Source: Nitrospira sp. (GTDB lineage: Bacteria; Nitrospirota; Nitrospiria; Nitrospirales; Nitrospiraceae). From it: DNA of 64,000 nt. The first letter of the stretch is position 1, and every line of letters begins with the position of its first letter. The translations under genes and the position numbers were made by a program. Of this stretch, positions 1 through 64,000 are shown piece after piece. The notes beneath the pieces were generated by a model that was not told the origin of the DNA, made no database searches, and saw nothing but the letters and a program-made list of their open reading frames with translations. The DNA lies in NCBI GenBank assembly GCA_018242725.1, contig JAFEBI010000022.1, positions 124,001 to 188,000 of the forward strand, given 5' to 3'.

Positions 1-89
1 TCCCACACCTAAAGATAATACTTCCCTATGCGGGCGCCTCTACACTGTCGCTCCACTCATGAGCCCTCACACATCGCGCAAGCACTGGA
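1..89. other. Short flank downstream of nuoN
   Basis: These 89 bases lie 3' of the last complex I gene on the minus strand. I see no convincing gene and no hairpin followed by a T-run that would mark the end of the nuo transcript, so the terminator may lie outside the window. Confidence 0.4.
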
Positions 90-1577
90 TCATGGTTTCT
101 GCTCGGCGACCATGAGGAGGTTATTGACAGAATCTCGGATCAATTCCATCAGTGGATTGGGATAGACCCCGAGCATGAGAATGAGCGAAGCGACGAACCC
201 AAGGGAGAATGCTGTGGTCCACCCTACCCTCGGTGCAGACGGCTCAACCTGTGCTAGAGAAGCAACGGCTGGTTCTGGTGCTTCACTGAACAGCGTCACG
301 ATCAATCGGAGATAATAGTACAGACTGACGACGCTATTTCCGATCAGCGCAAAGACAAGCCACCACAAACCAGCATCAACACCAACCGCGATCGCATAAA
401 ACTTTCCGATGAATCCCGCCGTCACCGGAATCCCCGCCAACGACAACAGGCTCAGTGCCAGCATGGCGGCAAGCCAGGGACGTGTCCAAAACAAACCTTG
501 ATAATCCTCGAAAAGATTCTTGTCCCCTTTCTCACTCGAATACACCGTCACTACGCCAAATGCACCCAGCGACATTGCACAGTAGACGATGACATAAAAG
601 GTGACGGCTTCGGCAGCGGGAGGACCACCGGCCAGCAGCGCAACCAACACATAGCCAAAGTGTGCGATTGAGGAATAGGCCAGGAGCCGTTTCACGTTCT
701 GTTGCAGCAGCGCAAGAATATTCCCTGTGACCATGGACACCACAGCCAGAAGGCTGAATAGATGGACAACGGGAGGCAGTTCCAACACCCCAACCTCGGT
801 GGCGAATCGGAGGAGCAGGGCCACTAACGCTGCTTTGGAGACGGTGGCGATATAGGTCGTGATGGGAGTCGGCGCTCCCTGGTAGACATCGGGAACCCAC
901 ATATGAAACGGTGCGAGCCCGAGCTTCAAGGCGATCCCAATCAGAACCAAGATCAATCCTCCCAGCCACAGGGCAGAAACGGACTGCGCCTGTTTCGGAA
1001 TGGCTCCCACCGCATGAAAGGTCATGGCGCCGCTTTCGAAATACAGCAGAGCCAGGCCAAAGAGGAGCAGTGCTGACGCGGTGATGGACAACAGCAGGTA
1101 TTTCACTGCGGCTTCGAGCGGATGGCGTCTTGTCCGTAAGTACCCGATCAGACTACAGAGAGACAAACCGAGGAGTTCAAACCCAAGGAAAAACGAGACG
1201 AAATGCTCAGCCGTGGTGAGGACCAATCCCCCGAATGTGGCCAACAGGAGGAGCAGGTAGTACTCCTCCACACCTTCCTCCTCACGAAACTGGACATTCA
1301 AGTATCGGTACGACAATGCGATAATGACCATCGTAGCAGTCAAGATGAGTCCCATGTACAACAACGCATGTCTATCCACGACCAGCAAGGTCGTCACGGC
1401 TCGTGGAGCAACCGTGTCCGCCCAGGGTAAGGTTGCCAACGTGAAGAGACAGGACAGAAACGCGAAGACCACGATGCGGGCATGGTGTCGCTGAAAGGCA
1501 ATCGCGAGCATCGTCACAAGGGAAAAGGCCCCAAGATCAAGGATGGGTGATAGGGCTATAAAATCTTGGAGCATCAT
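90..1577 (-). CDS. nuoN: NADH-quinone oxidoreductase subunit N
   Basis: Membrane subunit of respiratory complex I, one of three antiporter-like proton channels. The protein is 495 aa and strongly hydrophobic, with about 14 predicted membrane segments and the family features of a lysine in LKLGLAPFHMWVPDVYQGAP and a later KRLLAYSSIAHFGY helix. The open frame continues 58 codons upstream into nuoM, but the ATG at 1577 follows a GGGGAG ribosome site and gives the usual NuoN N-terminus (MMLQDFIALSP). It overlaps the TGA of nuoM, so the two are translationally coupled. It is the last gene of the nuo operon. Confidence 0.95.
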   Translation of the reverse strand: MMLQDFIALSPILDLGAFSLVTMLAIAFQRHHARIVVFAFLSCLFTLATLPWADTVAPRAVTTLLVVDRHALLYMGLILTATMVIIALSYRYLNVQFREEEGVEEYYLLLLLATFGGLVLTTAEHFVSFFLGFELLGLSLCSLIGYLRTRRHPLEAAVKYLLLSITASALLLFGLALLYFESGAMTFHAVGAIPKQAQSVSALWLGGLILVLIGIALKLGLAPFHMWVPDVYQGAPTPITTYIATVSKAALVALLLRFATEVGVLELPPVVHLFSLLAVVSMVTGNILALLQQNVKRLLAYSSIAHFGYVLVALLAGGPPAAEAVTFYVIVYCAMSLGAFGVVTVYSSEKGDKNLFEDYQGLFWTRPWLAAMLALSLLSLAGIPVTAGFIGKFYAIAVGVDAGLWWLVFALIGNSVVSLYYYLRLIVTLFSEAPEPAVASLAQVEPSAPRVGWTTAFSLGFVASLILMLGVYPNPLMELIRDSVNNLLMVAEQKP

Positions 1578-3127
1578 GGGGTGCTCCCCTGCGAGGTTGT
1601 GATATGAGATGACAGCAAGGATTCGGAAGGCGGATGACTTGTATTGGGCGCTGCCCCTGCAGCTTGTACAAGCTGTTCCATGACCGGTTGCGCCGTGTTC
1701 AACACGATTTTCGGATACAACCCAAGCCAGATCTGCAGAACTGCGATGCACAGGACAGTTCCAAATGCGACATTCGACAGGTCCGGAACTGAACGGGTCT
1801 CCTGCTGCCGTCCAAAAAAGGTGCGTTGCATCATCCCCAGTGAGTAAATGGCTGCCATGACCATCCCAAGCGATGCGAGGATGATCATGATCGGTTGAGT
1901 CGCATAGGATCCAAACAGGACGAGAAACTCACCGACGAAATTGGCCATGCCCGGCAACCCTAATGAGGCGCAGGAAAAGAAAAGCGCCATCGTGGCAAGA
2001 CGTGGCATCACACTCCACAGTCCTCCCATGTGGTCCATCTCCCTCGTTTGGTAACGTTCCTCAAGTGCACCGGCCAACAGGAAGAGGCCGCCGGTACTCA
2101 GCCCATGAGCCACCATCTGCATCACGACTCCTTGCAGGGCCAGCTCCGTCCCGGCGAAGGCGCCGAGCAGGATGAACCCCATGTGGCTGATGCTGCTGTA
2201 GGCCACCAGTCGTTTGATATCCGTTTGCGCACAGGCCAACAGCGCTGCATAGAGAATACCGACGACACCAAGCCCCATCACGAGGGGCGTGAAGTCGCTC
2301 ATCGCCTCGGGAAACAACGGAATCGTGAACCGTAATAGGCCATAGGCACCGGTTTTCGCTAAAATCCCGGCCAGAATGATCGTGGCCCCGGTAGGGGCCT
2401 CTGTGTAGGTGTCCGGCAGCCATGTATGAAAGGGAGGAGCCGGCAGCTTCACAAGAAATCCGATGAGAAATGCCAGCATCAACCATCGGGCCATCTCGCT
2501 GCTCAGGGTCAATCCCATCAGATCGCCATAGTCGAAACTTGGCTGTCCTGTTGCCTGTTGATGGAGGAGCGCAAGGGCCACGATGGCAACCAGCAACACC
2601 AAGCTCCCCGCCTGGGTAAAGAGAAAAAACTTGAATGAGGCGTGCCGACGCTGTGCATGGCCCCAGATGACGATCAGAAGATACATGGGAACAAGCATGA
2701 GTTCCCAAAAAAAGAAAAACAGAAACAGATCGATTGCTAAGAACACTCCGATCACGCCGCTCAACGTGAGCAGGACATGACAGTGAAACAATCCGACGCG
2801 ACTCTGGATTTCTGTCCAGGAGGCCATAATGGCGATGACGCCGATGAAGGCCGTTAAGATGATCAGGATCAGGCTGAGGCCATCGAGACCCAGATGCAGA
2901 CTAATGCCCCAGCGAGGAATCCAACTGATATGACTTTCTACGAGCCAGACTCCATGACCTGAGGCCTGCGCTGCCTGATCTCTGCTCACGAGAAGAAATG
3001 CGAGAAGACTATCAACAGACAAGGCACCAAGTGCGATCCAACGCGGAACCGAGCGAGACCATTGCTGTCCCATCCATGCGAAGGGCGCTGCGAGAATCGG
3101 GATAAGTATGAGCAGCCAGAGACTCAT
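1574..3127 (-). CDS. nuoM: NADH-quinone oxidoreductase subunit M
   Basis: Second antiporter-like proton-pumping subunit of complex I, 517 aa from the ATG at 3127 (N-terminus MSLWLLILIP). Family signatures include FFFWELMLVPMYLLI with its key glutamate, the LAPPFHTWLPDTYTEAP-like loop (here LPAPPFHTWLPDTYTEAP) and KRLVAYSSISHMGF. The ATG overlaps the TGA of nuoL (ATGA). The open frame extends 41 codons upstream inside nuoL, but that extension has no membrane character and is not part of the family. Only one nuoM is present, so this is not the variant complex I with two NuoM copies reported for some Nitrospirota. Confidence 0.95.
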   Translation of the reverse strand: MSLWLLILIPILAAPFAWMGQQWSRSVPRWIALGALSVDSLLAFLLVSRDQAAQASGHGVWLVESHISWIPRWGISLHLGLDGLSLILIILTAFIGVIAIMASWTEIQSRVGLFHCHVLLTLSGVIGVFLAIDLFLFFFFWELMLVPMYLLIVIWGHAQRRHASFKFFLFTQAGSLVLLVAIVALALLHQQATGQPSFDYGDLMGLTLSSEMARWLMLAFLIGFLVKLPAPPFHTWLPDTYTEAPTGATIILAGILAKTGAYGLLRFTIPLFPEAMSDFTPLVMGLGVVGILYAALLACAQTDIKRLVAYSSISHMGFILLGAFAGTELALQGVVMQMVAHGLSTGGLFLLAGALEERYQTREMDHMGGLWSVMPRLATMALFFSCASLGLPGMANFVGEFLVLFGSYATQPIMIILASLGMVMAAIYSLGMMQRTFFGRQQETRSVPDLSNVAFGTVLCIAVLQIWLGLYPKIVLNTAQPVMEQLVQAAGAAPNTSHPPSESLLSSHITTSQGSTP

Positions 3128-5013
3128 AGCGCGAATAAACCGAGTAACACCAGTGTTCCGACCGCAATGGTGGCGGCATACCACCGGACATGCCCCGTCT
3201 GCGTGTGACTCATCCAGCCATGGCAGGACTCGGCACACACCGCAAGCCATTCATATCCACGATCAAGCATGTCATGAGGATGTCGTATCAGGGTGAACCA
3301 AGGCCGCACGAACAGGCGATCATACAGTCGATCGAATCCCCAGCCTCCTTGCAGCAAGGTCATGGAAGGATGATCTGTGGATTGATCTGTCCATCGCGCT
3401 GTGAACAGGGAGCCGGGTAGGAACAGCAGCGCAGCAAGGCCGATCCCGAGTAGGGCCGCGACTGTGACGGCCAGCTGTTCACGAGCCTCACTCGACTCAT
3501 CTATTCCTGACAGCAATTCCGTCGTGGGGAGCGCATGCGACAAGTAGTCACTGAACAGGGTCACGTGCCCGAGTGTGTGGGGCATTTCGAGAAAACCGAC
3601 GGTGATCGCCAAGAACGCCAGCACCACCAGCGGCCCACGCATGGCCAAACCTGGTTCACCGGTCGGTTGTGTACGAACCTCTCCAAAAAAGACTCGAAAT
3701 ATCAGCCGGAAACTGTAGAGGCCGGTCAGCATGGCTCCGAACAGGGCACCGAACCAGATCCACCGATGGCTGATGGGTGAGGACCAGACCGACCAGAGGA
3801 TCCAATCTTTACTGTAAAACCCGGATGTAATGAGGGGGACACCGGACATGGCCGCAGCCCCGATCAGGAACGTCCAGAAAGTCCACGGCAGATGCCGCCG
3901 GAGACCACCCATCTTGAAAATGTCCTGTTCATGGTGGAGGCTGTGGATGACGGATCCAGCCGCCAGGAAGAGCAACGCCTTAAAGCACGAATGGGTCAAA
4001 AAATGAAACAGCGCGGCAGACCAGGCTCCGACGCCGAGCGCCAGAAACATATAACCGATCTGACTCATCGTCGAATAGGCAAGCACCCGCTTAATGTCAT
4101 GCTGAACCAGCGCACTGGAGGCAGCCAGCAGTAACGTCACCAGGCCAAGCACCGCGATCACCTCTTGCACCATCGGCGCCAGGACGAATAGATGATGCAT
4201 CCTGGCGATGAGGTAGACCCCCGCCGTCACCATGGTGGCCGCATGGATGAGGGCACTGACCGGCGTGGGGCCAGCCATCGCGTCCGGCAGCCACACCTGA
4301 AGCGGCAACTGTGCCGACTTTCCAACCGCGCCGATCAAGAAGAGCACTGCGACGATCATGGCCAGGTTCGATCCCACCGGCCAGGCCTCTACGGCAAGGC
4401 CCTGGACCTGTTGAATCGACAAGCTCGAAAATTGCGTGAACAAGATGAAGAGCCCAATGGCAAACGCCGTATCCCCAATGCGAGTGACGATAAAAGCCTT
4501 CTGCGCGGCACTGCCGTATTCCGGTTCCCGATACCAAAATCCGATCAACAGATAGCTGCAAAGTCCCACCCCTTCCCATCCCAGGTAGAGCAGAAGGAGA
4601 TTATCGGCCAACACCAGCGTCAGCATGGCCGACACGAACAGATTCATATAAGCAAAAAATCTGGCATATCCATCATCGTGGGCCATGTATTCTGCAGAAT
4701 AGAGATGGATTAAGAACCCGACACCGGTGATCACGGTCACCATCAAGAGTGAGAGCGCATCCAGGTACCAGGAGATCCCAACCGTCATGCCGGACGTGTC
4801 GATCCAATTCCATAGCGTTTGACGATAAGACGCTTGATCAGGAAAAGTGCGAAGGAAATCTGTGGCGACCAGCGCAGTGGTCACGGCGGCCGTCCCCACC
4901 GAGCCGCATCCGACTGATGCAATCTGCCGACGAGACAATCGCCCCCCGAAGAAGGCCAACAACAGAAAGCCGGTGAGCGGAAGAACTGGAATGAGCCACA
5001 GTAAGCTAATCAT
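3124..5013 (-). CDS. nuoL: NADH-quinone oxidoreductase subunit L
   Basis: Largest antiporter-like subunit of complex I, 629 aa, the usual NuoL length. The sequence shows WEGVGLCSYLLIGFWY, the loop QLPLQVWLPDAMAGPTPVSA and KRVLAYSTMSQIGY, followed by a C-terminal extension ending in a final membrane helix (the lateral helix region of NuoL). The ATG at 5013 gives MISLLWLIPVLP. It is separated from nuoK by a 50-bp spacer and overlaps nuoM at its 3' end. Several long antisense frames inside the gene are composition shadows. Confidence 0.96.
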   Translation of the reverse strand: MISLLWLIPVLPLTGFLLLAFFGGRLSRRQIASVGCGSVGTAAVTTALVATDFLRTFPDQASYRQTLWNWIDTSGMTVGISWYLDALSLLMVTVITGVGFLIHLYSAEYMAHDDGYARFFAYMNLFVSAMLTLVLADNLLLLYLGWEGVGLCSYLLIGFWYREPEYGSAAQKAFIVTRIGDTAFAIGLFILFTQFSSLSIQQVQGLAVEAWPVGSNLAMIVAVLFLIGAVGKSAQLPLQVWLPDAMAGPTPVSALIHAATMVTAGVYLIARMHHLFVLAPMVQEVIAVLGLVTLLLAASSALVQHDIKRVLAYSTMSQIGYMFLALGVGAWSAALFHFLTHSCFKALLFLAAGSVIHSLHHEQDIFKMGGLRRHLPWTFWTFLIGAAAMSGVPLITSGFYSKDWILWSVWSSPISHRWIWFGALFGAMLTGLYSFRLIFRVFFGEVRTQPTGEPGLAMRGPLVVLAFLAITVGFLEMPHTLGHVTLFSDYLSHALPTTELLSGIDESSEAREQLAVTVAALLGIGLAALLFLPGSLFTARWTDQSTDHPSMTLLQGGWGFDRLYDRLFVRPWFTLIRHPHDMLDRGYEWLAVCAESCHGWMSHTQTGHVRWYAATIAVGTLVLLGLFAL

Positions 5014-5063
5014 AGTTGTATGGCGATGTGTGAGGCGTCAGGCCCCCTTACCCTCACTCCCTC

Positions 5064-5363
5064 TTACCCTCTCAGCTCGCAGAAGGCATCCGCGTCCAAT
5101 GTTCGAAACCGATGCGACAACTGCAGCACAATTCCCAGTGCCACAGACACTTCAGCTGCGGCCAGGGTGAGGATGAACAAGAACATGATCTCCCCATCGA
5201 CTTGTCCCCAACGAGCCCCTCCGGCAATAAATGCGAGCGCGGCGGCATTCAGCATGATTTCAAGAGACAACAGCATGTAGAGAATGTTCCGTCGACTCAA
5301 TAAGCCGATCAATCCGAGACCAAACAGCATGATGGCCAACACCAATGCGGGTGTGCTCAGCAT
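5064..5363 (-). CDS. nuoK: NADH-quinone oxidoreductase subunit K
   Basis: Small membrane subunit of complex I (99 aa, three membrane helices), equivalent to MrpC/ND4L. The family glutamates are visible in [14 protein letters not shown] and the third helix. The ATG at 5363 follows GAGAGGAGC and overlaps the TGA of nuoJ by one base (TGATG). A TTG one codon earlier is in frame but less likely. The ending after the conserved helices is normal. Confidence 0.95.
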
Positions 5364-5860
5364 CAACGCTCCTCTCTCGAGAGACGACGCCCCAAGTGAT
5401 AGGCACCGATCAAACCAGGCAGCAACAGCATGGAAGCCAATTCCACCCCGATGATATAGGGTCCATAAAGGGCGATGGAGATTCCCTTCTGTCTGGTTTC
5501 CGCAACAACGCTCGCCGTATGATCTCCGACCGCAATGAGGTATCCCACTTCACCCAAGAGCACCAGCGCCAGGATACTGGGCCCGACCCATGCGTGGGGC
5601 GTCAACCAAGCCCGTTCCCGTTCAACAGCAAGCGGCCCTAGGAGCATCACGACAAAGATGAAGAGCACCATGATGGCACCGCCGTAAATAATGATCTCGA
5701 GCGCGGCGGCAAATTGAGCGCCCAAGAGATAGAAAATCAGAGCCAGCGCGATCAATGCCACGACCAAGTAGAGCAGCGCGTGGACGGGATGCACATGCGT
5801 GATAACGCGCAAGGTCGCTAAGAAAGTCACGGCGGCCGCGATGTAGAATAAGATTTCCAT
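5363..5860 (-). CDS. nuoJ: NADH-quinone oxidoreductase subunit J
   Basis: Membrane subunit of complex I (165 aa, about five helices), equivalent to ND6. The conserved helix with [15 protein letters not shown] and the preceding EIIIYGGA are present; in known structures this helix forms the pi-bulge that moves during coupling. It starts with ATG at 5860 and overlaps nuoK by one base. A 73-bp spacer separates it from nuoI. Confidence 0.95.
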
Positions 5861-5933
5861 GATGGTCCCTTCAGTACTGAGTCACAATCTCTGCCTCTTG
5901 CTCAGTACTCCGCACGTTCTACACAGCACATCT

Positions 5934-6476
5934 TCATGGCATCAAACTCCTCACATCCACCGGTGGAAACTCGTTCGCACCTTGTCCCTTATCTTTGTCG
6001 CAAGTCCTCACGCCAGCCACTCGATAAAAATTATAGTCGTGATACTTGCCGGTCCCGCTGATGAGGAGATCCTCCTTCTCGTAGACCAAGTTCCGGCGCG
6101 CGTATTCGCTCTGTTCGAAATCAGGAATCAGCTGGATCGCGTTGGTCGGACAGGCTTCCTCACACATGCCACAATAGATGCATCGCGAAAAGTTAATCCT
6201 GAAAAATTCCGGATAGCGGCGTTCATGAGCCTCTGGATTGTCTGCGGCCTGAAGCGCGATGCAATCAACCGGACAAGCCGCCGAGCAGAGGTAGCACGCC
6301 ACACAACGCTCTTCACCGTCAGGATCTCTGGTCAAGACGATTCGTCCACGCCAGCGCGGAGGTAAATAGGGGCGCTCTTCCGGATACTGAACCGTGACCG
6401 GTTTCGTAAAGGTCCGTTTGAAGACGACCCATAACCCGACAACCAGATTACGGGCATAGATCCATATGCTCATCAT
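5934..6476 (-). CDS. nuoI: NADH-quinone oxidoreductase subunit I
   Basis: Peripheral-arm ferredoxin subunit of complex I (180 aa). Two [4Fe-4S] motifs are intact: [12 protein letters not shown] and [12 protein letters not shown], which hold clusters N6a and N6b between NuoG and NuoB. The N-terminus carries the amphipathic helix that contacts NuoH. There are two adjacent ATG codons at 6476 and 6473. A 54-bp spacer separates it from nuoH. Confidence 0.96.
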
Positions 6477-6530
6477 ACGTACGGCCGTTCCATCAGCATC
6501 ACTCCCCTTCTCACAGCATCCGATCCGGAC

Positions 6531-7514
6531 TCACGGCACCATGGTGAGGAGTTCCGGCGATCCGGCTTTCCACAACACGATCCCGCCAGTCAGTAAGAGA
6601 TTGATCAACGCCAGCGGCATCACAACCTTCCAGCCGAACGTCAGCAGCTGGTCAAAGCGAAACCGTGGCCAGGTCGCCCGAATGAGAATGATCAGGACGA
6701 TGAACCCGAACATCTTCAAGGCAAACCACACGGCAGGCGGCAACCAGGGTCCGTGCCACCCGCCGAAGAAGAGAATGACGGTCATGGCCGAGAGAAGAAG
6801 GATGCTGAGATATTCGCCTACGAAAAACATCCCGAACTTCATCCCGCTGTACTCCGAGTGGTAACCGGCAACAAGCTCGGCTTCCGCCTCAGGCATGTCG
6901 AACGGGGTGCGATGAGCTTCCGCCAGTCCTGCCATAAAAAAACAGAGAAAGCCGAAAAATTGAGGAATCACAAACCATTGGTGCCGTTGGGCTTCGACAA
7001 TGTCGCTCAGGTTGAATGACCCAGCCAAGAGCACCGCACCCATCAGCGACAGCCCCATAAAGACTTCGTAACTCAACAGCTGCGCGATCGCTCGAAGGCT
7101 GCCGAGAAACGCAAATTTGTTATTGGAAGCCCAGCCTCCGATGATGACACTGTAGGCAGCGAGACTCGACATGGCCAAGAAGAACAGGACTCCCACATTA
7201 AGATCAGCGACCACGAAATCAGGCGCAACCGGCACCACGGCAAACGACATGAGTGAGGTGATCACGACGATGGCCGGTGTGATCACAAACACCGCTTTAT
7301 CGGCGAATGGCGGGACCCAGTCTTCTTTTGTGAAGATCTTGATCATATCCGCCAACGATTGCAGGCATCCGCCTGGCCCGAGGCGATTCGGACCGTAGCG
7401 TTCCTGCCAGACACCAAGCAGTCGCCGTTCGAGCCAGATGAGCATCCCAGCCAAGGTCAGGCAGCTTCCAAGAATGACGGCGATGGTAACTGCGGTGTGG
7501 CTCCAATCGATCAT
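6531..7514 (-). CDS. nuoH: NADH-quinone oxidoreductase subunit H
   Basis: Membrane subunit that forms the quinone-binding chamber with NuoB and NuoD (327 aa, about eight helices). Family signatures are visible: [19 protein letters not shown] near the N-terminus, [20 protein letters not shown] in the middle loop and [13 protein letters not shown] near the C-terminus. The ATG at 7514 overlaps the TGA of nuoG (ATGA). Confidence 0.96.
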
Positions 7515-10270
7515 GCAGCCCTTCGCTTTCGTTCGGTCTTGATCGCCTCAAACAGATCGATCCATGCCGGTACTCTGACGCCGGATACCTCAGGCACAAG
7601 AGAAAGACCTCCCGTACCCACGGGAGTGGACGGTTCGAAGTGAACCGCAAGAGAGTACGTCGTCCCCTGCAACACCAAATCAATCGTGCTGTGGTTCTCA
7701 AGATTCAACCGTGCTCCATCGGATGGATGCAAGGACAAGAAAGGCTTGGCAATCCGTTCCGCAATCGCCGGAGATCGGTTGCTGAGTTCGTCGCTTCCAA
7801 ACACGGCGGATAGTGGAAGCAACAACCATTGCCGAGAGGCAGGCTGAAACACCCGCGGAATGGAGGTGAACCAGGCAGGTGCGTTCGTTGCAACCGGTTC
7901 GATAAGCCGAACCCCCGGCATTTCGTCACGCAACGGCCCTCCGACCTCATCCTGATAGGTATTCACCGCCTGAATAGAATTCCAGCCGGGAGCCCAAAAT
8001 TGGGGAATCAGTGGCGCGGGCACCGGTCCCCGATATCCCTCCATCGTAAATCCCATGGGTGAGTCTTGATCGACTGGAGGAGGCGGTTCATGCATAGTCA
8101 AATGAGAGAGCAGCGAGGTACGCCCGCTACATCGTTCAGACTGTCTGGGGAATTTTTGACCAACCAGACGAAAACTCGCCGATGGTGCAACCTCTCTTAT
8201 GCGTGCCAGCTCAGGAGCAACCATCGCCGTTGCGGAGACCGCATCATCGAAGTTGCGCCAGGTCGCCACTCCCGATCCACTCTCACCATCTTGTGAGATG
8301 GCACGGGCCAGGTCACTCAGCCACCGCCAACTTTCTTTGATATCACCACTCTGAGCAAAGACTTGGTAAAACCGCTGAGCTCGTCCTTCTTGATTCACAA
8401 AGGTCCCATTCGATTCCGGACCTGTAGCTGCCGGAAAGAGTACGTCGGCATAGGCCGTTGTGCGATGCTCAAGAGAATCGAGGACCATCACCGTGTGTGC
8501 CTTATCAAAGAAAGCATCGACTTTCGCCCGATCCGCCCGGCGATACAGGTCGTTCTCCAGCACGATCACCGTATCAGCTTTTTTCTCACTGATGGCATCG
8601 AAGGCGTCGTTTAGGCTCCCGCCACCGAGCAGTGCAAGACCCGCACTATTTGCTTCCGGAAGCACAAAGCTGAGCCGAGTTTGTTTCCCTTGTCGGTGCA
8701 GCGCCCATGCCACATTGGCAGCCGCCTCAATCGTCGCCTGAGAGCCACTACCCGTTCCGGCAATGATCAACGGGCGTTGCGCATGGGTCAGAGCCTCAGC
8801 AATGCGCTGAGCGAGGTCTCGTACGTCACTGCCGATATCTGATATGGTCGGCGCATCAGGTCCAATGATGCCAGCCACCGCGAGCCCCAGCCTTGCGACA
8901 TCATCCGGTGCGGCGAAATACCTATCGGTCGCATACTCGTGCAACCACGTCTGCCGGTGCCCGGCCATGAAGAGAGGGCCTCGTCGATTCTGCACCGCAT
9001 TGCGCACGGCCGCCTCATCCCACTGCGGAATCTTCAATTCATCCACTCGTTCCATCGGCTGTTGGCGGATAGACTGCAGAAGAGCCAGAGCAAGGCGTGG
9101 CGCCTCATTCAGGAGATCAGGTCCAAGCACGAGAACCGCATCAGCTTGTTCTGCATCGTGAAGAGACGCGGACGGTACCGATCCGGTCCGAAGTACGTTC
9201 AGGATCGTGGAGAGCAGCCGGCGTTCCGACTCATCAATCCCCTGATAAAATTGCTGCGGCCCGACTAAAGCTTGAAGCGCCGCATTGGCCTCAAGCGACG
9301 CACGAGGTGAACCAATACCCACAATTCCACGGGCCTGTCGTAACCGATCCGCTGCGAATTCCAGAGTCTTTGGCACGCCCTCAGGCGTTCCCGGCTTAGT
9401 GCGGTCAGACCCCGATCTCACACGAGGACGTTTGATGCGATGGTCGCTGGTGACATACTCGTAGCCGAACCGTCCACGGTCGCACAAAAAGTAGCCGTTA
9501 ACCTGGCTGTTAAACCGATTCGTGATTCGACGCAGCGTCCCGGACCGTTCACTGACGGTGGTATTACACCCAAGACTGCAATGTGGACAAATCGACTGGG
9601 CCGATTGCAAGTCCCACTTCCTTGTATAGTGCTTGAAGAACGTCTTGTCGGTGAACACACCGGTCGGACAGACCTCAACCAAATTACCGCTGAATTCATT
9701 TTCTAAGGTCCCGTCCTGCTCACGGCCAAAGTACAGGGCGTCATGCGCCCCGAAGACATTGAGGTCCCGTCCACCCGCATAGTCTCGATAAAACCGTACG
9801 CAGCGGTAGCATTGAATACACCGGTTCATCTCATGCCGAATGAAGGGACCGAGCGCCTGATTGCGATGCGTCCGTTTCGGGAAGCGAGAGCGCCGATACA
9901 CATGTCCGGTCATGACCGTCATGTCTTGCAAATGGCACTCCCCTCCTTCGTCGCATACCGGACAGTCGTGCGGATGGTTCACCATCAACCATTCAATGAC
10001 GGAAGCGCGAAAGGCTTTGGCTTCGGGATCATCTATGGAGATACGCGTGCCATTGGTCGCCGGCGTCATGCAGGACATCACGAGTCGGCCACTCTGATCC
10101 TTGTCGTCTTTGAATTGCTTGACGGCACATTGCCGGCACGCCCCGACCGATCCCATCGCCGGGTGCCAGCAGAAGTAGGGCACGTTCAGTCCATGCCCAA
10201 GACAAGCGGCAAGGAGATTCTGCTTCTCATCCACGGGATAGGACTGATTGTCGACGATGATGATCGCCAT
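7511..10270 (-). CDS. nuoG: NADH-quinone oxidoreductase subunit G
   Basis: Largest peripheral subunit of complex I, 919 aa from the ATG at 10270. Order of domains: an N-terminal [2Fe-2S] ferredoxin domain ([17 protein letters not shown]), the His-Cys motif [14 protein letters not shown], a [4Fe-4S] pair ([11 protein letters not shown] and VEVCPTGV), then a molybdopterin-oxidoreductase-type domain. That domain begins with CPHCSLGC plus a later cysteine (FLCDRGRFG), the extra N7 cluster of E. coli-type NuoG. No molybdenum cofactor is expected from family knowledge. The last ~180 aa form a molydopterin-dinucleotide-binding-like tail. An 18-codon in-frame extension upstream would run into nuoF and is unlikely. 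Confidence 0.95.
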
Positions 10271-10274
10271 AGAC

Positions 10275-11579
10275 CTAGGCCAAAACCCTCTGCTGCGCCG
10301 ATTTCTTGCTCCAAGGACATCCACCGGTGGTGATGTGTCGCTCGAAGTCCTCGCGAAAATATTTCAAGGCCGACTGCAACGGAGCCATCGCGCCTGGTGC
10401 AAGACCGCAGAAAGTGTGCCCTGGCGCCAGCCATTTGGTGTGCATTTCAAGCAGCGACAAATCATCGCTGGTTGCGCGTCCTTCTTCGAGCGCCGACAAA
10501 AGCTTTGCCACCCACGGCAACCCTTCACGGCAAGGCGTGCACCAGCCACAAGACTCACGAGCAAAGAACTTTTCAAGGTTCAGCACGAATCCAACGGGAC
10601 AAGTTTGGTCATCCAGGATGATCATGGTTCCCGTGCCAAGACGGCCTACTTCAGGCGGAAATGAAGAAAAGTCCAGCGGGAGGTCCAGATGTTCCTCGAT
10701 CATAAAGGCAGTCGAGATTCCGCCCGGCAACAGGCCACGAAAGCGCACGCCCTCGGCCATCCCCCCAGCGTGCTGTTCCAAGAGTTCGCGCGCAGTGGTG
10801 CCGAGCGGCAATTCCCACCACCCAGGATTCCTGACTCGCCCACTGATGCCGTACATCTTGGTGCCACCATCCTGAGTGCGACTCAACCGGCGATACCAAT
10901 CGGCACCGTTATTTATGATGTGAGGAATGTTGTAGAGAGTCTCAACGTTCTGGACGATGGTCGGCTGCCCCCATAAACCAACCGTCTGTGGGAAGGGAGG
11001 TTTTGCCCGTGGAACCGCACGCTTACCTTCCAATGCGTTGATCAGTGCCGTTTCCTCTCCACAGATATACCGACCGGCACTGGAATGGAGATGAAGGTCG
11101 AAGCGAAATGTCGTCCCGGGAAGAGGCTTGCCGAGATACCCGGCGGCATAGGCCTCCGCGATGGCCTGATTCAGTCGCTGAGCGGACAGGTGATATTCAC
11201 CGCGCAAGAAAATGTAACCGACCTCGGCATCCAAGGCATAACCGGCCATGATCATGCCCTCAACCAGCCCGTGAGGATCTCCCTCCATTAGGATGCGATC
11301 CTTGAATGTGCCCGGCTCCATTTCATCGCCATTGGCGACGATATACTTCGGCTTCGGCGCATTGGATCCCATCGGCACAAAACTCCATTTGGCCCCTGTC
11401 GGAAATCCTCCTCCACCTCGGCCTCGCAAACCGGCTTCGCCGACCAGCCGTTGCACATCCTTGGGCGCCATCCCAGCCGTAAGCCGTTGGAGACTGCGAT
11501 ACCCACCGCCCTTGACATACTCTCGCAACATGCGCGAGGCACCATCGTGGTGAATATATTTTGTAAGTGGATAATCCAT
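10275..11579 (-). CDS. nuoF: NADH-quinone oxidoreductase subunit F
   Basis: NADH-binding subunit of complex I (434 aa), holding FMN and cluster N3. The nucleotide and flavin loop GRGGGGFPTGAKW is present, and the [4Fe-4S] ligands are in ESCGWCTPCREG plus the distal cysteine of GHTFCGLAPG. The ATG at 11579 lies at the edge of an unusually AT-rich spacer that separates it from nuoE. The first codons are also AT-rich compared with the rest of the gene. The stop lies 4 bp before the nuoG start. Confidence 0.96.
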   Translation of the reverse strand: MDYPLTKYIHHDGASRMLREYVKGGGYRSLQRLTAGMAPKDVQRLVGEAGLRGRGGGGFPTGAKWSFVPMGSNAPKPKYIVANGDEMEPGTFKDRILMEGDPHGLVEGMIMAGYALDAEVGYIFLRGEYHLSAQRLNQAIAEAYAAGYLGKPLPGTTFRFDLHLHSSAGRYICGEETALINALEGKRAVPRAKPPFPQTVGLWGQPTIVQNVETLYNIPHIINNGADWYRRLSRTQDGGTKMYGISGRVRNPGWWELPLGTTARELLEQHAGGMAEGVRFRGLLPGGISTAFMIEEHLDLPLDFSSFPPEVGRLGTGTMIILDDQTCPVGFVLNLEKFFARESCGWCTPCREGLPWVAKLLSALEEGRATSDDLSLLEMHTKWLAPGHTFCGLAPGAMAPLQSALKYFREDFERHITTGGCPWSKKSAQQRVLA

Positions 11580-11660
11580 AATATTTAATATTAAAGTTAT
11601 ATTTTGTACTATAATTTATTCAAGTATTATACATTGCTAATAATAGCTTCATAATTTATT
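11580..11660. other. AT-rich spacer between nuoE and nuoF
   Basis: These 81 bases contain only a handful of G or C, while the flanking genes are GC-rich. Most spacers in this operon are short or overlapping. The stretch is built of A/T runs such as repeated TAAT, TTAT and ATTTATT elements, and the tract continues into the last codons of nuoE and the first codons of nuoF. It may be a translation-enhancing or RNA-processing site, or the scar of an insertion. No function can be shown from the sequence. Confidence 0.6.
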
Positions 11661-12125
11661 TTATTTATATTTATCCATCAGGACATCAATCTTGTCAGGA
11701 GTGACTTCGCCGTACACGTCGTGATCGATCATCATGGCGGGTGCCCGCTCACAATGTCCCAAACATGCGATCGGCAAGACTGTCAGGCGCCCATCAGCGG
11801 TCGTTTGTCCAAGATCCACGTCATAGAGGTCCTTGATCTGCTCTTGCACTTGATCGCACCCCTTAATCCAACAACTAATACTGTCGCACACGAAAGCGAC
11901 ATGCCGGCCGACGGGTTTCCGAAACACAAGGTTATAAAACGTGGCAATACTGTCTAGATCCTCAGCCGTGATCTCGAGAAACTGCGCAATATCGAGGAGC
12001 GAATCATCTGAAATCCATCCACGGTGTCGCTGGATAGTCAGCAGGGCATCGATGGCCGCACCCCGTTTATCAGGGTAGTGCTTTATAGCCTCTTCCAGCT
12101 CCCGGTGTTCAGTATCTGACAGCAT
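11661..12125 (-). CDS. nuoE: NADH-quinone oxidoreductase subunit E
   Basis: Thioredoxin-fold [2Fe-2S] subunit of complex I (154 aa), carrying cluster N1a. The ligand cysteines are in CDSISC and CLGHC, in the right order and spacing class. The N-terminal helical part (YPDKRGAAIDALLTIQRHRGW) is typical. The ATG at 12125 follows GGGGA. The final four codons (DKYK) lie in the AT-rich tract that runs toward nuoF. An 86-bp spacer separates it from nuoCD. Confidence 0.95.
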   Translation of the reverse strand: MLSDTEHRELEEAIKHYPDKRGAAIDALLTIQRHRGWISDDSLLDIAQFLEITAEDLDSIATFYNLVFRKPVGRHVAFVCDSISCWIKGCDQVQEQIKDLYDVDLGQTTADGRLTVLPIACLGHCERAPAMMIDHDVYGEVTPDKIDVLMDKYK

Positions 12126-12211
12126 TTGAAGTCCCCTGTCTCTTGTGAGTCCAATATTTCGAGCTTAAGGTTTCATGGCATTTCGCAACCGGCATCTCGA
12201 AACATGACTGT

Positions 12212-14014
12212 TCATCGATCCACATCAGACAACACATAGTCGACGCTTCCAAGCACAGCCAAGAGATCCGAGAGCAATTCACCACGCGCCATGAGTGGCA
12301 CCATCTGAATATGGGCGAACGAGGGAGTGCGGATTCTCGTCCGGTATGAGAACTGCGACCCATCACTCGTCAGATAATAACTAGTCTGGCCTTTGGACGA
12401 TTCTGTCGCAACTTCCGCTTCCCCGGGCGGCAGAACCGGTCCCCAACTTACTCCGACAAAGTGATTGATGAGCGTTTCAATGTCCTGCATCGTGTGTTGT
12501 TTCAACGGCGGAGTGGCGAGAGGATCGAGTGACGTATAAGGGCCGGATGGCATGGAATCCAGACACTGACGAATGATCCTCAGCGATTGGCGCAATTCCA
12601 ACATGTGCACCACCGCTCGGTCGTAGCAATCACCGTTCGACGCGGTTGGAATCTCAAAGTCGAACTGCTCATAGCCGGAATAAGGACGGACTTTTCGCAA
12701 ATCCCATGGCAAACCGCAGGCCCGCAGCATCGGGCCGGTGGCTCCCCATGCAATGGCGTCCTCCAGCGATAAGACTCCGATCCCGACGGTTCGTTGTTTC
12801 AGGATGGGATTGTCCATAACCAGGCGCTCATAGTCGTCGAGTCGGTCCGGGAACCATTCGATGAACTGACGAACCAGTTGGTCCCACCCAACCGGAAGGT
12901 CTCGCGCAACCCCACCGATTCTGAGCCAATTCGGATGCATCCGACCGCCACAGACGGCTTCGACAATCGAGAGGATGCGCTCTCGATCATTGAACATGTA
13001 AAACACTGGCGACAACGCACCCACATCCCCGGCAAAAGTCCCGTACCAGACGAGATGACTGGCGATTCGGTAAAGCTCGGACATCATGACACGGATAACT
13101 TGGGCTCGCGGTGGAACCGTAATGCCTGCCAATCGTTCGACCGCGAGACAATACGGCATTTCATTCAGCACGCCCTGGAGATAGTCGATACGGTCCGTAT
13201 AGGGAATAAAGGTATGCCACGTTTGCCGCTCAGCGATCTTCTCCTGTGAACGATGATGGAAACCGATATCCGGAACGATGTTGACGATTTCTTCGCCTGC
13301 AAGCTGCGCTACCAACCGGAGCACCCCATGCGTGCCGGTATGGGCCGGACCAAGGTTGATGAACATATAGTCGAAGTCCGAGTCGCGATCGTGATAAGTG
13401 CGCGCCAAGCCCCAGTCCTCAGGCTTGAATTGCAGCGCATCCTGCGTCATGGCCAGCTTTTCTGGTGGTAATTGGAAGAGCCCGACTTCCGTCGCACGCG
13501 ACGGATGATCTTTACGAAGCGGATACCCCTCCCACCATGAGGGCATCAGAAGACGGCGAAGAAATGGATGCCCCTCGAACTGAATTCCGAACATGTCGAA
13601 GATTTCTCGTTCATACCAATCGGCGTTGGGCCACAGATCGATGCTCGATGGCAGAGAGAGCGCCTCCGCATCAAGCGCCACCTTGATGCGAAGTGACTGA
13701 TTCCGATCAAACGAAAAGAGGTGATAAAACACCGTAAAGGTTCCGATCGGTAATCCCTCATGATTCCGGCGGAGCCTTTCGTCGGTCGCACTCAGGTCGA
13801 ACAACATGGAAAACGGCCGAGGAAGTCCAGATTTGACATAGCGGAGCGCCTCGCGAAGCTGCTGCCTCTTGATCCAAAGCGTTGGAATCCCATCCTTAGT
13901 GGACTGGACCGCAACCAGAGATTCTTTCGAGCCAAAGTGAGCGATGAGCTCTGAGACCGACCCGGTTTGTTCACCGATGGAGACACCGCTCATGGCCGAG
14001 GCTCGCAGCGTCAT
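12212..14014 (-). CDS. nuoCD: NADH-quinone oxidoreductase fused subunits C/D
   Basis: A 600-aa fusion of the 30-kDa (NuoC, roughly residues 20-195) and 49-kDa (NuoD, roughly 210-600) subunits of complex I. NuoC features include [18 protein letters not shown] and RKDHP. NuoD features include [15 protein letters not shown] (quinone-site loop) and [12 protein letters not shown], as well as the C-terminal DPVFGEVDR-type ending, here [10 protein letters not shown]. Fusion of C and D also occurs in E. coli and other lineages, so it is not a frameshift artefact. The ATG at 14014 overlaps the TGA of nuoB (ATGA). A second ATG seven codons on is an alternative. Confidence 0.95.
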
Positions 14015-14718
14015 GACTTGCCTTGTGAGCGCCCGCCAGGCTGCCCCGCAAAATTGGGGGAGAGGAGATCGGTCCGAGGGAGCACATCGATGCCAGGGTA
14101 TTCACGCTGGCTCATCCGCTCCACCCGTTTCGCATCTCGCATCGAAGGCATAATGGGTTTCTGAACTTCTTGCGGACCGAACCACCACCCCAACGGACGA
14201 CGCTCGGACCCCACCATACTCTGGAGGAGCAGCAGGCATTCCATAAAGGCGTGCGGCGGCGGGGGACATCCCGGCATATACACGTCCACAGGAATGAACT
14301 TGTCGACCCCTTGCACAACCGAATAGGCATCGAACATTCCGCCGGAATTCGAGCAGGCCCCCATCGAAATCACCCAACGCGGCTCGAGCATCTGCTCGTA
14401 CAGCTGCTTAATCACGGGGGCGACTTTCAAAAACACCGTTCCCGAGACGACCAACACATCGGCCTGTCGCGGTGAACCGCGCGCGACTTCCGCCCCAAAC
14501 CGCGCCACGTCGTAGACACTCGTGAAACTGGTCGCCATTTCGACAAAACAGCAGGACAAACCGAAATTCAACGGCCAGAGGGAATTTTTCCGTCCCCAGG
14601 CCAAGAGATCTTGCAGCTTCGCAAAAAGGACTGATTGCCCGACGACAGAGGCTAACGAACCATCACCGCCCTCAGTGATCCGCACACCTTCCAGCCGTCC
14701 GTTACGCCACTCGGTCAT
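14011..14718 (-). CDS. nuoB: NADH-quinone oxidoreductase subunit B
   Basis: Subunit of complex I that carries the terminal cluster N2 (235 aa). The four ligands are visible in the tandem CC of [11 protein letters not shown], the cysteine of [10 protein letters not shown] and that of YMPGCPPPP. The C-terminal ~70 residues beyond the conserved core are longer than in the shortest family members and are polar. It overlaps nuoA by 17 bp and nuoCD by 4 bp. Confidence 0.96.
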
Positions 14719-15166
14719 TGTAGAGCTCCGTTGCCGTGTTCATTTGCGGTTGCTGCCGGTGACGGACTTGCGAACGCTGAGAGCGCGCATGCCAATCAAG
14801 CGCTCCGGTAAGCCATAGATACGCGAGAGAAGCCAATAGAATGGATACGAAGATCGTCACTTCGATAAAGCCCAGCCAGCCGGTCTCCGGAACCGCCACT
14901 GCCCAGGCATAGAGGTACGCTGCCTCGACGTCGAAAATGACGAAAAACATGGCGATCAAGTAGTATTGAACCGGCGGGCGAACTTGAGCGCTACCGGTCG
15001 GACGAATTCCACACTCATAGGGAACGGCGGTCGCGCTCTCAGATCGGCGTTCAGATTTCCGCCAATGCCGCTCGCCAAGCAATGGCGGGAGCCCCAACAT
15101 GACGGCAATGACCACGCCGACACAGAGTCCGTATACGCAAATCTGCCAAATAGCGTCATCTACCAT
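14702..15166 (-). CDS. nuoA: NADH-quinone oxidoreductase subunit A
   Basis: First gene of the complex I operon (154 aa, three membrane helices), equivalent to ND3. The conserved loop with [20 protein letters not shown] and the helix [17 protein letters not shown] are present. The ATG at 15166 gives MVDDAIWQ; an in-frame ATG at 15211 would add 15 residues. Neither has a strong ribosome site, so the start is uncertain. Confidence 0.93.
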
Positions 15167-15421
15167 GGCAACAATTATGTATGTAATTGTGACACACGTT
15201 CTTTTGCTCATCCTTGGATATCATGCCGAGTGAGGTTTGGCTCCAAAAAATGAAAATATTGCAATTCTGACTGGAGAAACTGATTTGAAGCGGCAGAGCA
15301 GGAGAAAACCGATGTCGCTCGTTAGATCAAGCAGACCAAGTGGCAGCGCCCATCATCCCGATTTACACAACACAATTCCAGAAAGTTCTTGTATCGAAAA
15401 GCTACCGCCATCTTTTTCGGA
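15167..15421. other. Leader region between the RND pump gene and nuoA
   Basis: About 255 bp separate the stop of the RND pump gene from nuoA on the same strand. The nuo promoter should lie here, but I could not identify a convincing -35/-10 pair or sigma54 site. The stretch near nuoA is locally A/T-rich. No terminator hairpin with a T-run was found after the pump gene, so read-through from the efflux genes is possible. Confidence 0.35.
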
Positions 15422-18400
15422 TCATGGCGAAGTAGCGCCCACGGTGTTCTCGCCATCTTCCCGGACTCGAAACCACACGACATACAAGGATGGCAGAAAT
15501 AGTAACGTCAACATCGTCGCGACCGCCAGACCACCCATGATTGCGTTGGCCATAGGCCCCCAGAAAACAGTCGGAGCAATGGGCGACATGCCAAGAATCG
15601 CCGCCACGGCGGTCAACATGATGGGACGGAAACGCAACTGTGTCGCTTCGACAACGGCATTCCAATCTGAATGCCCTGCCTCTTTCTCGACTTGGATCTG
15701 ATGGACGAGGATGACGGAATTGCGGATAATCATGCCGACCAACGCAATGACGCCCAACAACGCCACGAACCCCATGGGCTTTTGCACGGCCAATAATGCA
15801 AGGACGACGCCGATGACGCCAAGCGGTGTGACGCTGAGCACCAGTGCAAGGCGGCTGAAATTCTGCATTTGCACCATGAGTACGGTCATCATCAAGACGA
15901 CTGTGATCGGAAAGACGGCAGCCACGGACGCCTGAGACTTTGTGCTGTCCTCTACACTGCCACCCACGGCAATGGCATATCCTGCAGGAAGCTGCTCGCG
16001 CAACGACGATATCGGTCCTTGGAGATGATCGACGGCGGTGGCCGGCATGATGCCGGTTTTCACATCTGCCTGCACCGTCAGAGTGGGTAATCGCCCTCTG
16101 CGCCAGATCAGGGGGGCATCCTGCTCGTACTTGACGCTCGCCAGTTCTGTCAGCGGCACGGTCTTCCCGTTGAGCAGCGGAATTTCCAGTGCCCTCATTC
16201 TGTCCAAGGATATGCGTTCTGTTTCTTTGGCCCGAATCACGACGTCGATCAAGTAAATATGGTCACGGATCTGCGTAGCCGTCTCGCCGGACACCACCAG
16301 GTTGATCGCCTGGGCGACATCCGATGAGCTCAATCCCAACAGCCTGGCTTTGTCCTGATAGACCTGAATGGTTAACTTCTGGATGGGCTCCATCCAGTTG
16401 AAGTTAATGTTCCGTAACTCCGGCACCGCTGCCATCACACTCGCCACGTTTTCGGCGATCTCACGGACCTTGATAGGGTCCGTCCCGCTGACGCGATACT
16501 GAACCGGCCATCCGACAGGAGGACCCAATTCAAGGGGGTAAATGCGACCAACGACTTCAGGAAATTTCTGCGCCAACGCGTCTTCGAGACGTTTCCGGAC
16601 ACGTTCCCGCGCCTCAAGACTCTTCGTGACTATGACGGTCTCGGCAAAAAACTCATTGTCCAATTGAACATCAAGGGGCAAATAAAAACGGACGGCGCCG
16701 CGGCCGACATAGGAACTCCAATGATCGATCTCGTTCTCATCTCGGAGGATCGCATCGAGTCGTTGCGAGATCTTGTCGGTCATGTACATCGAGGCATCTT
16801 GCCGGAGGCGCAAATCGACGACGAGCTCAGGACGGTCTGAGGACGGGAAAAACTGATTGGGTACCAAGGGCAGCAGCGCCAGAGAACCACAAAAGAGGAC
16901 GAGTGTCGTCGCGATGGTAGTCTTGGAATGACGCATACACCATACCAGCAACCGGTGGAACAATCGGACAGTCCTCCCCTTCTCCGTCTGAGTAGAGTGA
17001 TGTGACGTCGACAGCACGAGCGTACCGATCAAGGGCGAGAACAGCACCGCGACAAACCATGAGGCAAGCAAGGCTCCCGCCACCACAAGGAAGAGCGAAA
17101 AGGTATACTCTCCGGCCCCGCTCTTCGCAAAACCAACCGGCACAAAGCCGATCATCGTCACCAATGTGCCGGTCAACATCGGAAACGCCGTCGTCGTATA
17201 CGCGTAGGTGGCCGAACGGAAGGCGTCCCAGCCTTGCTCGAGCTTGGTGATCATGCTCTCCACCGTGATCATGGCATCATCGACCAGCAATCCGAGCGCG
17301 ATAATCAGCGCACCAAGCGAAATTCGTTGGAAATCCACTCCCCACATCTGCATCATCACAAAGACACAGGCCAGCACCAGCGGGATTGAACAAGCCACGA
17401 CGAGTCCAGCCCGAACGCCGAGGCTGAGAAAACTGATCCCGAGGACGATGGCAATCGCTTCCCACAGGGCCTTCATAAAATCATGAACGGCATCGTGCAC
17501 AACCTTGGGTTGATCCGCGACAAGGTGGATATCGATGCCGATGGGCAGAGCAGCCGTCAGTTGCCGCATCGCGTGTCGGAGATTGCGTTCCAGTGCGAGC
17601 ATATCGCCGGCCGATCGCATCGAGATGGCGAGGCCGATCGCGTCTCGTCCGTTGACTCGAAAGAGAGGCTGCGGAGGATCGGTGTACCCACGGGACACGG
17701 TCGCGAGATCGCCCAACCGCAACATGCGATTGCCGATGGCAAAATTGATCTGCAGAAAATCCTGTTCGGACAGGAATTTCCCGGAGACCTCGACAAGGAC
17801 CCGTTCATCATGGGTTTGGATGATGCCGGATGGATTGACCGCGTTCTGTTGTTGGAGAGCCTTGATAAGTGCAAATCGGTCAAGTTCGAGCTCAGCCATG
17901 CGCTGCGTGGAAAACTCGACGTAGATCCGCTCATCCTGCGCCCCGATGGTGTCCACTTTGGCGATGTCCTCGACTTCTAAGAGTCGCGACCGTGCCAGCT
18001 CGACATAGTCCCGCAATTCACGATGGGAAAATCCATCAGCGGTGAAGCCGTAAATAATGCCGAAGGTGTCGCTGAACTCATCATTGAAGAACGGCCCGTT
18101 CACCCCTGGAGGGAGGCGATGCGCGATATCCCCCACTTTCTTTCGAACCTGATACCAAACGGAAGGAACCTCTTCTTTGGGCGAGCTATCCAGGAGCGAC
18201 ACAAAGATCGTGGACTTCCCTGCGGTCGTGTAACTTTTCAGAAAATCCAGATGCGGAATCTCTTGCAGTTTCTTCTCAATGCGATCCGTGACCTGCTGCA
18301 TGGTTTCGTCTTGTGTCGCTCCAGGCCAGAGAGTTTGCACCACCATCACTCTGATCGTGAAGGGCGGATCTTCGTTCCGTCCGAGATTCACATACGCGTA

Positions 18401-18487
18401 GGCACCCGCGATGAGCGTCACGACCATGAGATAGATCGTCAGGGACTTGTGGCGGATAGCCCATTCGGACAGGTTAACGCCGGCCAT
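15422..18487 (-). CDS. RND efflux pump, inner-membrane permease (AcrB/HAE1 type)
   Basis: A 1021-aa proton-driven efflux permease. It has the family layout: one N-terminal helix, a large periplasmic domain (NEDPPFTIRVMVVQTLWPGA), a block of helices, a second periplasmic domain and a last helix block. The helix with LGLLVDDAMITVESM carries the acidic pair used for proton transfer in hydrophobe/amphiphile RND pumps, so a drug- or solvent-type pump is more likely than a metal CzcA. The gene overlaps the membrane fusion protein gene by 14 bp. No outer-membrane factor gene is adjacent, so the pump probably shares a TolC encoded elsewhere. Substrate cannot be inferred. Confidence 0.92.
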   Translation of the reverse strand: MAGVNLSEWAIRHKSLTIYLMVVTLIAGAYAYVNLGRNEDPPFTIRVMVVQTLWPGATQDETMQQVTDRIEKKLQEIPHLDFLKSYTTAGKSTIFVSLLDSSPKEEVPSVWYQVRKKVGDIAHRLPPGVNGPFFNDEFSDTFGIIYGFTADGFSHRELRDYVELARSRLLEVEDIAKVDTIGAQDERIYVEFSTQRMAELELDRFALIKALQQQNAVNPSGIIQTHDERVLVEVSGKFLSEQDFLQINFAIGNRMLRLGDLATVSRGYTDPPQPLFRVNGRDAIGLAISMRSAGDMLALERNLRHAMRQLTAALPIGIDIHLVADQPKVVHDAVHDFMKALWEAIAIVLGISFLSLGVRAGLVVACSIPLVLACVFVMMQMWGVDFQRISLGALIIALGLLVDDAMITVESMITKLEQGWDAFRSATYAYTTTAFPMLTGTLVTMIGFVPVGFAKSGAGEYTFSLFLVVAGALLASWFVAVLFSPLIGTLVLSTSHHSTQTEKGRTVRLFHRLLVWCMRHSKTTIATTLVLFCGSLALLPLVPNQFFPSSDRPELVVDLRLRQDASMYMTDKISQRLDAILRDENEIDHWSSYVGRGAVRFYLPLDVQLDNEFFAETVIVTKSLEARERVRKRLEDALAQKFPEVVGRIYPLELGPPVGWPVQYRVSGTDPIKVREIAENVASVMAAVPELRNINFNWMEPIQKLTIQVYQDKARLLGLSSSDVAQAINLVVSGETATQIRDHIYLIDVVIRAKETERISLDRMRALEIPLLNGKTVPLTELASVKYEQDAPLIWRRGRLPTLTVQADVKTGIMPATAVDHLQGPISSLREQLPAGYAIAVGGSVEDSTKSQASVAAVFPITVVLMMTVLMVQMQNFSRLALVLSVTPLGVIGVVLALLAVQKPMGFVALLGVIALVGMIIRNSVILVHQIQVEKEAGHSDWNAVVEATQLRFRPIMLTAVAAILGMSPIAPTVFWGPMANAIMGGLAVATMLTLLFLPSLYVVWFRVREDGENTVGATSP

Positions 18488-19592
18488 TCACTTCCTCCAG
18501 CAATGTGACGCGTTGCCCTGGATGGAGGGACTGTGCACCGGCCGTGACGATTCGCTCCCCGGACTCTAATCCGGAGGCGATCACCACCCCGTTCTGATGG
18601 AAGCGAGAGACTTCAACATCGCGTTTCTGAACGGTATGGGTGTTTGGATCAATCACCCACACGGCAGAGCGTGTCTCACGCACCATGAGCGCAGAGGAGG
18701 GAATTTCAATTTGCGTCCCAGCCCGGAGTTTCATTCTGCCCACAACGGTCGACCCTAGAAACATCCCGGACGGAAGTGACTCAAGACTGACCTTCACCGG
18801 ATACGTTCGGGTCGATGGATTTGCCTGCGGAGAGATCTCGCGGACATAACCGACCGTCTTGATGGCTGGATTGTCGGCCAGCCATACGTCGATTTCCTGG
18901 CGCAGCGACATCCCATCACGGATAATCTGCGCCGGCATATCGAAGACCGCATCTCGCCCCTCCTGGTGCGCCAAGACAAAGACCATTTGCCCAGCTTGAA
19001 CGACCTCGCCGAGCTCCGCACCCTTCGCAGTAATGACCCCGGTAGCATCCGCTTTGAGCTCCGCATAGCTGAGCTGCACTTCCGCTGAGTTAAGCTTAGC
19101 TCGGGTCGCGTTCACTTGGGCTTGCGCAGCTTTGAGCTGCCGGACGGCCTCTTCATACTCTGCTTGGGACACGGCCTTTTCTTTCAGCAGCGTGCCGAAT
19201 CGCTTTTCAGCCGCGGTAGTTTGATCCAACAGGGCCAGCGCCGCAGCATGATCGGCTTGTGCGGCATTCCTGGTATGTCGCTCCGTTGCCGCGTCCAACT
19301 GCGCAAGGATTTGACTGGCCTTCACCCTATCGCCGACGTTCACTGAGTCTTGAATGAGCTTGCCGGACAGACGGAAGGCTAATTTGGTTTCGTCTCGCGC
19401 ATGGAGCTGCCCGGTCAGCGCGATGAGATCGCCGGAGAGATGAGTCTCGATCACCAGACTACGTACCGGCCGTACCACATCAGGCGCGATGTTTTGCTCA
19501 CATGCAGTCAATACCAAAAGGCAGATAGACATCACAGAAACACATAAACTAGTCATTTGCGCCTGCTTATATGATTTCTGAAAAGCGGTCAC
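18474..19592 (-). CDS. RND efflux membrane fusion lipoprotein (HlyD/AcrA family)
   Basis: Periplasmic adaptor of the RND pump (up to 372 aa). It begins with a lipoprotein signal ending in LVLTAC, then shows the barrel-sandwich/lipoyl half (LTGQLHARDETKLAFRLSGK), a coiled-coil hairpin (about residues 95-185, rich in A, E, K and Q) and the second lipoyl half (ELKADATGVITAKGAELGEVV). The beta-barrel and membrane-proximal parts follow. The listed start is GTG at 19592; an ATG at 19556 preceded by AGCAGG gives a tidier signal peptide and may be the true start. A perfect inverted repeat lies about 100 bp upstream. Confidence 0.9.
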   Translation of the reverse strand: MTAFQKSYKQAQMTSLCVSVMSICLLVLTACEQNIAPDVVRPVRSLVIETHLSGDLIALTGQLHARDETKLAFRLSGKLIQDSVNVGDRVKASQILAQLDAATERHTRNAAQADHAAALALLDQTTAAEKRFGTLLKEKAVSQAEYEEAVRQLKAAQAQVNATRAKLNSAEVQLSYAELKADATGVITAKGAELGEVVQAGQMVFVLAHQEGRDAVFDMPAQIIRDGMSLRQEIDVWLADNPAIKTVGYVREISPQANPSTRTYPVKVSLESLPSGMFLGSTVVGRMKLRAGTQIEIPSSALMVRETRSAVWVIDPNTHTVQKRDVEVSRFHQNGVVIASGLESGERIVTAGAQSLHPGQRVTLLEEVNGRR

Positions 19593-19686
19593 GTCGAGCT
19601 TCTTCTCATCTGTGGAATCTGAGACGGATAAATGGATTCGAGTGTATTCCGACCGCTTCGATTGCGAGAGAACTATGGCAGCACAT

Positions 19687-19717
19687 GGTAGTGCCTCCTC
19701 ATAAATGAGGCACTACC
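19687..19717. repeat. Perfect 11-bp inverted repeat upstream of the efflux genes
   Basis: GGTAGTGCCTC and its exact complement GAGGCACTACC are separated by nine bases (CTCATAAAT). No T-run follows on either strand, so this is not an ordinary intrinsic terminator. It sits 95-130 bp upstream of the membrane fusion protein start, where an operator for a dimeric repressor or a 5' leader hairpin could be. No regulator gene is adjacent. Confidence 0.5.
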
Positions 19718-20123
19718 TCTAGCAGATTGAGCGAGGAGAATAAATCAGAACTTCCGAAGTAACGACAGGCGTGGCGTCATCCAACAATTGAGAACCGTAC
19801 AACTTGGCTATAGAGAGGCCATACAGGTCCTCAGACATGGACTGGTCATCGGGTGGGCTGGAATCGATCAGGGTCCTCACGCAGGAGGCTGGCGCAATCG
19901 CAGCACGAAGCAGCTGGTCTCACCCACCTTCACGCACCGTCATTGAACCAGGATTCCACAGTAGACGAGACAGGCCGAGGCCCACTTTCCCAATATGCCG
20001 TATAGTCAATGTCTTACACCGTCAATTTTGAACTGCGCCGCAGTTGAATATGATGAAAACCGTCGTGGCGGCGATACAGGAATTCATTAGGATTGACCGT
20101 CACTTACCATCGCACCTCGGATT
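19718..20123. other. Non-coding region between the efflux operon and the tRNA nucleotidyltransferase fusion
   Basis: About 400 bp with no gene I can support. A plus-strand frame of 75 codons at 19804-20031 has no ribosome site and no recognisable family. The region should contain the promoter of the efflux operon and the 3' end of the upstream minus-strand transcript. I see no clear terminator. Confidence 0.35.
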
Positions 20124-22772
20124 TCAACTGTGGAATCCAGGTTGAATCAAGCGCTCAACCAATTGTCTCTCCTCTGCTTCCGTCTTGAGCTCCCCATTCA
20201 AACGCGCCCCAAGCAATTGTTCAAGTATCCGTTTAAATTGCGGTCCAGGCTTGAGTCCCATGGCTTTGAGATCACTGCCTGTAATACTGGGCTTCACATG
20301 CTGATAGGTCGTGAGGAAGGCTGAAACCTGACGTTTGGCCATCTCTCCTTTGCTTTTCGCCATCAAGAGCAGCAGCGTTTCATCGGATAGTCCGGACAAG
20401 AGGCGATACACCTCTGCCGGCTTGAGCGACCGCTTCGAGGCGAGTTGGCGGATCATATTATGACAGCCCACACGACCCAGTTTGAGCTTGGTGGCTTCCT
20501 GCTCGGACAAGGGAAATCGCTTCAACACATCTCTCACCGCTCTCTCGGGCAACACCTCGACCAGTGCCATCAGATAGACCAACCAAACATCCATCGTTCG
20601 ATCCAAGTAGAGCAATCGGTACCAATCGACAGCTTCTTCGAGCGCAGCCAGCAACCGGTCCAACCGATCGGACCAGCTCAGCTTGGGATGGATAAAACGC
20701 AACAATCCCAAATCCGCCATCCGCTTGATGCTCTGCCGAGGCTCGCGTTCAGAAAAAATCAATTTCAGTTCTTCCAGCAGACGGTGGCCGGATAACCGAT
20801 GAAACAGATTCATCTTGACCGCGCCTGCAATCAACGCGGTGGTGTCTTTGCCCAAATGAAAGCCGAACCGCGTTTCAAATCGTATCGCTCGGAGCACGCG
20901 AGTCGGGTCTTCGACAAAGCTGAGGCCGTGCAAAACGCGGATCACTTTATCGTTGAGATCTCGTTGTCCACCGTAGAAGTCCTGTACATCGCCAACCCCC
21001 TTCCCGTTCAGTCGAACGGCCAAGGCATTGATCGTGAAGTCACGACGATAGAGATCCTTCTTGATCGAACCATGTTCCACCGTCGGCAAGGCAGTTGGAT
21101 ACTCGTAGTACTCCGTTCGCGCCGTGGCCACGTCGAGCTTGAAGCCATCCGGCAGCAGCACCATCGCGGTTCCGAATCGCTCATGCACCTTAACCCGAGC
21201 CTCAAAGACGTCACCGAGCTTGCGTGCGAACGCGATCCCGTCACCTTCGACCACGAGATCCAAGTCGAGATTGTGAATGCCCAGCAACAGATCCCTGACA
21301 CAGCCGCCGACGACAAACAGTGAGACCTCGCAGCGGTCCGCTATGTGTCCGGCCTCTTCCAGCAATGTCACCAGGCGATGCGGCAAGCGGCTCCGCAATA
21401 ATCCCTTCACATTGCGATGTGGCCTTCCGGTCTCAGTCTCAGCGTCGCTTGATTGAATGAGACGTGTTCTGGCGGTCTTCAGTACATCGTCATGAAGCGT
21501 TCGCAGCAAATCCGTTCGAGTAATGACACCGACGACTTTCGCCTCTTTGACGATCGGAACACATCGCTGGCTACGCTCGATCATGGCGGTTTCGATTTCA
21601 TGAAACGACGTCTCCGGCTGCGCGATATAGGCGTCGGTCTGCATGATGTCACGCACGGCCATCTTACCCAGCCGATGAAACAACGCCTTCTGAATCGACT
21701 CCCGGCTGACGATCCCTGCGTAACGGTCCTTCTCATCTAAGAGGGGAAAAACATTCAGACCGTAGGCCGTCATCCGCTGCCCGGCTTCAGCGACGGTCGT
21801 GTCGATTTCGATCGCCTTCACCGGGCGGGTCATGACATCCTGGGCCAGCAGCGTCGGGCGATAGTGTGTGGTCAGCAGCTGAACGACCTTCTCTTTGACT
21901 TCTGAGAGCGTCTGCCCTTTCACAGTGGCGGATGCTGCGACGGCATGGCCTCCTCCTTGGAATTCCCGAGCGATCCAACCGACGTCTATCTCAGGTCGAC
22001 GACTCCTTCCGATCACTTCCACACGGTCCGCCATCATCACCGCCACAAGGACGGCATCGACACCTTGCAATTCGGCGAGGCGATGCACCACGCCGGCCGC
22101 CTCGCCCCGGCAACGATCAATCGTACTCGTGGACACCAGCACCTTGCGACCTTCCAGATACAACACCTCACCCTGTTCCAACAGATCATTCAGTAGCGCC
22201 ACGGCATCCGGATCAAGTGGCGTGTAGAGAGTGGCCGACACCAGATTCAGATCCGCCCCGGCTTCGACGAGGAACGCCCCGGCTTTGAATTCCCGGCCGG
22301 TTGTAGAGGCAAAGGTAAACGACCCGGTCTCTTCATAGAGTCCGAGGGCCATCACCGTCGCCTCAAACGGAGTCACCGGGATATGCCGCCGCTGGAGCTG
22401 CTCGATAAGCAGCGTCGTCGTGGCTCCGACCGAGTCCACCACCGACTGTTTCGAACGTCCGGCACAGGTCGAGTCTGATTCGATATGGTGATCGAAGACC
22501 ACCACTTCGACTGCGGGGCTCTCCAAGCAGGATGCGAGCGCTCCGATCCGGCTCGGTTCCTGGGTATCGACTAGGATCAGTTTCGTGATCTGCGCGAGAT
22601 CGAGGTCTTTTAGTTTGTTGAGGTCAAGGTCGTGAACGGAGAGGAAGTTACGAACCGCTTCCTGCGATCCAGCCGGCAAGACCAGCTTGGCTCCCGGATA
22701 GAGCTTCCGCGCGGCAACCATCGACGCGAGGCCGTCAAAATCAGCGTTGCTGTGCGTAGCAATCACATCCAT
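20124..22772 (-). CDS. DHH-CBS-CBS-tRNA nucleotidyltransferase (A-adding/poly(A) polymerase type) fusion
   Basis: An 882-aa multidomain RNA enzyme. Residues about 1-310 form a DHH/DHHA1 phosphoesterase (HSNADFDGLASMVAA, DTQEP, FDHHIESD, GGGHAVAASATVKG). Two CBS domains follow (about 315-435: MTRPVKAIEI and MQTDAYIAQPETSF). Then comes a class II nucleotidyltransferase/poly(A) polymerase head (VVGGCVRDLLLG, the DLDLVVEGD metal site, RRDFTINALA, RVLRAIRFETRFGF) with its helical RNA-binding tail. Family knowledge links this layout to A-adding tRNA enzymes in deep-branching bacteria such as Aquifex, where a separate enzyme adds CC. The DHH part may be a nanoRNase or nucleotide phosphodiesterase. 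Confidence 0.92.
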   Translation of the reverse strand: MDVIATHSNADFDGLASMVAARKLYPGAKLVLPAGSQEAVRNFLSVHDLDLNKLKDLDLAQITKLILVDTQEPSRIGALASCLESPAVEVVVFDHHIESDSTCAGRSKQSVVDSVGATTTLLIEQLQRRHIPVTPFEATVMALGLYEETGSFTFASTTGREFKAGAFLVEAGADLNLVSATLYTPLDPDAVALLNDLLEQGEVLYLEGRKVLVSTSTIDRCRGEAAGVVHRLAELQGVDAVLVAVMMADRVEVIGRSRRPEIDVGWIAREFQGGGHAVAASATVKGQTLSEVKEKVVQLLTTHYRPTLLAQDVMTRPVKAIEIDTTVAEAGQRMTAYGLNVFPLLDEKDRYAGIVSRESIQKALFHRLGKMAVRDIMQTDAYIAQPETSFHEIETAMIERSQRCVPIVKEAKVVGVITRTDLLRTLHDDVLKTARTRLIQSSDAETETGRPHRNVKGLLRSRLPHRLVTLLEEAGHIADRCEVSLFVVGGCVRDLLLGIHNLDLDLVVEGDGIAFARKLGDVFEARVKVHERFGTAMVLLPDGFKLDVATARTEYYEYPTALPTVEHGSIKKDLYRRDFTINALAVRLNGKGVGDVQDFYGGQRDLNDKVIRVLHGLSFVEDPTRVLRAIRFETRFGFHLGKDTTALIAGAVKMNLFHRLSGHRLLEELKLIFSEREPRQSIKRMADLGLLRFIHPKLSWSDRLDRLLAALEEAVDWYRLLYLDRTMDVWLVYLMALVEVLPERAVRDVLKRFPLSEQEATKLKLGRVGCHNMIRQLASKRSLKPAEVYRLLSGLSDETLLLLMAKSKGEMAKRQVSAFLTTYQHVKPSITGSDLKAMGLKPGPQFKRILEQLLGARLNGELKTEAEERQLVERLIQPGFHS

Positions 22773-22909
22773 GTAGGCATTGTAGCAGGGACTAGATACG
22801 ATACCTAACGCCGAAGCGGAAAGCAGATCGACCGGATGCGAGATGAAAAGAAAAGGGCGTCGCGAGCAATTTCGTTACCGCCCATGAATTTAGTTGAATT
22901 GTTCCTCAA

Positions 22910-23236
22910 TCACCGATGCTGTACGCCCTGGCGAGCATGCCGCTCTCGGACAATAGGCCGTGGCGCGCGCTTCTGTTTCGCACCGATCCTTTTAGCCTTT
23001 TTCTTGGTCATCGCCTCGTCCGTTTTATTCTGATTCTCCAGACGATCAGTGGAACCTTGTTGTCGATCGAGCTGAACCGTTTCTCGATGGTTGAATTGTC
23101 CTCTATCGAAGCTGCGCTCAATCCAGTCCTCTTGATTCATCTGCCGTGGATCAGTCACCTGCGTATCAGACTGACCATGGACCATACTGCTCATTAATAT
23201 GATCGTCCCGCTGATCGCGATGAGTATGCCCTTCAT
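22910..23236 (-). CDS. Small secreted hypothetical protein, basic C-terminus
   Basis: The ATG at 23236 follows a strong GGAGGG site and encodes 108 aa beginning with a signal peptide (MKGILIAISGTIILMSSMVHG). The mature part is polar: an acidic/glutamine-rich middle (QMNQEDWIERSFDRGQ) and a strongly basic end rich in K and R (TKKKAKRIGAKQKRAPRP). I recognise no family. The strong start signal and secretion signal make it a real gene. It lies upstream of and on the same strand as the nucleotidyltransferase fusion, 137 bp away. Confidence 0.65.
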   Translation of the reverse strand: MKGILIAISGTIILMSSMVHGQSDTQVTDPRQMNQEDWIERSFDRGQFNHRETVQLDRQQGSTDRLENQNKTDEAMTKKKAKRIGAKQKRAPRPIVRERHARQGVQHR

Positions 23237-23750
23237 TTGTCCCTCCTCGAGCGGCCATACCTTCTCATAGCGCTCAGGCACCTATGATAGCGCGGAGCCA
23301 TCCCCGGCTTGGTGTATCAAGCCAGGCGAGAAACGTCTACTCTTTCAGGGTTTCCTGCGAGGAAGAGAACACAGAGCACTCAATGATCTCGCCCACTGCC
23401 GGAACGATCAGAGCGCTCGAATCGATCGGGTCTATCCGGTCGCTCAATGCGATCGGTTGCGGCGGCACCGAATGCTCCAATCCAACCATCTAGACACAAT
23501 TCCACACACCATTGAGAGTACCGACGAGGCTCAGCAGCACAACTCCTACAGCCTCGACTCGACAGCTGTTTTCTCCTTACATGGCCGAAAGAGTAATCGA
23601 GGTTCAGCTCGGTTGCAAGAGATAGGCGTTGGAGACTAGACAGCCACATCAAGCACCGCATTCTGTAAACCGAATCCAAAGGAGCCACGCAAAATCGGGT
23701 TGTGCTGAACGGTCAACCCATGTCCCGGTGTACGTGGGTCAGCACCTTGG
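23237..23750. other. Gene-poor region 3' of the glycosyltransferase gene
   Basis: About 510 bp without a gene I can support. A minus-strand frame (23380-23688) and a plus-strand frame (23284-23493) are low-complexity and match no family I know. At 23702-23745 a bulged hairpin (GTGCTGA ... ACCCA paired with TGGGTCAGCAC) lies just past the stop of the glycosyltransferase gene and could end its transcript, though no T-run follows. Confidence 0.35.
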
Positions 23751-25178
23751 TTAATTCTTTCCAGGACGGGCTTGCTGGGATTGCCATGAGGCTGATCGAA
23801 TCATGCTGCCCCATTCCGCTTTCGTGCCTCGGATCCACCGGATCAGCCCGATCAGTTTCCAGTAGGAATTGAGTTGCCGATACCCAAAGTTCTCCACGAC
23901 CGACACGAGAACTAGCTTAAGAAGATCCGACGGCCGTTGGTACAGATGAAACGTCATCTCTTCCATCAGCAAGGCACTCAGAGACAGGGTGATCCCAAGT
24001 CCAATGGCAACCCCTACACAGACAAGCCAGACCTGTATGGAGACCAAGCCTAACCCCAGCCCGATCAGCAACAACCCATAACCGAAAATCTCAAAAGCCG
24101 GTCCGAACCACTCAAACACTGCCATAAACGGAAAGGCGAGCCATCCAACCGTGCCGCCTTTTGGATGGCAACAGAGTTCGAAGTGCCCTGCGAGGCTGTC
24201 ACAGAGTCCACGTTGCCAGCGGATACGTTGATTCCTGAGCGTGCGATAATCCTCCGGTACTTCGGTCCAACAGACAGGATCCGGCACATAGGTAATCCGA
24301 TAGGGAAGATCATTAACCCGATAGTGGTGATGGAGGCGCACCACCAGTTCCATATCTTCGCCGATCGTAGCCGTTCGGTACCCTCCGACTTTCAATACGG
24401 CCTCCTTCCGAAATAGTCCAAAGGCACCTGAGATGATCAACATCGCATTCATGGGGGACCAGCCCTGTCGACCGGACAAAAACGCGCGGAGGTATTCGAC
24501 GGTTTGGAGAAGGGCCAACAGGCTCGACGGCAGCCCCACCTGTTTCAGGTACCCTGCTTCAACAGAGCAGCCATTGGCGACACGAACGGTGCCGCCGCAA
24601 GCGACGGTACGGTGGTCGAGCAAGAACGGCTGCACCACGCGATAAAGACTATCCTGAGCCAAGACCGAATCCGCGTCGATACAGCAAAACAATGGATAGA
24701 CCGACAGATTGATTCCGGCGTTCAGTGAATCGGCCTTCCCGCCGTTTTCCTTGTCGATCACACGGACATTGGCGTAGATCGAGGAGTGGTACGTCGCTCG
24801 AATCGGTTGCGTCGGCAGATCGCGGCCGTACGCTTCAGGGAAAGGCTTCAGTTCGAACGCTCGCCGCAGTACATCGATGGTATCGTCCTTCGAGCCGTCG
24901 TTGACGACGATGATTTCGTATTCCGGATATCGGAGCTGTAACAAAGATTGAATAGAACTCGCGATTGTGGCGGCTTCGTTATATGCTGGCACAATGATGC
25001 TAATTTGCGGTTCATACCCGGTGAAGGCTTGCGGAAAATGCTCGCCCATCCGCTCTTCGAAGTACTGCCGCAACGAAAAGATGGAAATAGCATTGAGGAG
25101 TAAGTACCCACCCGTCAGGGCAACCAAGTACAGCAGAAATAATGCCTGAGATACACCATAAATCGCTTCGAATGTCAT
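23751..25178 (-). CDS. Processive family 2 glycosyltransferase (polysaccharide synthase)
   Basis: A membrane-bound polysaccharide synthase of the hyaluronan/PgaC/cellulose-synthase type (475 aa from the ATG at 25178). An N-terminal membrane helix is followed by the GT2 core: VPAYNEAATIA, VVNDGS, CIDADS (DxD-like metal site), GED at about residue 270 (catalytic base region) and QRIRW (the QxxRW signature of processive enzymes). Three or four C-terminal helices follow. An in-frame extension of 55 codons upstream would overlap the divergent gene and looks non-coding. Its plus-strand neighbours suggest synthesis and export of an exopolysaccharide; the sugar is unknown. It resembles the E. coli YaiP/YaiO pairing in concept. 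Confidence 0.88.
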   Translation of the reverse strand: MTFEAIYGVSQALFLLYLVALTGGYLLLNAISIFSLRQYFEERMGEHFPQAFTGYEPQISIIVPAYNEAATIASSIQSLLQLRYPEYEIIVVNDGSKDDTIDVLRRAFELKPFPEAYGRDLPTQPIRATYHSSIYANVRVIDKENGGKADSLNAGINLSVYPLFCCIDADSVLAQDSLYRVVQPFLLDHRTVACGGTVRVANGCSVEAGYLKQVGLPSSLLALLQTVEYLRAFLSGRQGWSPMNAMLIISGAFGLFRKEAVLKVGGYRTATIGEDMELVVRLHHHYRVNDLPYRITYVPDPVCWTEVPEDYRTLRNQRIRWQRGLCDSLAGHFELCCHPKGGTVGWLAFPFMAVFEWFGPAFEIFGYGLLLIGLGLGLVSIQVWLVCVGVAIGLGITLSLSALLMEEMTFHLYQRPSDLLKLVLVSVVENFGYRQLNSYWKLIGLIRWIRGTKAEWGSMIRSASWQSQQARPGKN

Positions 25179-25201
25179 GCGTGATTCGAGGCAGAATCGC
25201 A

Positions 25202-26818
25202 ATGCATGTTGGCTCGCTCCCTGAGTTCTTGCCGTCGAGTCGGCTGCATCGACGAGTAGTCGCTTGCGTGATCCTTTTCGCAGGGTGGCTCTGGCCTCCC
25301 ATGGCCCACACCCATGACTTGGCCATTCCCGGGCAGCGTTCACTGACCGATGTCGAGGAGATCGAATTGGTCTATGCCGGTTCCCAGCCTACTCCCAAAA
25401 TTATAGTGCGCGGGCGGCAGACGGCCAATTCATTTGTTCTTTCTTCCCATCGGCCATCAGATGACCGAGTAGATCTGTTACCTCACGCTGAAGCTTGGCA
25501 CCCCATTGCCGCTTGTCAGGCAACCGAAATGAGTCTGGCCCCTTCGCTCCATGTACGGATTGATCACCGGGGAACCACTCCTTGCGGAATGATGTGGTCG
25601 CTGAAAGCAGCCGGCAAGAATCTGGACGCGCTATCGTTTCGCACGCTCCATGTACGTGGAATGACCTCAAGCCCTGTGAAGATTGCATTGGTCGATGCGT
25701 TGACCGAACCAGAACGGGCTCACGCTGTCACCGAACAGCTGACTGGGCACTTCTCTCTCGAGGTGCCGTTGGCTTCACTCGCGAGACAGGTTGACCTTCG
25801 ACAGCTTGCTCAGGTTCGACTCCTGACCGAAGCTGATGCGGATGTGGTTATCGACGAACTTGCGCTTATAGGACCATCGTCTGAACCTCATCCAACTCCA
25901 GTCATCGGATTTTGGTATTGGGACTATCGTGCAGCGATACGAGACCCTGAAAGCATGGTAGCGGCCTGTCGCAAACAGCACTGCCGACGGATCTTGCTGC
26001 AACTACCCGATATGCGCGACGCAGACCAAATCTGGACGGCTTATGCCCAACTCTTCAAGATGACGAAGTCGGCAGACATTGAGCTCCTCGCGCTTGATGG
26101 AGCACCGGACATGATCGACCACGCGGTGCCATTGGTCGGAAAATTGAACCGGTTGCTGGGGCTGATAGAAAGGCATGAGCTTCCTGCTGTGCAGTTGGAC
26201 ATCGAACCGTATCTATTGGAGGGCTTCCCCGAAGACGAAACGATCTTTGATCGTTACGTAGACACTATTGATCGAGTCGCGACCGTCTTGCGGGGTCAAG
26301 CAAAACTCTCCGTAGTGATTCCCTTTTGGTTTTCTTCCACCATTCACAGACAGCGGCCTCTGGCGTTTTCGGTGATGGATCGGGTGGACGAAGTGGCCGT
26401 CATGAGTTATCGGACTGATGTGGATGAGCTGATGACGATCAGCGACGACATTCTCCGCTACGGGGCGTTGGCACGTGTACCGGTCTGGCTTGCCCTGGAA
26501 ACCACGAAGCTGCTTCCCGAGCGACATGTCATCTTGAAACGAGAGCACCGAACCGCTCTGGCTGACGGCGTGCTCGATCCGATCCGACGAATACTGCGAT
26601 TGGAGGCACCGACACAACGGGAACAAGCAGAGCAAGACCGCATGTGGTTTCGCATTCATCATCAGACGACGGTTCGGCCCGAGCGCATTTCATTTTCAGG
26701 TCGCGCTGAACATGAGGTACGGCACACGATTACGGATCTGTTCGCTCGGATTCATCAATCAAGCTTTTCAGGACTCGTAATTCATGATCTGCCCGGCTAC
26801 CTGTCGCTCACACGATGA
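25202..26818 (+). CDS. Secreted putative glycoside-hydrolase-like TIM-barrel protein
   Basis: A 538-aa secreted protein from the ATG at 25202 (upstream ATGs at 25142 and 25172 would overlap the divergent glycosyltransferase). A signal segment (VVACVILFAGWLWPPMAHTH) precedes a beta-rich region of about 200 residues, possibly carbohydrate-binding. From about residue 235 a barrel-like domain begins with IGFWYWDYRAA and contains AVQLDIEPYLLEGFPE, whose acidic pair resembles the catalytic D-x-E of clan GH-K-type hydrolases, then VVIPFWFS and VAVMSYRTD. These strand-end patterns are typical of GH18/GH-like barrels. Role inferred from context: trimming or modifying the exopolysaccharide, comparable to PgaB. 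It is 1 bp from the next gene. Confidence 0.7.
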   Translation: MHVGSLPEFLPSSRLHRRVVACVILFAGWLWPPMAHTHDLAIPGQRSLTDVEEIELVYAGSQPTPKIIVRGRQTANSFVLSSHRPSDDRVDLLPHAEAWHPIAACQATEMSLAPSLHVRIDHRGTTPCGMMWSLKAAGKNLDALSFRTLHVRGMTSSPVKIALVDALTEPERAHAVTEQLTGHFSLEVPLASLARQVDLRQLAQVRLLTEADADVVIDELALIGPSSEPHPTPVIGFWYWDYRAAIRDPESMVAACRKQHCRRILLQLPDMRDADQIWTAYAQLFKMTKSADIELLALDGAPDMIDHAVPLVGKLNRLLGLIERHELPAVQLDIEPYLLEGFPEDETIFDRYVDTIDRVATVLRGQAKLSVVIPFWFSSTIHRQRPLAFSVMDRVDEVAVMSYRTDVDELMTISDDILRYGALARVPVWLALETTKLLPERHVILKREHRTALADGVLDPIRRILRLEAPTQREQAEQDRMWFRIHHQTTVRPERISFSGRAEHEVRHTITDLFARIHQSSFSGLVIHDLPGYLSLTR

Positions 26819-26819
26819 T

Positions 26820-28649
26820 ATGACGACCAACCCAGCCTTAAGGCGATCAACTCCGAATCGTCCTCCTCTGCCGACCATCTGGATCCTTGCCTCGATGCTC
26901 TGCGCGGTCGGATATCAGCCGGTTCATGCGACTGATGGAGTATCCTCACGCGCGTTGCTCGAGCAAGCCAAACAGCTTGAACAAGCTCAACAGTACGCTG
27001 CTGCTATTGACATCTACCGCGCTCTACTTCGACAAGACCCTGAGAATGACGACATTCGAGCCACACTCGCCAGACTATTGTCGTGGCAGGGGTCTCACGC
27101 GGAGGCCACAAGTCTGTACCGCGAAATTATTCAGCATCATCCGACGGATCTTGACGTACGAACCGCCTTGGCACGGGTACTCTCATGGCAAGGAGATAGG
27201 AAAGAAGCTCAGCAACTCTACGAACAGGTATTGCAGGAAGATCCACGGCATGCGGACGCACTCCAAGGATTGGGAGATCTCTTATTCTGGGAACAACGCG
27301 CCATTGAGGCCCTCCCATACTACGAAAAAGCTTATGCCATTGGTCACGATTCGGCGCTCGCTGAGCGGATCGCATCGATCAAACATGGGAATGCTCCGTC
27401 AGACAATCCTCCACCGACCGTGGCTTCTCGTTTCACAACACAGGAGAAAGCAGAGCGGCTCGCACAGGCACAGGCATGGGAGCGAAGTGCCTCATACAGG
27501 CAAGCAATCACCGCCTATCAACAGATCTTGAATGATGCTCCGGCGGACGATGAAACCCGTGGGCGCCTCGCACGCGTTCTGGGACAAGATGGACAGTTCG
27601 ATCAGGCGGCCTCGCTGTATCGCGACATTTTAGCTCGTCATCCCTCGGATCTCGATGTCCAGATCGGCCTTGCACGTGTGCTGTCGTGGCACAAGCAGTA
27701 TGAGTCGGCAATCCAGCAGTATCAACAGGTGCTCCGACAGGACAGTACGAATCGAGAGGCCTTGCAGGGATTGGCTGATACCTTGTTCTGGAACGGGGCT
27801 GCTCCGGAAGCCATTCAACAGTATAAGCGTCTCTATCAGTTGACCGGCGATGAAGCGGTGGCTGCACGCATACGAGACATCACCAGAGCACTCGAAGCCT
27901 CACCGCAGGCCCCGCTAGGCGTGCGAGATGCGACGATTCGTTTGCCCTTCCGGGACTATCTCAAGGTCGGGTACGGTCAATACTCCTACTCACGCGGGAT
28001 TCAGGACGAACGGGATATCGTACTTGAAGTATCAAAATCCATTGGCGCGCAAACCCTCATTGCACGGATCGAACCGATCAATCGATTCGGCTTTCATGAC
28101 ACGGTGTTGTCGGCTGAAGGTTACAGCCCTTTATGGAGCCGAGCCTGGGGCTATCTCGCTGCCCAAGGGACGATCAATCCAGATTTTTCGCCCAAGCACT
28201 CGTTTGCGGGGGAGATTTCCCAGGGACTGGGACTTGTGCATCCTCTGCTCGCCAGACTAGAGGCCTCTCTCGGCTATCGCTACCTGTCCTACAAAACGGA
28301 CAATATTCACTTACTCAGTCCGGGATTCACGATCTTCCTTCCGTTTAACTTCTGGCTCACAGAACGGCTGTATTACGTCCCGGAGACCGGCGCTATCACG
28401 CTTTCATCACGGCTGAACTGGCGCCCCACCGACCGCCTTCAAATCTTCGCATCTGGCTCCTTCGGAACATCCGGCGAACGGATCGTCGCCACGCAAGATG
28501 TGACACGCGTGAGCAGTCGAACCATCCAAGGAGGAATTGTCCTGCCTGTGGCCGATCGAGTCTCTCTGGAAGTCACCGGCTATGACGAAGACCGAGGAGC
28601 GCTGTATACCAGACGCGGAGCCAGTTTCAGCGTCATTTACCACTGGTAA
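26820..28649 (+). CDS. TPR plus outer-membrane beta-barrel protein (YaiO-like exopolysaccharide export)
   Basis: A 609-aa outer-membrane protein starting at the ATG 1 bp after the preceding stop, with a signal segment ending at YQPVHA. Residues about 40-345 hold two similar sets of TPR repeats, each with the pattern ARVLSW...A..LY...L...P followed by ALQGL.D.LFW. The last ~240 residues are a beta-barrel of alternating strands ending in an aromatic residue (SFSVIYHW), typical of BAM-inserted porins and of the YaiO family. TPR-plus-barrel layout matches PgaA-type export proteins, so it probably guides polymer through the periplasm and across the outer membrane. An upstream ATG at 26784 is less likely. 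Confidence 0.82.
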   Translation: MTTNPALRRSTPNRPPLPTIWILASMLCAVGYQPVHATDGVSSRALLEQAKQLEQAQQYAAAIDIYRALLRQDPENDDIRATLARLLSWQGSHAEATSLYREIIQHHPTDLDVRTALARVLSWQGDRKEAQQLYEQVLQEDPRHADALQGLGDLLFWEQRAIEALPYYEKAYAIGHDSALAERIASIKHGNAPSDNPPPTVASRFTTQEKAERLAQAQAWERSASYRQAITAYQQILNDAPADDETRGRLARVLGQDGQFDQAASLYRDILARHPSDLDVQIGLARVLSWHKQYESAIQQYQQVLRQDSTNREALQGLADTLFWNGAAPEAIQQYKRLYQLTGDEAVAARIRDITRALEASPQAPLGVRDATIRLPFRDYLKVGYGQYSYSRGIQDERDIVLEVSKSIGAQTLIARIEPINRFGFHDTVLSAEGYSPLWSRAWGYLAAQGTINPDFSPKHSFAGEISQGLGLVHPLLARLEASLGYRYLSYKTDNIHLLSPGFTIFLPFNFWLTERLYYVPETGAITLSSRLNWRPTDRLQIFASGSFGTSGERIVATQDVTRVSSRTIQGGIVLPVADRVSLEVTGYDEDRGALYTRRGASFSVIYHW

Positions 28650-28660
28650 GGGCAAACGAT

Positions 28661-29767
28661 GTGAGCGAGGAGCGCGTGCTTGCCTTCACTCATACAGATC
28701 TTCCGCTCGACCTCTGGTATATCAGCGCAATCCTGCTGAGCTGCATCATTGCCTTGCTCCTTGCATCTATTCTCCTGTTCCGTCGAAGCCGCCTGGCGGA
28801 CCAACACAGACGACAGCGCGTCATCGCTATCTGGAAACCGTTGCTGGAACAGTACGCTGTGAAAACCTTTCCAACACTCCCCGCCCTGACACGTCGTGAT
28901 CATGTAGTCTTTCTCTATCTCTGGAACGAGCACTATGAATCCGTGCGAGACGCGCCGACCGCACCGCTGGTCCATCTCGCCCAGAGAGTCGGAACTCCCG
29001 ATTTGACGAAAGAACTGTTGCATTCGCACCACCTGGGTCACCGAATGCTCGCTGTGGTCACGTTGGGTCGATTACAGGATCACTCGGCATGGACACCAAT
29101 TCACACCTTAGTGACACATCACAATTCATTCTTGGCGTTCAATGCGGCACAGGCCCTGCTTCGTATCGATCCGAAGGCCGCTCTCCCCCTACTCTTACCC
29201 GTGCTTGGCCGACGAACAGACTGGTCTCCGCTCAAACTTGTCTCCATGCTGCAAACAGCAGGAGGGGATCTGGCATCCGAAATCCTTGCACAGGCCGCCA
29301 TTCAGGGAGATCCGGATATCGGTCCACGACTGATTCGCTACTTGCCTGTGACGAAAAGCCGACGAGGCCTGCCAATCCTCCGACAGTTACTCCATGATGC
29401 TTCCCTCTCCCCAAACATGTTGGCCGCCTGCCTCTTCGTATTCGGAGAATTTCGTGATCCAGCTGATCTCCCGATTGTCCGTCATCATCTGACACATGAG
29501 GCCTGGTACGTCCGGGTTCAGGCTGCGACCGCGTTGGGGAAATTAGGAACCGTCGATGATGAAGAACAGTTGATCGACTTATTCACCGACGACCATTGGT
29601 GGGTTCGCTATCGAGCGGGAGAAGCCTTGGTGAGCCTAGAGTCAATGACGGAAGAGAAACTGATGAGGCTGCAAGAGTCGCTCACATCGCCCGAATCACA
29701 TGAAATTCTCGCTCCCATCTTGGCAAAATTTCGGGCACGCCGTTCTCCGATTGCCGTCAGACCCTAG
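28661..29767 (+). CDS. Membrane-anchored HEAT-repeat protein
   Basis: A 368-aa protein starting with GTG at 28661, whose AAGGG ribosome site overlaps the stop of the preceding gene, so the two are likely coupled. One N-terminal membrane helix (WYISAILLSCIIALLLASILLF) is followed by a basic segment and about six HEAT-like helical repeats (for example VRVQAATALGKLGTVDDEEQL and VRYRAGEALVSL). HEAT arrays serve as protein scaffolds. In this operon it may hold the synthase and exporter together, which is inference. I see no catalytic motif. Confidence 0.8.
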   Translation: MSEERVLAFTHTDLPLDLWYISAILLSCIIALLLASILLFRRSRLADQHRRQRVIAIWKPLLEQYAVKTFPTLPALTRRDHVVFLYLWNEHYESVRDAPTAPLVHLAQRVGTPDLTKELLHSHHLGHRMLAVVTLGRLQDHSAWTPIHTLVTHHNSFLAFNAAQALLRIDPKAALPLLLPVLGRRTDWSPLKLVSMLQTAGGDLASEILAQAAIQGDPDIGPRLIRYLPVTKSRRGLPILRQLLHDASLSPNMLAACLFVFGEFRDPADLPIVRHHLTHEAWYVRVQAATALGKLGTVDDEEQLIDLFTDDHWWVRYRAGEALVSLESMTEEKLMRLQESLTSPESHEILAPILAKFRARRSPIAVRP

Positions 29768-29972
29768 GACGTCGGTCACAGGCGGAAGCCTGAAGTTGGA
29801 AGCATACAGCTTATGCTTCACGAGCTAGATTGCCATTTTGATCAATCATGAGAAGTCTTCGTTCTCAATAAGCATGGCGAATACAATAGATATTTCCAGT
29901 GCCGGGGAAGATCTTTTACCTACCTGGTCTAGGCCAAGAGTGGCTGGCTATTTAACAAACCACCAGATGGTT
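29768..29972. other. Convergent intergenic region
   Basis: About 200 bp between the HEAT gene and the terminator of the copper locus. A small 7-bp hairpin (GAAGCAT/ATGCTTC, 29799-29819) sits shortly after the HEAT stop but has no T-run. No gene is visible. Confidence 0.35.
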
Positions 29973-30019
29973 AAAAAAGGCCTGGTGACGATAGCAATTT
30001 GTCATCATCACCAGGCCTT
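29973..30019 (-). terminator. Intrinsic terminator of the copper locus
   Basis: Read on the minus strand, a perfect 12-bp stem (AAGGCCTGGTGA with TCACCAGGCCTT) encloses a 19-base loop and is followed directly by a run of T. It lies 54 bp past the stop of the cupredoxin-propeller gene. On the plus strand no T-run follows, so it mainly ends minus-strand transcripts. Confidence 0.85.
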
Positions 30020-30073
30020 GATCAGACCCTATTCGACTGCAAGGTTATTCAATCAGTTTTTTCTACAGACTGA

Positions 30074-32122
30074 TTACTGCCCAGTCGGCCCAGGATTCTT
30101 CTGCTTGTCTGTCAGCTGCCGCTTCCAGGCTTTACAATCGTTGGTCTGGCAATCTTTGACCCATTCCTGCACCCAACCATTATAGACGTTCGGAATCGTC
30201 ATGATGCCCTGTCCACCCATGCCGGCATACTCTGAGATTGTGCCATCTTTTGCCGTCTTGTTGGTTGCCATCAACAAAATTGTTCCAACCACTGTAGCAT
30301 CAGCTGGATTGCCGTCGCCATTGGGATCCGGGTCCACAACGAGCATCCGGTTGGAGAATTTGCTGGAGACATAGGCGTAATAGCCACCACCTTTCTTAGC
30401 GCCGTATTGCACACCGTGACAACCAGGATCACAGCTCAACATCTTCACGACCTTATCGGTTGTCGGCAAGCCAGGTCTGGTATCAACAATTGTAATGGTA
30501 CCGGTCAAGGTATTGGCCGTCACCATATTGGTTCCCCCTGGACTAACAGGCGTCTGAATGGGTAAGGCACCAACTAATGAACAGTCATTAACACCCAGCA
30601 CATATCCTTGATCCGTGGGCTTCTTACAACCTCCGACTGGATCGTACGTGTTCAGCAAATTAATCTCCCCCTTAAACTCGTGGGGATTCACACTATAGAT
30701 CGATATTTTGCTGTCGAGGAAATTAGCCACGTAATACTTACTTGCATCCGGCATCATTCCAGTGGCAATGGGATGGGTCAAGCGGCTACTGGCTGGCAGA
30801 ACTGATGCCAGATTGTTATTGGAGAAATCTACTCGACTGGTACTCCCTGTCAGCACATTCGGAGTCACCATTTTACTGCCGTCAGCGCTCATCCAATGGG
30901 CATGGGGATTACTTTGACCGGCACCGATACTGATCTGCCCTGTTACCGCTGTGCCTAAGGGAGCGACTACCCGGATGGAATTCGGAGTCGGGTCACCGTT
31001 GAGAGTGATGTGAAGTTCGTCTTTGCGAAGTGGATCGTCTGCGGTCGCCCGAGTCATCACGTGAGCCGGGGCATCTCCGACCACGAGATCTCGAATGAGG
31101 GAACCGGTCGCCCGATCAAAGACAGCCAGTCTGTTGTCAAACCACTGGGTCTGGTAGATCAGAGTCTGATCCCGATTCGTCCACATATTGTGGGGATTAT
31201 TCATATTGATCTGCGGGAGTGCGACCTTTCGCTCAACTTTCCAGGTCTCCGCGTTCACAGCAGTGGCAGTACCGGGCTTATTCTTATCGAAGACTTTCTC
31301 AAACTGGGTATCCACCCACACTTGCCCTACACCAGGAGTGGCAGGATTGCCTAGGGGATTCAAGGTGACAGTACGGTTAGCATTCTGATAGCGATCACGC
31401 AATACAGCCGCCACGTTGAGAGCGATGGGGGCCCCATGGTTGTCCTTAAGATTCGTATAGACTTCCACTTCCGGATAAATGGGCGTCCAGGAGCCGGCGG
31501 CATAGTTCTGCCAATTACCAGGATTTGTAGCAATAAAGAATGTTCTGAGCAAACGCGTGGCTAAATCACTGCTGGTTGGGACCTGCTTAAGCGGTTCGAA
31601 AAATTCGCCGTTTGCAATCGTGATAAAATCCCCAAGGTCCAGTGGGAGAGGTCCGGGTGTGCTCAGGTCGTTCACAATTACGGCAGCAAACATGTAGGGA
31701 TGGACGCTGCAGGCTATGACGTACAGCCCCGGCTTCGTCAGCGTCACGGTCTGATCTTCTATAGGCTTCGGATCGTTAAAATTCACGTCTTTGATGAACG
31801 GCATGCCAGGAGCCTGAAAAGGATAGATCAAACTCGTCGCCGTGTGGACTGTTCTGGTCCTTCCACCGCGGGATGGAAACCCAACCGTCTCTCCTGGGTT
31901 AATGATCGCGAGGGATTTCTGTCCGACCGTACCCAGCGCCGCTGCTTCAGGAACACACCCGAGCCCAGACGCCGAGGTGCCTGTATTCGCACATTCGAAC
32001 CAATTTCCTGGTTGGTCTCCGGCTAGAAATGACACGGTCGGTTCAGCAGCCTGGACCATGCCAGCTGTGCCCCATCCTACCACCATACTGAGTAAGGCCA
32101 CTAAGAGGCGTTGTTTTTTCAT
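30074..32122 (-). CDS. Cupredoxin (amicyanin-like) fused to a YVTN-type beta-propeller
   Basis: A 682-aa secreted protein with signal peptide 1-25. The N-terminal domain carries a type 1 copper site: H93 (TVHTATS) and C138-x2-H141-x2-M144 (CSVHPYM), the short ligand loop seen in amicyanin. From about residue 200 a beta-propeller follows, with YVTN-like blades. Several blades start with a histidine motif: NPH311, APAH354, NPH407-A-H409-W, THP (H450) and C564DPGC568H569, the last being a CxxxCH pattern. Extra cysteine pairs (C44/C56, C499/C514, C658/C663) suggest a disulfide-rich exported fold. The ATG follows AAAGGAAAG. It lies 94 bp after the multicopper oxidase gene and is probably cotranscribed. 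Role unknown; periplasmic electron transfer or copper chemistry is likely. Confidence 0.8.
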   Translation of the reverse strand: MKKQRLLVALLSMVVGWGTAGMVQAAEPTVSFLAGDQPGNWFECANTGTSASGLGCVPEAAALGTVGQKSLAIINPGETVGFPSRGGRTRTVHTATSLIYPFQAPGMPFIKDVNFNDPKPIEDQTVTLTKPGLYVIACSVHPYMFAAVIVNDLSTPGPLPLDLGDFITIANGEFFEPLKQVPTSSDLATRLLRTFFIATNPGNWQNYAAGSWTPIYPEVEVYTNLKDNHGAPIALNVAAVLRDRYQNANRTVTLNPLGNPATPGVGQVWVDTQFEKVFDKNKPGTATAVNAETWKVERKVALPQINMNNPHNMWTNRDQTLIYQTQWFDNRLAVFDRATGSLIRDLVVGDAPAHVMTRATADDPLRKDELHITLNGDPTPNSIRVVAPLGTAVTGQISIGAGQSNPHAHWMSADGSKMVTPNVLTGSTSRVDFSNNNLASVLPASSRLTHPIATGMMPDASKYYVANFLDSKISIYSVNPHEFKGEINLLNTYDPVGGCKKPTDQGYVLGVNDCSLVGALPIQTPVSPGGTNMVTANTLTGTITIVDTRPGLPTTDKVVKMLSCDPGCHGVQYGAKKGGGYYAYVSSKFSNRMLVVDPDPNGDGNPADATVVGTILLMATNKTAKDGTISEYAGMGGQGIMTIPNVYNGWVQEWVKDCQTNDCKAWKRQLTDKQKNPGPTGQ

Positions 32123-32174
32123 AGCGCTTTCCTTTACGGCTTAATCTTTGCCTTGTGCACCTATAGCATTTTAT

Positions 32175-32212
32175 GTGGAGCCTCCCCCGCCTCAGAGCGG
32201 AGCAGGCTCCAC
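32175..32212. other. Hairpin between multicopper oxidase and cupredoxin-propeller genes
   Basis: GTGGAGCCT (32175-32183) pairs with AGGCTCCAC (32204-32212) around a 20-base GC-rich loop. There is no T-run on the minus strand, so it is not a standard terminator. It could set differential expression or RNA stability of the two copper genes. Confidence 0.5.
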
Positions 32213-32216
32213 TAAA

Positions 32217-34112
32217 TTAGGGTGTAGGGGCAGCAACGACATCAAGTTCAGAAATCATACCCAGAGTGGCATGAAAGAGGATGTGACAATGAAAGAGCCA
32301 CCGCCCCAGTCCTCCCCCAGTGGGCGTTGCATTCTCCAGCACCTTCCCTTTGGCATTATAAAAATTTGGACGGTCGTCCAATCGGACCCTGAACGTCAAA
32401 GTGTGTTTTGAAGGGATATCAAGCTCGTCCACAAACTCATGATACCCGTAGCTATATGGCAACGCTCCTGGCTTGCTCAAGCTGACCGGTTGAATGGAAA
32501 ATCCATGCAAATGAAACGGATGATGCGCTCCTGTCTCATTCGTCACCGTGAGTTCTAGCGTGTCTCCAATCTGTGCAAACCGGGCCGAAGCTGGAAGAGT
32601 ACTGTGGTCATGATCCCCCTGGATATCGTTCACTCCGAGCTGACCTCCTGAGTTCGTGAACGTAATGGGAGAACCCATCCCCTGTGCAAGGAGACTCCCT
32701 TGGAGAGGCAACAACTCCTTCACCAAATCCCCAGCCGGACGCAACGGCGTGCCATTAGCAATCGTATACGTTCCCCCTTGACCTGCCACCTTCAGATGCA
32801 TAGCGGGAACAGTCGGAATCCACGCATAGCTATTTAAACCACCAGCTCGTTGGAAGTCTTCTGTCCAGAGAGTCAGAATGTGATCAATCGCCAATCCACT
32901 CGGAATCACCGCCACTACATCCTGACGGCTTCCAGGCGGAATCAGAATCTGGCCTTCTTTATAGTTGAATTTAAACACTGAAGTACTCGTATCTCCCTCA
33001 AGACGAGCTTGGTCGAGCAGTCCACCTTGTCCTCCGATTCGAACAAGATTGACCTGCTGCCCCGTGCCGTCAGTCAAATGAAGACGAACGTAGCGGGTCG
33101 CCGATGAATTAATGACCTGTAACCGAAGTCCCTGACCTGCCGTCACAGCAAGCGTCCGCGCACCGGACGCAAGCACGCCTGGACTCTCAGGAGTCCCAGT
33201 CCTCGCACCGACATTGACACCATTGGTAAGAACCGTCTGTCCTTCGCCGACCGGGGGGCCGGTCATAATGTTCGGCACCTCTCCGGCCTTGAATACAGAT
33301 CGAAGATTTCCTTCTTCATCAACGGGGAACTCATCACAGAGAACCTTTGGAGTTTTGCCGGCCCAGGTACCACTCCACGAACCACTGACGTGCGGCAGTG
33401 TGGAAGTGTCATAGGTCGCCGCATCGTTGGTCCCCGGCGCTTTGCAGACCGTGATGTCGCTCAGCACCAGCGTCTTGGTTTGTGCTGCAGAAGGGAGCAC
33501 CGTCCCCTGAAGGTTTGCATCAAGGGTTTCGGTCACAATCAACGACCCATAGAGCCCTTGGAACACTTGGTTAGTCGACGAATGGTGATGGGGGTGATAC
33601 CAGAAGATCCCCGGTCGCGTCACGGTGAACTTATAATCGAATTTTTGTCCCGGCTTCAGTTGTGCCTGGGTCAGTGGTGTCCCGTCGCTGGCATTGTTCA
33701 ACTCGACGCCATGCCAGTGAATTCCCGTGACCTCTTTGTTCAGTTTGTTCTGAAAATGCACAAGAACCGTGTCTCCCACCTTGAGCCGAAATTCCGGCCC
33801 CGGTATGGTACCGACCACACCTTCACACACATCAAAACTGGCGCAACTCTTAAACGTGAGCGCGTTCGTAATACTTACCCCATTGTCGATATTGACGGTT
33901 GCCTCATCTGCCACCAGATAGGTCTCGACGATGTTGCCAGCAGGATTGACATCAACGACCTGGGGCACCTCATAGGGACTGCCTCCGGTTGTGGCCTGTG
34001 CTGATTCACTACCGAACAAACCCAACATGAGCGTCACGGCAGCAACGAGGCACGTTGTCCAACTGAGGACGTTCATGACTTTCTCGAAATTACTTGATAC
34101 ATCTTTCACCAT
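32217..34112 (-). CDS. Three-domain multicopper oxidase
   Basis: A 631-aa secreted oxidase from the ATG at 34112 (ribosome site GGGAGAGG), with a signal peptide ending near SESAQA. All four copper-binding blocks are intact: IHWHGVE (about 131-137), WYHPHHHSS (171-179), HPFHLHG (about 535) and FHCHILFHATLGM (607-619). The last supplies the type 1 Cys-His-Met set and the trinuclear histidines. The layout is laccase/copper-oxidase-like rather than copper nitrite reductase. Substrate cannot be told; copper, manganese or phenolic compounds are family possibilities. A long upstream in-frame extension (to 34346) has no secretion signal and is rejected. Confidence 0.93.
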   Translation of the reverse strand: MVKDVSSNFEKVMNVLSWTTCLVAAVTLMLGLFGSESAQATTGGSPYEVPQVVDVNPAGNIVETYLVADEATVNIDNGVSITNALTFKSCASFDVCEGVVGTIPGPEFRLKVGDTVLVHFQNKLNKEVTGIHWHGVELNNASDGTPLTQAQLKPGQKFDYKFTVTRPGIFWYHPHHHSSTNQVFQGLYGSLIVTETLDANLQGTVLPSAAQTKTLVLSDITVCKAPGTNDAATYDTSTLPHVSGSWSGTWAGKTPKVLCDEFPVDEEGNLRSVFKAGEVPNIMTGPPVGEGQTVLTNGVNVGARTGTPESPGVLASGARTLAVTAGQGLRLQVINSSATRYVRLHLTDGTGQQVNLVRIGGQGGLLDQARLEGDTSTSVFKFNYKEGQILIPPGSRQDVVAVIPSGLAIDHILTLWTEDFQRAGGLNSYAWIPTVPAMHLKVAGQGGTYTIANGTPLRPAGDLVKELLPLQGSLLAQGMGSPITFTNSGGQLGVNDIQGDHDHSTLPASARFAQIGDTLELTVTNETGAHHPFHLHGFSIQPVSLSKPGALPYSYGYHEFVDELDIPSKHTLTFRVRLDDRPNFYNAKGKVLENATPTGGGLGRWLFHCHILFHATLGMISELDVVAAPTP

Positions 34113-34783
34113 GATACCTCTCCCTCGTGTGATAACTTTCCATCTACTTCTGCAATGCGAAACACTATCTTCCTCATGCTTCCGGTCCAATCGTCGCCCG
34201 ATGCAAGATATGCCATGCACACGAACCATTTCCCCAAGATCGTATACGAATGGGTCTGTCACATTGAAACTTGCCGGATGAAGAATTCCGCCCTTACAGG
34301 CGAGGTTCTGCACTGAGCATCTGTCAATACTCCAAAATGCAAACAATTTAACTTATATCAACTGACCGTCCGACTCATCATTCAGCCGGTAAGAGCCACC
34401 CGCAGACACACCCAACTTCTTATCCATGAGTCCTTCAAAAAGAATTACGCAAATACTGTTCCAAGATTGACACAATGATGTCGCACGAAATTGATGCATG
34501 CGCTATGTTACAAATTGCTCACTTTTTCGATTCTTGCAACAGCGCTCTCATGACAATCTGCTCCTCGGACAGCAGAACAACCACAACTGTATCCGATCAG
34601 ATTCAGTATCCAAAAAGATTCATAAAGGATCGCTGCCAATCTGGAGAACCTTCTATTTCAATGAAATCGTTCAGGGGACGAAGAGAAAAAATCAACGTAT
34701 GTTCGGGAGAGTTGGGTCGACGCAAATTTCAGGAAAGAGAGCCGTCCAGCCAGAGCATACCTCAGACTGGACGGATTCATGTA
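34113..34783. other. Upstream region of the copper locus
   Basis: About 670 bp between the multicopper oxidase start and the decayed gene. I see no intact gene; plus-strand frames here are shadows. The stretch should hold the promoter of the oxidase gene, but no clear -35/-10 pair or metal-regulator operator could be assigned. At 34742-34774 a hairpin (CCGTCCAG/CTGGACGG) lies 10 bp past the end of the pseudogene and is followed on the minus strand by CTCTCTTT, a weak terminator. Confidence 0.4.
34742..34774 (-). terminator. Weak terminator-like hairpin after the pseudogene
   Basis: An 8-bp perfect stem, CCGTCCAG with CTGGACGG, has a 17-base loop and a pyrimidine-rich CTCTCTTTCC tail on the minus strand. 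Its position directly 3' of the decayed cupredoxin-propeller copy suggests that it is the old terminator of that gene. Confidence 0.45.
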
Positions 34784-35385
34784 TTACTGGATCGGATTGC
34801 GTTGAGCAGGCGTCAGCTGATTCTTCCGTGAGTCCGGAAGGTTCTGCACCCATCCATTGTGGACGACCTGAATCGTGGGCATCCCCTGTCCCCCTCATGC
34901 CGCGATTGCTCGTGATGGTATCGTCAGTAGCGCTAGCGCCGGTCGCAGTGAGCAGAATACCGCCGGCAATGGTCGCATTGCCCAGATTGCCGTTATTGTC
35001 ACGATCTGGGTCAACGATAATGAGACTGTTTGGAACTTGCTCGAGACATAAGCGTAGTATCCTCCGCTCTGCTTGGCCCCGTACTGCACACCATGGCAAC
35101 CTGAATCACAGTCGAACATTTTCACGACCGTGGAGGTTGCCAACAGATTGATCGTCCCCATCGGCAATTGCGTCGCGGTATCCATGGTCGTGATCGTGCT
35201 TTTGAGAAGACTGGCCACGTAGGCTTTCGTTGAATCCGGCGTCATCCCGGTCGCAACCGGGGAATTGCCTGTCTGGCGAATCGCTTCGATGCGGTTCTTG
35301 GCAAAAATTGTAATGAGTGCTGTTCGCTGTAAGGACATTTGACGTCAGCATCGGCTTGTCATCATGGCTCATCCAGGTCACACAG
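34784..35385 (-). pseudogene. Decayed 3' fragment of a cupredoxin-propeller paralogue
   Basis: Read in shifting frames on the minus strand, this stretch matches the C-terminal ~270 residues of the intact protein encoded at 30074-32122. Frame one gives TWMSHDDKPMLTSNVLT (compare HWMSADGSKMVTPNVLT). Frame two gives PVATGMTPDSTKAYVA and then VVKMFDCDSGCHGVQYGAK (compare VVKMLSCDPGCHGVQYGAK). A third frame gives NSLIIVDPD, and a further shift gives GQGMPTIQVVHNGWVQ and a normal stop at 34784. At least three frameshifts and an internal loss of about 50 residues (the segment between NLL and VVKM) are present. The N-terminal cupredoxin part is absent. The CxxxCH motif is retained. Confidence 0.88.
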
Positions 35386-35466
35386 CATTTTTATTTTCTC
35401 TCGACATGCGCCTTTGTTGTTGCACAATGACCCTATTCATACATGGCATTGACGAGGAGGTACTCG

Positions 35467-35868
35467 ATGCGAACACCTCATACGATAATTCGTTTAACTC
35501 TCCTGAGAAGTCTGATCATACTTCCGATGATTGTCCCATCTATTACTGTTGCAGCCTCACAAGACAAGAAGAACTCCGTTGCTTCCTCCTCGGGATTGGT
35601 TTCCTCAGACTCACATGATTCCTTGACGAATGTCGATACCTTCTCAGGTCCCAATCAATCGACTCCTCGACCTGGTCCGGCCTGGAAGACCATCGGGGGA
35701 ACGATCAAGCACATCAAGGGTGATATCTATATGGTTGAAGATTATGAGGGAAATCAGGTGCACCTGTACGTCAGTCGGGAAACCAAACACCTACGCGGTC
35801 AAAAGAAAGTCGGCGACCGGGTACGTGCCGAAATCACCAGAGACGGCTTCGTGAACTCGATTCAATAG
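35467..35868 (+). CDS. Small secreted hypothetical protein
   Basis: The ATG at 35467 follows GAGGAGG and encodes 133 aa with a signal peptide (MRTPHTIIRLTLLRSLIILP...). The mature part has a serine-rich low-complexity stretch, then a compact domain (WKTIGGTIKHIKGDIYMVED to the end) that looks like a small beta-barrel of the DUF5666/OB type. I cannot assign a function. It faces the DUF3047 gene convergently, 23 bp away. The ATG at 35443 is also in frame but lacks a site. Confidence 0.75.
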   Translation: MRTPHTIIRLTLLRSLIILPMIVPSITVAASQDKKNSVASSSGLVSSDSHDSLTNVDTFSGPNQSTPRPGPAWKTIGGTIKHIKGDIYMVEDYEGNQVHLYVSRETKHLRGQKKVGDRVRAEITRDGFVNSIQ

Positions 35869-35891
35869 CTGGGATGCTCGGTTGGCCCTGA

Positions 35892-36662
35892 TTATTTGTC
35901 TGAGCTTTTCACACGAGTATCGGAAGTTTTAAGGAAAACAATATCCCCGTAATAGGCCACGGCTCGCTCTTTCGTATTGTCGGTATCTGTCATGATGGCC
36001 ACGCCGTTGATCATCGGCGGTTCTTCGCCAAAAGCTTTTCTATAGTCGTCGTAGATGTTACGGGACTCATCGATCCAGGCACCGAGTTTTTCCGGCCCGC
36101 TCTCAACCACCACCATTTTGACGAAATCCGTGTAGGCGTTATCGATAATCGTATCGATAGGCGCTTGCCTCTCCCACACATAGTTGATCGCGCCGATAGG
36201 AAGATCTCCAAACACGACTTGCCCCGCTTTATACTTTAATTTCCTTCCTATACTCACCTTGTCTGGGTCGTATTCAAAAGTAATGTAGAGCCTGGCCGGA
36301 TAATCGTCGCCGTCTTTTCTGGTGGCATCGCTCTTCTGAAGCAAATTCTCGGCCTTCCATCTCCATCGCACGATTGGAAATTCCTTCGGATCGATCCTGA
36401 CCTCTTTGGTCAAACCTGATGCCGAGGAGTCGCTCATGGCCTTGACAACAACGTGCTCACCGTCTTTCACTAATTCATATTTCGTCAGCTTCGGGATTTT
36501 CTTGAAGGTCAACGGTTTCCAGCCGTCGGGCAAACTCATTCCCGGTTCGCTCGCGGAAAATCGCGCGATTTCCAATATATTTGAACCTTGCGCATGTACC
36601 AATGGAACCGACAGCGTCGTGCACATTGTGAGAACACCACCGATGATGACTCTCCGCCTCAT
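35892..36662 (-). CDS. DUF3047 periplasmic protein
   Basis: A 256-aa exported protein with signal peptide (MRRRVIIGGVLTMCTTLSVPLVHA). The DUF3047 pattern is visible: an N-terminal beta segment (LPDGWKPLTFKKIPKLTKYELV), IVRWRWKAENLL with a basic/acidic cluster, YITFEYDPD, INYVWE and a C-terminal MTDTDNTKERAVAYYGDIVF. The family has no established function. It lies 19 bp after the flavin reductase gene on the same strand and is probably cotranscribed with it. Confidence 0.85.
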   Translation of the reverse strand: MRRRVIIGGVLTMCTTLSVPLVHAQGSNILEIARFSASEPGMSLPDGWKPLTFKKIPKLTKYELVKDGEHVVVKAMSDSSASGLTKEVRIDPKEFPIVRWRWKAENLLQKSDATRKDGDDYPARLYITFEYDPDKVSIGRKLKYKAGQVVFGDLPIGAINYVWERQAPIDTIIDNAYTDFVKMVVVESGPEKLGAWIDESRNIYDDYRKAFGEEPPMINGVAIMTDTDNTKERAVAYYGDIVFLKTSDTRVKSSDK

Positions 36663-36681
36663 GCTTCCAATCCATCCGTCC

Positions 36682-38235
36682 TTATCGTCTCATCCATGCA
36701 AACAACTTTGTGAGAAATGTTTTCGTTCTCTCCGTGAAATGGGCCTTTCTCCAAAGATTGATCACTTTTTTATTTGCCTCGGCCTGCGTGGGATAAGGAT
36801 GAATTGTGCTAGCGATTGTTTTAGCCCCGCCTCCAGCCTTCATCGCCACAGAAAATTCACTGATCAGATCGCCGGCATGGGCAGCTACGATTGTGGCTCC
36901 TAAAATTTTGTCGGTCCCTTTTCGAATGTGCACACGGGCAAACCCTTCCTCTTCGCCGTCCAGGATCGCCCGATCCACTTCGTTGAGTTTGTACGTATAG
37001 GTTTCAACCTCGAATCCCTTCTCTTTGGCATCTTTTTCATACAGCCCGACATGAGCGATTTCCGGCTCAGTGAAGGTGCACCAGGGCATGTTCAATGACT
37101 CCACATTGGCATAGCCTAAACCCAGCGGATGCGGGAACAAGGCGTTCTGAATGACGATCTGCGCCATGGCATCAGCGGCGTGGGTAAACTTATAGCGCGA
37201 GCAGACATCACCCGCTGCAAAAATCTTGGGATTTGTCGTTTGCAACCGACTATTCACCACGATTCCATTCCGATCATATTCGACTCCCGCTGCCTCCAAT
37301 CCGATCCGCTCCACATTCGGGGTCCGCCCGACACCGAGCAAAATCTCGTCGACAATCACCGCATGCTGTTGGGTATGCGACTCAACGGTCAGTCGTTTCC
37401 CCCCTTCAATCTTCTCTACCCGCAGATCTTTCCCGCAGCAAAGGAGCTGAACTCCATCACGAAGCATCTGGTGTTCGACAATCTCCGCGGCATCTCGATC
37501 CTCATTGGGTAGAATACCGTGCGTTGTTTCGACCAAATAGACTTGACTTCCAAACCGTGCGAAGGCCTGCGCCAGCTCGCATCCGATCGGACCCGCCCCG
37601 ATGACTCCCAGGCGCTGTGGGAGCTGCGTCAGGGAAAACACACTGTCATTCGTCAGATAGTCGACCCCCTGCAAGCCAGGCGTGGTGGGAATCGCCGCTC
37701 GGGCTCCCGTACAGACAGCAGCTCTTGCAAAAGTGAGAACCCGATCACCGGCTGAACCTTCCACTTTGATCGTATCAAAACCCAGAAAACATCCGCTCCC
37801 GATGTACACATCGACCCCAAGCTTTGTGTAGCGCTGAGCAGAATCGTTCTGGCTGATGCGGGCCCGTAGTTTCCGCATACGCGCCATCACGGCCTCAAAA
37901 TCGTATGTCACCCCCGTGGGAATATAGAGGCCAAATTCTGTCGCTTTACTCAGATCCGCCCAAGCCCTGGCGGCGCGAATCACGGCTTTTGAAGGCACAC
38001 ATCCGACATTCAGACAATCCCCACCCATCAGATGTTTTTCAATCAGTGCCACTTTGGCGCCGAGACTTGCGGCGACCACGGCTGTAATCAGCCCGGCGGT
38101 TCCTGCTCCAACCACCACCATGTTATACCGACCTATCGGTTCAGGATTGAGCCAATCGGCTGGATGCACATTGGCGACGAGTTGTTGATTGTACTCGTCG
38201 TATGGAAGGATTAAAGACTGGTCCTGATCACTCAT
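36682..38235 (-). CDS. FAD-dependent pyridine nucleotide-disulfide oxidoreductase (MerA-like, no metal-binding tail)
   Basis: A flavoprotein of the lipoamide dehydrogenase/mercuric reductase superfamily (517 aa from ATG 38235; a GTG two codons earlier is possible). It shows the FAD-binding VVVGAGTAGLITA, the redox pair CLNVGC, the NAD-binding GVIGAGPIGCELAQ, FAAGDVCSRYKFTHAADAMA and the interface motif HPYPTQAE. The C-terminal vicinal cysteines of mercuric reductase are missing, so Hg(II) reduction is unlikely. It lies 64 bp downstream of a TVP38-family membrane protein gene, a pairing seen in many bacteria, and may use that partner at the membrane. Substrate unknown. Confidence 0.88.
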   Translation of the reverse strand: MSDQDQSLILPYDEYNQQLVANVHPADWLNPEPIGRYNMVVVGAGTAGLITAVVAASLGAKVALIEKHLMGGDCLNVGCVPSKAVIRAARAWADLSKATEFGLYIPTGVTYDFEAVMARMRKLRARISQNDSAQRYTKLGVDVYIGSGCFLGFDTIKVEGSAGDRVLTFARAAVCTGARAAIPTTPGLQGVDYLTNDSVFSLTQLPQRLGVIGAGPIGCELAQAFARFGSQVYLVETTHGILPNEDRDAAEIVEHQMLRDGVQLLCCGKDLRVEKIEGGKRLTVESHTQQHAVIVDEILLGVGRTPNVERIGLEAAGVEYDRNGIVVNSRLQTTNPKIFAAGDVCSRYKFTHAADAMAQIVIQNALFPHPLGLGYANVESLNMPWCTFTEPEIAHVGLYEKDAKEKGFEVETYTYKLNEVDRAILDGEEEGFARVHIRKGTDKILGATIVAAHAGDLISEFSVAMKAGGGAKTIASTIHPYPTQAEANKKVINLWRKAHFTERTKTFLTKLFAWMRR

Positions 38236-38299
38236 GTGCACACGTTCCGTATAGAGATTCTGCCGTTATAGCTCGGTATCCTTCATTGTGCCTGGTCTA

Positions 38300-39052
38300 T
38301 CAAGAGGCGGTTCCTCGCTTTGACTTTTCAGAAACCCGCTTATACACAACCGGCACCAGTGCCAGCAAGCCCAAGAGAGCAAAAGCGCCGAGGACATTGG
38401 GAGACGCGATTTCTTTTAACGAGTTGATCGCTCCCAGCTGACGGCCCGCGTACGAATATACAAACGATCCTGGGATGATGCCGATCGCCGTAGCAAGAAC
38501 ATACGTTCCGACATTGACGCGTGTAAGTCCCGATACCAGATTGACGACAAAGAAGGGAAAGAGTGGAATCAAACGTAGAGTCAAGAGATAACTGAACGCA
38601 TTCTTCGCAAACCCTTCTTGAAATGGTCCCAGCCACTTCCCGAACTTCTGCTCGACCGTATCCCTCAATAAGTACCGCGCGGTGAGAAAAGCGAGCGTCG
38701 CTCCGGTCGTCGCTCCGATATTGATGAACAGAGTCGCCAAGACTCCTCCGAACAAGAATCCGCCGGCCAACGTCAGAATCACGGCACCCGGCAATGATAA
38801 GCCCGCTACTAGCACATAGGTCAGGATAAAGATTTCGACCGCTATGCCAAAGTTGGCATCCGTGAAGGCCAGCAGGCTATCTCGGTTCTCTTTCAATGCC
38901 GTGAGCGACAGGAATCGCCCGAGATCAAAATAGAAGAAGGCGCCGATGGCAACAACCAGAACAAGGACAATGAGAGCCTTGCCTATATAGGTATTGCCGG
39001 TTCCGGCCTGATTGGTCACCTGTGTGGTCATAACGGCATCCTGGCGTATCAT
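38300..39052 (-). CDS. TVP38/TMEM64 family membrane protein (DedA/SNARE-associated type)
   Basis: An integral membrane protein of 250 aa with about six helices, starting at the ATG at 39052 behind a strong GGAGGAGG site. Family marks are LSLPGAVILTLAGGFLFG, the re-entrant region, and LTLRLIPLFPFFVVNLVSGLTRV with its conserved arginine and prolines, then GIIPGSFVYSYAGRQL. Members of the wider DedA/VTT superfamily are implicated in lipid scrambling. It is the first gene of a probable three-gene operon with the flavin reductase and DUF3047 genes. Confidence 0.87.
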   Translation of the reverse strand: MIRQDAVMTTQVTNQAGTGNTYIGKALIVLVLVVAIGAFFYFDLGRFLSLTALKENRDSLLAFTDANFGIAVEIFILTYVLVAGLSLPGAVILTLAGGFLFGGVLATLFINIGATTGATLAFLTARYLLRDTVEQKFGKWLGPFQEGFAKNAFSYLLTLRLIPLFPFFVVNLVSGLTRVNVGTYVLATAIGIIPGSFVYSYAGRQLGAINSLKEIASPNVLGAFALLGLLALVPVVYKRVSEKSKRGTAS

Positions 39053-39267
39053 GGGACCTCCTCCGCTGACTGTCAATGTCACTTTCTATTGGCAGGGTCG
39101 TGAGGTGGTCCACTTTCTTGCGGAAAGTGATAGCGGCAGTTGAGATACAATTTTGGGATCACTGTCGGTAAGGAGGCCTGTGGGCTATGAACAGTTCAGA
39201 GTGGAAGGACCAGTGACTACTGAGGAGGCCGAACATGACAGGCAGAATCCATAGGCCGACGCTAGAT
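39053..39267. other. Region between the TVP38 gene and the end of the tad transcript
   Basis: No gene is visible. A 7-bp hairpin (CACTTTC-TTGCG-GAAAGTG, 39111-39129) lies 60-75 bp upstream of the TVP38 start and could be a regulatory leader or a weak transcript end. No T-run follows. Confidence 0.35.
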
Positions 39268-39609
39268 CTAATGCAATGTGAGGCAATATTGCTCCAACTG
39301 CTGAGCAAACACGAGAAACTGGTCTCCGCCCTGTCGGCGATAGTCTTCTTTCGGCACCCCTTCTTGTCGTTCACGCCGTACTTGTTCGCAAGCCTTCTGT
39401 TCCGCACGATTGAGGTACGGTTGCAAACGGGTCTGCTCTTCCAAAGTACGACCGGCCATACTCTCCTGCATACGTTGTAAGGTCATATAATGATCATAGA
39501 GCCGAGGTTCCTGTTGCGTTGATGGCGTTTCTGGCTCCGCGGCATGGAGGACGACTGGACATAGCAAGAGGACAAGTACGATGAGTCTATGCATGGTACT
39601 CCTCATCAC
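39268..39609 (-). CDS. Small periplasmic hypothetical protein
   Basis: A 113-aa protein with a signal peptide (MHRLIVLVLLLCPVVLHAA after a short lead) and a hydrophilic helical mature part rich in Q, R and E with two cysteines (KACEQVRRERQE and LEQYCLTLH) that could form a disulfide. The ATG overlaps the stop of the DUF362 gene (ATGA), so it is translationally coupled to it; an ATG five codons later is also possible. No family recognised. Confidence 0.75.
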   Translation of the reverse strand: MMRSTMHRLIVLVLLLCPVVLHAAEPETPSTQQEPRLYDHYMTLQRMQESMAGRTLEEQTRLQPYLNRAEQKACEQVRRERQEGVPKEDYRRQGGDQFLVFAQQLEQYCLTLH

Positions 39610-40631
39610 GTGAGTCGAATCCCCTGTTGGGCCGGTATCGTATCGATCAATTTAAAATGTGTCTGCACGGACGCAATAGTTTCTCCCCGTTGTTCAATGG
39701 AACTTTCGCCGATGGGCCCCAGCCAATTGTCGGCTTGCTCTAAGTAGGAAACCTTATAAGGATCAATGCCCATAATGCGGCAACAGGTCGCGTCCACAGC
39801 GGGAAAATTTCGTCCCATCACGAGGACACCAGCTTGCTTGGGATCTCCCATGATTGGCCCGTCGCCTTCCATCCCAATAACTCCATCGACGATCGCAAAG
39901 TGCGGCTTCAATGTCGCGTTAATGTCAAGAATTGAATTTTGGATACCGGCTTTATGTAGCACGTTCTTCGGCCAGCCATAATATCTCCCTGGCATCACAC
40001 CAAAGAGATTTTTCATGGAGAGCGTCGCTCCGGTCCAATGATGGGTCTTCATTTTTGCCATCGATACGATCCAATCGACCTCTTGAAACAGAGCGGGAAA
40101 GGTCAGGGTCTTCATCGTGGTCTTCGCGCCGACATTCGGTAATTCATATCCGGTAATGTAGTTGAGATCATGGAACTTGATTCGGTCTTCGGTCAGCACG
40201 TCGGCCAGACCGGATTCTTCGTACACAGCCAACGTATCTCGCCGATGGCCTGGTCCCTCAGCTACCATTACAACGGCAGCGCCTAAACGAAGAAATGCCT
40301 CAATTGCTCCACGGAGGACCAGTGGATGCGTGTTGATATGAGGAGCCTCTAAGGCTGTCTCAACCAGGTTGGGCTTGAGCAGAATCCGCTTCCCTTGGAT
40401 TTCTGTTTTACCGACGCCCAGCTCCAGCATCCCAAGAGAAAGAATGGCGGCAATATCGAGTTGATAGTGATCCGCTTTGGCCACAAAGGTCTGAGCCCGT
40501 TGAGGTAGACGAAAATACCGCTTGGGTACCATCAGCAGTCCAGTTCCGATAACAAGGCCAGTCGTTACAGCCCGCAAGACGTCTCGGCGAGTCAGGCCTC
40601 CATGCGTTCCTTGATCTGCTTGAGTCTCCAC
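39606..40631 (-). CDS. DUF362 protein with twin-arginine signal
   Basis: A 341-aa protein beginning with a twin-arginine export signal (LTRRDVLRAVTTGLVIGTGLLMVP). The DUF362 fold is marked by KRILLKPNLVE, NTHPLVLRGAIEAFLRLGA, VDWIVSMAKMKTHHWTGATLSMKNLFG and VDGVIGMEGDGP. The ferredoxin domain that some DUF362 proteins carry is absent, so it is the stand-alone form. Family function is unsettled. It lies 7 bp downstream of the toroid protein gene and overlaps the small periplasmic protein gene by 4 bp, so the three are one unit. Confidence 0.85.
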   Translation of the reverse strand: METQADQGTHGGLTRRDVLRAVTTGLVIGTGLLMVPKRYFRLPQRAQTFVAKADHYQLDIAAILSLGMLELGVGKTEIQGKRILLKPNLVETALEAPHINTHPLVLRGAIEAFLRLGAAVVMVAEGPGHRRDTLAVYEESGLADVLTEDRIKFHDLNYITGYELPNVGAKTTMKTLTFPALFQEVDWIVSMAKMKTHHWTGATLSMKNLFGVMPGRYYGWPKNVLHKAGIQNSILDINATLKPHFAIVDGVIGMEGDGPIMGDPKQAGVLVMGRNFPAVDATCCRIMGIDPYKVSYLEQADNWLGPIGESSIEQRGETIASVQTHFKLIDTIPAQQGIRLT

Positions 40632-40638
40632 GAGTCTC

Positions 40639-41568
40639 CTATTCGTGAGCGAGAGCTACAGGAAGTCCGGAGTCCACAGCAGCTGAGAACAGGGGGCTCT
40701 GACCACCTGATTCCATCGCAAGTGCTCCAAGAATAAGTAAGCAAAGTGCCGATGTCTCATACTCTCCATAACGTTTCTGATTTGCCAGACATCGTTCTAC
40801 GAGAGCTGCGGAGTTGGATAGTGATTGGTTCCAAGCAGCCAGTCCGATCAGACTCCATCCGAGCGAGATCGGTGTCCGCAAGGTGGTCACTTCCTGTTGA
40901 AGATAAGTAAGGCTGGGCATAACAGCATCTCGTTCGACCAGGCCAGCCAAACCAGCCAATGCGGCACCGGTACTCTCTGGCATGGAGTGCAGTTCCCTCC
41001 CAAACACATGCGTATTGCCATAGTTCCATCCGCCATGGGGCAATTGACGATCGAGGATCATGCGAACGGCTTCCTTGACACGATCATGATGCTCATGTCC
41101 CGTGGTTTTGAGCGCCATGATGCCCATCGCCGTCGGTTCGACCCAGGAATGGGTGTCACCAACCCAAGGCCAACCTTTGAGCAAGGTATCATGCGCCGAG
41201 GGTACATCAGATGTCCTTGGGAAGTGGAAGCCTGTCGTCTCAAGTAGGAAACGGATGGCTCGCTCTTGTGCCTCACGACAGAACTCCGAATCCCCCCAGG
41301 CCAGAATTGCGAGGGACGTCGGCCAAAAGGAATCGGGATGGGTTTTGTTCACACAGAGACGGCCATCTTGAAGTTGCTCACGAATCAACACGTACCGTGA
41401 TTGATCAATAAGCTCTGCAGACCCATCACAGACAGCAAGTGCAAGGATTCCCCATGCGGTTAAGTCCACCTGTAACTGCCAGCCGGTCTTTCCTACAAAA
41501 CCACCGTCTGGTAGGGCACGGCGCATCAGTAACGCTTCGCTGACCATTTTCAGCGACGAAGAAGCCAT
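40639..41568 (-). CDS. Alpha/alpha-toroid protein (prenyltransferase/squalene-cyclase-like repeats)
   Basis: A 309-aa protein made of repeated helical units with the motif pattern of terpene-cyclase and prenyltransferase toroids: TSLAILAWGD, WVEPTAMGIMALKT, LDRQLPHGGWNYGNT, STGAALAGLAGL and TSALCLLILGAL. No aspartate-rich catalytic motif of squalene-hopene cyclase is evident and the protein is half the length of a full cyclase. No signal peptide. It starts 26 bp after the tadC stop, so it seems to be carried by the tad transcript. Function unknown; the partner DUF362 and periplasmic genes are coupled to it. Confidence 0.78.
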   Translation of the reverse strand: MASSSLKMVSEALLMRRALPDGGFVGKTGWQLQVDLTAWGILALAVCDGSAELIDQSRYVLIREQLQDGRLCVNKTHPDSFWPTSLAILAWGDSEFCREAQERAIRFLLETTGFHFPRTSDVPSAHDTLLKGWPWVGDTHSWVEPTAMGIMALKTTGHEHHDRVKEAVRMILDRQLPHGGWNYGNTHVFGRELHSMPESTGAALAGLAGLVERDAVMPSLTYLQQEVTTLRTPISLGWSLIGLAAWNQSLSNSAALVERCLANQKRYGEYETSALCLLILGALAMESGGQSPLFSAAVDSGLPVALAHE

Positions 41569-41594
41569 TGTGCCTCCAAGATGCGTGTGAGTAG

Positions 41595-42551
41595 CTACCG
41601 GCCGGTCATCGCCGGGAACAGTATCTTCACTATCTTAATACAGGCTGGCCCAACCGTCACGATAAACATGCTTGGGAAAATGAAGAACATGAGGGGGAAA
41701 AGGAGCTTCACGGGTAGCTTCGCCGCCAACTCTTCTGCCTTCAGACGACGCTTAGTTCTCATGGAATCCGAATGGACTCGGAGAGCCTGACCGATGCTGG
41801 TTCCAAACCGATCCGTTTGCACCAGAAGGGCCACAAGATTCCTGACTTCGTCAAGGTCGGTCCTGTGGGCAAGATTTCGAAGTGCCGTCTGTCGCTGTAC
41901 TCCGGTCCTCAGTTCTTGCGACAGGATATTGAGCTCATCCCCAAGAGCAGGGTGCCCCTGGCTGACCTCCTGCCCTACTCGAGCGATCGCTTGATCCAAC
42001 CCTAATCCGGCCTCCACACAAACCACCATCAGATCCAATGCATCGGGAATAGCCCGTTGCAATGCTTCCTGCCGCTCGGCAATCGCGTGCTTCAGCCACA
42101 TGGAAGGAGCGTAATACCCACATGCTGCAAGGAAGAAATAATAGAACACCAAGGTTGTAGCACTAGGGAACCCGAGTAGCTTTACGGGAATCATCGAAAA
42201 CAAGACAACTAGCACAACAGCCAGAAGCAGCCGTGACCCGATATAGAGTATTGGCGCCTTTCTACTCCGATAGCCGGCCGTGACTAACAGGCGACGAGTG
42301 GCTTTTGCCTCTTCCGCATTAGATGGTTGATTCCACTTAGCAAACCACTCCAGCACAGTCTGTAATTGCACTTGCGCAGCGTCACGGAGGTTTTCAGAAG
42401 CCTGCCCTTCTACAACGCTTTCCTTCTGACCTTCTACGCGACGGCGCCAGACTTGTAAAACCTCTCGACGCTCCACATACAAATACAATGCCGTCCCCAA
42501 CATGATCACCGTTAAAAATGTGCATGACGCTGCAATCAGAGGGAGTTCCAT
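41595..42551 (-). CDS. tadC: Tad pilus inner-membrane protein TadC
   Basis: Type II secretion F-domain protein (318 aa), one of the two platform proteins of the Flp pilus machine. An N-terminal helix and three C-terminal helices frame a cytoplasmic domain. The F-domain signature is visible in RAIPDALDLMVVCVEAGLGLDQAIARV. It follows tadB by 10 bp. In known systems TadB and TadC together anchor the ATPase TadA. Confidence 0.92.
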   Translation of the reverse strand: MELPLIAASCTFLTVIMLGTALYLYVERREVLQVWRRRVEGQKESVVEGQASENLRDAAQVQLQTVLEWFAKWNQPSNAEEAKATRRLLVTAGYRSRKAPILYIGSRLLLAVVLVVLFSMIPVKLLGFPSATTLVFYYFFLAACGYYAPSMWLKHAIAERQEALQRAIPDALDLMVVCVEAGLGLDQAIARVGQEVSQGHPALGDELNILSQELRTGVQRQTALRNLAHRTDLDEVRNLVALLVQTDRFGTSIGQALRVHSDSMRTKRRLKAEELAAKLPVKLLFPLMFFIFPSMFIVTVGPACIKIVKILFPAMTGR

Positions 42552-42561
42552 GTGTTGCTCC

Positions 42562-43527
42562 TTAGACCTTGATGTTCACCATGCGCTTCATCATCACCGC
42601 TCCGACAACCATCATAATGCTCCCGATGGTCGCAAAGTTCCGGCCGATGGGATCCGTAAATAGGAGGCCCATATAGTCGGGACTAGTTTTGAACAAGAGC
42701 GCGCCAACCACAAATGGAAGCCCCAAAAGAATAACAGCCGATATTCGTCCCTCCGCAGACAGCGCCTTGACTTTTAGCTGCAACTCAAACCGCTGGCGGA
42801 TCAGTCCCGCTAACGAATCGATGATCTCCGCCAGATTTCCGCCGGTCTCTCGCTGAACCAGAACCGACGTCGTAAAGAATCGTAAATCAACACTGTCAAC
42901 CCGATGCGTCATGTTATCAAGCGCTTGTTGCAGAGCCACACCCATCGACACCTCATCGAAGACTCTTCTGAACTCTTTCCCGATTGGATCCGATGCCTCT
43001 TCCCCAACCATTTTAAGACCAACAGAAAAAGCATGACCGGCCCGTAACGCCCGCGCCACTAGTTCCAACGCCTCAGGGAGCTGTCGCTCGAACATTGCAA
43101 GTCGCTGACTTTTCCGCCAAAGGAGATAGCAATATGGAATAGCGCCCAACAGCGTTCCCAGTAGTACTGCGAAGATGAATGTCTGCCTCATCGACAAGAT
43201 CAGCGACAACCCGATCAGAGCAAGCAGTACTGCTACTAATATGAACACTCCCAGCGGTGTCCGACAGTCGGCCTGTTGATGAAGCTCTTTCAGTACTTGC
43301 AGTCTTTTGACCCGTTTGAGTAAATCATTCAACCAAGGGATATCGCTCAACGAGTCTTTGCGTACGATTTCGAATGGCGCCGCCTCAACTGATGAAGACC
43401 AGCTTTGTACCCGCTCGATGGCACGATCGGTTCCGCGTGGCGCCATGACACGGTACGCTGTGCTACAGGCATACATAAGCAGGAGGACTGTTCCAAAAAT
43501 GCCGAGCCCGATCAGTGCCGTTAACAT
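42562..43527 (-). CDS. tadB: Tad pilus inner-membrane protein TadB
   Basis: Type II secretion F-domain protein (321 aa) with N-terminal membrane helix, cytoplasmic helical domain and C-terminal helices. Signature [26 protein letters not shown] and [29 protein letters not shown]. It overlaps tadA by 7 bp, so it is coupled to it. Confidence 0.92.
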
Positions 43528-44834
43528 TCGTACACCTTCATGGGATCAAAGAGAGTTGGCGGAAGCACAATGCCTTTTGCCCCTAATCGTTCCGCGAACT
43601 TTGGTCGTACACCCGTCGCTTTAAACCGACCCTTGACCTTTCGGTTCTCATCAAGACCCGTTTGTTGGAAGACGAACAACTCCTGGAGGGTGATAAGATC
43701 ACCTTCCATTCCAACAACCTCCTGAATGCTGACCACCTTCCTCGTCCCGTCCGATAAACGGGCAATCTGAATAATGACGTCCAACGCGGATGAAATATAA
43801 TGCCGCATCGCCTTGGGTGCCAGGTTGAACCCAGCCATGGACACCAACGTTTCAATACGGGTAAGGGCATCGCGGCAAGAATTGGCATGGACGGTCGTCA
43901 GTGAGCCATCATGGCCGGTATTCATCGCCTGTAACATGTCCAAACTCTCGGCACCCCGCACCTCACCGACGATGATCCGGTCCGGACGCATACGCAGGGC
44001 ATTCTTGACAAGTTCGCGTTGCGCGATCTCACCCTTTCCTTCGATGTTCGCAGGCCTGGTTTCCAATCGGACAACATGCTCCTGACGCAACTGTAACTCA
44101 GCCGCATCTTCGATCGTCACGATCCGTTCATTGTTAGGAATGAATCCGGACAGGATGTTCAACATCGTGGTCTTTCCAGTCCCGGTTCCACCAGAAATCA
44201 ACACATTGAGTCTGGCTTGAACGATTGCTTTCATCAGTTCGCCAATCTCCGGTGTCAGCGACCGCTTCTCAGTCAAGTGGTGCAGCTGCAGAGGATCCTT
44301 ACTGAATTTCCGGATCGAGAGAGATGGGCCATCGATAGCCAGCGGAGGAATGATCGCGTTCACGCGTGATCCATCGGCCAACCGAGCATCGACCATCGGT
44401 ACAGATTCATCAATGCGACGCCCGATACGAGAGACGATTTTTTCGATGATCTTCTTCAGATGCGCATCATCTTTGAATTGAACCGATGTGAGTTCGAGTC
44501 GGCCGAATCGTTCGACAAAGACCTGTTTGTGTCCATTGACCAAAATATCGTTGATAGTTGAATCCGCTAGAAGCGGTTCCAATGGTCCCAACCCCAATAC
44601 TTCATGAAGTACGTCCTGCGTGATCTGCGCCCGTTCCCGCTGATTCAGCGGCACCGATTCCTGTTGCAAGAGCTGGTCGATCAGCTTCGTCAACTGATCG
44701 GTCACGACTTCCTGCGACATCGTGCCGATCGCAGTCATATCGAGTAAGTCGATGACGCGCTGATGGAGACGCTCTTTCAGTTCCTGATAGTGGGTGCCCT
44801 GTTCAGCCCCGTTCATCGGTCTTGTCGCGAGCAT
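43521..44834 (-). CDS. tadA: Tad pilus secretion ATPase TadA/CpaF
   Basis: Hexameric ATPase that powers Flp pilus assembly (437 aa). The ATG at 44834 has a perfect AGGAGGT site; the longer in-frame form from 44936 would overlap tadZ. It shows the N-terminal domain with [17 protein letters not shown], Walker [14 protein letters not shown], the Asp box VTIEDAAEL, Walker [11 protein letters not shown] and the His-box region ([12 protein letters not shown]-like [14 protein letters not shown]). It overlaps tadB and lies 55 bp after tadZ. Confidence 0.95.
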
Positions 44835-44889
44835 GATACCTCCTGATTCTCTACCCCTTCGCGTCTTGATCCGGCTTACACAACCGCTC

Positions 44890-46110
44890 TCACACTGCTG
44901 AAGGTTTGCGGCCGACTTCCATCCCAAAGTTCGCAAAGCATCGTCCTAAAAACGACTGACTCCTCACTTGTCCATTCGCGTATGAGGCGATATCCTGCAC
45001 AGGCTCCCCGATGAATCTGCCGACCTCTCGCAGGTACCATTGTCCGATGGAAGTCTTTGCCGCCAGCATAGTCAGCGGCTTTCCATGCTGAATCGCTTCA
45101 CTAGCCGAACCATAGTCGTTTGGAATCAGTCCGGAAATTTTGCAATTCATCAAGGTTTCCGTTTCCTGAAGGAGATCCTGCTGCTCCTGTTCATAACGAT
45201 TCACTACCAGAGCAACCTTACCGACTGGATAACGTGCCTCAGCGAGAACGTCTAATAGCCGCTTGGTTCTTCGAATTACCGGGAGAGAGAGAGTCGTCAC
45301 TACAATGATCTGATCGGCACTGTCGAGTACCTCTCTGACAGACGCTTCGAGGATATGGCCGCAATCGACAAACACGTGCCGATGGAAGGATCGGAGAAGC
45401 GCCAGAATACGCATCATGCTTCCAGGAGCAAGCTTCCAATCATCGTAGGCATCACAGCCTGAGGCGAGAAATTGCAAACCGGATGAATGCCGCACCAACG
45501 TACTACGAAGAATAGTGTCATCCAGCCGTGAAATATCTCTTGTCAGATGTGTCAATCCTTGTGAGACCGGCAGGTCCAGAAACAGACCGAGATCCCCTCC
45601 GTAGAGGTCCAAATCCATCAAGGCAATCGGTTCCTGACGTCGAGCTTGTTGTACAGAGACGGCCAAATTAGTCGCGACCGTACTGGTCCCAACTCCTCCT
45701 CGGACACCGAACACGGCCACCACCTTACCGGCCTGCAGCTCCATCCCTGACGTCTTACAGGCGAATCGTTCTTCGAATCGGGTGAGAGCCGGTTCGACAT
45801 CCTGTCTTGTAAGCGGTTGAGGCAGGAACTCCTTAACCCCAGATCGGAAAGCTTCGAGCAACAGTTGCGGGTCCATGTGCGAGGCAGTGAGAAAGACTTC
45901 GAGATCAGGTGCTGTGCTTAATAATTGACGCACACGCTCGAACGTATGCTGAGGTCTAAATGAGTCCAGCTCCAGCAACAGCATATCGACCGCACCAGTC
46001 GCTTGGCCCTTGGCAATGAGATAGTGCTGCCGACAGGAGGCGATCTCTTCAAATGCCTGCCGAACCTCTTCGCTCCGACAATCTATCGAGACTGCAATCA
46101 ATCGCGCCAT
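44890..46110 (-). CDS. tadZ: Tad pilus localisation protein TadZ/CpaE
   Basis: A 406-aa two-domain protein: an atypical receiver-like domain (about residues 1-120) without the usual phosphoacceptor context, then a MinD/ParA-like ATPase with the deviant Walker [31 protein letters not shown] and the switch region FVDCGH. In known systems it sets the polar position of the Tad machine. It starts 24 bp after the tadG stop. The C-terminal ~35 residues are basic and unremarkable. Confidence 0.92.
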
Positions 46111-46134
46111 GTGAAATGTACTCCTCAGTAAGAA

Positions 46135-47211
46135 CTATTCAACGAGACCGGGAATCGTCGAGAAGACTCCGTACGGAGTGCCGCCTCCCGTCGTGTTGCC
46201 TTCGAAGACCTTACATAGAACGGTTGCCGTGATCAGATGGTTCGGAGCCCCTTGGACATTTGTAATCCGAGCCTCCGCATACCCCACGATTGGAAGCGCA
46301 CCCTGATTCTGGTTCGACGCACAGCTTGGGGAGTTATATACTGGAACGAAGACATCCCAATAACCATTCACATCTTTCCTTGCATTATAAAGTTGAATCA
46401 ACTTCGGAAAGGCACTGGACACATTTCCGTTTGTAAAATTAAGCATATCCCCTGGAGCGGTTCCAGGTGACTGATAGGTACCGGTACGCAATCCATCAAT
46501 GATATTTTTCAATGTATTGGCATTAGCGGGACTCTGATCGAATGTGTGCCAGGCAGAACAGGCCTGCGGCGTTCCATCATTGGGGTAAAACTTGATGGCG
46601 TCCCCGCAACCAAATTGCGTGAAATAGAATGTGGAAATACCAAACGGCACGTCTAACTGGCCAGGCGCGGTCTGACCAACTGCGGTCATGTCGGCAGTCG
46701 CTACTGCACTCACATTGACACTCGTTAACCCAATCACGCTCGCAAGAAATGTGCTGATCGGACCGTTAGCAGCTCCATCACGCCTCGCCCATACTCGAAC
46801 AGCTTTGGGCTGATTGACGGTGGGAGTATGAACCCTGGTCGTCGCATTCCACGTTCCCACTGCAACATCAGTCGTATTGATGGTAACGGGGACACCAGCC
46901 GCCTTGTTTGCCACTGCCGTGGCTTGGACGGCAGCGACAATTGTCGCTCTACCTCCACCAGTCAATGTATAGGTCTGCTGCGCTGCCGGCGTCATTCCCT
47001 CATAAATCTTCCCCAACGCGCGGGTTCCGGCCAAGGCTCCAGCATCTGCAGCAGTCTGCAATTCCGTCCTCGCCACCAGCGCATGACCAATGTCAATCGC
47101 TGCCGCTCCCATCGCCAGAAGGACTAAGAGGAAAACGGCGCTCATCACGGCCACGGTCCCATGGTCGTCGCAGATCTGATCAATCAGTCTATTTCTACTT
47201 TCGCTACTCAT
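46135..47211 (-). CDS. tadG: TadG-like pilus assembly protein
   Basis: A 358-aa protein with an N-terminal TadG/TadE-like segment (DDHGTVAVMSAVFLLVLLAMGAA) followed by the family helix DIGHALVARTELQTAADAGALAGTRAL. A long periplasmic part follows, with four cysteines. The von Willebrand domain of longer TadG proteins is absent. It overlaps tadE by 8 bp. Expected role: pseudopilin-related, anchoring or length control. Confidence 0.85.
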   Translation of the reverse strand: MSSESRNRLIDQICDDHGTVAVMSAVFLLVLLAMGAAAIDIGHALVARTELQTAADAGALAGTRALGKIYEGMTPAAQQTYTLTGGGRATIVAAVQATAVANKAAGVPVTINTTDVAVGTWNATTRVHTPTVNQPKAVRVWARRDGAANGPISTFLASVIGLTSVNVSAVATADMTAVGQTAPGQLDVPFGISTFYFTQFGCGDAIKFYPNDGTPQACSAWHTFDQSPANANTLKNIIDGLRTGTYQSPGTAPGDMLNFTNGNVSSAFPKLIQLYNARKDVNGYWDVFVPVYNSPSCASNQNQGALPIVGYAEARITNVQGAPNHLITATVLCKVFEGNTTGGGTPYGVFSTIPGLVE

Positions 47212-47608
47212 GCCGCATCACCGCCTGCGTTGTAATCACCAGTGGATTGGAAATTCCCAGGACATTTGGAATATAGGGAATCAGAAACCTATAGTTGTAG
47301 ACAGCCGTCACGGTCAGTGTATTAGGATTAGCGAGTCCAACCCCTGCGGGCGTAAAGGTCACATCCGCTTGATTGATACCAGTTCCCGTGAGGTAGCTGT
47401 TTGCAATCGTGGTAATTTGACCGCTCGTTCGTTTTGGTGGCCCCTGTACGATGCCGGCCCTCGCCCCTTCGCGGGCCGCATTCGTCACCACTTCGCGGCC
47501 GTACATGATCATGCCGAACTCGATGATACCGAACAAGATCATCAGAAAGACCGGCAGCAGCAATGCAAATTCCGTCGCCGCCGCACCACGCTCATTCAGC
47601 TTCCGCAT
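47204..47608 (-). CDS. tadE: TadE-like minor pseudopilin
   Basis: A 134-aa protein from the ATG at 47608 (a second ATG four codons upstream). The N-terminus MRKLNERGAAATEFALLLPVFLM has the TadE pattern with a glycine before the processing point and the conserved glutamate at position +5 or so of the mature helix (TEFALLLP). The remainder is beta-rich. Prepilin peptidase of the locus probably cuts it. It overlaps tadG. Confidence 0.87.
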   Translation of the reverse strand: MRKLNERGAAATEFALLLPVFLMILFGIIEFGMIMYGREVVTNAAREGARAGIVQGPPKRTSGQITTIANSYLTGTGINQADVTFTPAGVGLANPNTLTVTAVYNYRFLIPYIPNVLGISNPLVITTQAVMRHE

Positions 47609-47638
47609 GTCTGCACCCATTCCAAGGTGACCGTCTGG

Positions 47639-47911
47639 TTATTTCGTTTGCACACCGCTTGACACCATCGATCGCTGAAAATCTACTTCTGACTTTTCAA
47701 AATTCTTCCGGTAGGTTTTCATCGCTGTGGCGTTGGCCATGCCATCCTGCCCTTCGACCGGTTCCAGCTGCTCGCCAGCCGTCGGATTCAAGGTTTGCCC
47801 TACCCTCATCTGTTGATAGGCCGTTCCCCAATTCGGACTGATCGTTGTCGGGGCACAGGCCCCGACCATCAAACCGACTGTTACCGTTAAGGTCCATATG
47901 AAGCGTGTCAT
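47639..47911 (-). CDS. Small lipoprotein of the tad locus
   Basis: A 90-aa lipoprotein from the ATG at 47911 (site GAAGGAGA), with signal MTRFIWTLTVTVGLMVGAC ending in a lipobox. The mature part is polar with PNWGTAYQQMRVGQTLNP and a charged helix near the end. It sits between the secretin and tadE, where other systems encode a small pilotin-like or CpaD-like lipoprotein. A role in secretin assembly is inference. Confidence 0.72.
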   Translation of the reverse strand: MTRFIWTLTVTVGLMVGACAPTTISPNWGTAYQQMRVGQTLNPTAGEQLEPVEGQDGMANATAMKTYRKNFEKSEVDFQRSMVSSGVQTK

Positions 47912-47957
47912 AATTGTCTCCTTCTTCCTTCCAGTGTATTGAGGATGAGTCATTGAT

Positions 47958-49406
47958 TTAGGGCATCAGGTGACCGACACGTCCCTCTATCGCGCTGCCT
48001 GTATTGACCCGGTTCGACAAGACCTCTGCTGCAGGGGACCGTTGCCCAGCCTTGCCACCATGACCGCTTTTCTCGCCAAACCCCATCAAGTAGTACTCAA
48101 AGTCGTTCGGCTCCACAAAGTAGTCTGTGGGTAACGTCTGCGCGTTCATATCGAGCGGCTTGACCAAGTGTGGGGTCACAATGATCACCAATTCTGTTTC
48201 GCTCTTTTGGAACGAACTGCTCCGGAACAGAGCACCGAGAATCGGTACCTCACCGAGAAATGGAACCTTTTTCACCGACTCTCTGACGTTATCGCGCAGC
48301 AATCCACCGATGGCAAAACTCTGTCCATCGGCTAACTCAATCGTCGTGGCCGCTCTCCTCGTCGTAATGGCCGGTACCACAAATCCTTGCAGTCGTAATG
48401 CATTGGTGAAATCCAGCTCTGACACTTCTGGCGCGACATTCAAGCTGATGTGCTTGCTATTCAAGATGTTGGGCGTAAAGACCAACCCGACGCCGAATTT
48501 TTTAAATTGAACGGTGACGAGGCCAAACGCTTGAGGCACTGGGATGGGAAATTCACCACCGGCGAGAAAGGCTGCTTCCTGGCCGTTCAACGCCATCAGG
48601 GTCGGCTTCGCTAATATTTTTAAAGCATTTTCTTCCTTCAGCGCATCGACAAACCCCGTCCAAGAGGTACTCCCCGCATTAAATCCAAACGCACCTTGGA
48701 TCACTTGCGTCGCTTCTGTGGCTATCGTCGCCGTCTGACCGATCGGATGACTCAGACTGGCGAGCCTCGTCAAGTTTGCTAAAAGCGATACGCCGAAGTA
48801 GTCATTACCGATTCCGGTAAAATTCAATCCCAACCGTTTGATCAACTCACGGTTCATCTCAGCCACACGGACTTCTAACATAACTTGCTGGACTCCGCCG
48901 ACCTGCATGGCGTTCACGATCTTCTTCGGTGCATAGGCCTCAGCCATACTCAAGGCACGGTTCATATTGCCGGCATTCGAAGCGGTACCGGAAAGCGTAA
49001 TATGATCATGGTCTGAGGTGACCATGATGCCACTCTCCTCCGGCATGGTCTTATGGAGATTCTCCTTGAGACGAGTCACATCCGGAGTCACCACCACGTC
49101 ATACATGCCCATCATCTTGCCGCTCTCATTCCAGAGCGTCACATTCGTCACACCTGTTGTTTTTCCCGTCACATAAATCTGTGTGGGCGAGAGCACGACC
49201 GTATCGGCGACATCTGGATTGGCCAAAGAGGCCCGCTTGATCGCCACGGGCAGGTCCAACACCTTCGACTTGCCGACGGTCAATTCCAGCTTCTGGATCT
49301 CTCGCTGTTCTCCAGCTCCCATAACCGGATCCTGTCCGAACGCCTGCGCTCCCGCCAAGATTGTGAGGGTGCAGCCCATGATCGTAATCGCATGACGTAG
49401 TTTCAT
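47958..49406 (-). CDS. rcpA: Tad outer-membrane secretin RcpA/CpaC
   Basis: The outer-membrane channel of the Flp pilus (482 aa). After a signal peptide come a pilus N-domain (KLELTVGKSKVLDLPVAIKRASLANPDVADTVV in two halves), a BON-like domain with DHDHITLSGTASNAGNMNRAL and the secretin core: QVMLEVRVAEMNRELIKRLG, then LKEENALKILAKPTLMALNG and FLGEVPILGALFRSSSFQKSE near the C-terminus with VTPHLVKPL. It is close in N-terminal sequence to the truncated protein encoded just upstream. Confidence 0.93.
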   Translation of the reverse strand: MKLRHAITIMGCTLTILAGAQAFGQDPVMGAGEQREIQKLELTVGKSKVLDLPVAIKRASLANPDVADTVVLSPTQIYVTGKTTGVTNVTLWNESGKMMGMYDVVVTPDVTRLKENLHKTMPEESGIMVTSDHDHITLSGTASNAGNMNRALSMAEAYAPKKIVNAMQVGGVQQVMLEVRVAEMNRELIKRLGLNFTGIGNDYFGVSLLANLTRLASLSHPIGQTATIATEATQVIQGAFGFNAGSTSWTGFVDALKEENALKILAKPTLMALNGQEAAFLAGGEFPIPVPQAFGLVTVQFKKFGVGLVFTPNILNSKHISLNVAPEVSELDFTNALRLQGFVVPAITTRRAATTIELADGQSFAIGGLLRDNVRESVKKVPFLGEVPILGALFRSSSFQKSETELVIIVTPHLVKPLDMNAQTLPTDYFVEPNDFEYYLMGFGEKSGHGGKAGQRSPAAEVLSNRVNTGSAIEGRVGHLMP

Positions 49407-49445
49407 CGCGTTATTCCTCCAGCCTTCCTGCCAACGTTCGCTTGG

Positions 49446-50078
49446 TTAGAACTTCACCGCATTCACTGAGGTCCCCTTGATCACTTCAACGGTAAACGTC
49501 TGCATATCATGTGGAACTTTTCCTCCTGGTGGTTCAGGATAGATCTTCAGAAAGTTGAGGACTTTCTTCGGCGCATAGGCTTCCGCCACGGCCAGGATCT
49601 GACTCAGACGTGCCTCGCTGGACACAGTTCCGAACAGCGTGACATGGTCATGGGTTCCCCTCAGTCGAATGTTGCTCTCATCCGGCAACAACTCGGCCAA
49701 CTGTTGCTTCAACCGGACCAAGTCCACACCGACATCAAGATCAAGGATGGCCAACACCTGGTCATCCTGCCCCCAGAGGGTCAGGTTTGTCGTGCCATAG
49801 CCCTTGCCAGTCACATAAATCTGTTTCGGGCTCAGCACCATGGCATCGGCAATTTGCGGATCGGCCAGAGACGCCCGCTTGATAGCCACGGGCATATTGA
49901 CGACAGTCGACTTTCCCACGACCAAGCTGAGCTGCTGAGGGTCCTTGGAGAGTGACACTAATTGGAGGTCTTTATTCTTTGCCATAACGGTCGAGGGACC
50001 AGCCCAAAGAATCCCACCACAGACCAGCGTGACTATCCATTGCCCATGAACCCGAGATCGATGCTGTGTGAACAACAT
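49446..50078 (-). CDS. Truncated secretin-like protein with CpaB-type tail
   Basis: A 210-aa secreted protein from the ATG at 50078 (site GGGAGG). It shares the secretin N-domain with the neighbouring RcpA (KSTVVNMPVAIKRASLAD versus KSKVLDLPVAIKRASLAN, and YVTGKGYGTTNLTLW versus YVTGKTTGVTNVTLW) and a BON-like domain (THDHVTLFGTVSSEARLSQIL). The secretin pore domain is missing. Its last residues, TFTVEVIKGTSVNAVKF, resemble the C-terminus of CpaB next door (IRVEVIKGDVRKEIKF). It is 39 bp from RcpA. A periplasmic adaptor between CpaB and the secretin is a fitting guess. Confidence 0.85.
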   Translation of the reverse strand: MLFTQHRSRVHGQWIVTLVCGGILWAGPSTVMAKNKDLQLVSLSKDPQQLSLVVGKSTVVNMPVAIKRASLADPQIADAMVLSPKQIYVTGKGYGTTNLTLWGQDDQVLAILDLDVGVDLVRLKQQLAELLPDESNIRLRGTHDHVTLFGTVSSEARLSQILAVAEAYAPKKVLNFLKIYPEPPGGKVPHDMQTFTVEVIKGTSVNAVKF

Positions 50079-50097
50079 TGCCGTGCCTCCCTGACTC

Positions 50098-50916
50098 TTA
50101 GAACTTAATTTCTTTACGGACATCGCCTTTGATCACTTCGACTCGAATCGCACCATCCCCCTCGTGAACCTTCTTCGCCTGAAATGAATTGAGCAAGGCT
50201 CCAAGGTTGGCGCCTTTGGTCAAGACCCGCTCACTGTTCAACGGATTACGCAGAGCCAACCGGAGCTTCCCTTGATTAGAGGCCAACGCCAGCTTCTCCG
50301 CCTCATCCACATCAACCTCGACCGTGATGACTTGAACCTGCGTCGGTTCCTCATCCTTCCCCTTCCGCTCCATCTGAGTACCAGCCGCCAGCACTTTCAC
50401 ATGCTCTAAGATGGTTTTAGAAACAGCATGTTCAGGCTTTCCAGGAGTTGCTTCGATCGTCACCATGACATCCACCCGGTCAGCCGGCTTGATAAACCCC
50501 GCTACTCCGATCACATCATCGACTTTCACCGACATGGCCCGTTTGTTCACATCGGTGACAGCCGCAACTCCTCCACCGGTCGTCCCAAGCGGCGCCAGCT
50601 TTGATTCCAGAAGCATCTCATTCCGTTTGACATCAACCAGTAGGACCCGATCCTTGATCTCATCTACTGTCTTAAAATGTCCTTCCGGAATGGCACCGGG
50701 CGGAACCTCCTGCATCAGCACCATCTCCGACGTGAGTTTGCTCCCCCAGGGAATATCCGCATTCGCCACCACCACCTGCACGTTCTGACTCGTGGGCAAT
50801 GGAGCCGCCATCAATCGATTCTTCTCATTCTGGAGCCAGGAAAACACGAGGACACTGGTGATAACACCCAGCACCAACGCCGATCCAAAAAACACGAGAG
50901 GTCTCAACCGCTTCAT
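50098..50916 (-). CDS. cpaB: Tad pilus assembly protein RcpC/CpaB
   Basis: A 272-aa periplasmic protein with an N-terminal membrane anchor (PLVFFGSALVLGVITSVLVFSW). It contains the SAF/CpaB domain (VVVANADIPWGSKLTSEMVLMQEVPPGAIPEG in part), the CpaB motif AMSVKVDDVIGVAGFIKPADRVDVMVT and VEVDVDEAEKLALASNQGKLRLALRNP. In known systems it contacts the secretin. It ends with IRVEVIKGDVRKEIKF, shared with its downstream neighbour. Confidence 0.92.
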   Translation of the reverse strand: MKRLRPLVFFGSALVLGVITSVLVFSWLQNEKNRLMAAPLPTSQNVQVVVANADIPWGSKLTSEMVLMQEVPPGAIPEGHFKTVDEIKDRVLLVDVKRNEMLLESKLAPLGTTGGGVAAVTDVNKRAMSVKVDDVIGVAGFIKPADRVDVMVTIEATPGKPEHAVSKTILEHVKVLAAGTQMERKGKDEEPTQVQVITVEVDVDEAEKLALASNQGKLRLALRNPLNSERVLTKGANLGALLNSFQAKKVHEGDGAIRVEVIKGDVRKEIKF

Positions 50917-51019
50917 TGCCCGCCCTCCTCTTCAATCGATGCGCTCTGATTTGTAATCTTCCCTAGGTTCATCATCCTCATCCCCGTTTGATCAACCATA
51001 GCTGAGTTCTCAATGATGC

Positions 51020-51544
51020 CTACCCCCCGAAGGGTTGGATTCCTCCTAGAAACAGTAGGGTGCCGGCAGCAATTGCCAACCCATACCGCAACTTGAACGG
51101 CAACTGTATGTCCCCCGACCAAGCCAATCCTCCAGTGACAAATGCGCCGTATGCTGAGAACGTCAATTTTTTTGATGTGCCAGCGAGCCCCCACTGATAG
51201 GTCATGGCACTAAGGGCATAGACACCCCCAGCCAAGACTGAAAGTAGCGCAATCGAGAGCGCGCCGGATGGACCGACCATCGAACCGATGGCCGCCATCA
51301 ACTTCACATCTCCTGCCCCAATTGCCTTACAAACATAAGGAAGTACAAATAGCCCCATCCCCACTCCAAGCCCGGCCAAACTAAACAATGCGTCACCTAG
51401 TCCACCGATCCAAATGTGAGTAAGTATGCCAAGACCCATTGCTGGAAAGGTGAGCCAGTTGGGAATCCGGGACCATCGAAGATCTGTATAAGTGGCGATT
51501 ATCAACAGCACGGTCAGCATTATGATCATCATGGGTAACATCAT
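51020..51544 (-). CDS. tadV: Prepilin peptidase TadV/CpaA
   Basis: A 174-aa aspartic prepilin peptidase of the short Tad type, with about six helices. Both catalytic aspartates are visible: TYTDLRWSRIPN and GAGDVKLMAAIG. It should process the Flp pilin encoded 117 bp upstream and the TadE-like pseudopilin. N-terminal start codons are clustered (M1, M2, M5), and the exact one is unclear. Confidence 0.92.
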   Translation of the reverse strand: MMLPMMIIMLTVLLIIATYTDLRWSRIPNWLTFPAMGLGILTHIWIGGLGDALFSLAGLGVGMGLFVLPYVCKAIGAGDVKLMAAIGSMVGPSGALSIALLSVLAGGVYALSAMTYQWGLAGTSKKLTFSAYGAFVTGGLAWSGDIQLPFKLRYGLAIAAGTLLFLGGIQPFGG

Positions 51545-51661
51545 AATTGCTCACATTCGCTTCACATCACATGCAGGATTCGGTTGGCCCTAACTGGCAG
51601 GGCCAACCGAATTCGTGTCAGCGTAGGTTCACTCGCCATTCGGCTTTCGCCAACGCCATCA

Positions 51662-51841
51662 TTAAGAACCCTGAGACGTGGTAATAGAATTGGTCGCGTT
51701 CGTGAGAGACGTGCCAACGGCAGTGCCAAGTGGAATCACAAGTGCGGCGACAGCCACGCCCATGATCCCCAGAAGGATCGCATACTCAACCGCAGACGCA
51801 CCCTCTTCTTCCTTCGCAAACTGACGAATCGCGTTCAACAT
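51662..51841 (-). CDS. flp: Flp pilin
   Basis: A 59-aa major pilin that opens the tad operon. The sequence begins MLNAIRQFAKEEEG, then the mature part ASAVEYAILLGIMGVAVAAL. The Tad prepilin site is Gly14/Ala15, with the conserved Glu-Tyr pair at mature positions 5 and 6. The hydrophobic helix is followed by a short polar tail (TNATNSITTSQGS). The start has an AAAGGT site 7 bp upstream. A sigma54-type promoter lies about 170 bp upstream. Confidence 0.95.
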   Translation of the reverse strand: MLNAIRQFAKEEEGASAVEYAILLGIMGVAVAALVIPLGTAVGTSLTNATNSITTSQGS

Positions 51842-52266
51842 GTTTTAGACCTTTCATTTAGTAAGAATTGTGGTTGATAAAAACATCAAAAATACCTCTG
51901 CGTTTTGTGCCCTCTATTCACGTACAGCGCAAGTGTGTGGGATTGCCCCTCACATCCTGGCCCCCGGGCGTCGTGCTAGAGGTCAATTTCCGCATTGCCA
52001 TCATGGCACTGCAAACTATCGGCCAGATATTGACTCGCTCCAACCGACTGTTCTTTCAGCGTTAGTCAGTTTCTTCGCCATGCACTGCGGGCGTGAGGCC
52101 TCAGGCGAGAGCTACCAAACAATCCCCATATGCGGTTCCAAAGCCGCAGGCGAGTGGCATGTCTCTTTGGCCATAATTGAGAAATAGGGTTTTGTTTGAC
52201 CGTTAGCCAGCCTCGCGGCATGCTGATCTGATAGAAGTGCCGGTCATAACCAAGGGAGCTGCTGTG
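51842..52266. other. Divergent promoter region between flp and tadD-like gene
   Basis: About 425 bp with no gene. It holds the sigma54-type site at 52010-52025 facing flp. A plus-strand near-miss (TGGCATGTCTCTTTGG, about 52155) has the -12 element one base out of register and is not called. Short frames in this region are not supported. Confidence 0.5.
52010..52025 (-). promoter_or_regulatory. Candidate sigma54 promoter of the tad operon
   Basis: On the minus strand, TGGCCGATAGTTTGCA matches the sigma54 consensus TGGCACG-N4-TTGCW at the key GG (-24) and GC (-12) positions with exact spacing and most flanking bases. It points to flp, with an expected leader of about 160 bases. A sigma54 activator gene lies 2 kb away. 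Confidence 0.65.
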
Positions 52267-53271
52267 ATGAGATGGTTACAAACTCTGAGATTTCTTTTGA
52301 CTGTGTGGCTTGCTGTTGAAGCAGCCACACTCACTGGATGCTGGGGATCCAAGGATCAGGCGGCATCGTCAGCGGACCTGGCAGAATATCGGAAGATGAT
52401 GGATGAACAGAAGAAACAACAAGAACGCCTTGAAGCGGCTACCTCCTCCGCTCCTGAACTCACGGCCGAAGAACATGAACGAAAGGGCGACCTCGATGCA
52501 CAAGCGAAGAACTATCCGTTGGCAAGCCTGCATTATGACAAGGCCTTGAAAGCCGATCCCTCCCGCAACCCGGTTCGTCTCAAGCTCGGTCAGGTGTTCT
52601 TACAGCAGGGGCTTCTCGATCAAGCCCTGGCGCACTTTCTAGACCTCCAAACCAGAGAGTCAGAATCCGCGTCGGTCCATGAAGGCCTTGGACAGATCTA
52701 CCTGATGCAAGGCAAGCACCAGGAAGCTGAAAAGGCTCTAACGAAAGCCATCACGCTCAACCCAGCAAGCTGGCAATCACATAATTTGATGGGGCTCCTG
52801 TACGACCAACAGAAACGCCATGCCGAGGCCATTTCGTCCTACCACACGGCCCTGACCCACCGTTCGCGAGAACCGAACGTCCTGAACAATCTCGGCCTCG
52901 CCTACGCACTGAGCGGCAACTACGACGCCGCGATCGATTCTTACGAACAGGCCGTTTCAGCTGGCTCGAACAGTTCCAAACTCTATAACAACCTCGGTAT
53001 CGCCTATGTGCAGCGTCGACGTTATGTCGATGCGCTGAACACCTTTAAGAAAGCGATGGATGAACCACGCGCCTATAACAACCTTGGTGTCGCGCTTCTT
53101 GGCATCAACAATGCCAAGAAAGCGGTGATCTGCTTCGAGAAAGCCATCGAACTCAATCCACAGTATTATGAAAAGGCTTCGGAGAACCTTCGAATCGCCC
53201 GCCAAGCCATCCCCAATACTCCTGGTGGAACTACCGCATCACATACGGCTGAAGCCAGCTCCTGCCCGTAG
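52267..53271 (+). CDS. TadD-like TPR lipoprotein
   Basis: A 334-aa lipoprotein from the ATG at 52267 (site GGGAG), with signal ending in TLTGC. After a charged coiled segment (EYRKMMDEQKKQQERLEAA) there are about seven TPR repeats (for example HEGLGQIYLMQGKHQEAEKAL and YNNLGIAYVQRRRYVDALNTF). Tad systems include a TPR protein, TadD, needed for pilus assembly and secretin function, and this gene faces the tad operon divergently, so TadD is the likely role. The C-terminus is an unstructured Thr/Ser/Ala tail. Confidence 0.82.
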   Translation: MRWLQTLRFLLTVWLAVEAATLTGCWGSKDQAASSADLAEYRKMMDEQKKQQERLEAATSSAPELTAEEHERKGDLDAQAKNYPLASLHYDKALKADPSRNPVRLKLGQVFLQQGLLDQALAHFLDLQTRESESASVHEGLGQIYLMQGKHQEAEKALTKAITLNPASWQSHNLMGLLYDQQKRHAEAISSYHTALTHRSREPNVLNNLGLAYALSGNYDAAIDSYEQAVSAGSNSSKLYNNLGIAYVQRRRYVDALNTFKKAMDEPRAYNNLGVALLGINNAKKAVICFEKAIELNPQYYEKASENLRIARQAIPNTPGGTTASHTAEASSCP

Positions 53272-53315
53272 TGCAGGAAGCAACCGGACTGAATGGCGGA
53301 GGGACAATTGCAATC

Positions 53316-53621
53316 CTACTTCATGGATTCAAACAGCTGCTGCAGGTCTAGAACCTTGGCTCGATTGAGACCATAAATCGGGTGGCTTGCGCTACGGCCT
53401 ATCGCTGTGAGCCATCCGCTCATAACCAATTCGTTGAGAGCCTCTTCCACGCCTGTTTCATTAACCATCACCCCATGCGCGCGAAGCCACCAATTCGTGA
53501 TTCCCTCAGCTGTATCTTTCGCATCAGGATGGCTATAGAGATAGCCAAGTAGCAGCCATACCACTCTCTTGCTGGTTAAAAACTGATCCGGCCTTTCCAC
53601 AGTAACCGGACACCAGCACAT
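53316..53621 (-). CDS. Small hypothetical protein, possible winged-helix fold
   Basis: A 101-aa protein with helix-turn-helix-like spacing: TSKRVVWLLLGYLYSHPDAKDTAEGITNWW (in part), then VEEALNELVMSGWLTAIGRSASHPIYGLN, which resembles a winged-helix recognition helix and beta hairpin. No family recognised. It is convergent with the TadD-like gene and precedes the sigma54 activator remnant on the same side. The first codons MCWCPVT are odd and the true start could be later. Confidence 0.55.
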   Translation of the reverse strand: MCWCPVTVERPDQFLTSKRVVWLLLGYLYSHPDAKDTAEGITNWWLRAHGVMVNETGVEEALNELVMSGWLTAIGRSASHPIYGLNRAKVLDLQQLFESMK

Positions 53622-53731
53622 TCAATGCCAAACTGTACCATCCTCTAATCCATTAGAATATTGAGCGTTCTTGAGTCTATTCGTTCCCCTGCGGCAGTTC
53701 TCCCTCAGACACCAGGCTGTCCGGGTACCTC

Positions 53732-54734
53732 TCACGCCGCAGAGAACTCACGTCGGTCGAGACCATGCTTGTGCAGTAATCGCTGAAAGGTCCGGCGCTC
53801 TTTATGTGCAGCGCGGGCTGCTTGGGAAACATTGCCTTGATGTGAGGAGAGAAGCTTGCTCAGATATGTCCGCTCAAATTCATCGATCATCTTCGTTTTC
53901 ATTGCCTGAAATCCCCCAGGCTCGGCCAGATTCATTTCAGGCATACCCGACACCACTGATCTCATTAAACTCTGATCAGCCACGTCAAGATCCGACGCAT
54001 GAAGTACATTATTCATCGCCAGTGCAACCGCACGCTGCAACACCCCCTGTAACTCCCTTACATTTCCAGGCCAGGCATAGTTCACCAGCTTCATCATCGC
54101 GTCGGGCGATAGCTGGATTACATCCTTCCCATACTCTTCGGCAACACGATTGGTAAAATGCCGCGCCAACCCTGGGATATCTTCCTGCCGATCCCGCAAC
54201 GGAGGAAGCTCGACCGACAACACATTCAACCGATAGAACAGATCTTCTCGAAATTGGCGGCTTTTGACCAAATCACGTAAATCGGTATTCGTCGCGGCGA
54301 CGATCTTCACATCGACGGCACGACTCTTCGTGGAACCCAGTGGCCTAAACTCTTGATCTTGCAGGATCACGCAGGAGTTTACTCTGTGCCGCCAGACTGA
54401 GACTATTGATTTCATCAAGAAATAAAGTCCCGCCGTCTGCCTCGTGAAACAGCCCATGCTTTTCAACAAGTGCGCCGGTGAACGCCCCCTTGCTGTGGCC
54501 GAACAATTCATTTTCCACTAAATGATCTGGTAAGGCCGCGCAATTCACAGGTACGAACGGTTTCCCACACCGCTCACTCGAATAATGAATCGCTCGTGCG
54601 AATAGTTCCTTGCCCGTCCCAGTCTCACCGGAAATCAGCACCGTCGCTCTGGACCTGCTGAGTAGCGGGATCTTGCCCTTCACCTGCAAAAAACTCCGGC
54701 TGGTCCCGATCAACGTATCTTCCCAATGCGGCAT
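53732..54734 (-). pseudogene. Sigma54-dependent AAA+ activator, interrupted by a frameshift
   Basis: The N-terminal part (54734 to about 54365; start behind AAGGAGAT) has [11 protein letters not shown], Walker [23 protein letters not shown] (contact with sigma54) and Walker B-like [10 protein letters not shown]. It then leaves frame after QSKLLR. The rest, in another frame from about 54364, continues with [23 protein letters not shown]-like VKIVAATNTDL, FREDLFYRLNVL, WPGNVRELQGVL and a Fis-type helix-turn-helix (GNVSQAARAAHKERRTFQRLL). A one-base insertion in GATCC near 54364-54370 explains both halves. No receiver domain is present, like PspF. It may be truly broken or a sequencing error. 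It is the obvious candidate activator of the tad promoter. Confidence 0.85.
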
Positions 54735-55098
54735 GCTCGTATCTCCTTCTCCCCTGCTACAGCTTCTGATCCGGAGTGGTTATGGAGGTCGCTTCTACAA
54801 CCCATTGGTATCGTTCGAGTGAGGCGTTCGTCCCACGCGGATACTTCGCCGCAAGAACCTTCTGCTGGGTGCAACTTCTTCGATCTAAAACTAGAACGGA
54901 TCCGGCCTTCTGCCCATACCAACCTGGATGGGGAATCGGCCTACAGACTGGTTAGTACTTTGGGAGGAGTCACCTCCTTTCTCCCCGCTCCGTCATGTGG
55001 ATGGAACCGAACAGCTACATTCCCGGCTCAGGTTCTCAGGAATTGCTGGATTTCTATTCCCGTCTTGCTACCTTCAAGAGATCATTTGTGAGACAGTC
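54735..55098. other. Divergent region upstream of the Dsb-like gene
   Basis: About 360 bp. An open frame joins this stretch to the Dsb-like gene from 54928, but the residues have no secretion signal and look non-coding. It should hold promoters for the activator and the Dsb-like gene. A small inverted repeat GGAGG-AGTCA-CCTCC (54963-54977) is present. No clear promoter could be assigned. Confidence 0.35.
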
Positions 55099-56142
55099 GT
55101 GAGAATTCCATTGATCGCTGGAATAGTTGGCGGCCTCGTTGGTCTATCCATATTCTTGTTCGTGACAGGTCCTTTCACTCTCACCATCCCTCAGCAGTCC
55201 TCCGCCTCGGAAATCAAATCTCGAGTGATCGCTATAGTTGGATCACGCTCCATCACGCTGGCGGAAGTTGAACAGGCTATCGCTCTCCCCCTATATCAGG
55301 CAGATGAGCAGCGGGTGAAGCTGTTGAACGAATCAGTCCACCGGCTTGTCGATGAGGAACTCCTTACGACTGAAGCAACGAGACTAGGGATCACTGTTCC
55401 TTCTCTCATCGAAAAAGCGAGTGAATCTGAAGCTGTCGCCAAACTCGCCGGTCTCCCTGGTCCAGTCCGTCGGGCCACACACCCCTCTCAACAGCAGCTT
55501 TCCTTATCCCCATTGCAGCACACAGACGAGGCCTCAAGAATTCGTCAAGCGCTCTTGGTCCAACTACGACGACGGGCAAATATCCAGGTGAATCTCCCCA
55601 AGCCGGACCTCCCTGTTCTGAATGTCAGCGTTGACGATGATCCCTGGACCGGCACAGACCATGCTCCTATCACGATCATCGAGTTCTCTGACTTTGAATG
55701 TCCATACTGCCAACTAGCAGTATCCACGCTGAAGGAGCTCCTGAAACAATATCCAGAAAAATTGAAACTAGTTTATCGTGATCTCCCAGGACCGAATCAC
55801 CAGCAGGCCGTGGCGGCCGCCGAAGCGGCACAATGTGCTGCCGAGCAACATCGGTTCTGGGACTATCATGATGCGCTATTCAACCGCCGACCGTCGGATG
55901 GTGCGTGGAATTTTCCAGGCCTCGCTGAAACACTCGGCCTATCGATGTCATCATTTAACACATGCATGCAGGAGACCCGCTATCGAGGCGAGGTATTGAA
56001 AGATCTGCAGGATGGGCTAAACCTCGGAGTGACAAGTACTCCAACGTTCTTTATTAACGGACGCCCCCTCGTCGGGTCACAACCTCTTGCGGAGTTTCAA
56101 GCCATCATCGACCCGCTTCTCAAGAACTCCGGCTCGGAGTAG
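55099..56142 (+). CDS. Secreted SurA-N/DsbA-like thioredoxin-fold protein
   Basis: From the GTG at 55099 the protein is 347 aa: an N-terminal signal anchor (IPLIAGIVGGLVGLSIFLFV), a SurA N-terminal-like helical domain (IVGSRSITLAEVEQAIALP and LVDEELLTTEATRLGI) and a C-terminal DsbA/thioredoxin_4 domain. The latter has the active site ECPYC, LPGPNHQQA, and the cis-proline loop STPTFFING. It should act as a periplasmic disulfide oxidase or isomerase, with the SurA-like part binding unfolded clients. The start is uncertain because the frame stays open to 54928. Confidence 0.82.
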   Translation: MRIPLIAGIVGGLVGLSIFLFVTGPFTLTIPQQSSASEIKSRVIAIVGSRSITLAEVEQAIALPLYQADEQRVKLLNESVHRLVDEELLTTEATRLGITVPSLIEKASESEAVAKLAGLPGPVRRATHPSQQQLSLSPLQHTDEASRIRQALLVQLRRRANIQVNLPKPDLPVLNVSVDDDPWTGTDHAPITIIEFSDFECPYCQLAVSTLKELLKQYPEKLKLVYRDLPGPNHQQAVAAAEAAQCAAEQHRFWDYHDALFNRRPSDGAWNFPGLAETLGLSMSSFNTCMQETRYRGEVLKDLQDGLNLGVTSTPTFFINGRPLVGSQPLAEFQAIIDPLLKNSGSE

Positions 56143-56198
56143 CCCCTCTTGTAAGATTCAGCTATGCTGGACTACTCTCATCTCAGGAGGATCGGTCT

Positions 56199-56840
56199 AT
56201 GGAAGAGAGTCGGCTCACGAAAACCAAAGAACAATGGGCTCGGGCCAGGCGAGGAGGAGAGGAACGTGAAGTCTTTTATGAAGGAGATGAGCGCTTGCCG
56301 CCAGGCCAGCACCTCGTTGAGAACTTTCCTGTGTTGGACCTCGGCTTCAAGCCGGAAATTCCGTTAAGCGACTGGCGTCTCAGTATCGGAGGATTTGTCA
56401 CGGCCCCCGTCACCTGGGCATGGGAACAATTCATGGCTCAACCCCAACACATACATCGGTCGGACTTCCACTGTGTCACGTCATGGAGCCGATATGACAA
56501 TGACTGGGAAGGCGTGACGTTTAAGCACATCATGTCCGTCGTAAAACCCCTGTCGCTGGCTCGGTTTGTCCTCTTCAAGTCCTACGACGACTACACAACC
56601 AATCTCCCGCTCGAGGCCTGCGATGACGATGATGTCATCATTGCCCGTAACTGGAATGGCAGCCCCCTTTCCCGGGACCACGGTGGGCCGGTGCGTGTAA
56701 TCATCCCAAAACGATATGCCTGGAAGGGAGCGAAGTGGGTCAAAGAAATTACGTTTTCCGATAAAGACGAGAAGGGGTTCTGGGAGGTTCGTGGATATTC
56801 AAACACCGCACTCCCATGGAACAATGACCGTTATGCCTGA
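56199..56840 (+). CDS. Sulfite-oxidase-like molybdopterin protein
   Basis: A 213-aa oxidoreductase molybdopterin-binding domain protein with a perfect AGGAGG site. The family cysteine that binds molybdenum is in DFHCVTSWSRYDNDWEGV. Further conserved pieces are DWRLSIGGFV, HGGPVRVIIPKRYAWKGAKWVKEI and EVRGYSNTALPW. It has no signal peptide, so it is a cytoplasmic form like YuiH. Electron partner and substrate are unknown. It stops 3 bp from the convergent YdbL gene. Confidence 0.87.
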   Translation: MEESRLTKTKEQWARARRGGEEREVFYEGDERLPPGQHLVENFPVLDLGFKPEIPLSDWRLSIGGFVTAPVTWAWEQFMAQPQHIHRSDFHCVTSWSRYDNDWEGVTFKHIMSVVKPLSLARFVLFKSYDDYTTNLPLEACDDDDVIIARNWNGSPLSRDHGGPVRVIIPKRYAWKGAKWVKEITFSDKDEKGFWEVRGYSNTALPWNNDRYA

Positions 56841-56843
56841 TCG

Positions 56844-57182
56844 TTATTTCTTGACCCATCCAGCTGCCCCCTCAACAAAGTTTCCCGGTTTGGTGTTCTG
56901 AATCGCTTTTTCTCCGGCCAGGGTCTCAACTGAACGAAGATCCGTGCGATTTCGTTTCGCGATATCCTCATACGCCTGTCGCCGTTTCTGATTCACCTCC
57001 GCGATCAAGCTTTGCGCTTCAGCATTAGAAGGATTCACCGATCCTAGATAGCCGTTGGGTCTTTCGCCGACCAGCCCTTTTGCCTTCGCGTCATCCAACG
57101 ACAGGGCAAACGCTGAAAAAGCAACCGCAGTTCCTAAGACCGTCGTACACATCGCAATTGTGAGCCGTCGTACCATCGTCAT
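56844..57182 (-). CDS. ydbL: YdbL-family periplasmic protein (DUF1318)
   Basis: A 112-aa secreted protein from the ATG at 57182 (site GGAGGGG). Signal MTMVRRLTIAMCTTVLGTAV is followed by the DUF1318 core: LDDAKAKGLVGERPNGYLG, EAQSLIAEVNQKRRQAYEDIAKRN and GEKAIQNTKPGNFV. In E. coli ydbL follows ydbH and ynbE. The same order is seen here, which supports the call. It probably assists the YdbH-YnbE bridge. Confidence 0.88.
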   Translation of the reverse strand: MTMVRRLTIAMCTTVLGTAVAFSAFALSLDDAKAKGLVGERPNGYLGSVNPSNAEAQSLIAEVNQKRRQAYEDIAKRNRTDLRSVETLAGEKAIQNTKPGNFVEGAAGWVKK

Positions 57183-57197
57183 GGTCCCCTCCGATAT

Positions 57198-57431
57198 CTA
57201 GAACAGTCCGCTGTCCTTCGACAACACCTGATCCAGGTCCTTGTCGACTTTCAGTCGTATTTCATGATCAATCTTGACATTGAGATTGATCGTAATCGGC
57301 TTCTCCGGGGCTGCCACCTCCACTCGAGGGGTGCATGCGATCATGATGAGCGGCACAACAGCCCAGAGTAGCGCTCCCGCACATTTCAGTATCATCGGTC
57401 TCGTCAGCATGGTCAACCTCATAACGGTCAT
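57198..57431 (-). CDS. ynbE: YnbE-family lipoprotein
   Basis: A 77-aa outer-membrane lipoprotein with lipobox IMIAC and a short mature part (KPITINLNVKIDHEIRLKVDKDLDQ) matching the YnbE family. Its ATG overlaps the stop of the ydbH gene (ATGA). In E. coli, YnbE is the outer-membrane partner of the YdbH lipid-transfer bridge. Confidence 0.87.
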   Translation of the reverse strand: MTVMRLTMLTRPMILKCAGALLWAVVPLIMIACTPRVEVAAPEKPITINLNVKIDHEIRLKVDKDLDQVLSKDSGLF

Positions 57432-60223
57432 GGACGGCTATATTGACGCTCAATCATCCCGTGAATGTCTTCGATCAACCGGAGACTTTTCAAGAGTGTC
57501 GGGATGTGTTCTTGCACCGTGAGATTAAAGTGGATGGGTGGGATCCGAGTAAGATCTGGATTCCGGCCCTCCAATCGGGCACTTAAATTTAACATGCCGG
57601 TTTCTCCGTACTTGACCCCCACGCGCAACACCTTATAGTGAAAGTTATTCAGTGCCTGCGCCACGAACTGGAGAGACGGATCGGAATCTGAAAGAGCTTT
57701 CAACGACTCTACGGTTGAGAGATGTCGTATCACTCCGCCTGGAGGCTGCGCTTCAATGACTCCATCATCCACCACCATGCCCCTTGAGGTCATCGTGACC
57801 GGGAGTATCCCATTGAGCGTGCCGGTTCCCTCCAGTCCCCGTTGTTGTTCCACACTGAGAATCTTTGCGAGATCAAGATTCCGTAAAGAAACGATTGTCG
57901 AGGATGAAGGCGATGCCAAGTCTATGACAAGGTCAGGACTGGTGATCGTCCCTCCGAACATTTCACACTGAAAGTCTTTTAGCTCAACGATCGGGAATGG
58001 ATCAGCTAATTTCCACCGTGCCTGATAGGAAGTCCTGACGTTGTTCACATCCACACCACTCTGGATGGCCGCTACAAAGAGAGCGGCCGGTTGAACCATC
58101 GTGATGGAATCCGTTCCCTCTGCACGAAGAACCAGGGAGGTGCTCACTCCCCTCAGGCCGTAATCATGATAGTACCCAGAAACATTCTCCGCCATCAGTC
58201 GGGCCGACGCTGAGGTCACCCTTGTACCGGTGCTGGATTGACTCCCAACCGTCTCACCCCAGATTACGTCAACTGTGGCGCTGATGGTCCCATCAAGAAG
58301 ATCGCTCGATGGGCCGAGGGCTCTTGTGAGCCTACTGAGCCGCCGCTCGGCTCCATCAAACTTCACTGGACCGATCGTGCCATGCAGCATACCGTAAGGA
58401 GTCTGTAACGATTGCTCAACCCTGGCGGTCACCATCCCTTCATAAGACGGAAGGTCGATCTGTAGATCCGCCCCAATGCGCGTGTGATCAGCCGAGAACC
58501 TTGTCACCCAATGGCTAGGGGCTGGAATCTCCCTTTCAGCACCCCCACTGACCCCATCAATCACTAATATCCCACCGGCTGTCCAATTCGTCCCTCTCGT
58601 CTCCATCTCCTGAACGCTGAGCAGCCCCTGTGTACTAGTAACGATTTGACTGCCTATTCTGACGGTAGGAGCCAGAATCGTGGCGGTCAACGGTCCAGCA
58701 ACGCAGTGCCTCGGAATCAGATCACATTCCACCGACAAGGGTTCGGAGAGATGCAGCGTCGCTCCCGGGACAAAGACCGCGCCGTGACCGATCTGTTTTA
58801 CCGTGACCGAGGACGGTGGCAATAACACCCCTGCGATATGTGCTTGTTCTAGCCGTACGGTCCCCCGAACTTTTCCGGCCGCTTCTTTTACAGTGAGCCG
58901 TTCCATCAGTGCCCTGGGGAGCACTCCTTCTAATTGATAGGCCCCTTCGACCAAGATCAACTCATTTCCACGTCCTTCAGCCCTGGTGGTTTCGAACGTG
59001 GCGACCACCGGCCCTGATGACCGCCCGTAGGTCACCTGCAGCGGGCCTTGGGCCACTGTACGGATAGGAGTATCTTTCCAATAGAACGTTCCATGTACGG
59101 TGTTCTTGTTCTCAATCCGCACCGGCTGATCCCCATGAGGAAGGAGCACTCGAACAGCGTCCGGAATAAGCCGAGGTTGGGCATTGAGCGTAGCCGTAAG
59201 AAAAACCCCTGGGCTCATCATCCACTCCGCCTGAGTGGCATTGCCTACAAACCTTCCCACATAGGCCAGTGCAATGTCCTTCGCCACGCCTTTCAATGCA
59301 GGGAGGGTGACATTGAAACGGACTTGCCCGTCTACACGAGTATGCTCATCTTCCCAGAGGGACCCGAGCACAGTCTCTGTCGCAGCAACCCCCGCCCAAT
59401 CAAGTGCAACCTGTCCCGTCACCTTTTCCAGTTCTGGTCCAATCGGTACGAGGAGAGCAATGAATGGAGCCAGCTCCTGAACATCCATTCGAAGTTGCCC
59501 ATCGACTTGAATGTCTGAACTACCGGTTGGACGCGATCGGGACTGCCAGGAGACAATCGGTGCTGCATGTGGCCGTTTCGAAGACAATGTGGCCGACCAG
59601 GTACTGGCCGACTTCCCAGCCACCACGAGGCTATAGGAGCCGGTATCTCGCCCTTGAAATGAGAGATGCCCTCCTACCTCGTTGCCGATCGAAGTCAGTT
59701 CCCCATCAATCGTGACTTTACGGAGCGGCCCCGTCGCTTGCTCTCGGAACAGGGTCAGGCGCTCAATCTGCAGTTCGCCGAAGGGAAGAATGGGAAGAGT
59801 GCGCAGAAGATCACCAGCCGTCAGGAGCCTCCACGGTGACGATTCTTCATCATTGTTCCCTTTTTCAAGTTTGCCTCCAGTGTTGGCTTCGGTCGAGTGC
59901 ACGGTCAACACATGGATGGCCACATCGCTGAGCAGGATCCGATTCGCACGACCTTGAAACAGTAGCCCCATGTCATACTGAACCTCCGCATCGGTCAGGG
60001 AGATCATGAGTCGTTCTTCTCCCAAATCCTGTTGGAATGACACAACGGGTATGGTCATATGGGTCCAGCCGGGATACCCGAGCTGAAGGATGACTTGACT
60101 GTACCCATGCGCACGTAACTGGTTGGCTAAGACATATGAAGCGCCCAATGGCACCAAGAGGTAGCATCCACCCAGCACAACAACAACCAACAGCACGGTA
60201 ACGTGATAGCGTTGCGTTAACAT
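57428..60223 (-). CDS. ydbH: YdbH-like intermembrane lipid-transport protein (AsmA-like)
   Basis: A 931-aa protein with one N-terminal membrane helix (HVTVLLVVVVLGGCYLLVPLG) and a long, beta-rich periplasmic part without recognisable enzymatic motifs. The C-terminal ~250 residues carry the YdbH-type end (LKDFQCEMFGGTITSPDLVID and GLEGTGTLNGILPVT). AsmA-like proteins form a hydrophobic groove that moves phospholipids between membranes. The following ynbE and ydbL genes fix the identification. Confidence 0.87.
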   Translation of the reverse strand: MLTQRYHVTVLLVVVVLGGCYLLVPLGASYVLANQLRAHGYSQVILQLGYPGWTHMTIPVVSFQQDLGEERLMISLTDAEVQYDMGLLFQGRANRILLSDVAIHVLTVHSTEANTGGKLEKGNNDEESSPWRLLTAGDLLRTLPILPFGELQIERLTLFREQATGPLRKVTIDGELTSIGNEVGGHLSFQGRDTGSYSLVVAGKSASTWSATLSSKRPHAAPIVSWQSRSRPTGSSDIQVDGQLRMDVQELAPFIALLVPIGPELEKVTGQVALDWAGVAATETVLGSLWEDEHTRVDGQVRFNVTLPALKGVAKDIALAYVGRFVGNATQAEWMMSPGVFLTATLNAQPRLIPDAVRVLLPHGDQPVRIENKNTVHGTFYWKDTPIRTVAQGPLQVTYGRSSGPVVATFETTRAEGRGNELILVEGAYQLEGVLPRALMERLTVKEAAGKVRGTVRLEQAHIAGVLLPPSSVTVKQIGHGAVFVPGATLHLSEPLSVECDLIPRHCVAGPLTATILAPTVRIGSQIVTSTQGLLSVQEMETRGTNWTAGGILVIDGVSGGAEREIPAPSHWVTRFSADHTRIGADLQIDLPSYEGMVTARVEQSLQTPYGMLHGTIGPVKFDGAERRLSRLTRALGPSSDLLDGTISATVDVIWGETVGSQSSTGTRVTSASARLMAENVSGYYHDYGLRGVSTSLVLRAEGTDSITMVQPAALFVAAIQSGVDVNNVRTSYQARWKLADPFPIVELKDFQCEMFGGTITSPDLVIDLASPSSSTIVSLRNLDLAKILSVEQQRGLEGTGTLNGILPVTMTSRGMVVDDGVIEAQPPGGVIRHLSTVESLKALSDSDPSLQFVAQALNNFHYKVLRVGVKYGETGMLNLSARLEGRNPDLTRIPPIHFNLTVQEHIPTLLKSLRLIEDIHGMIERQYSRP

Positions 60224-60535
60224 GGATAGCCAGTGATCCGCGTGATAGGAACCGTATGGCCACGGTTGTCAACCAAACTCATCGGCTTTGTCAAGATGTC
60301 CGAGTAGCTCTACATCAATATAGAGGCTGATGGGCCGCAAGCAGCTCCCTCCCCTCTCGCCTCTCTTGCGCTCACAGCACGACAACACCTCCCTGCAAAG
60401 GCTGGAAGCGGTGGGAGCTTGAGGCCTGTTCCACCATGTACTCTTTTTCTCATTGTGAAATCTCAGAAGAGGCTACCGCGAACCCATTCTACGAATGATA
60501 GACCAGATGTAACCATCAGCAGTAGCGTAGCAGAA
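60224..60535. other. Gap between pilin-like gene and ydbH
   Basis: About 310 bp. It should hold the ydbH promoter. No gene or clear promoter is visible; a plus-strand frame over 60419-60820 runs through the pilin gene and is a shadow. Confidence 0.35.
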
Positions 60536-61120
60536 TCATTTCAAGCAGAAATTCATATCGAGCAATCCATCCGCAGCCACCGTTGCTTCACCTCCTTTTC
60601 GACAGTCCTCCTGTGGCGATTTTCTCGATATTCCCGTGCTCATCTCCATCTGTCCCTTGGGACTCGAAGACATCCCGATCGGCAGAGATATAGGCTGACT
60701 TTGGCGGGCCAGTGTTCCGACCTCCTGCTTCTGGAGCGTTGTCCCATCCCTTGTATGCGTCAACACCAGAGCTGGCTGTGTCTGTTTTCCAAAAAGAGGT
60801 ATGGCAGCCGCTTGGAATGACCCTCCTCCGTCATCAAGCCACACCTCGACCTTGTAATACTTGAGCGTGGACACGAGCGTAAGGCCGATGGCTGTAACAT
60901 CACCGGAATAGGTCCCATGATTGGCGTAGTAAAGCATTTCCAACCGCTTAATCTCCGCGAGGGCCACCTCGGCCTCCACCGTTTTGGCATGGTCGACAAA
61001 ATGACTGTGCGATACCATCGCCGCTGCGGCAAGCACGCTCAGTATGGCCAGAACGACCAACACTTCGAGCAAGGTGAATCCACCAATTTCCTCTTCTACA
61101 CATGCCATGACATCCTTCAT
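60536..61120 (-). CDS. Type IV pilin-like/pseudopilin protein
   Basis: A 194-aa prepilin: a short leader ending in glycine (ACVEEEIGG), then FTLLEVLVVLAILSVLAAAAMVS with the conserved mature Phe1 and Glu5. The rest has a small globular part with YYANHGTYSGDVTAIG, typical of minor pilins, and a C-terminal region that includes a Cys pair (DCRKGG and NFCLK). No other pilus assembly genes of this class are adjacent. It overlaps the HAMP gene by 4 bp (ATGA). Confidence 0.85.
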   Translation of the reverse strand: MKDVMACVEEEIGGFTLLEVLVVLAILSVLAAAAMVSHSHFVDHAKTVEAEVALAEIKRLEMLYYANHGTYSGDVTAIGLTLVSTLKYYKVEVWLDDGGGSFQAAAIPLFGKQTQPALVLTHTRDGTTLQKQEVGTLARQSQPISLPIGMSSSPKGQMEMSTGISRKSPQEDCRKGGEATVAADGLLDMNFCLK

Positions 61121-61734
61121 CGTCTATTGACCACCGCTTGAAAATCAAATTGCTGTAACGTCTCAGTGATCTCACCCAGCGCTGCTCGTGCGTCTTCCAC
61201 ACCCATAGGGTCAACCTTCTCAATCTTCTGAAGCGCCACATGCAAGGCTCGCACCTGATGATGAATCTGGTCGAATGACCGCTCAATGTTTTCCAAGGCA
61301 CAGTTCGCGTGATCAGCCAACTCATCCAACCGATCGCTGGGACGAAAGCGCATGCGCCAACGAAGATTTCCCTTTCCCCACTGCTGAAGACTTTCGTCCA
61401 GGCGCGAGAGCGGACCTGCCACACGACGTGTCACGACGAGACTGAAAATCACAGAACCGAAAAAGAGTACCGGAGCCGCAACCCATACCGTCTTACTCAG
61501 GACCAACATCTCTTCAGCTGCTGTCTGTCGCTCCTCCAATGAATCGCTCGTGTAGAGCGCGACGACGGGCTTCAGATGAGCCCCGTAGAAGGCCATCGTA
61601 AAAAACAAGGCCGAGTACAGAAACAGCAACAATCCGATCCACGCGGCGTAGCCCTTTTGGATTCGATGCACGAAGAATCTGGATCGAGGATCGCCCGTCG
61701 ACATCGGCGTGTGTGTAGCAGTGACCATGCTCAT
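61117..61734 (-). CDS. Membrane protein with HAMP domain
   Basis: A 205-aa protein from the ATG at 61734 (site AAAGGAAG). It has two membrane helices (IGLLLFLYSALFFTMAFYG and TVWVAAPVLFFGSVIFSLVV) around a small periplasmic loop, then a HAMP domain (RRVAGPLSRLDESLQQWGKGNLRWRM in part) and a helical coil. No kinase, cyclase or chemotaxis output domain follows, so it is a sensor without output, or a partner for the pilin encoded next. They are coupled by ATGA. Confidence 0.82.
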   Translation of the reverse strand: MSMVTATHTPMSTGDPRSRFFVHRIQKGYAAWIGLLLFLYSALFFTMAFYGAHLKPVVALYTSDSLEERQTAAEEMLVLSKTVWVAAPVLFFGSVIFSLVVTRRVAGPLSRLDESLQQWGKGNLRWRMRFRPSDRLDELADHANCALENIERSFDQIHHQVRALHVALQKIEKVDPMGVEDARAALGEITETLQQFDFQAVVNRR

Positions 61735-61890
61735 ATCTTCCTTTTCTCTCGATGTACCATCGAGGAAATTGTCCATATCCACAGTACCACCAAGGCCACC
61801 ATCCACCAAGAAAATGAATAGTTGCGGAGATTGGAGATGGTCAGGATTGGGCTGGAGTCGACGTTGGGAAAGGCCCTGGCTTTGTGCAGC

Positions 61891-62106
61891 TTACGATGAC
61901 GTAGGAGAGGCAGCGACAGGGGGCTCTTCGCATTTCTTACAGTTCAGCAGCGTGCCAAGATGCTGCTCACGTCCTTGATCCGTCAGGACCCAGGGGCGGT
62001 TGAAGAACGGTGGGTGATGTCGAACATGCTGTCCATGACCACAGGCCAGATCGGCTACCCAGTCGCCATGCTCGTCTTGGTGATAACCAATGATCGATTG
62101 CTGCAT
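61891..62106 (-). CDS. DUF3565 protein
   Basis: A 71-aa protein matching DUF3565: IIGYHQDEHGDWVADLACGHGQH, VRHHPPFFNRPWVLTDQGR and a terminal Cys pair (NCKKC). A cysteine in ACGHGQH and the final pair could bind a metal. Family function is unknown. The gene starts with ATG at 62106. Confidence 0.85.
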   Translation of the reverse strand: MQQSIIGYHQDEHGDWVADLACGHGQHVRHHPPFFNRPWVLTDQGREQHLGTLLNCKKCEEPPVAASPTSS

Positions 62107-62207
62107 GTGGTGCGATCGCTCACAGTGAGATCATGTCAACGAGAGAGGGAGACTGAACAGCATCATAGTAACCATCGCTAGAAACCATTCAGTCGTACTT
62201 GTCGTGC

Positions 62208-62663
62208 TTATCGTTTTTCAAACGGCAATTCCGGTCGCTGAAGCGCGGACACATAGGTCCAGTGCTTTCCCTGGTCCTGATCGAAACTCCCAAGAAAGAT
62301 TACATCTCGATCGAGATGGCGAAATTCCGAAAGGCTGGTCTGACAGTTTTGGGTATCGACGACGCGAGCATCGTACTGTCCGACAACATATACTCGACCC
62401 TTCGCTGCCATATAGACGTTCCGCCGCCCGGCATAGCCCGTATCGGGGAATAATTCCGTTGAAGACCGACAGCCTCCTCGTCCTTGAACATTCATCGTAA
62501 GAGTGAATCGCTGAAGAAATGGATCCGTTGCCGTTCTCACAATAGCCAATCGAAGCTGGAACGTCGTGAGCTCGAACGATGCGGTCTCGGGAATATTACT
62601 ATTGCATCCCACTGCGATCGGCGACAAGGCAATACAGATCACCAACCATACTGGGGCTCTCAC
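62208..62663 (-). CDS. Hypothetical lipoprotein
   Basis: A 151-aa protein with a lipoprotein signal (LVICIALSPIAVGC) and a mainly beta mature part (FTLTMNVQGRGGC, YMAAKGRVYVVGQY). No family recognised. Its ATG overlaps the stop of the GlcG/HbpS-like gene (ATGA), so it is coupled to it. It may present or retain the partner at the outer membrane, which is inference. Confidence 0.75.
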   Translation of the reverse strand: MRAPVWLVICIALSPIAVGCNSNIPETASFELTTFQLRLAIVRTATDPFLQRFTLTMNVQGRGGCRSSTELFPDTGYAGRRNVYMAAKGRVYVVGQYDARVVDTQNCQTSLSEFRHLDRDVIFLGSFDQDQGKHWTYVSALQRPELPFEKR

Positions 62664-63202
62664 TTGGCCGGCGATACCTTAGCGGTCGCACCGATGGCAT
62701 CCAGACCTCCCTGCGCACAAGCGTCATCCAGATGGGCACCCGGCGCTCCACCGACTCCGATTCCACCAACGACGTCTGCTCCGATTTCGATGGGGAGCCC
62801 TCCACCTAGAATCAGAACCTCACCATTGATATCGCGAAGAGCCTGAAGCGTGGGAACCTTGACAATGAGATCGGCTAGCTCACTCGTGGGACGCCGTAAG
62901 CTGGCAGCCGTGTAGGCTTTTTTCCGGCTGCTGTCTACTGTATGAGGCCCAGCGCCGTCGGCGCGTCCCATGGCACGAAGAACACCATCACGGTCTACCA
63001 CCGAAACACTCACTCGGTACCCATCCTTTTTACAGGCATCTAATGCGGCTTGTATCGCCTTGTTCGCGATTCCCAAGGGTAATACGGACTCTTTTGGCAA
63101 GTCATCCGCCAACGTGACAGAAGAATCTACGAGGCCAAAGAGAAGACACAACGACACACCGGCAATGACAATTTGATACGTTCGGCTTGATAACACCTTC
63201 AT
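62660..63202 (-). CDS. Secreted GlcG/HbpS-family protein
   Basis: A 180-aa protein with a signal peptide (IVIAGVSLCLLFGLVDSSVTLA) and the GlcG/HbpS fold: IANKAIQAALDACKKDGYRVSVSVVDRDG (in part), SRKKAYTAASL, NGEVLILGGGLPIEI and GGIGVGGAPGAHLDDACAQGGL. HbpS of Streptomyces binds heme and senses redox stress; many relatives have unknown ligands. Coupled to a lipoprotein gene. Confidence 0.87.
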   Translation of the reverse strand: MKVLSSRTYQIVIAGVSLCLLFGLVDSSVTLADDLPKESVLPLGIANKAIQAALDACKKDGYRVSVSVVDRDGVLRAMGRADGAGPHTVDSSRKKAYTAASLRRPTSELADLIVKVPTLQALRDINGEVLILGGGLPIEIGADVVGGIGVGGAPGAHLDDACAQGGLDAIGATAKVSPAK

Positions 63203-63308
63203 CAGAATATCCGAGCCTCCACACTATGCCTTGTATGCAGACTACGGATGCACCCTCGATCCTGTCAAGAGAGGGAAAAGGTAGTCAGGATCCGTAAGAT
63301 CCGCGATC

Positions 63309-64000
63309 TTATGACACAGCGGGACGTTTGCGTCGAACTGAGTTGGTTGGATCAGGTGTGATCCGCAATCCAAGATCTTCGACCATGGCGCGAAGAGGCT
63401 CTGCAAGCGACCAGGCCTGCGCAGGACAGCCGCGTGGAGTATGGGGATGGTCCCCATCGAAAATCTCCGATACGTGATCAAGGCAAGTCTCCCGTAGGCT
63501 CGCCTCTATTCCTTTCAGAAAGGACCGCGCCTCACGTTTGGCCTTGGAGGTGCGTCCAAACGTGCGCACCCAGGCGGTCACAAAGGATCCTAACAGAAAC
63601 GGCCAAACAGTTCCCTGATGGTACGCGCTATCACGTTCTCTCGGCCCTCCTTCATAGCGTGGCCGATACCGACCATCATGCGGTGACAGGGTTCGAAGTC
63701 CCACTGGAGTCAGGAGCTGTTCGTTGACGAGTTGAAGAACACGTGTGGCCTGCTCATTCGTCAGCAGATCATCGCACAGGGAAATAGCATATACTTGATT
63801 TGGGCGGATCGAAGGATCGTCCCCCTCTGGTCCATCGATGGTATCGTACAGATACTGTCCGCGTTGGTACCAGAATCGTGTACGGAACGATGTGAGGGCT
63901 CGTATTCTATCGTTCCGACAACCTGCGGCATAGTCTCGCTCACCAAACCGCGCAGCCATGCGAGCGCCAACTTGCAACGCCCGAATCCACAAGGCTTGAA
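63309..64000 (-). CDS. Glycogen-debranching-type amylo-alpha-1,6-glucosidase, C-terminal part (runs off window)
   Basis: The frame continues beyond 64000, so only the last ~230 residues are seen. They match the C-terminal (alpha/alpha)6 catalytic domain of GDE_C proteins: QALWIRALQVGA, FWYQRGQYLYDTIDG, IRPNQVYAISL, EGGPRERDSAYHQGTVWPFLLG and DHVSEIFDGDHPHTPRGCPAQAWSLAE. This domain hydrolyses alpha-1,6 branches of glycogen. The full gene probably includes an N-terminal domain upstream. It is on the minus strand, 106 bp from the GlcG-like gene. Confidence 0.9.
   Translation of the reverse strand, partial: QALWIRALQVGARMAARFGERDYAAGCRNDRIRALTSFRTRFWYQRGQYLYDTIDGPEGDDPSIRPNQVYAISLCDDLLTNEQATRVLQLVNEQLLTPVGLRTLSPHDGRYRPRYEGGPRERDSAYHQGTVWPFLLGSFVTAWVRTFGRTSKAKREARSFLKGIEASLRETCLDHVSEIFDGDHPHTPRGCPAQAWSLAEPLRAMVEDLGLRITPDPTNSVRRKRPAVS

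Follow-up and report, generated by a model that had tools for sequence, protein, structure and literature searches.

A cupredoxin-propeller protein family of nitrifiers with a predicted copper site and a recurrent link to multicopper oxidases

Introduction

Nitrification depends on copper proteins for much of its chemistry, and there is continuing debate on how nitrifiers deal with nitric oxide and related intermediates. NosZ-like proteins described in Nitrospirota have a lactonase-type propeller (PMC11033732). Methanethiol oxidase, also called SELENBP1, is a copper enzyme built on a propeller, the copper of which is held by histidines of the cavity (PMC10362175). The genes most strongly induced by copper limitation in the archaeon Nitrososphaera viennensis include those of two-domain multicopper oxidases that carry an additional blue copper domain, and these oxidases were proposed to serve copper uptake (PMC7785015). 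Here we analyze a gene from a 64-kb stretch of Nitrospira DNA, referred to as the window, the product of which combines a cupredoxin with a propeller. A search of the open-access literature, with subscription papers outside its scope, found no description of this cupredoxin-propeller family.

Results

Organization of the cupredoxin-propeller protein

The minus strand of the window contains a 682-codon open reading frame that encodes the cupredoxin-propeller protein. Because the N-terminus reads as a Sec-type signal peptide, which forms a helix of residues 2–20 in the AlphaFold2 model, the protein is expected to function outside the cytoplasm. The signal peptide is followed by the cupredoxin domain, a linker region, and seven propeller blades. 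No Pfam family matches the window protein, and NCBIfam yields weak matches alone, to a propeller model and, weaker still, to pseudoazurin; the whole protein is covered by a family from neither collection. The features of the gene and its surroundings are:

30074..32122, minus strand: cupredoxin-propeller protein, 682 residues, expected to be exported (open reading frame, AlphaFold2 model, conservation)
32048..32122, minus strand: Sec-type signal peptide, residues 1–25, MKKQRLLVALLSMVVGWGTAGMVQA (read from the sequence; putative cleavage site)
31658..32047, minus strand: cupredoxin domain, residues 26–155, with type 1 copper ligands H93, C138, H141, and M144
31691..31711, minus strand: type 1 copper ligand loop C138-SVHPY-M144 (sequence and conservation)
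31337..31657, minus strand: linker region, residues 156–262 (models; hardly covered in the fold comparison)
30185..31336, minus strand: seven-bladed propeller, residues 263–646 (AlphaFold2 model and VIA-align)
31190..31192, minus strand: H311 of blade 1, invariant (conservation)
31061..31063, minus strand: H354 of blade 2, invariant (conservation)
30896..30904, minus strand: H407-A-H409 of blade 3, H407 invariant and H409 in 131/132 members (conservation)
30554..30556, minus strand: Q523 of blade 5, invariant (conservation)
30416..30433, minus strand: CDPGCH of blade 6, residues 564–569, H569 invariant and the cysteines not (conservation)
30209..30211, minus strand: Q638 of blade 7, in 130/132 members (conservation)
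32217..34112, minus strand: multicopper oxidase containing the complete set of ligand motifs, HWHG, HPHHH, HPFHLH, and HCHILFHATLGM (putative start codon)
34787..35320, minus strand: decayed second cupredoxin-propeller gene, of which the propeller part alone is left in a broken frame, upstream of the multicopper oxidase

Predicted structures of the cupredoxin and propeller domains

The AlphaFold2 model, calculated with 64 relatives as input, has a pLDDT of 87.9 and a pTM of 0.90. The inner strands of the seven blades, which were assigned from the strand list of the model, start near residues 310, 352, 406, 451, 521, 568, and 637, and the last blade is closed by strands that precede the first one. 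With seven four-stranded blades and YVTN-like repeats, the domain belongs to the seven-bladed propellers of the YVTN/YncE type. The top match in the VIA-align comparison of the Foldseek list is an archaeal YVTN propeller (PDB: 1l0q; Z 37.8, rmsd 2.0, 295 residues aligned), and nitrous oxide reductase (PDB: 5i5j) can be superimposed onto the propeller with Z 31.0 and rmsd 2.9 over 314 residues. Nitrous oxide reductase entries stand among many non-metal propellers in the fold list, and the matches of the modeled propeller are evidence of its fold, not of its function.

The cupredoxin part, modeled alone, has a pLDDT of 84.1 and a pTM of 0.83. VIA-align matched it to pseudoazurin (PDB: 8wqz; Z 9.1, rmsd 3.2, 109 residues aligned) and also to plastocyanin (Z 8 to 9). 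The His-Cys-His-Met ligand set within a cupredoxin fold identifies the domain as a type 1 copper cupredoxin.

Conservation of the copper ligands and of the propeller ring

Homologues were collected from the phylum, a named genome collection, Nitrosomonadaceae, and Nitrososphaeraceae, and the conservation set comprises 132 members, 34 of which are non-redundant at less than 70% identity. The type 1 copper ligands H93, C138, H141, and M144 are never replaced in the 132 members and are interrupted by gaps only in a few incomplete rows. Residues H311, H354, H407, H569, A453, and Q523 are present in all 132 members, and H409 (131/132) and Q638 (130/132) are nearly invariant. The same residues stand out in the 34-member set. 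The ligands are conserved throughout the bacterial short forms, the bacterial fusions and N-terminally extended forms (19/19), and the archaeal members (9/9 plus L199). The conserved residues of the blades may converge as a ring at the top of the propeller channel.

A sequence-only reading of the locus had located the residues H93, C138-x2-H141-x2-M144, H311, H354, H407, H409, H450, H569, and CDPGCH correctly throughout, and its proposal that several blades begin with a histidine agrees with the model, in which the corresponding inner strands begin near residues 310, 352, 406, 451, and 568. Its expectation that these histidines are kept in the family holds for most of them but not for H450, which is a histidine in 52 of the 132 members. 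The pattern of histidines at the predicted blade starts is not a product of chance, because four of them are strictly invariant and H409 is missing from a single member. The reading had overlooked the ring glutamines Q523 and Q638 and residue H371, which is present in 107/132 members, retained in most short forms, and lost in the fusions.

The CDPGCH sequence of blade 6 had been suggested to be a CxxxCH variant of a heme-attachment site. The motif is found in most members, which speaks for attachment of heme c, but C564 is retained in 126 members and replaced in 6, C568 is retained in 129 and replaced in 3, and H569 is always kept. Furthermore, the model places H569 in the inner strand of blade 6, at a position equivalent to those of the other ring histidines. 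Heme attachment is unlikely because the histidine of the motif outlives its cysteines; a cytochrome c of the CxxxCH type was rejected on these grounds, and we give heme c at this site a negligible chance. Of the permuted copper or heme enzyme proposed from the sequence, the heme half falls, whereas the copper half, with its invariant type 1 site and four invariant ring histidines, survives the tests run as a predicted property of the family.

Relationship to nitrous oxide reductase

The NCBIfam model of the clade III lactonase-type NosZ (NF052460) matches 60 of 64 family members weakly, with a best E-value of 2.6e-16, and generic propeller models likewise match weakly. Member L149 scored alone reached 45.2 bits, and the curated cut-off of 700 bits is not attained by the family. 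Comparison of the family profile with six L-NosZ-like proteins from the phylum gave a probability of 96 and an E-value of 4.8e-9, and pairwise BLASTP of a family member with L-NosZ an E-value of 2e-6. In the profile alignment, which is driven in part by the ring residues themselves and thus is not independent proof, H311 aligns with L-NosZ H134, the first histidine of an HH pair, H407-x-H409 aligns with H220-x-H222 in an NPHxH motif common to both, and H569 aligns with H384. The position of L-NosZ H263 is occupied by A453, Q523 adjoins L-NosZ H326 and coincides with it if a four-residue gap is shifted, and H354 is without a counterpart. The alignment of H311, H407, and H569 with histidines of lactonase-type NosZ, the cupredoxin of which is at the opposite terminus, supports the copper reading suggested from the sequence; H450, also named in that suggestion, varies.

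The breadth of the NF052460 matches and the three aligned histidines are what could be expected if the window protein were a nitrous oxide reductase of clade III. However, the scores are far below the cut-off, all 132 members have an alanine in place of H263 and a glutamine at or beside H326, and instead of a C-terminal cupredoxin with two cysteines there is a type 1 domain at the N-terminus that has a single cysteine. NosZ membership was rejected on the basis of the cut-off, the domain order, and the missing ring histidines, and we consider it highly improbable. We conclude that the family shares the scaffold of lactonase-type NosZ, with a similar but smaller ligand ring, without being a member of it.

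The search for NosZ in 34 genomes that carry the family found cupredoxin fragments alone, none of them above the cut-off. The NosD search of the window's own genome was uninformative, as its matches come from a family that is also present in genomes without NosZ-type metabolism. A divergent L-NosZ-like protein from Nitrospirota (L195), which scores under the family cut-off, has the sequence DLRGP where L189 has the blade histidine of DLHEP.

Multicopper oxidases next to and fused with the family

In the window, the multicopper oxidase gene is located 94 nt upstream of the cupredoxin-propeller gene on the same strand, and the same pair, with a full-motif oxidase directly upstream, occurs in 13 named Nitrospira loci. 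Nitrosomonadaceae encode two forms of the protein, a short one of about 610 residues and a fused one of 917–977 residues, the first ~300 residues of which are a two-domain laccase-like oxidase. The fused form was also found in Nitrososphaeraceae, so that single-frame fusions to a two-domain multicopper oxidase are present in ammonia-oxidizing bacteria and archaea. Fusions were counted as evidence if their open frames were uninterrupted, and L155 was additionally checked for N; the 1317-residue oxidase-propeller "fusion" of L124 contains an assembly gap, visible as X in the translation, and was discarded. Most short forms of Nitrosomonas have no adjacent multicopper oxidase. In the Nitrosomonadaceae loci L173–L187, a second laccase-like gene, encoding about 334 residues, is positioned directly upstream of the oxidase-cupredoxin-propeller fusion, and it is preceded by a LuxR-type response regulator in several annotated loci.

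An intact counterpart of the decayed second copy in the window has the same place and gene order in locus L079 (3164-4996). The contig of L138, which carries an archaeal short form, also contains a gene that reads as a TFB transcription factor, and this speaks against contamination there. DUF5666 proteins are encoded near short forms in both Nitrosomonas and Nitrospira (for example, L125:4709-6448 and L136:10359-11807), and an outer-membrane-barrel-like family accompanies the short forms in loci of the two genera. Directly downstream of the Nitrosomonas short form, a conserved acidic protein is encoded in L112 (9794-10501), L118 (9994-10653), and 21 further loci; it has no Pfam or NCBIfam match in the members tested, and its C-terminus resembles a calcium-binding secreted protein. 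Positions 23751-29767 of the window contain glycosyltransferase, TPR-YaiO barrel, and HEAT-repeat genes, the order of which is kept beside the locus in several Nitrospira genomes.

Distribution of the family

Matches to the family were obtained in 89 of 125 genomes of Nitrosomonadaceae, and most of these matches are strong. Strong matches were also obtained in 55 of 175 genomes of Nitrospiraceae and 16 of 70 genomes of Nitrososphaeraceae. In Burkholderiales, 9 of 399 genomes have a strong match, all nine belonging to Nitrosomonadaceae, and the next match is a partial propeller with an E-value of 7.5e-21. Relatives also occur in bins of Chloroflexi, Rokubacteria, Acidobacteria, and Methylomirabilota, the last of which carries a gene of the AMO/PMO family, and the family is thus not confined to nitrifiers. 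The phyla are not cleanly separated in the family tree, where the window sequence has a long branch; this mixing fits transfer or old paralogy.

Among Nitrospiraceae, 37 genomes have both AMO and the family, 18 the family only, 24 AMO only, and 96 neither (Fisher p 2e-9, phylogeny ignored). The association is positive, and since phylogeny is ignored we do not use it as proof. AMO had no match in the window's own genome, which may belong to a nitrite oxidizer or lack AMO in its assembly. The family is not required for ammonia oxidation, because it is missing from 24 Nitrospiraceae that have AMO, whereas the genome of the window has the family but no AMO match.

Discussion

We propose, with a probability of about 0.5, that the window protein is exported and acts as a copper redox enzyme, with electrons passing from a predicted copper site of the propeller via the type 1 copper to a partner multicopper oxidase. 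The ring residues at the top of the propeller channel would hold one or two copper ions, at which a small substrate would be oxidized. From this site the electron would reach first the type 1 copper and then the multicopper oxidase, where O2 would be reduced to water. The case for an enzyme is strengthened because the family recurs as a neighbor of multicopper oxidases or in fusion with them. The substrate may be a nitrogen oxide, such as NO or hydroxylamine, or Cu(I), and the suggestion of a nitrogen intermediate derives from the distribution in nitrifiers and nothing else. The proposal is weakened by the many ammonia oxidizers that lack the gene, by the relatives in bins of non-nitrifier lineages (Chloroflexi, Rokubacteria, and Acidobacteria), and by the Nitrosomonas short forms that have no oxidase beside them. 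The narrower version of the proposal, an unrecognized copper oxidase of nitrifiers that converts a nitrogen intermediate such as NO to nitrite, at an active site evolved on the scaffold of L-NosZ, and delivers the electrons through the type 1 copper and the multicopper oxidase to O2, is a long shot.

Alternatively, the protein could be part of a copper homeostasis module, in which the propeller binds Cu(I) and delivers it either to a transporter or to the multicopper oxidase, which would oxidize it, without any nitrogen catalysis. Copper handling is a serious rival to the nitrogen-substrate reading, because related archaeal oxidases, those of Nitrososphaera viennensis, respond to copper limitation (PMC7785015), and the linkage to multicopper oxidases would suit it too. 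However, the annotated conserved neighbors include no conspicuous family of copper transporters or chaperones, and four or five histidines ringed in a propeller channel would be an unusual store, and we find this role doubtful. The protein might also be a simple electron-transfer cupredoxin mounted on a propeller, in which case the histidines would be structural or would bind a structural metal. In YVTN propellers, blades commonly start with a motif in which a histidine follows a proline, which counts against a copper site. Several non-metal propellers match better than nitrous oxide reductase in the fold comparison, and conservation of at least 97% is reached in 110 of the 682 columns, which shows that invariance is not confined to histidines. 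Nevertheless, the window protein has 11 histidines, of which 7 occupy invariant or nearly invariant columns, four of these 7 being at blade starts, while H450, H481, and H229 vary freely among relatives, which makes a purely structural role unlikely. The locus merits more attention than a plain cupredoxin would.

The copper redox enzyme that we propose makes the family a testable candidate for an uncharacterized copper enzyme of the nitrogen cycle with a predicted copper site of its own. The family is found in ammonia-oxidizing bacteria, in Nitrospira whether or not AMO is present, and in some ammonia-oxidizing archaea, and its fusion to an oxidase of the oxygen-reducing type spans two domains of life. 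If the proposal is correct, the copper site of nitrous oxide reductase would be one of several such sites on the propeller scaffold.

Methanethiol oxidase (SBP56), itself built on a seven-bladed propeller with cavity histidines (PMC10362175), provides a precedent for a propeller copper enzyme of the proposed kind. Its motifs (HxxH and HH, plus Asp and Glu), compared by description only, differ from those of the window protein, and, unlike here, no cupredoxin domain is described for it (PMC10362175). The window protein has no Pfam or NCBIfam match to the SBP56 and methanethiol oxidase families, and the absence of SBP56 among the fold matches listed is uninformative. The archaeal MCO4, an oxidase with an additional blue copper domain (PMC7785015; PDB: 9cck) that appears among the cupredoxin fold matches, resembles the fused forms of the family in that a two-domain laccase-like module is followed by a cupredoxin. 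In contrast to MCO4 and other two-domain multicopper oxidases, the proteins of the present family continue after the cupredoxin with a complete propeller and its invariant ring of histidines. Clade I NosZ is similar in the overall fold of the propeller (PDB: 1fwx; Z 29.7, rmsd 2.9, 318 residues aligned by VIA-align), but its profile (TIGR04244) gives an hhalign probability of 7, against a fold Z of about 30; its domain order is reversed relative to the window protein, which is without the two-cysteine CuA loop. L-NosZ (clade III, NF052460) likewise combines a YVTN/lactonase-like seven-bladed propeller with a cupredoxin. However, the L-NosZ cupredoxin is C-terminal and has a two-cysteine CuA loop, whereas that of the window protein is N-terminal with a single-cysteine type 1 loop, and in place of the complete histidine ring of the catalytic cluster there is part of the ring, with H354 as an extra histidine. 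What is new here is a cupredoxin-propeller copper protein in which the order of the domains is reversed, the ligand ring differs, and an oxidase is attached.
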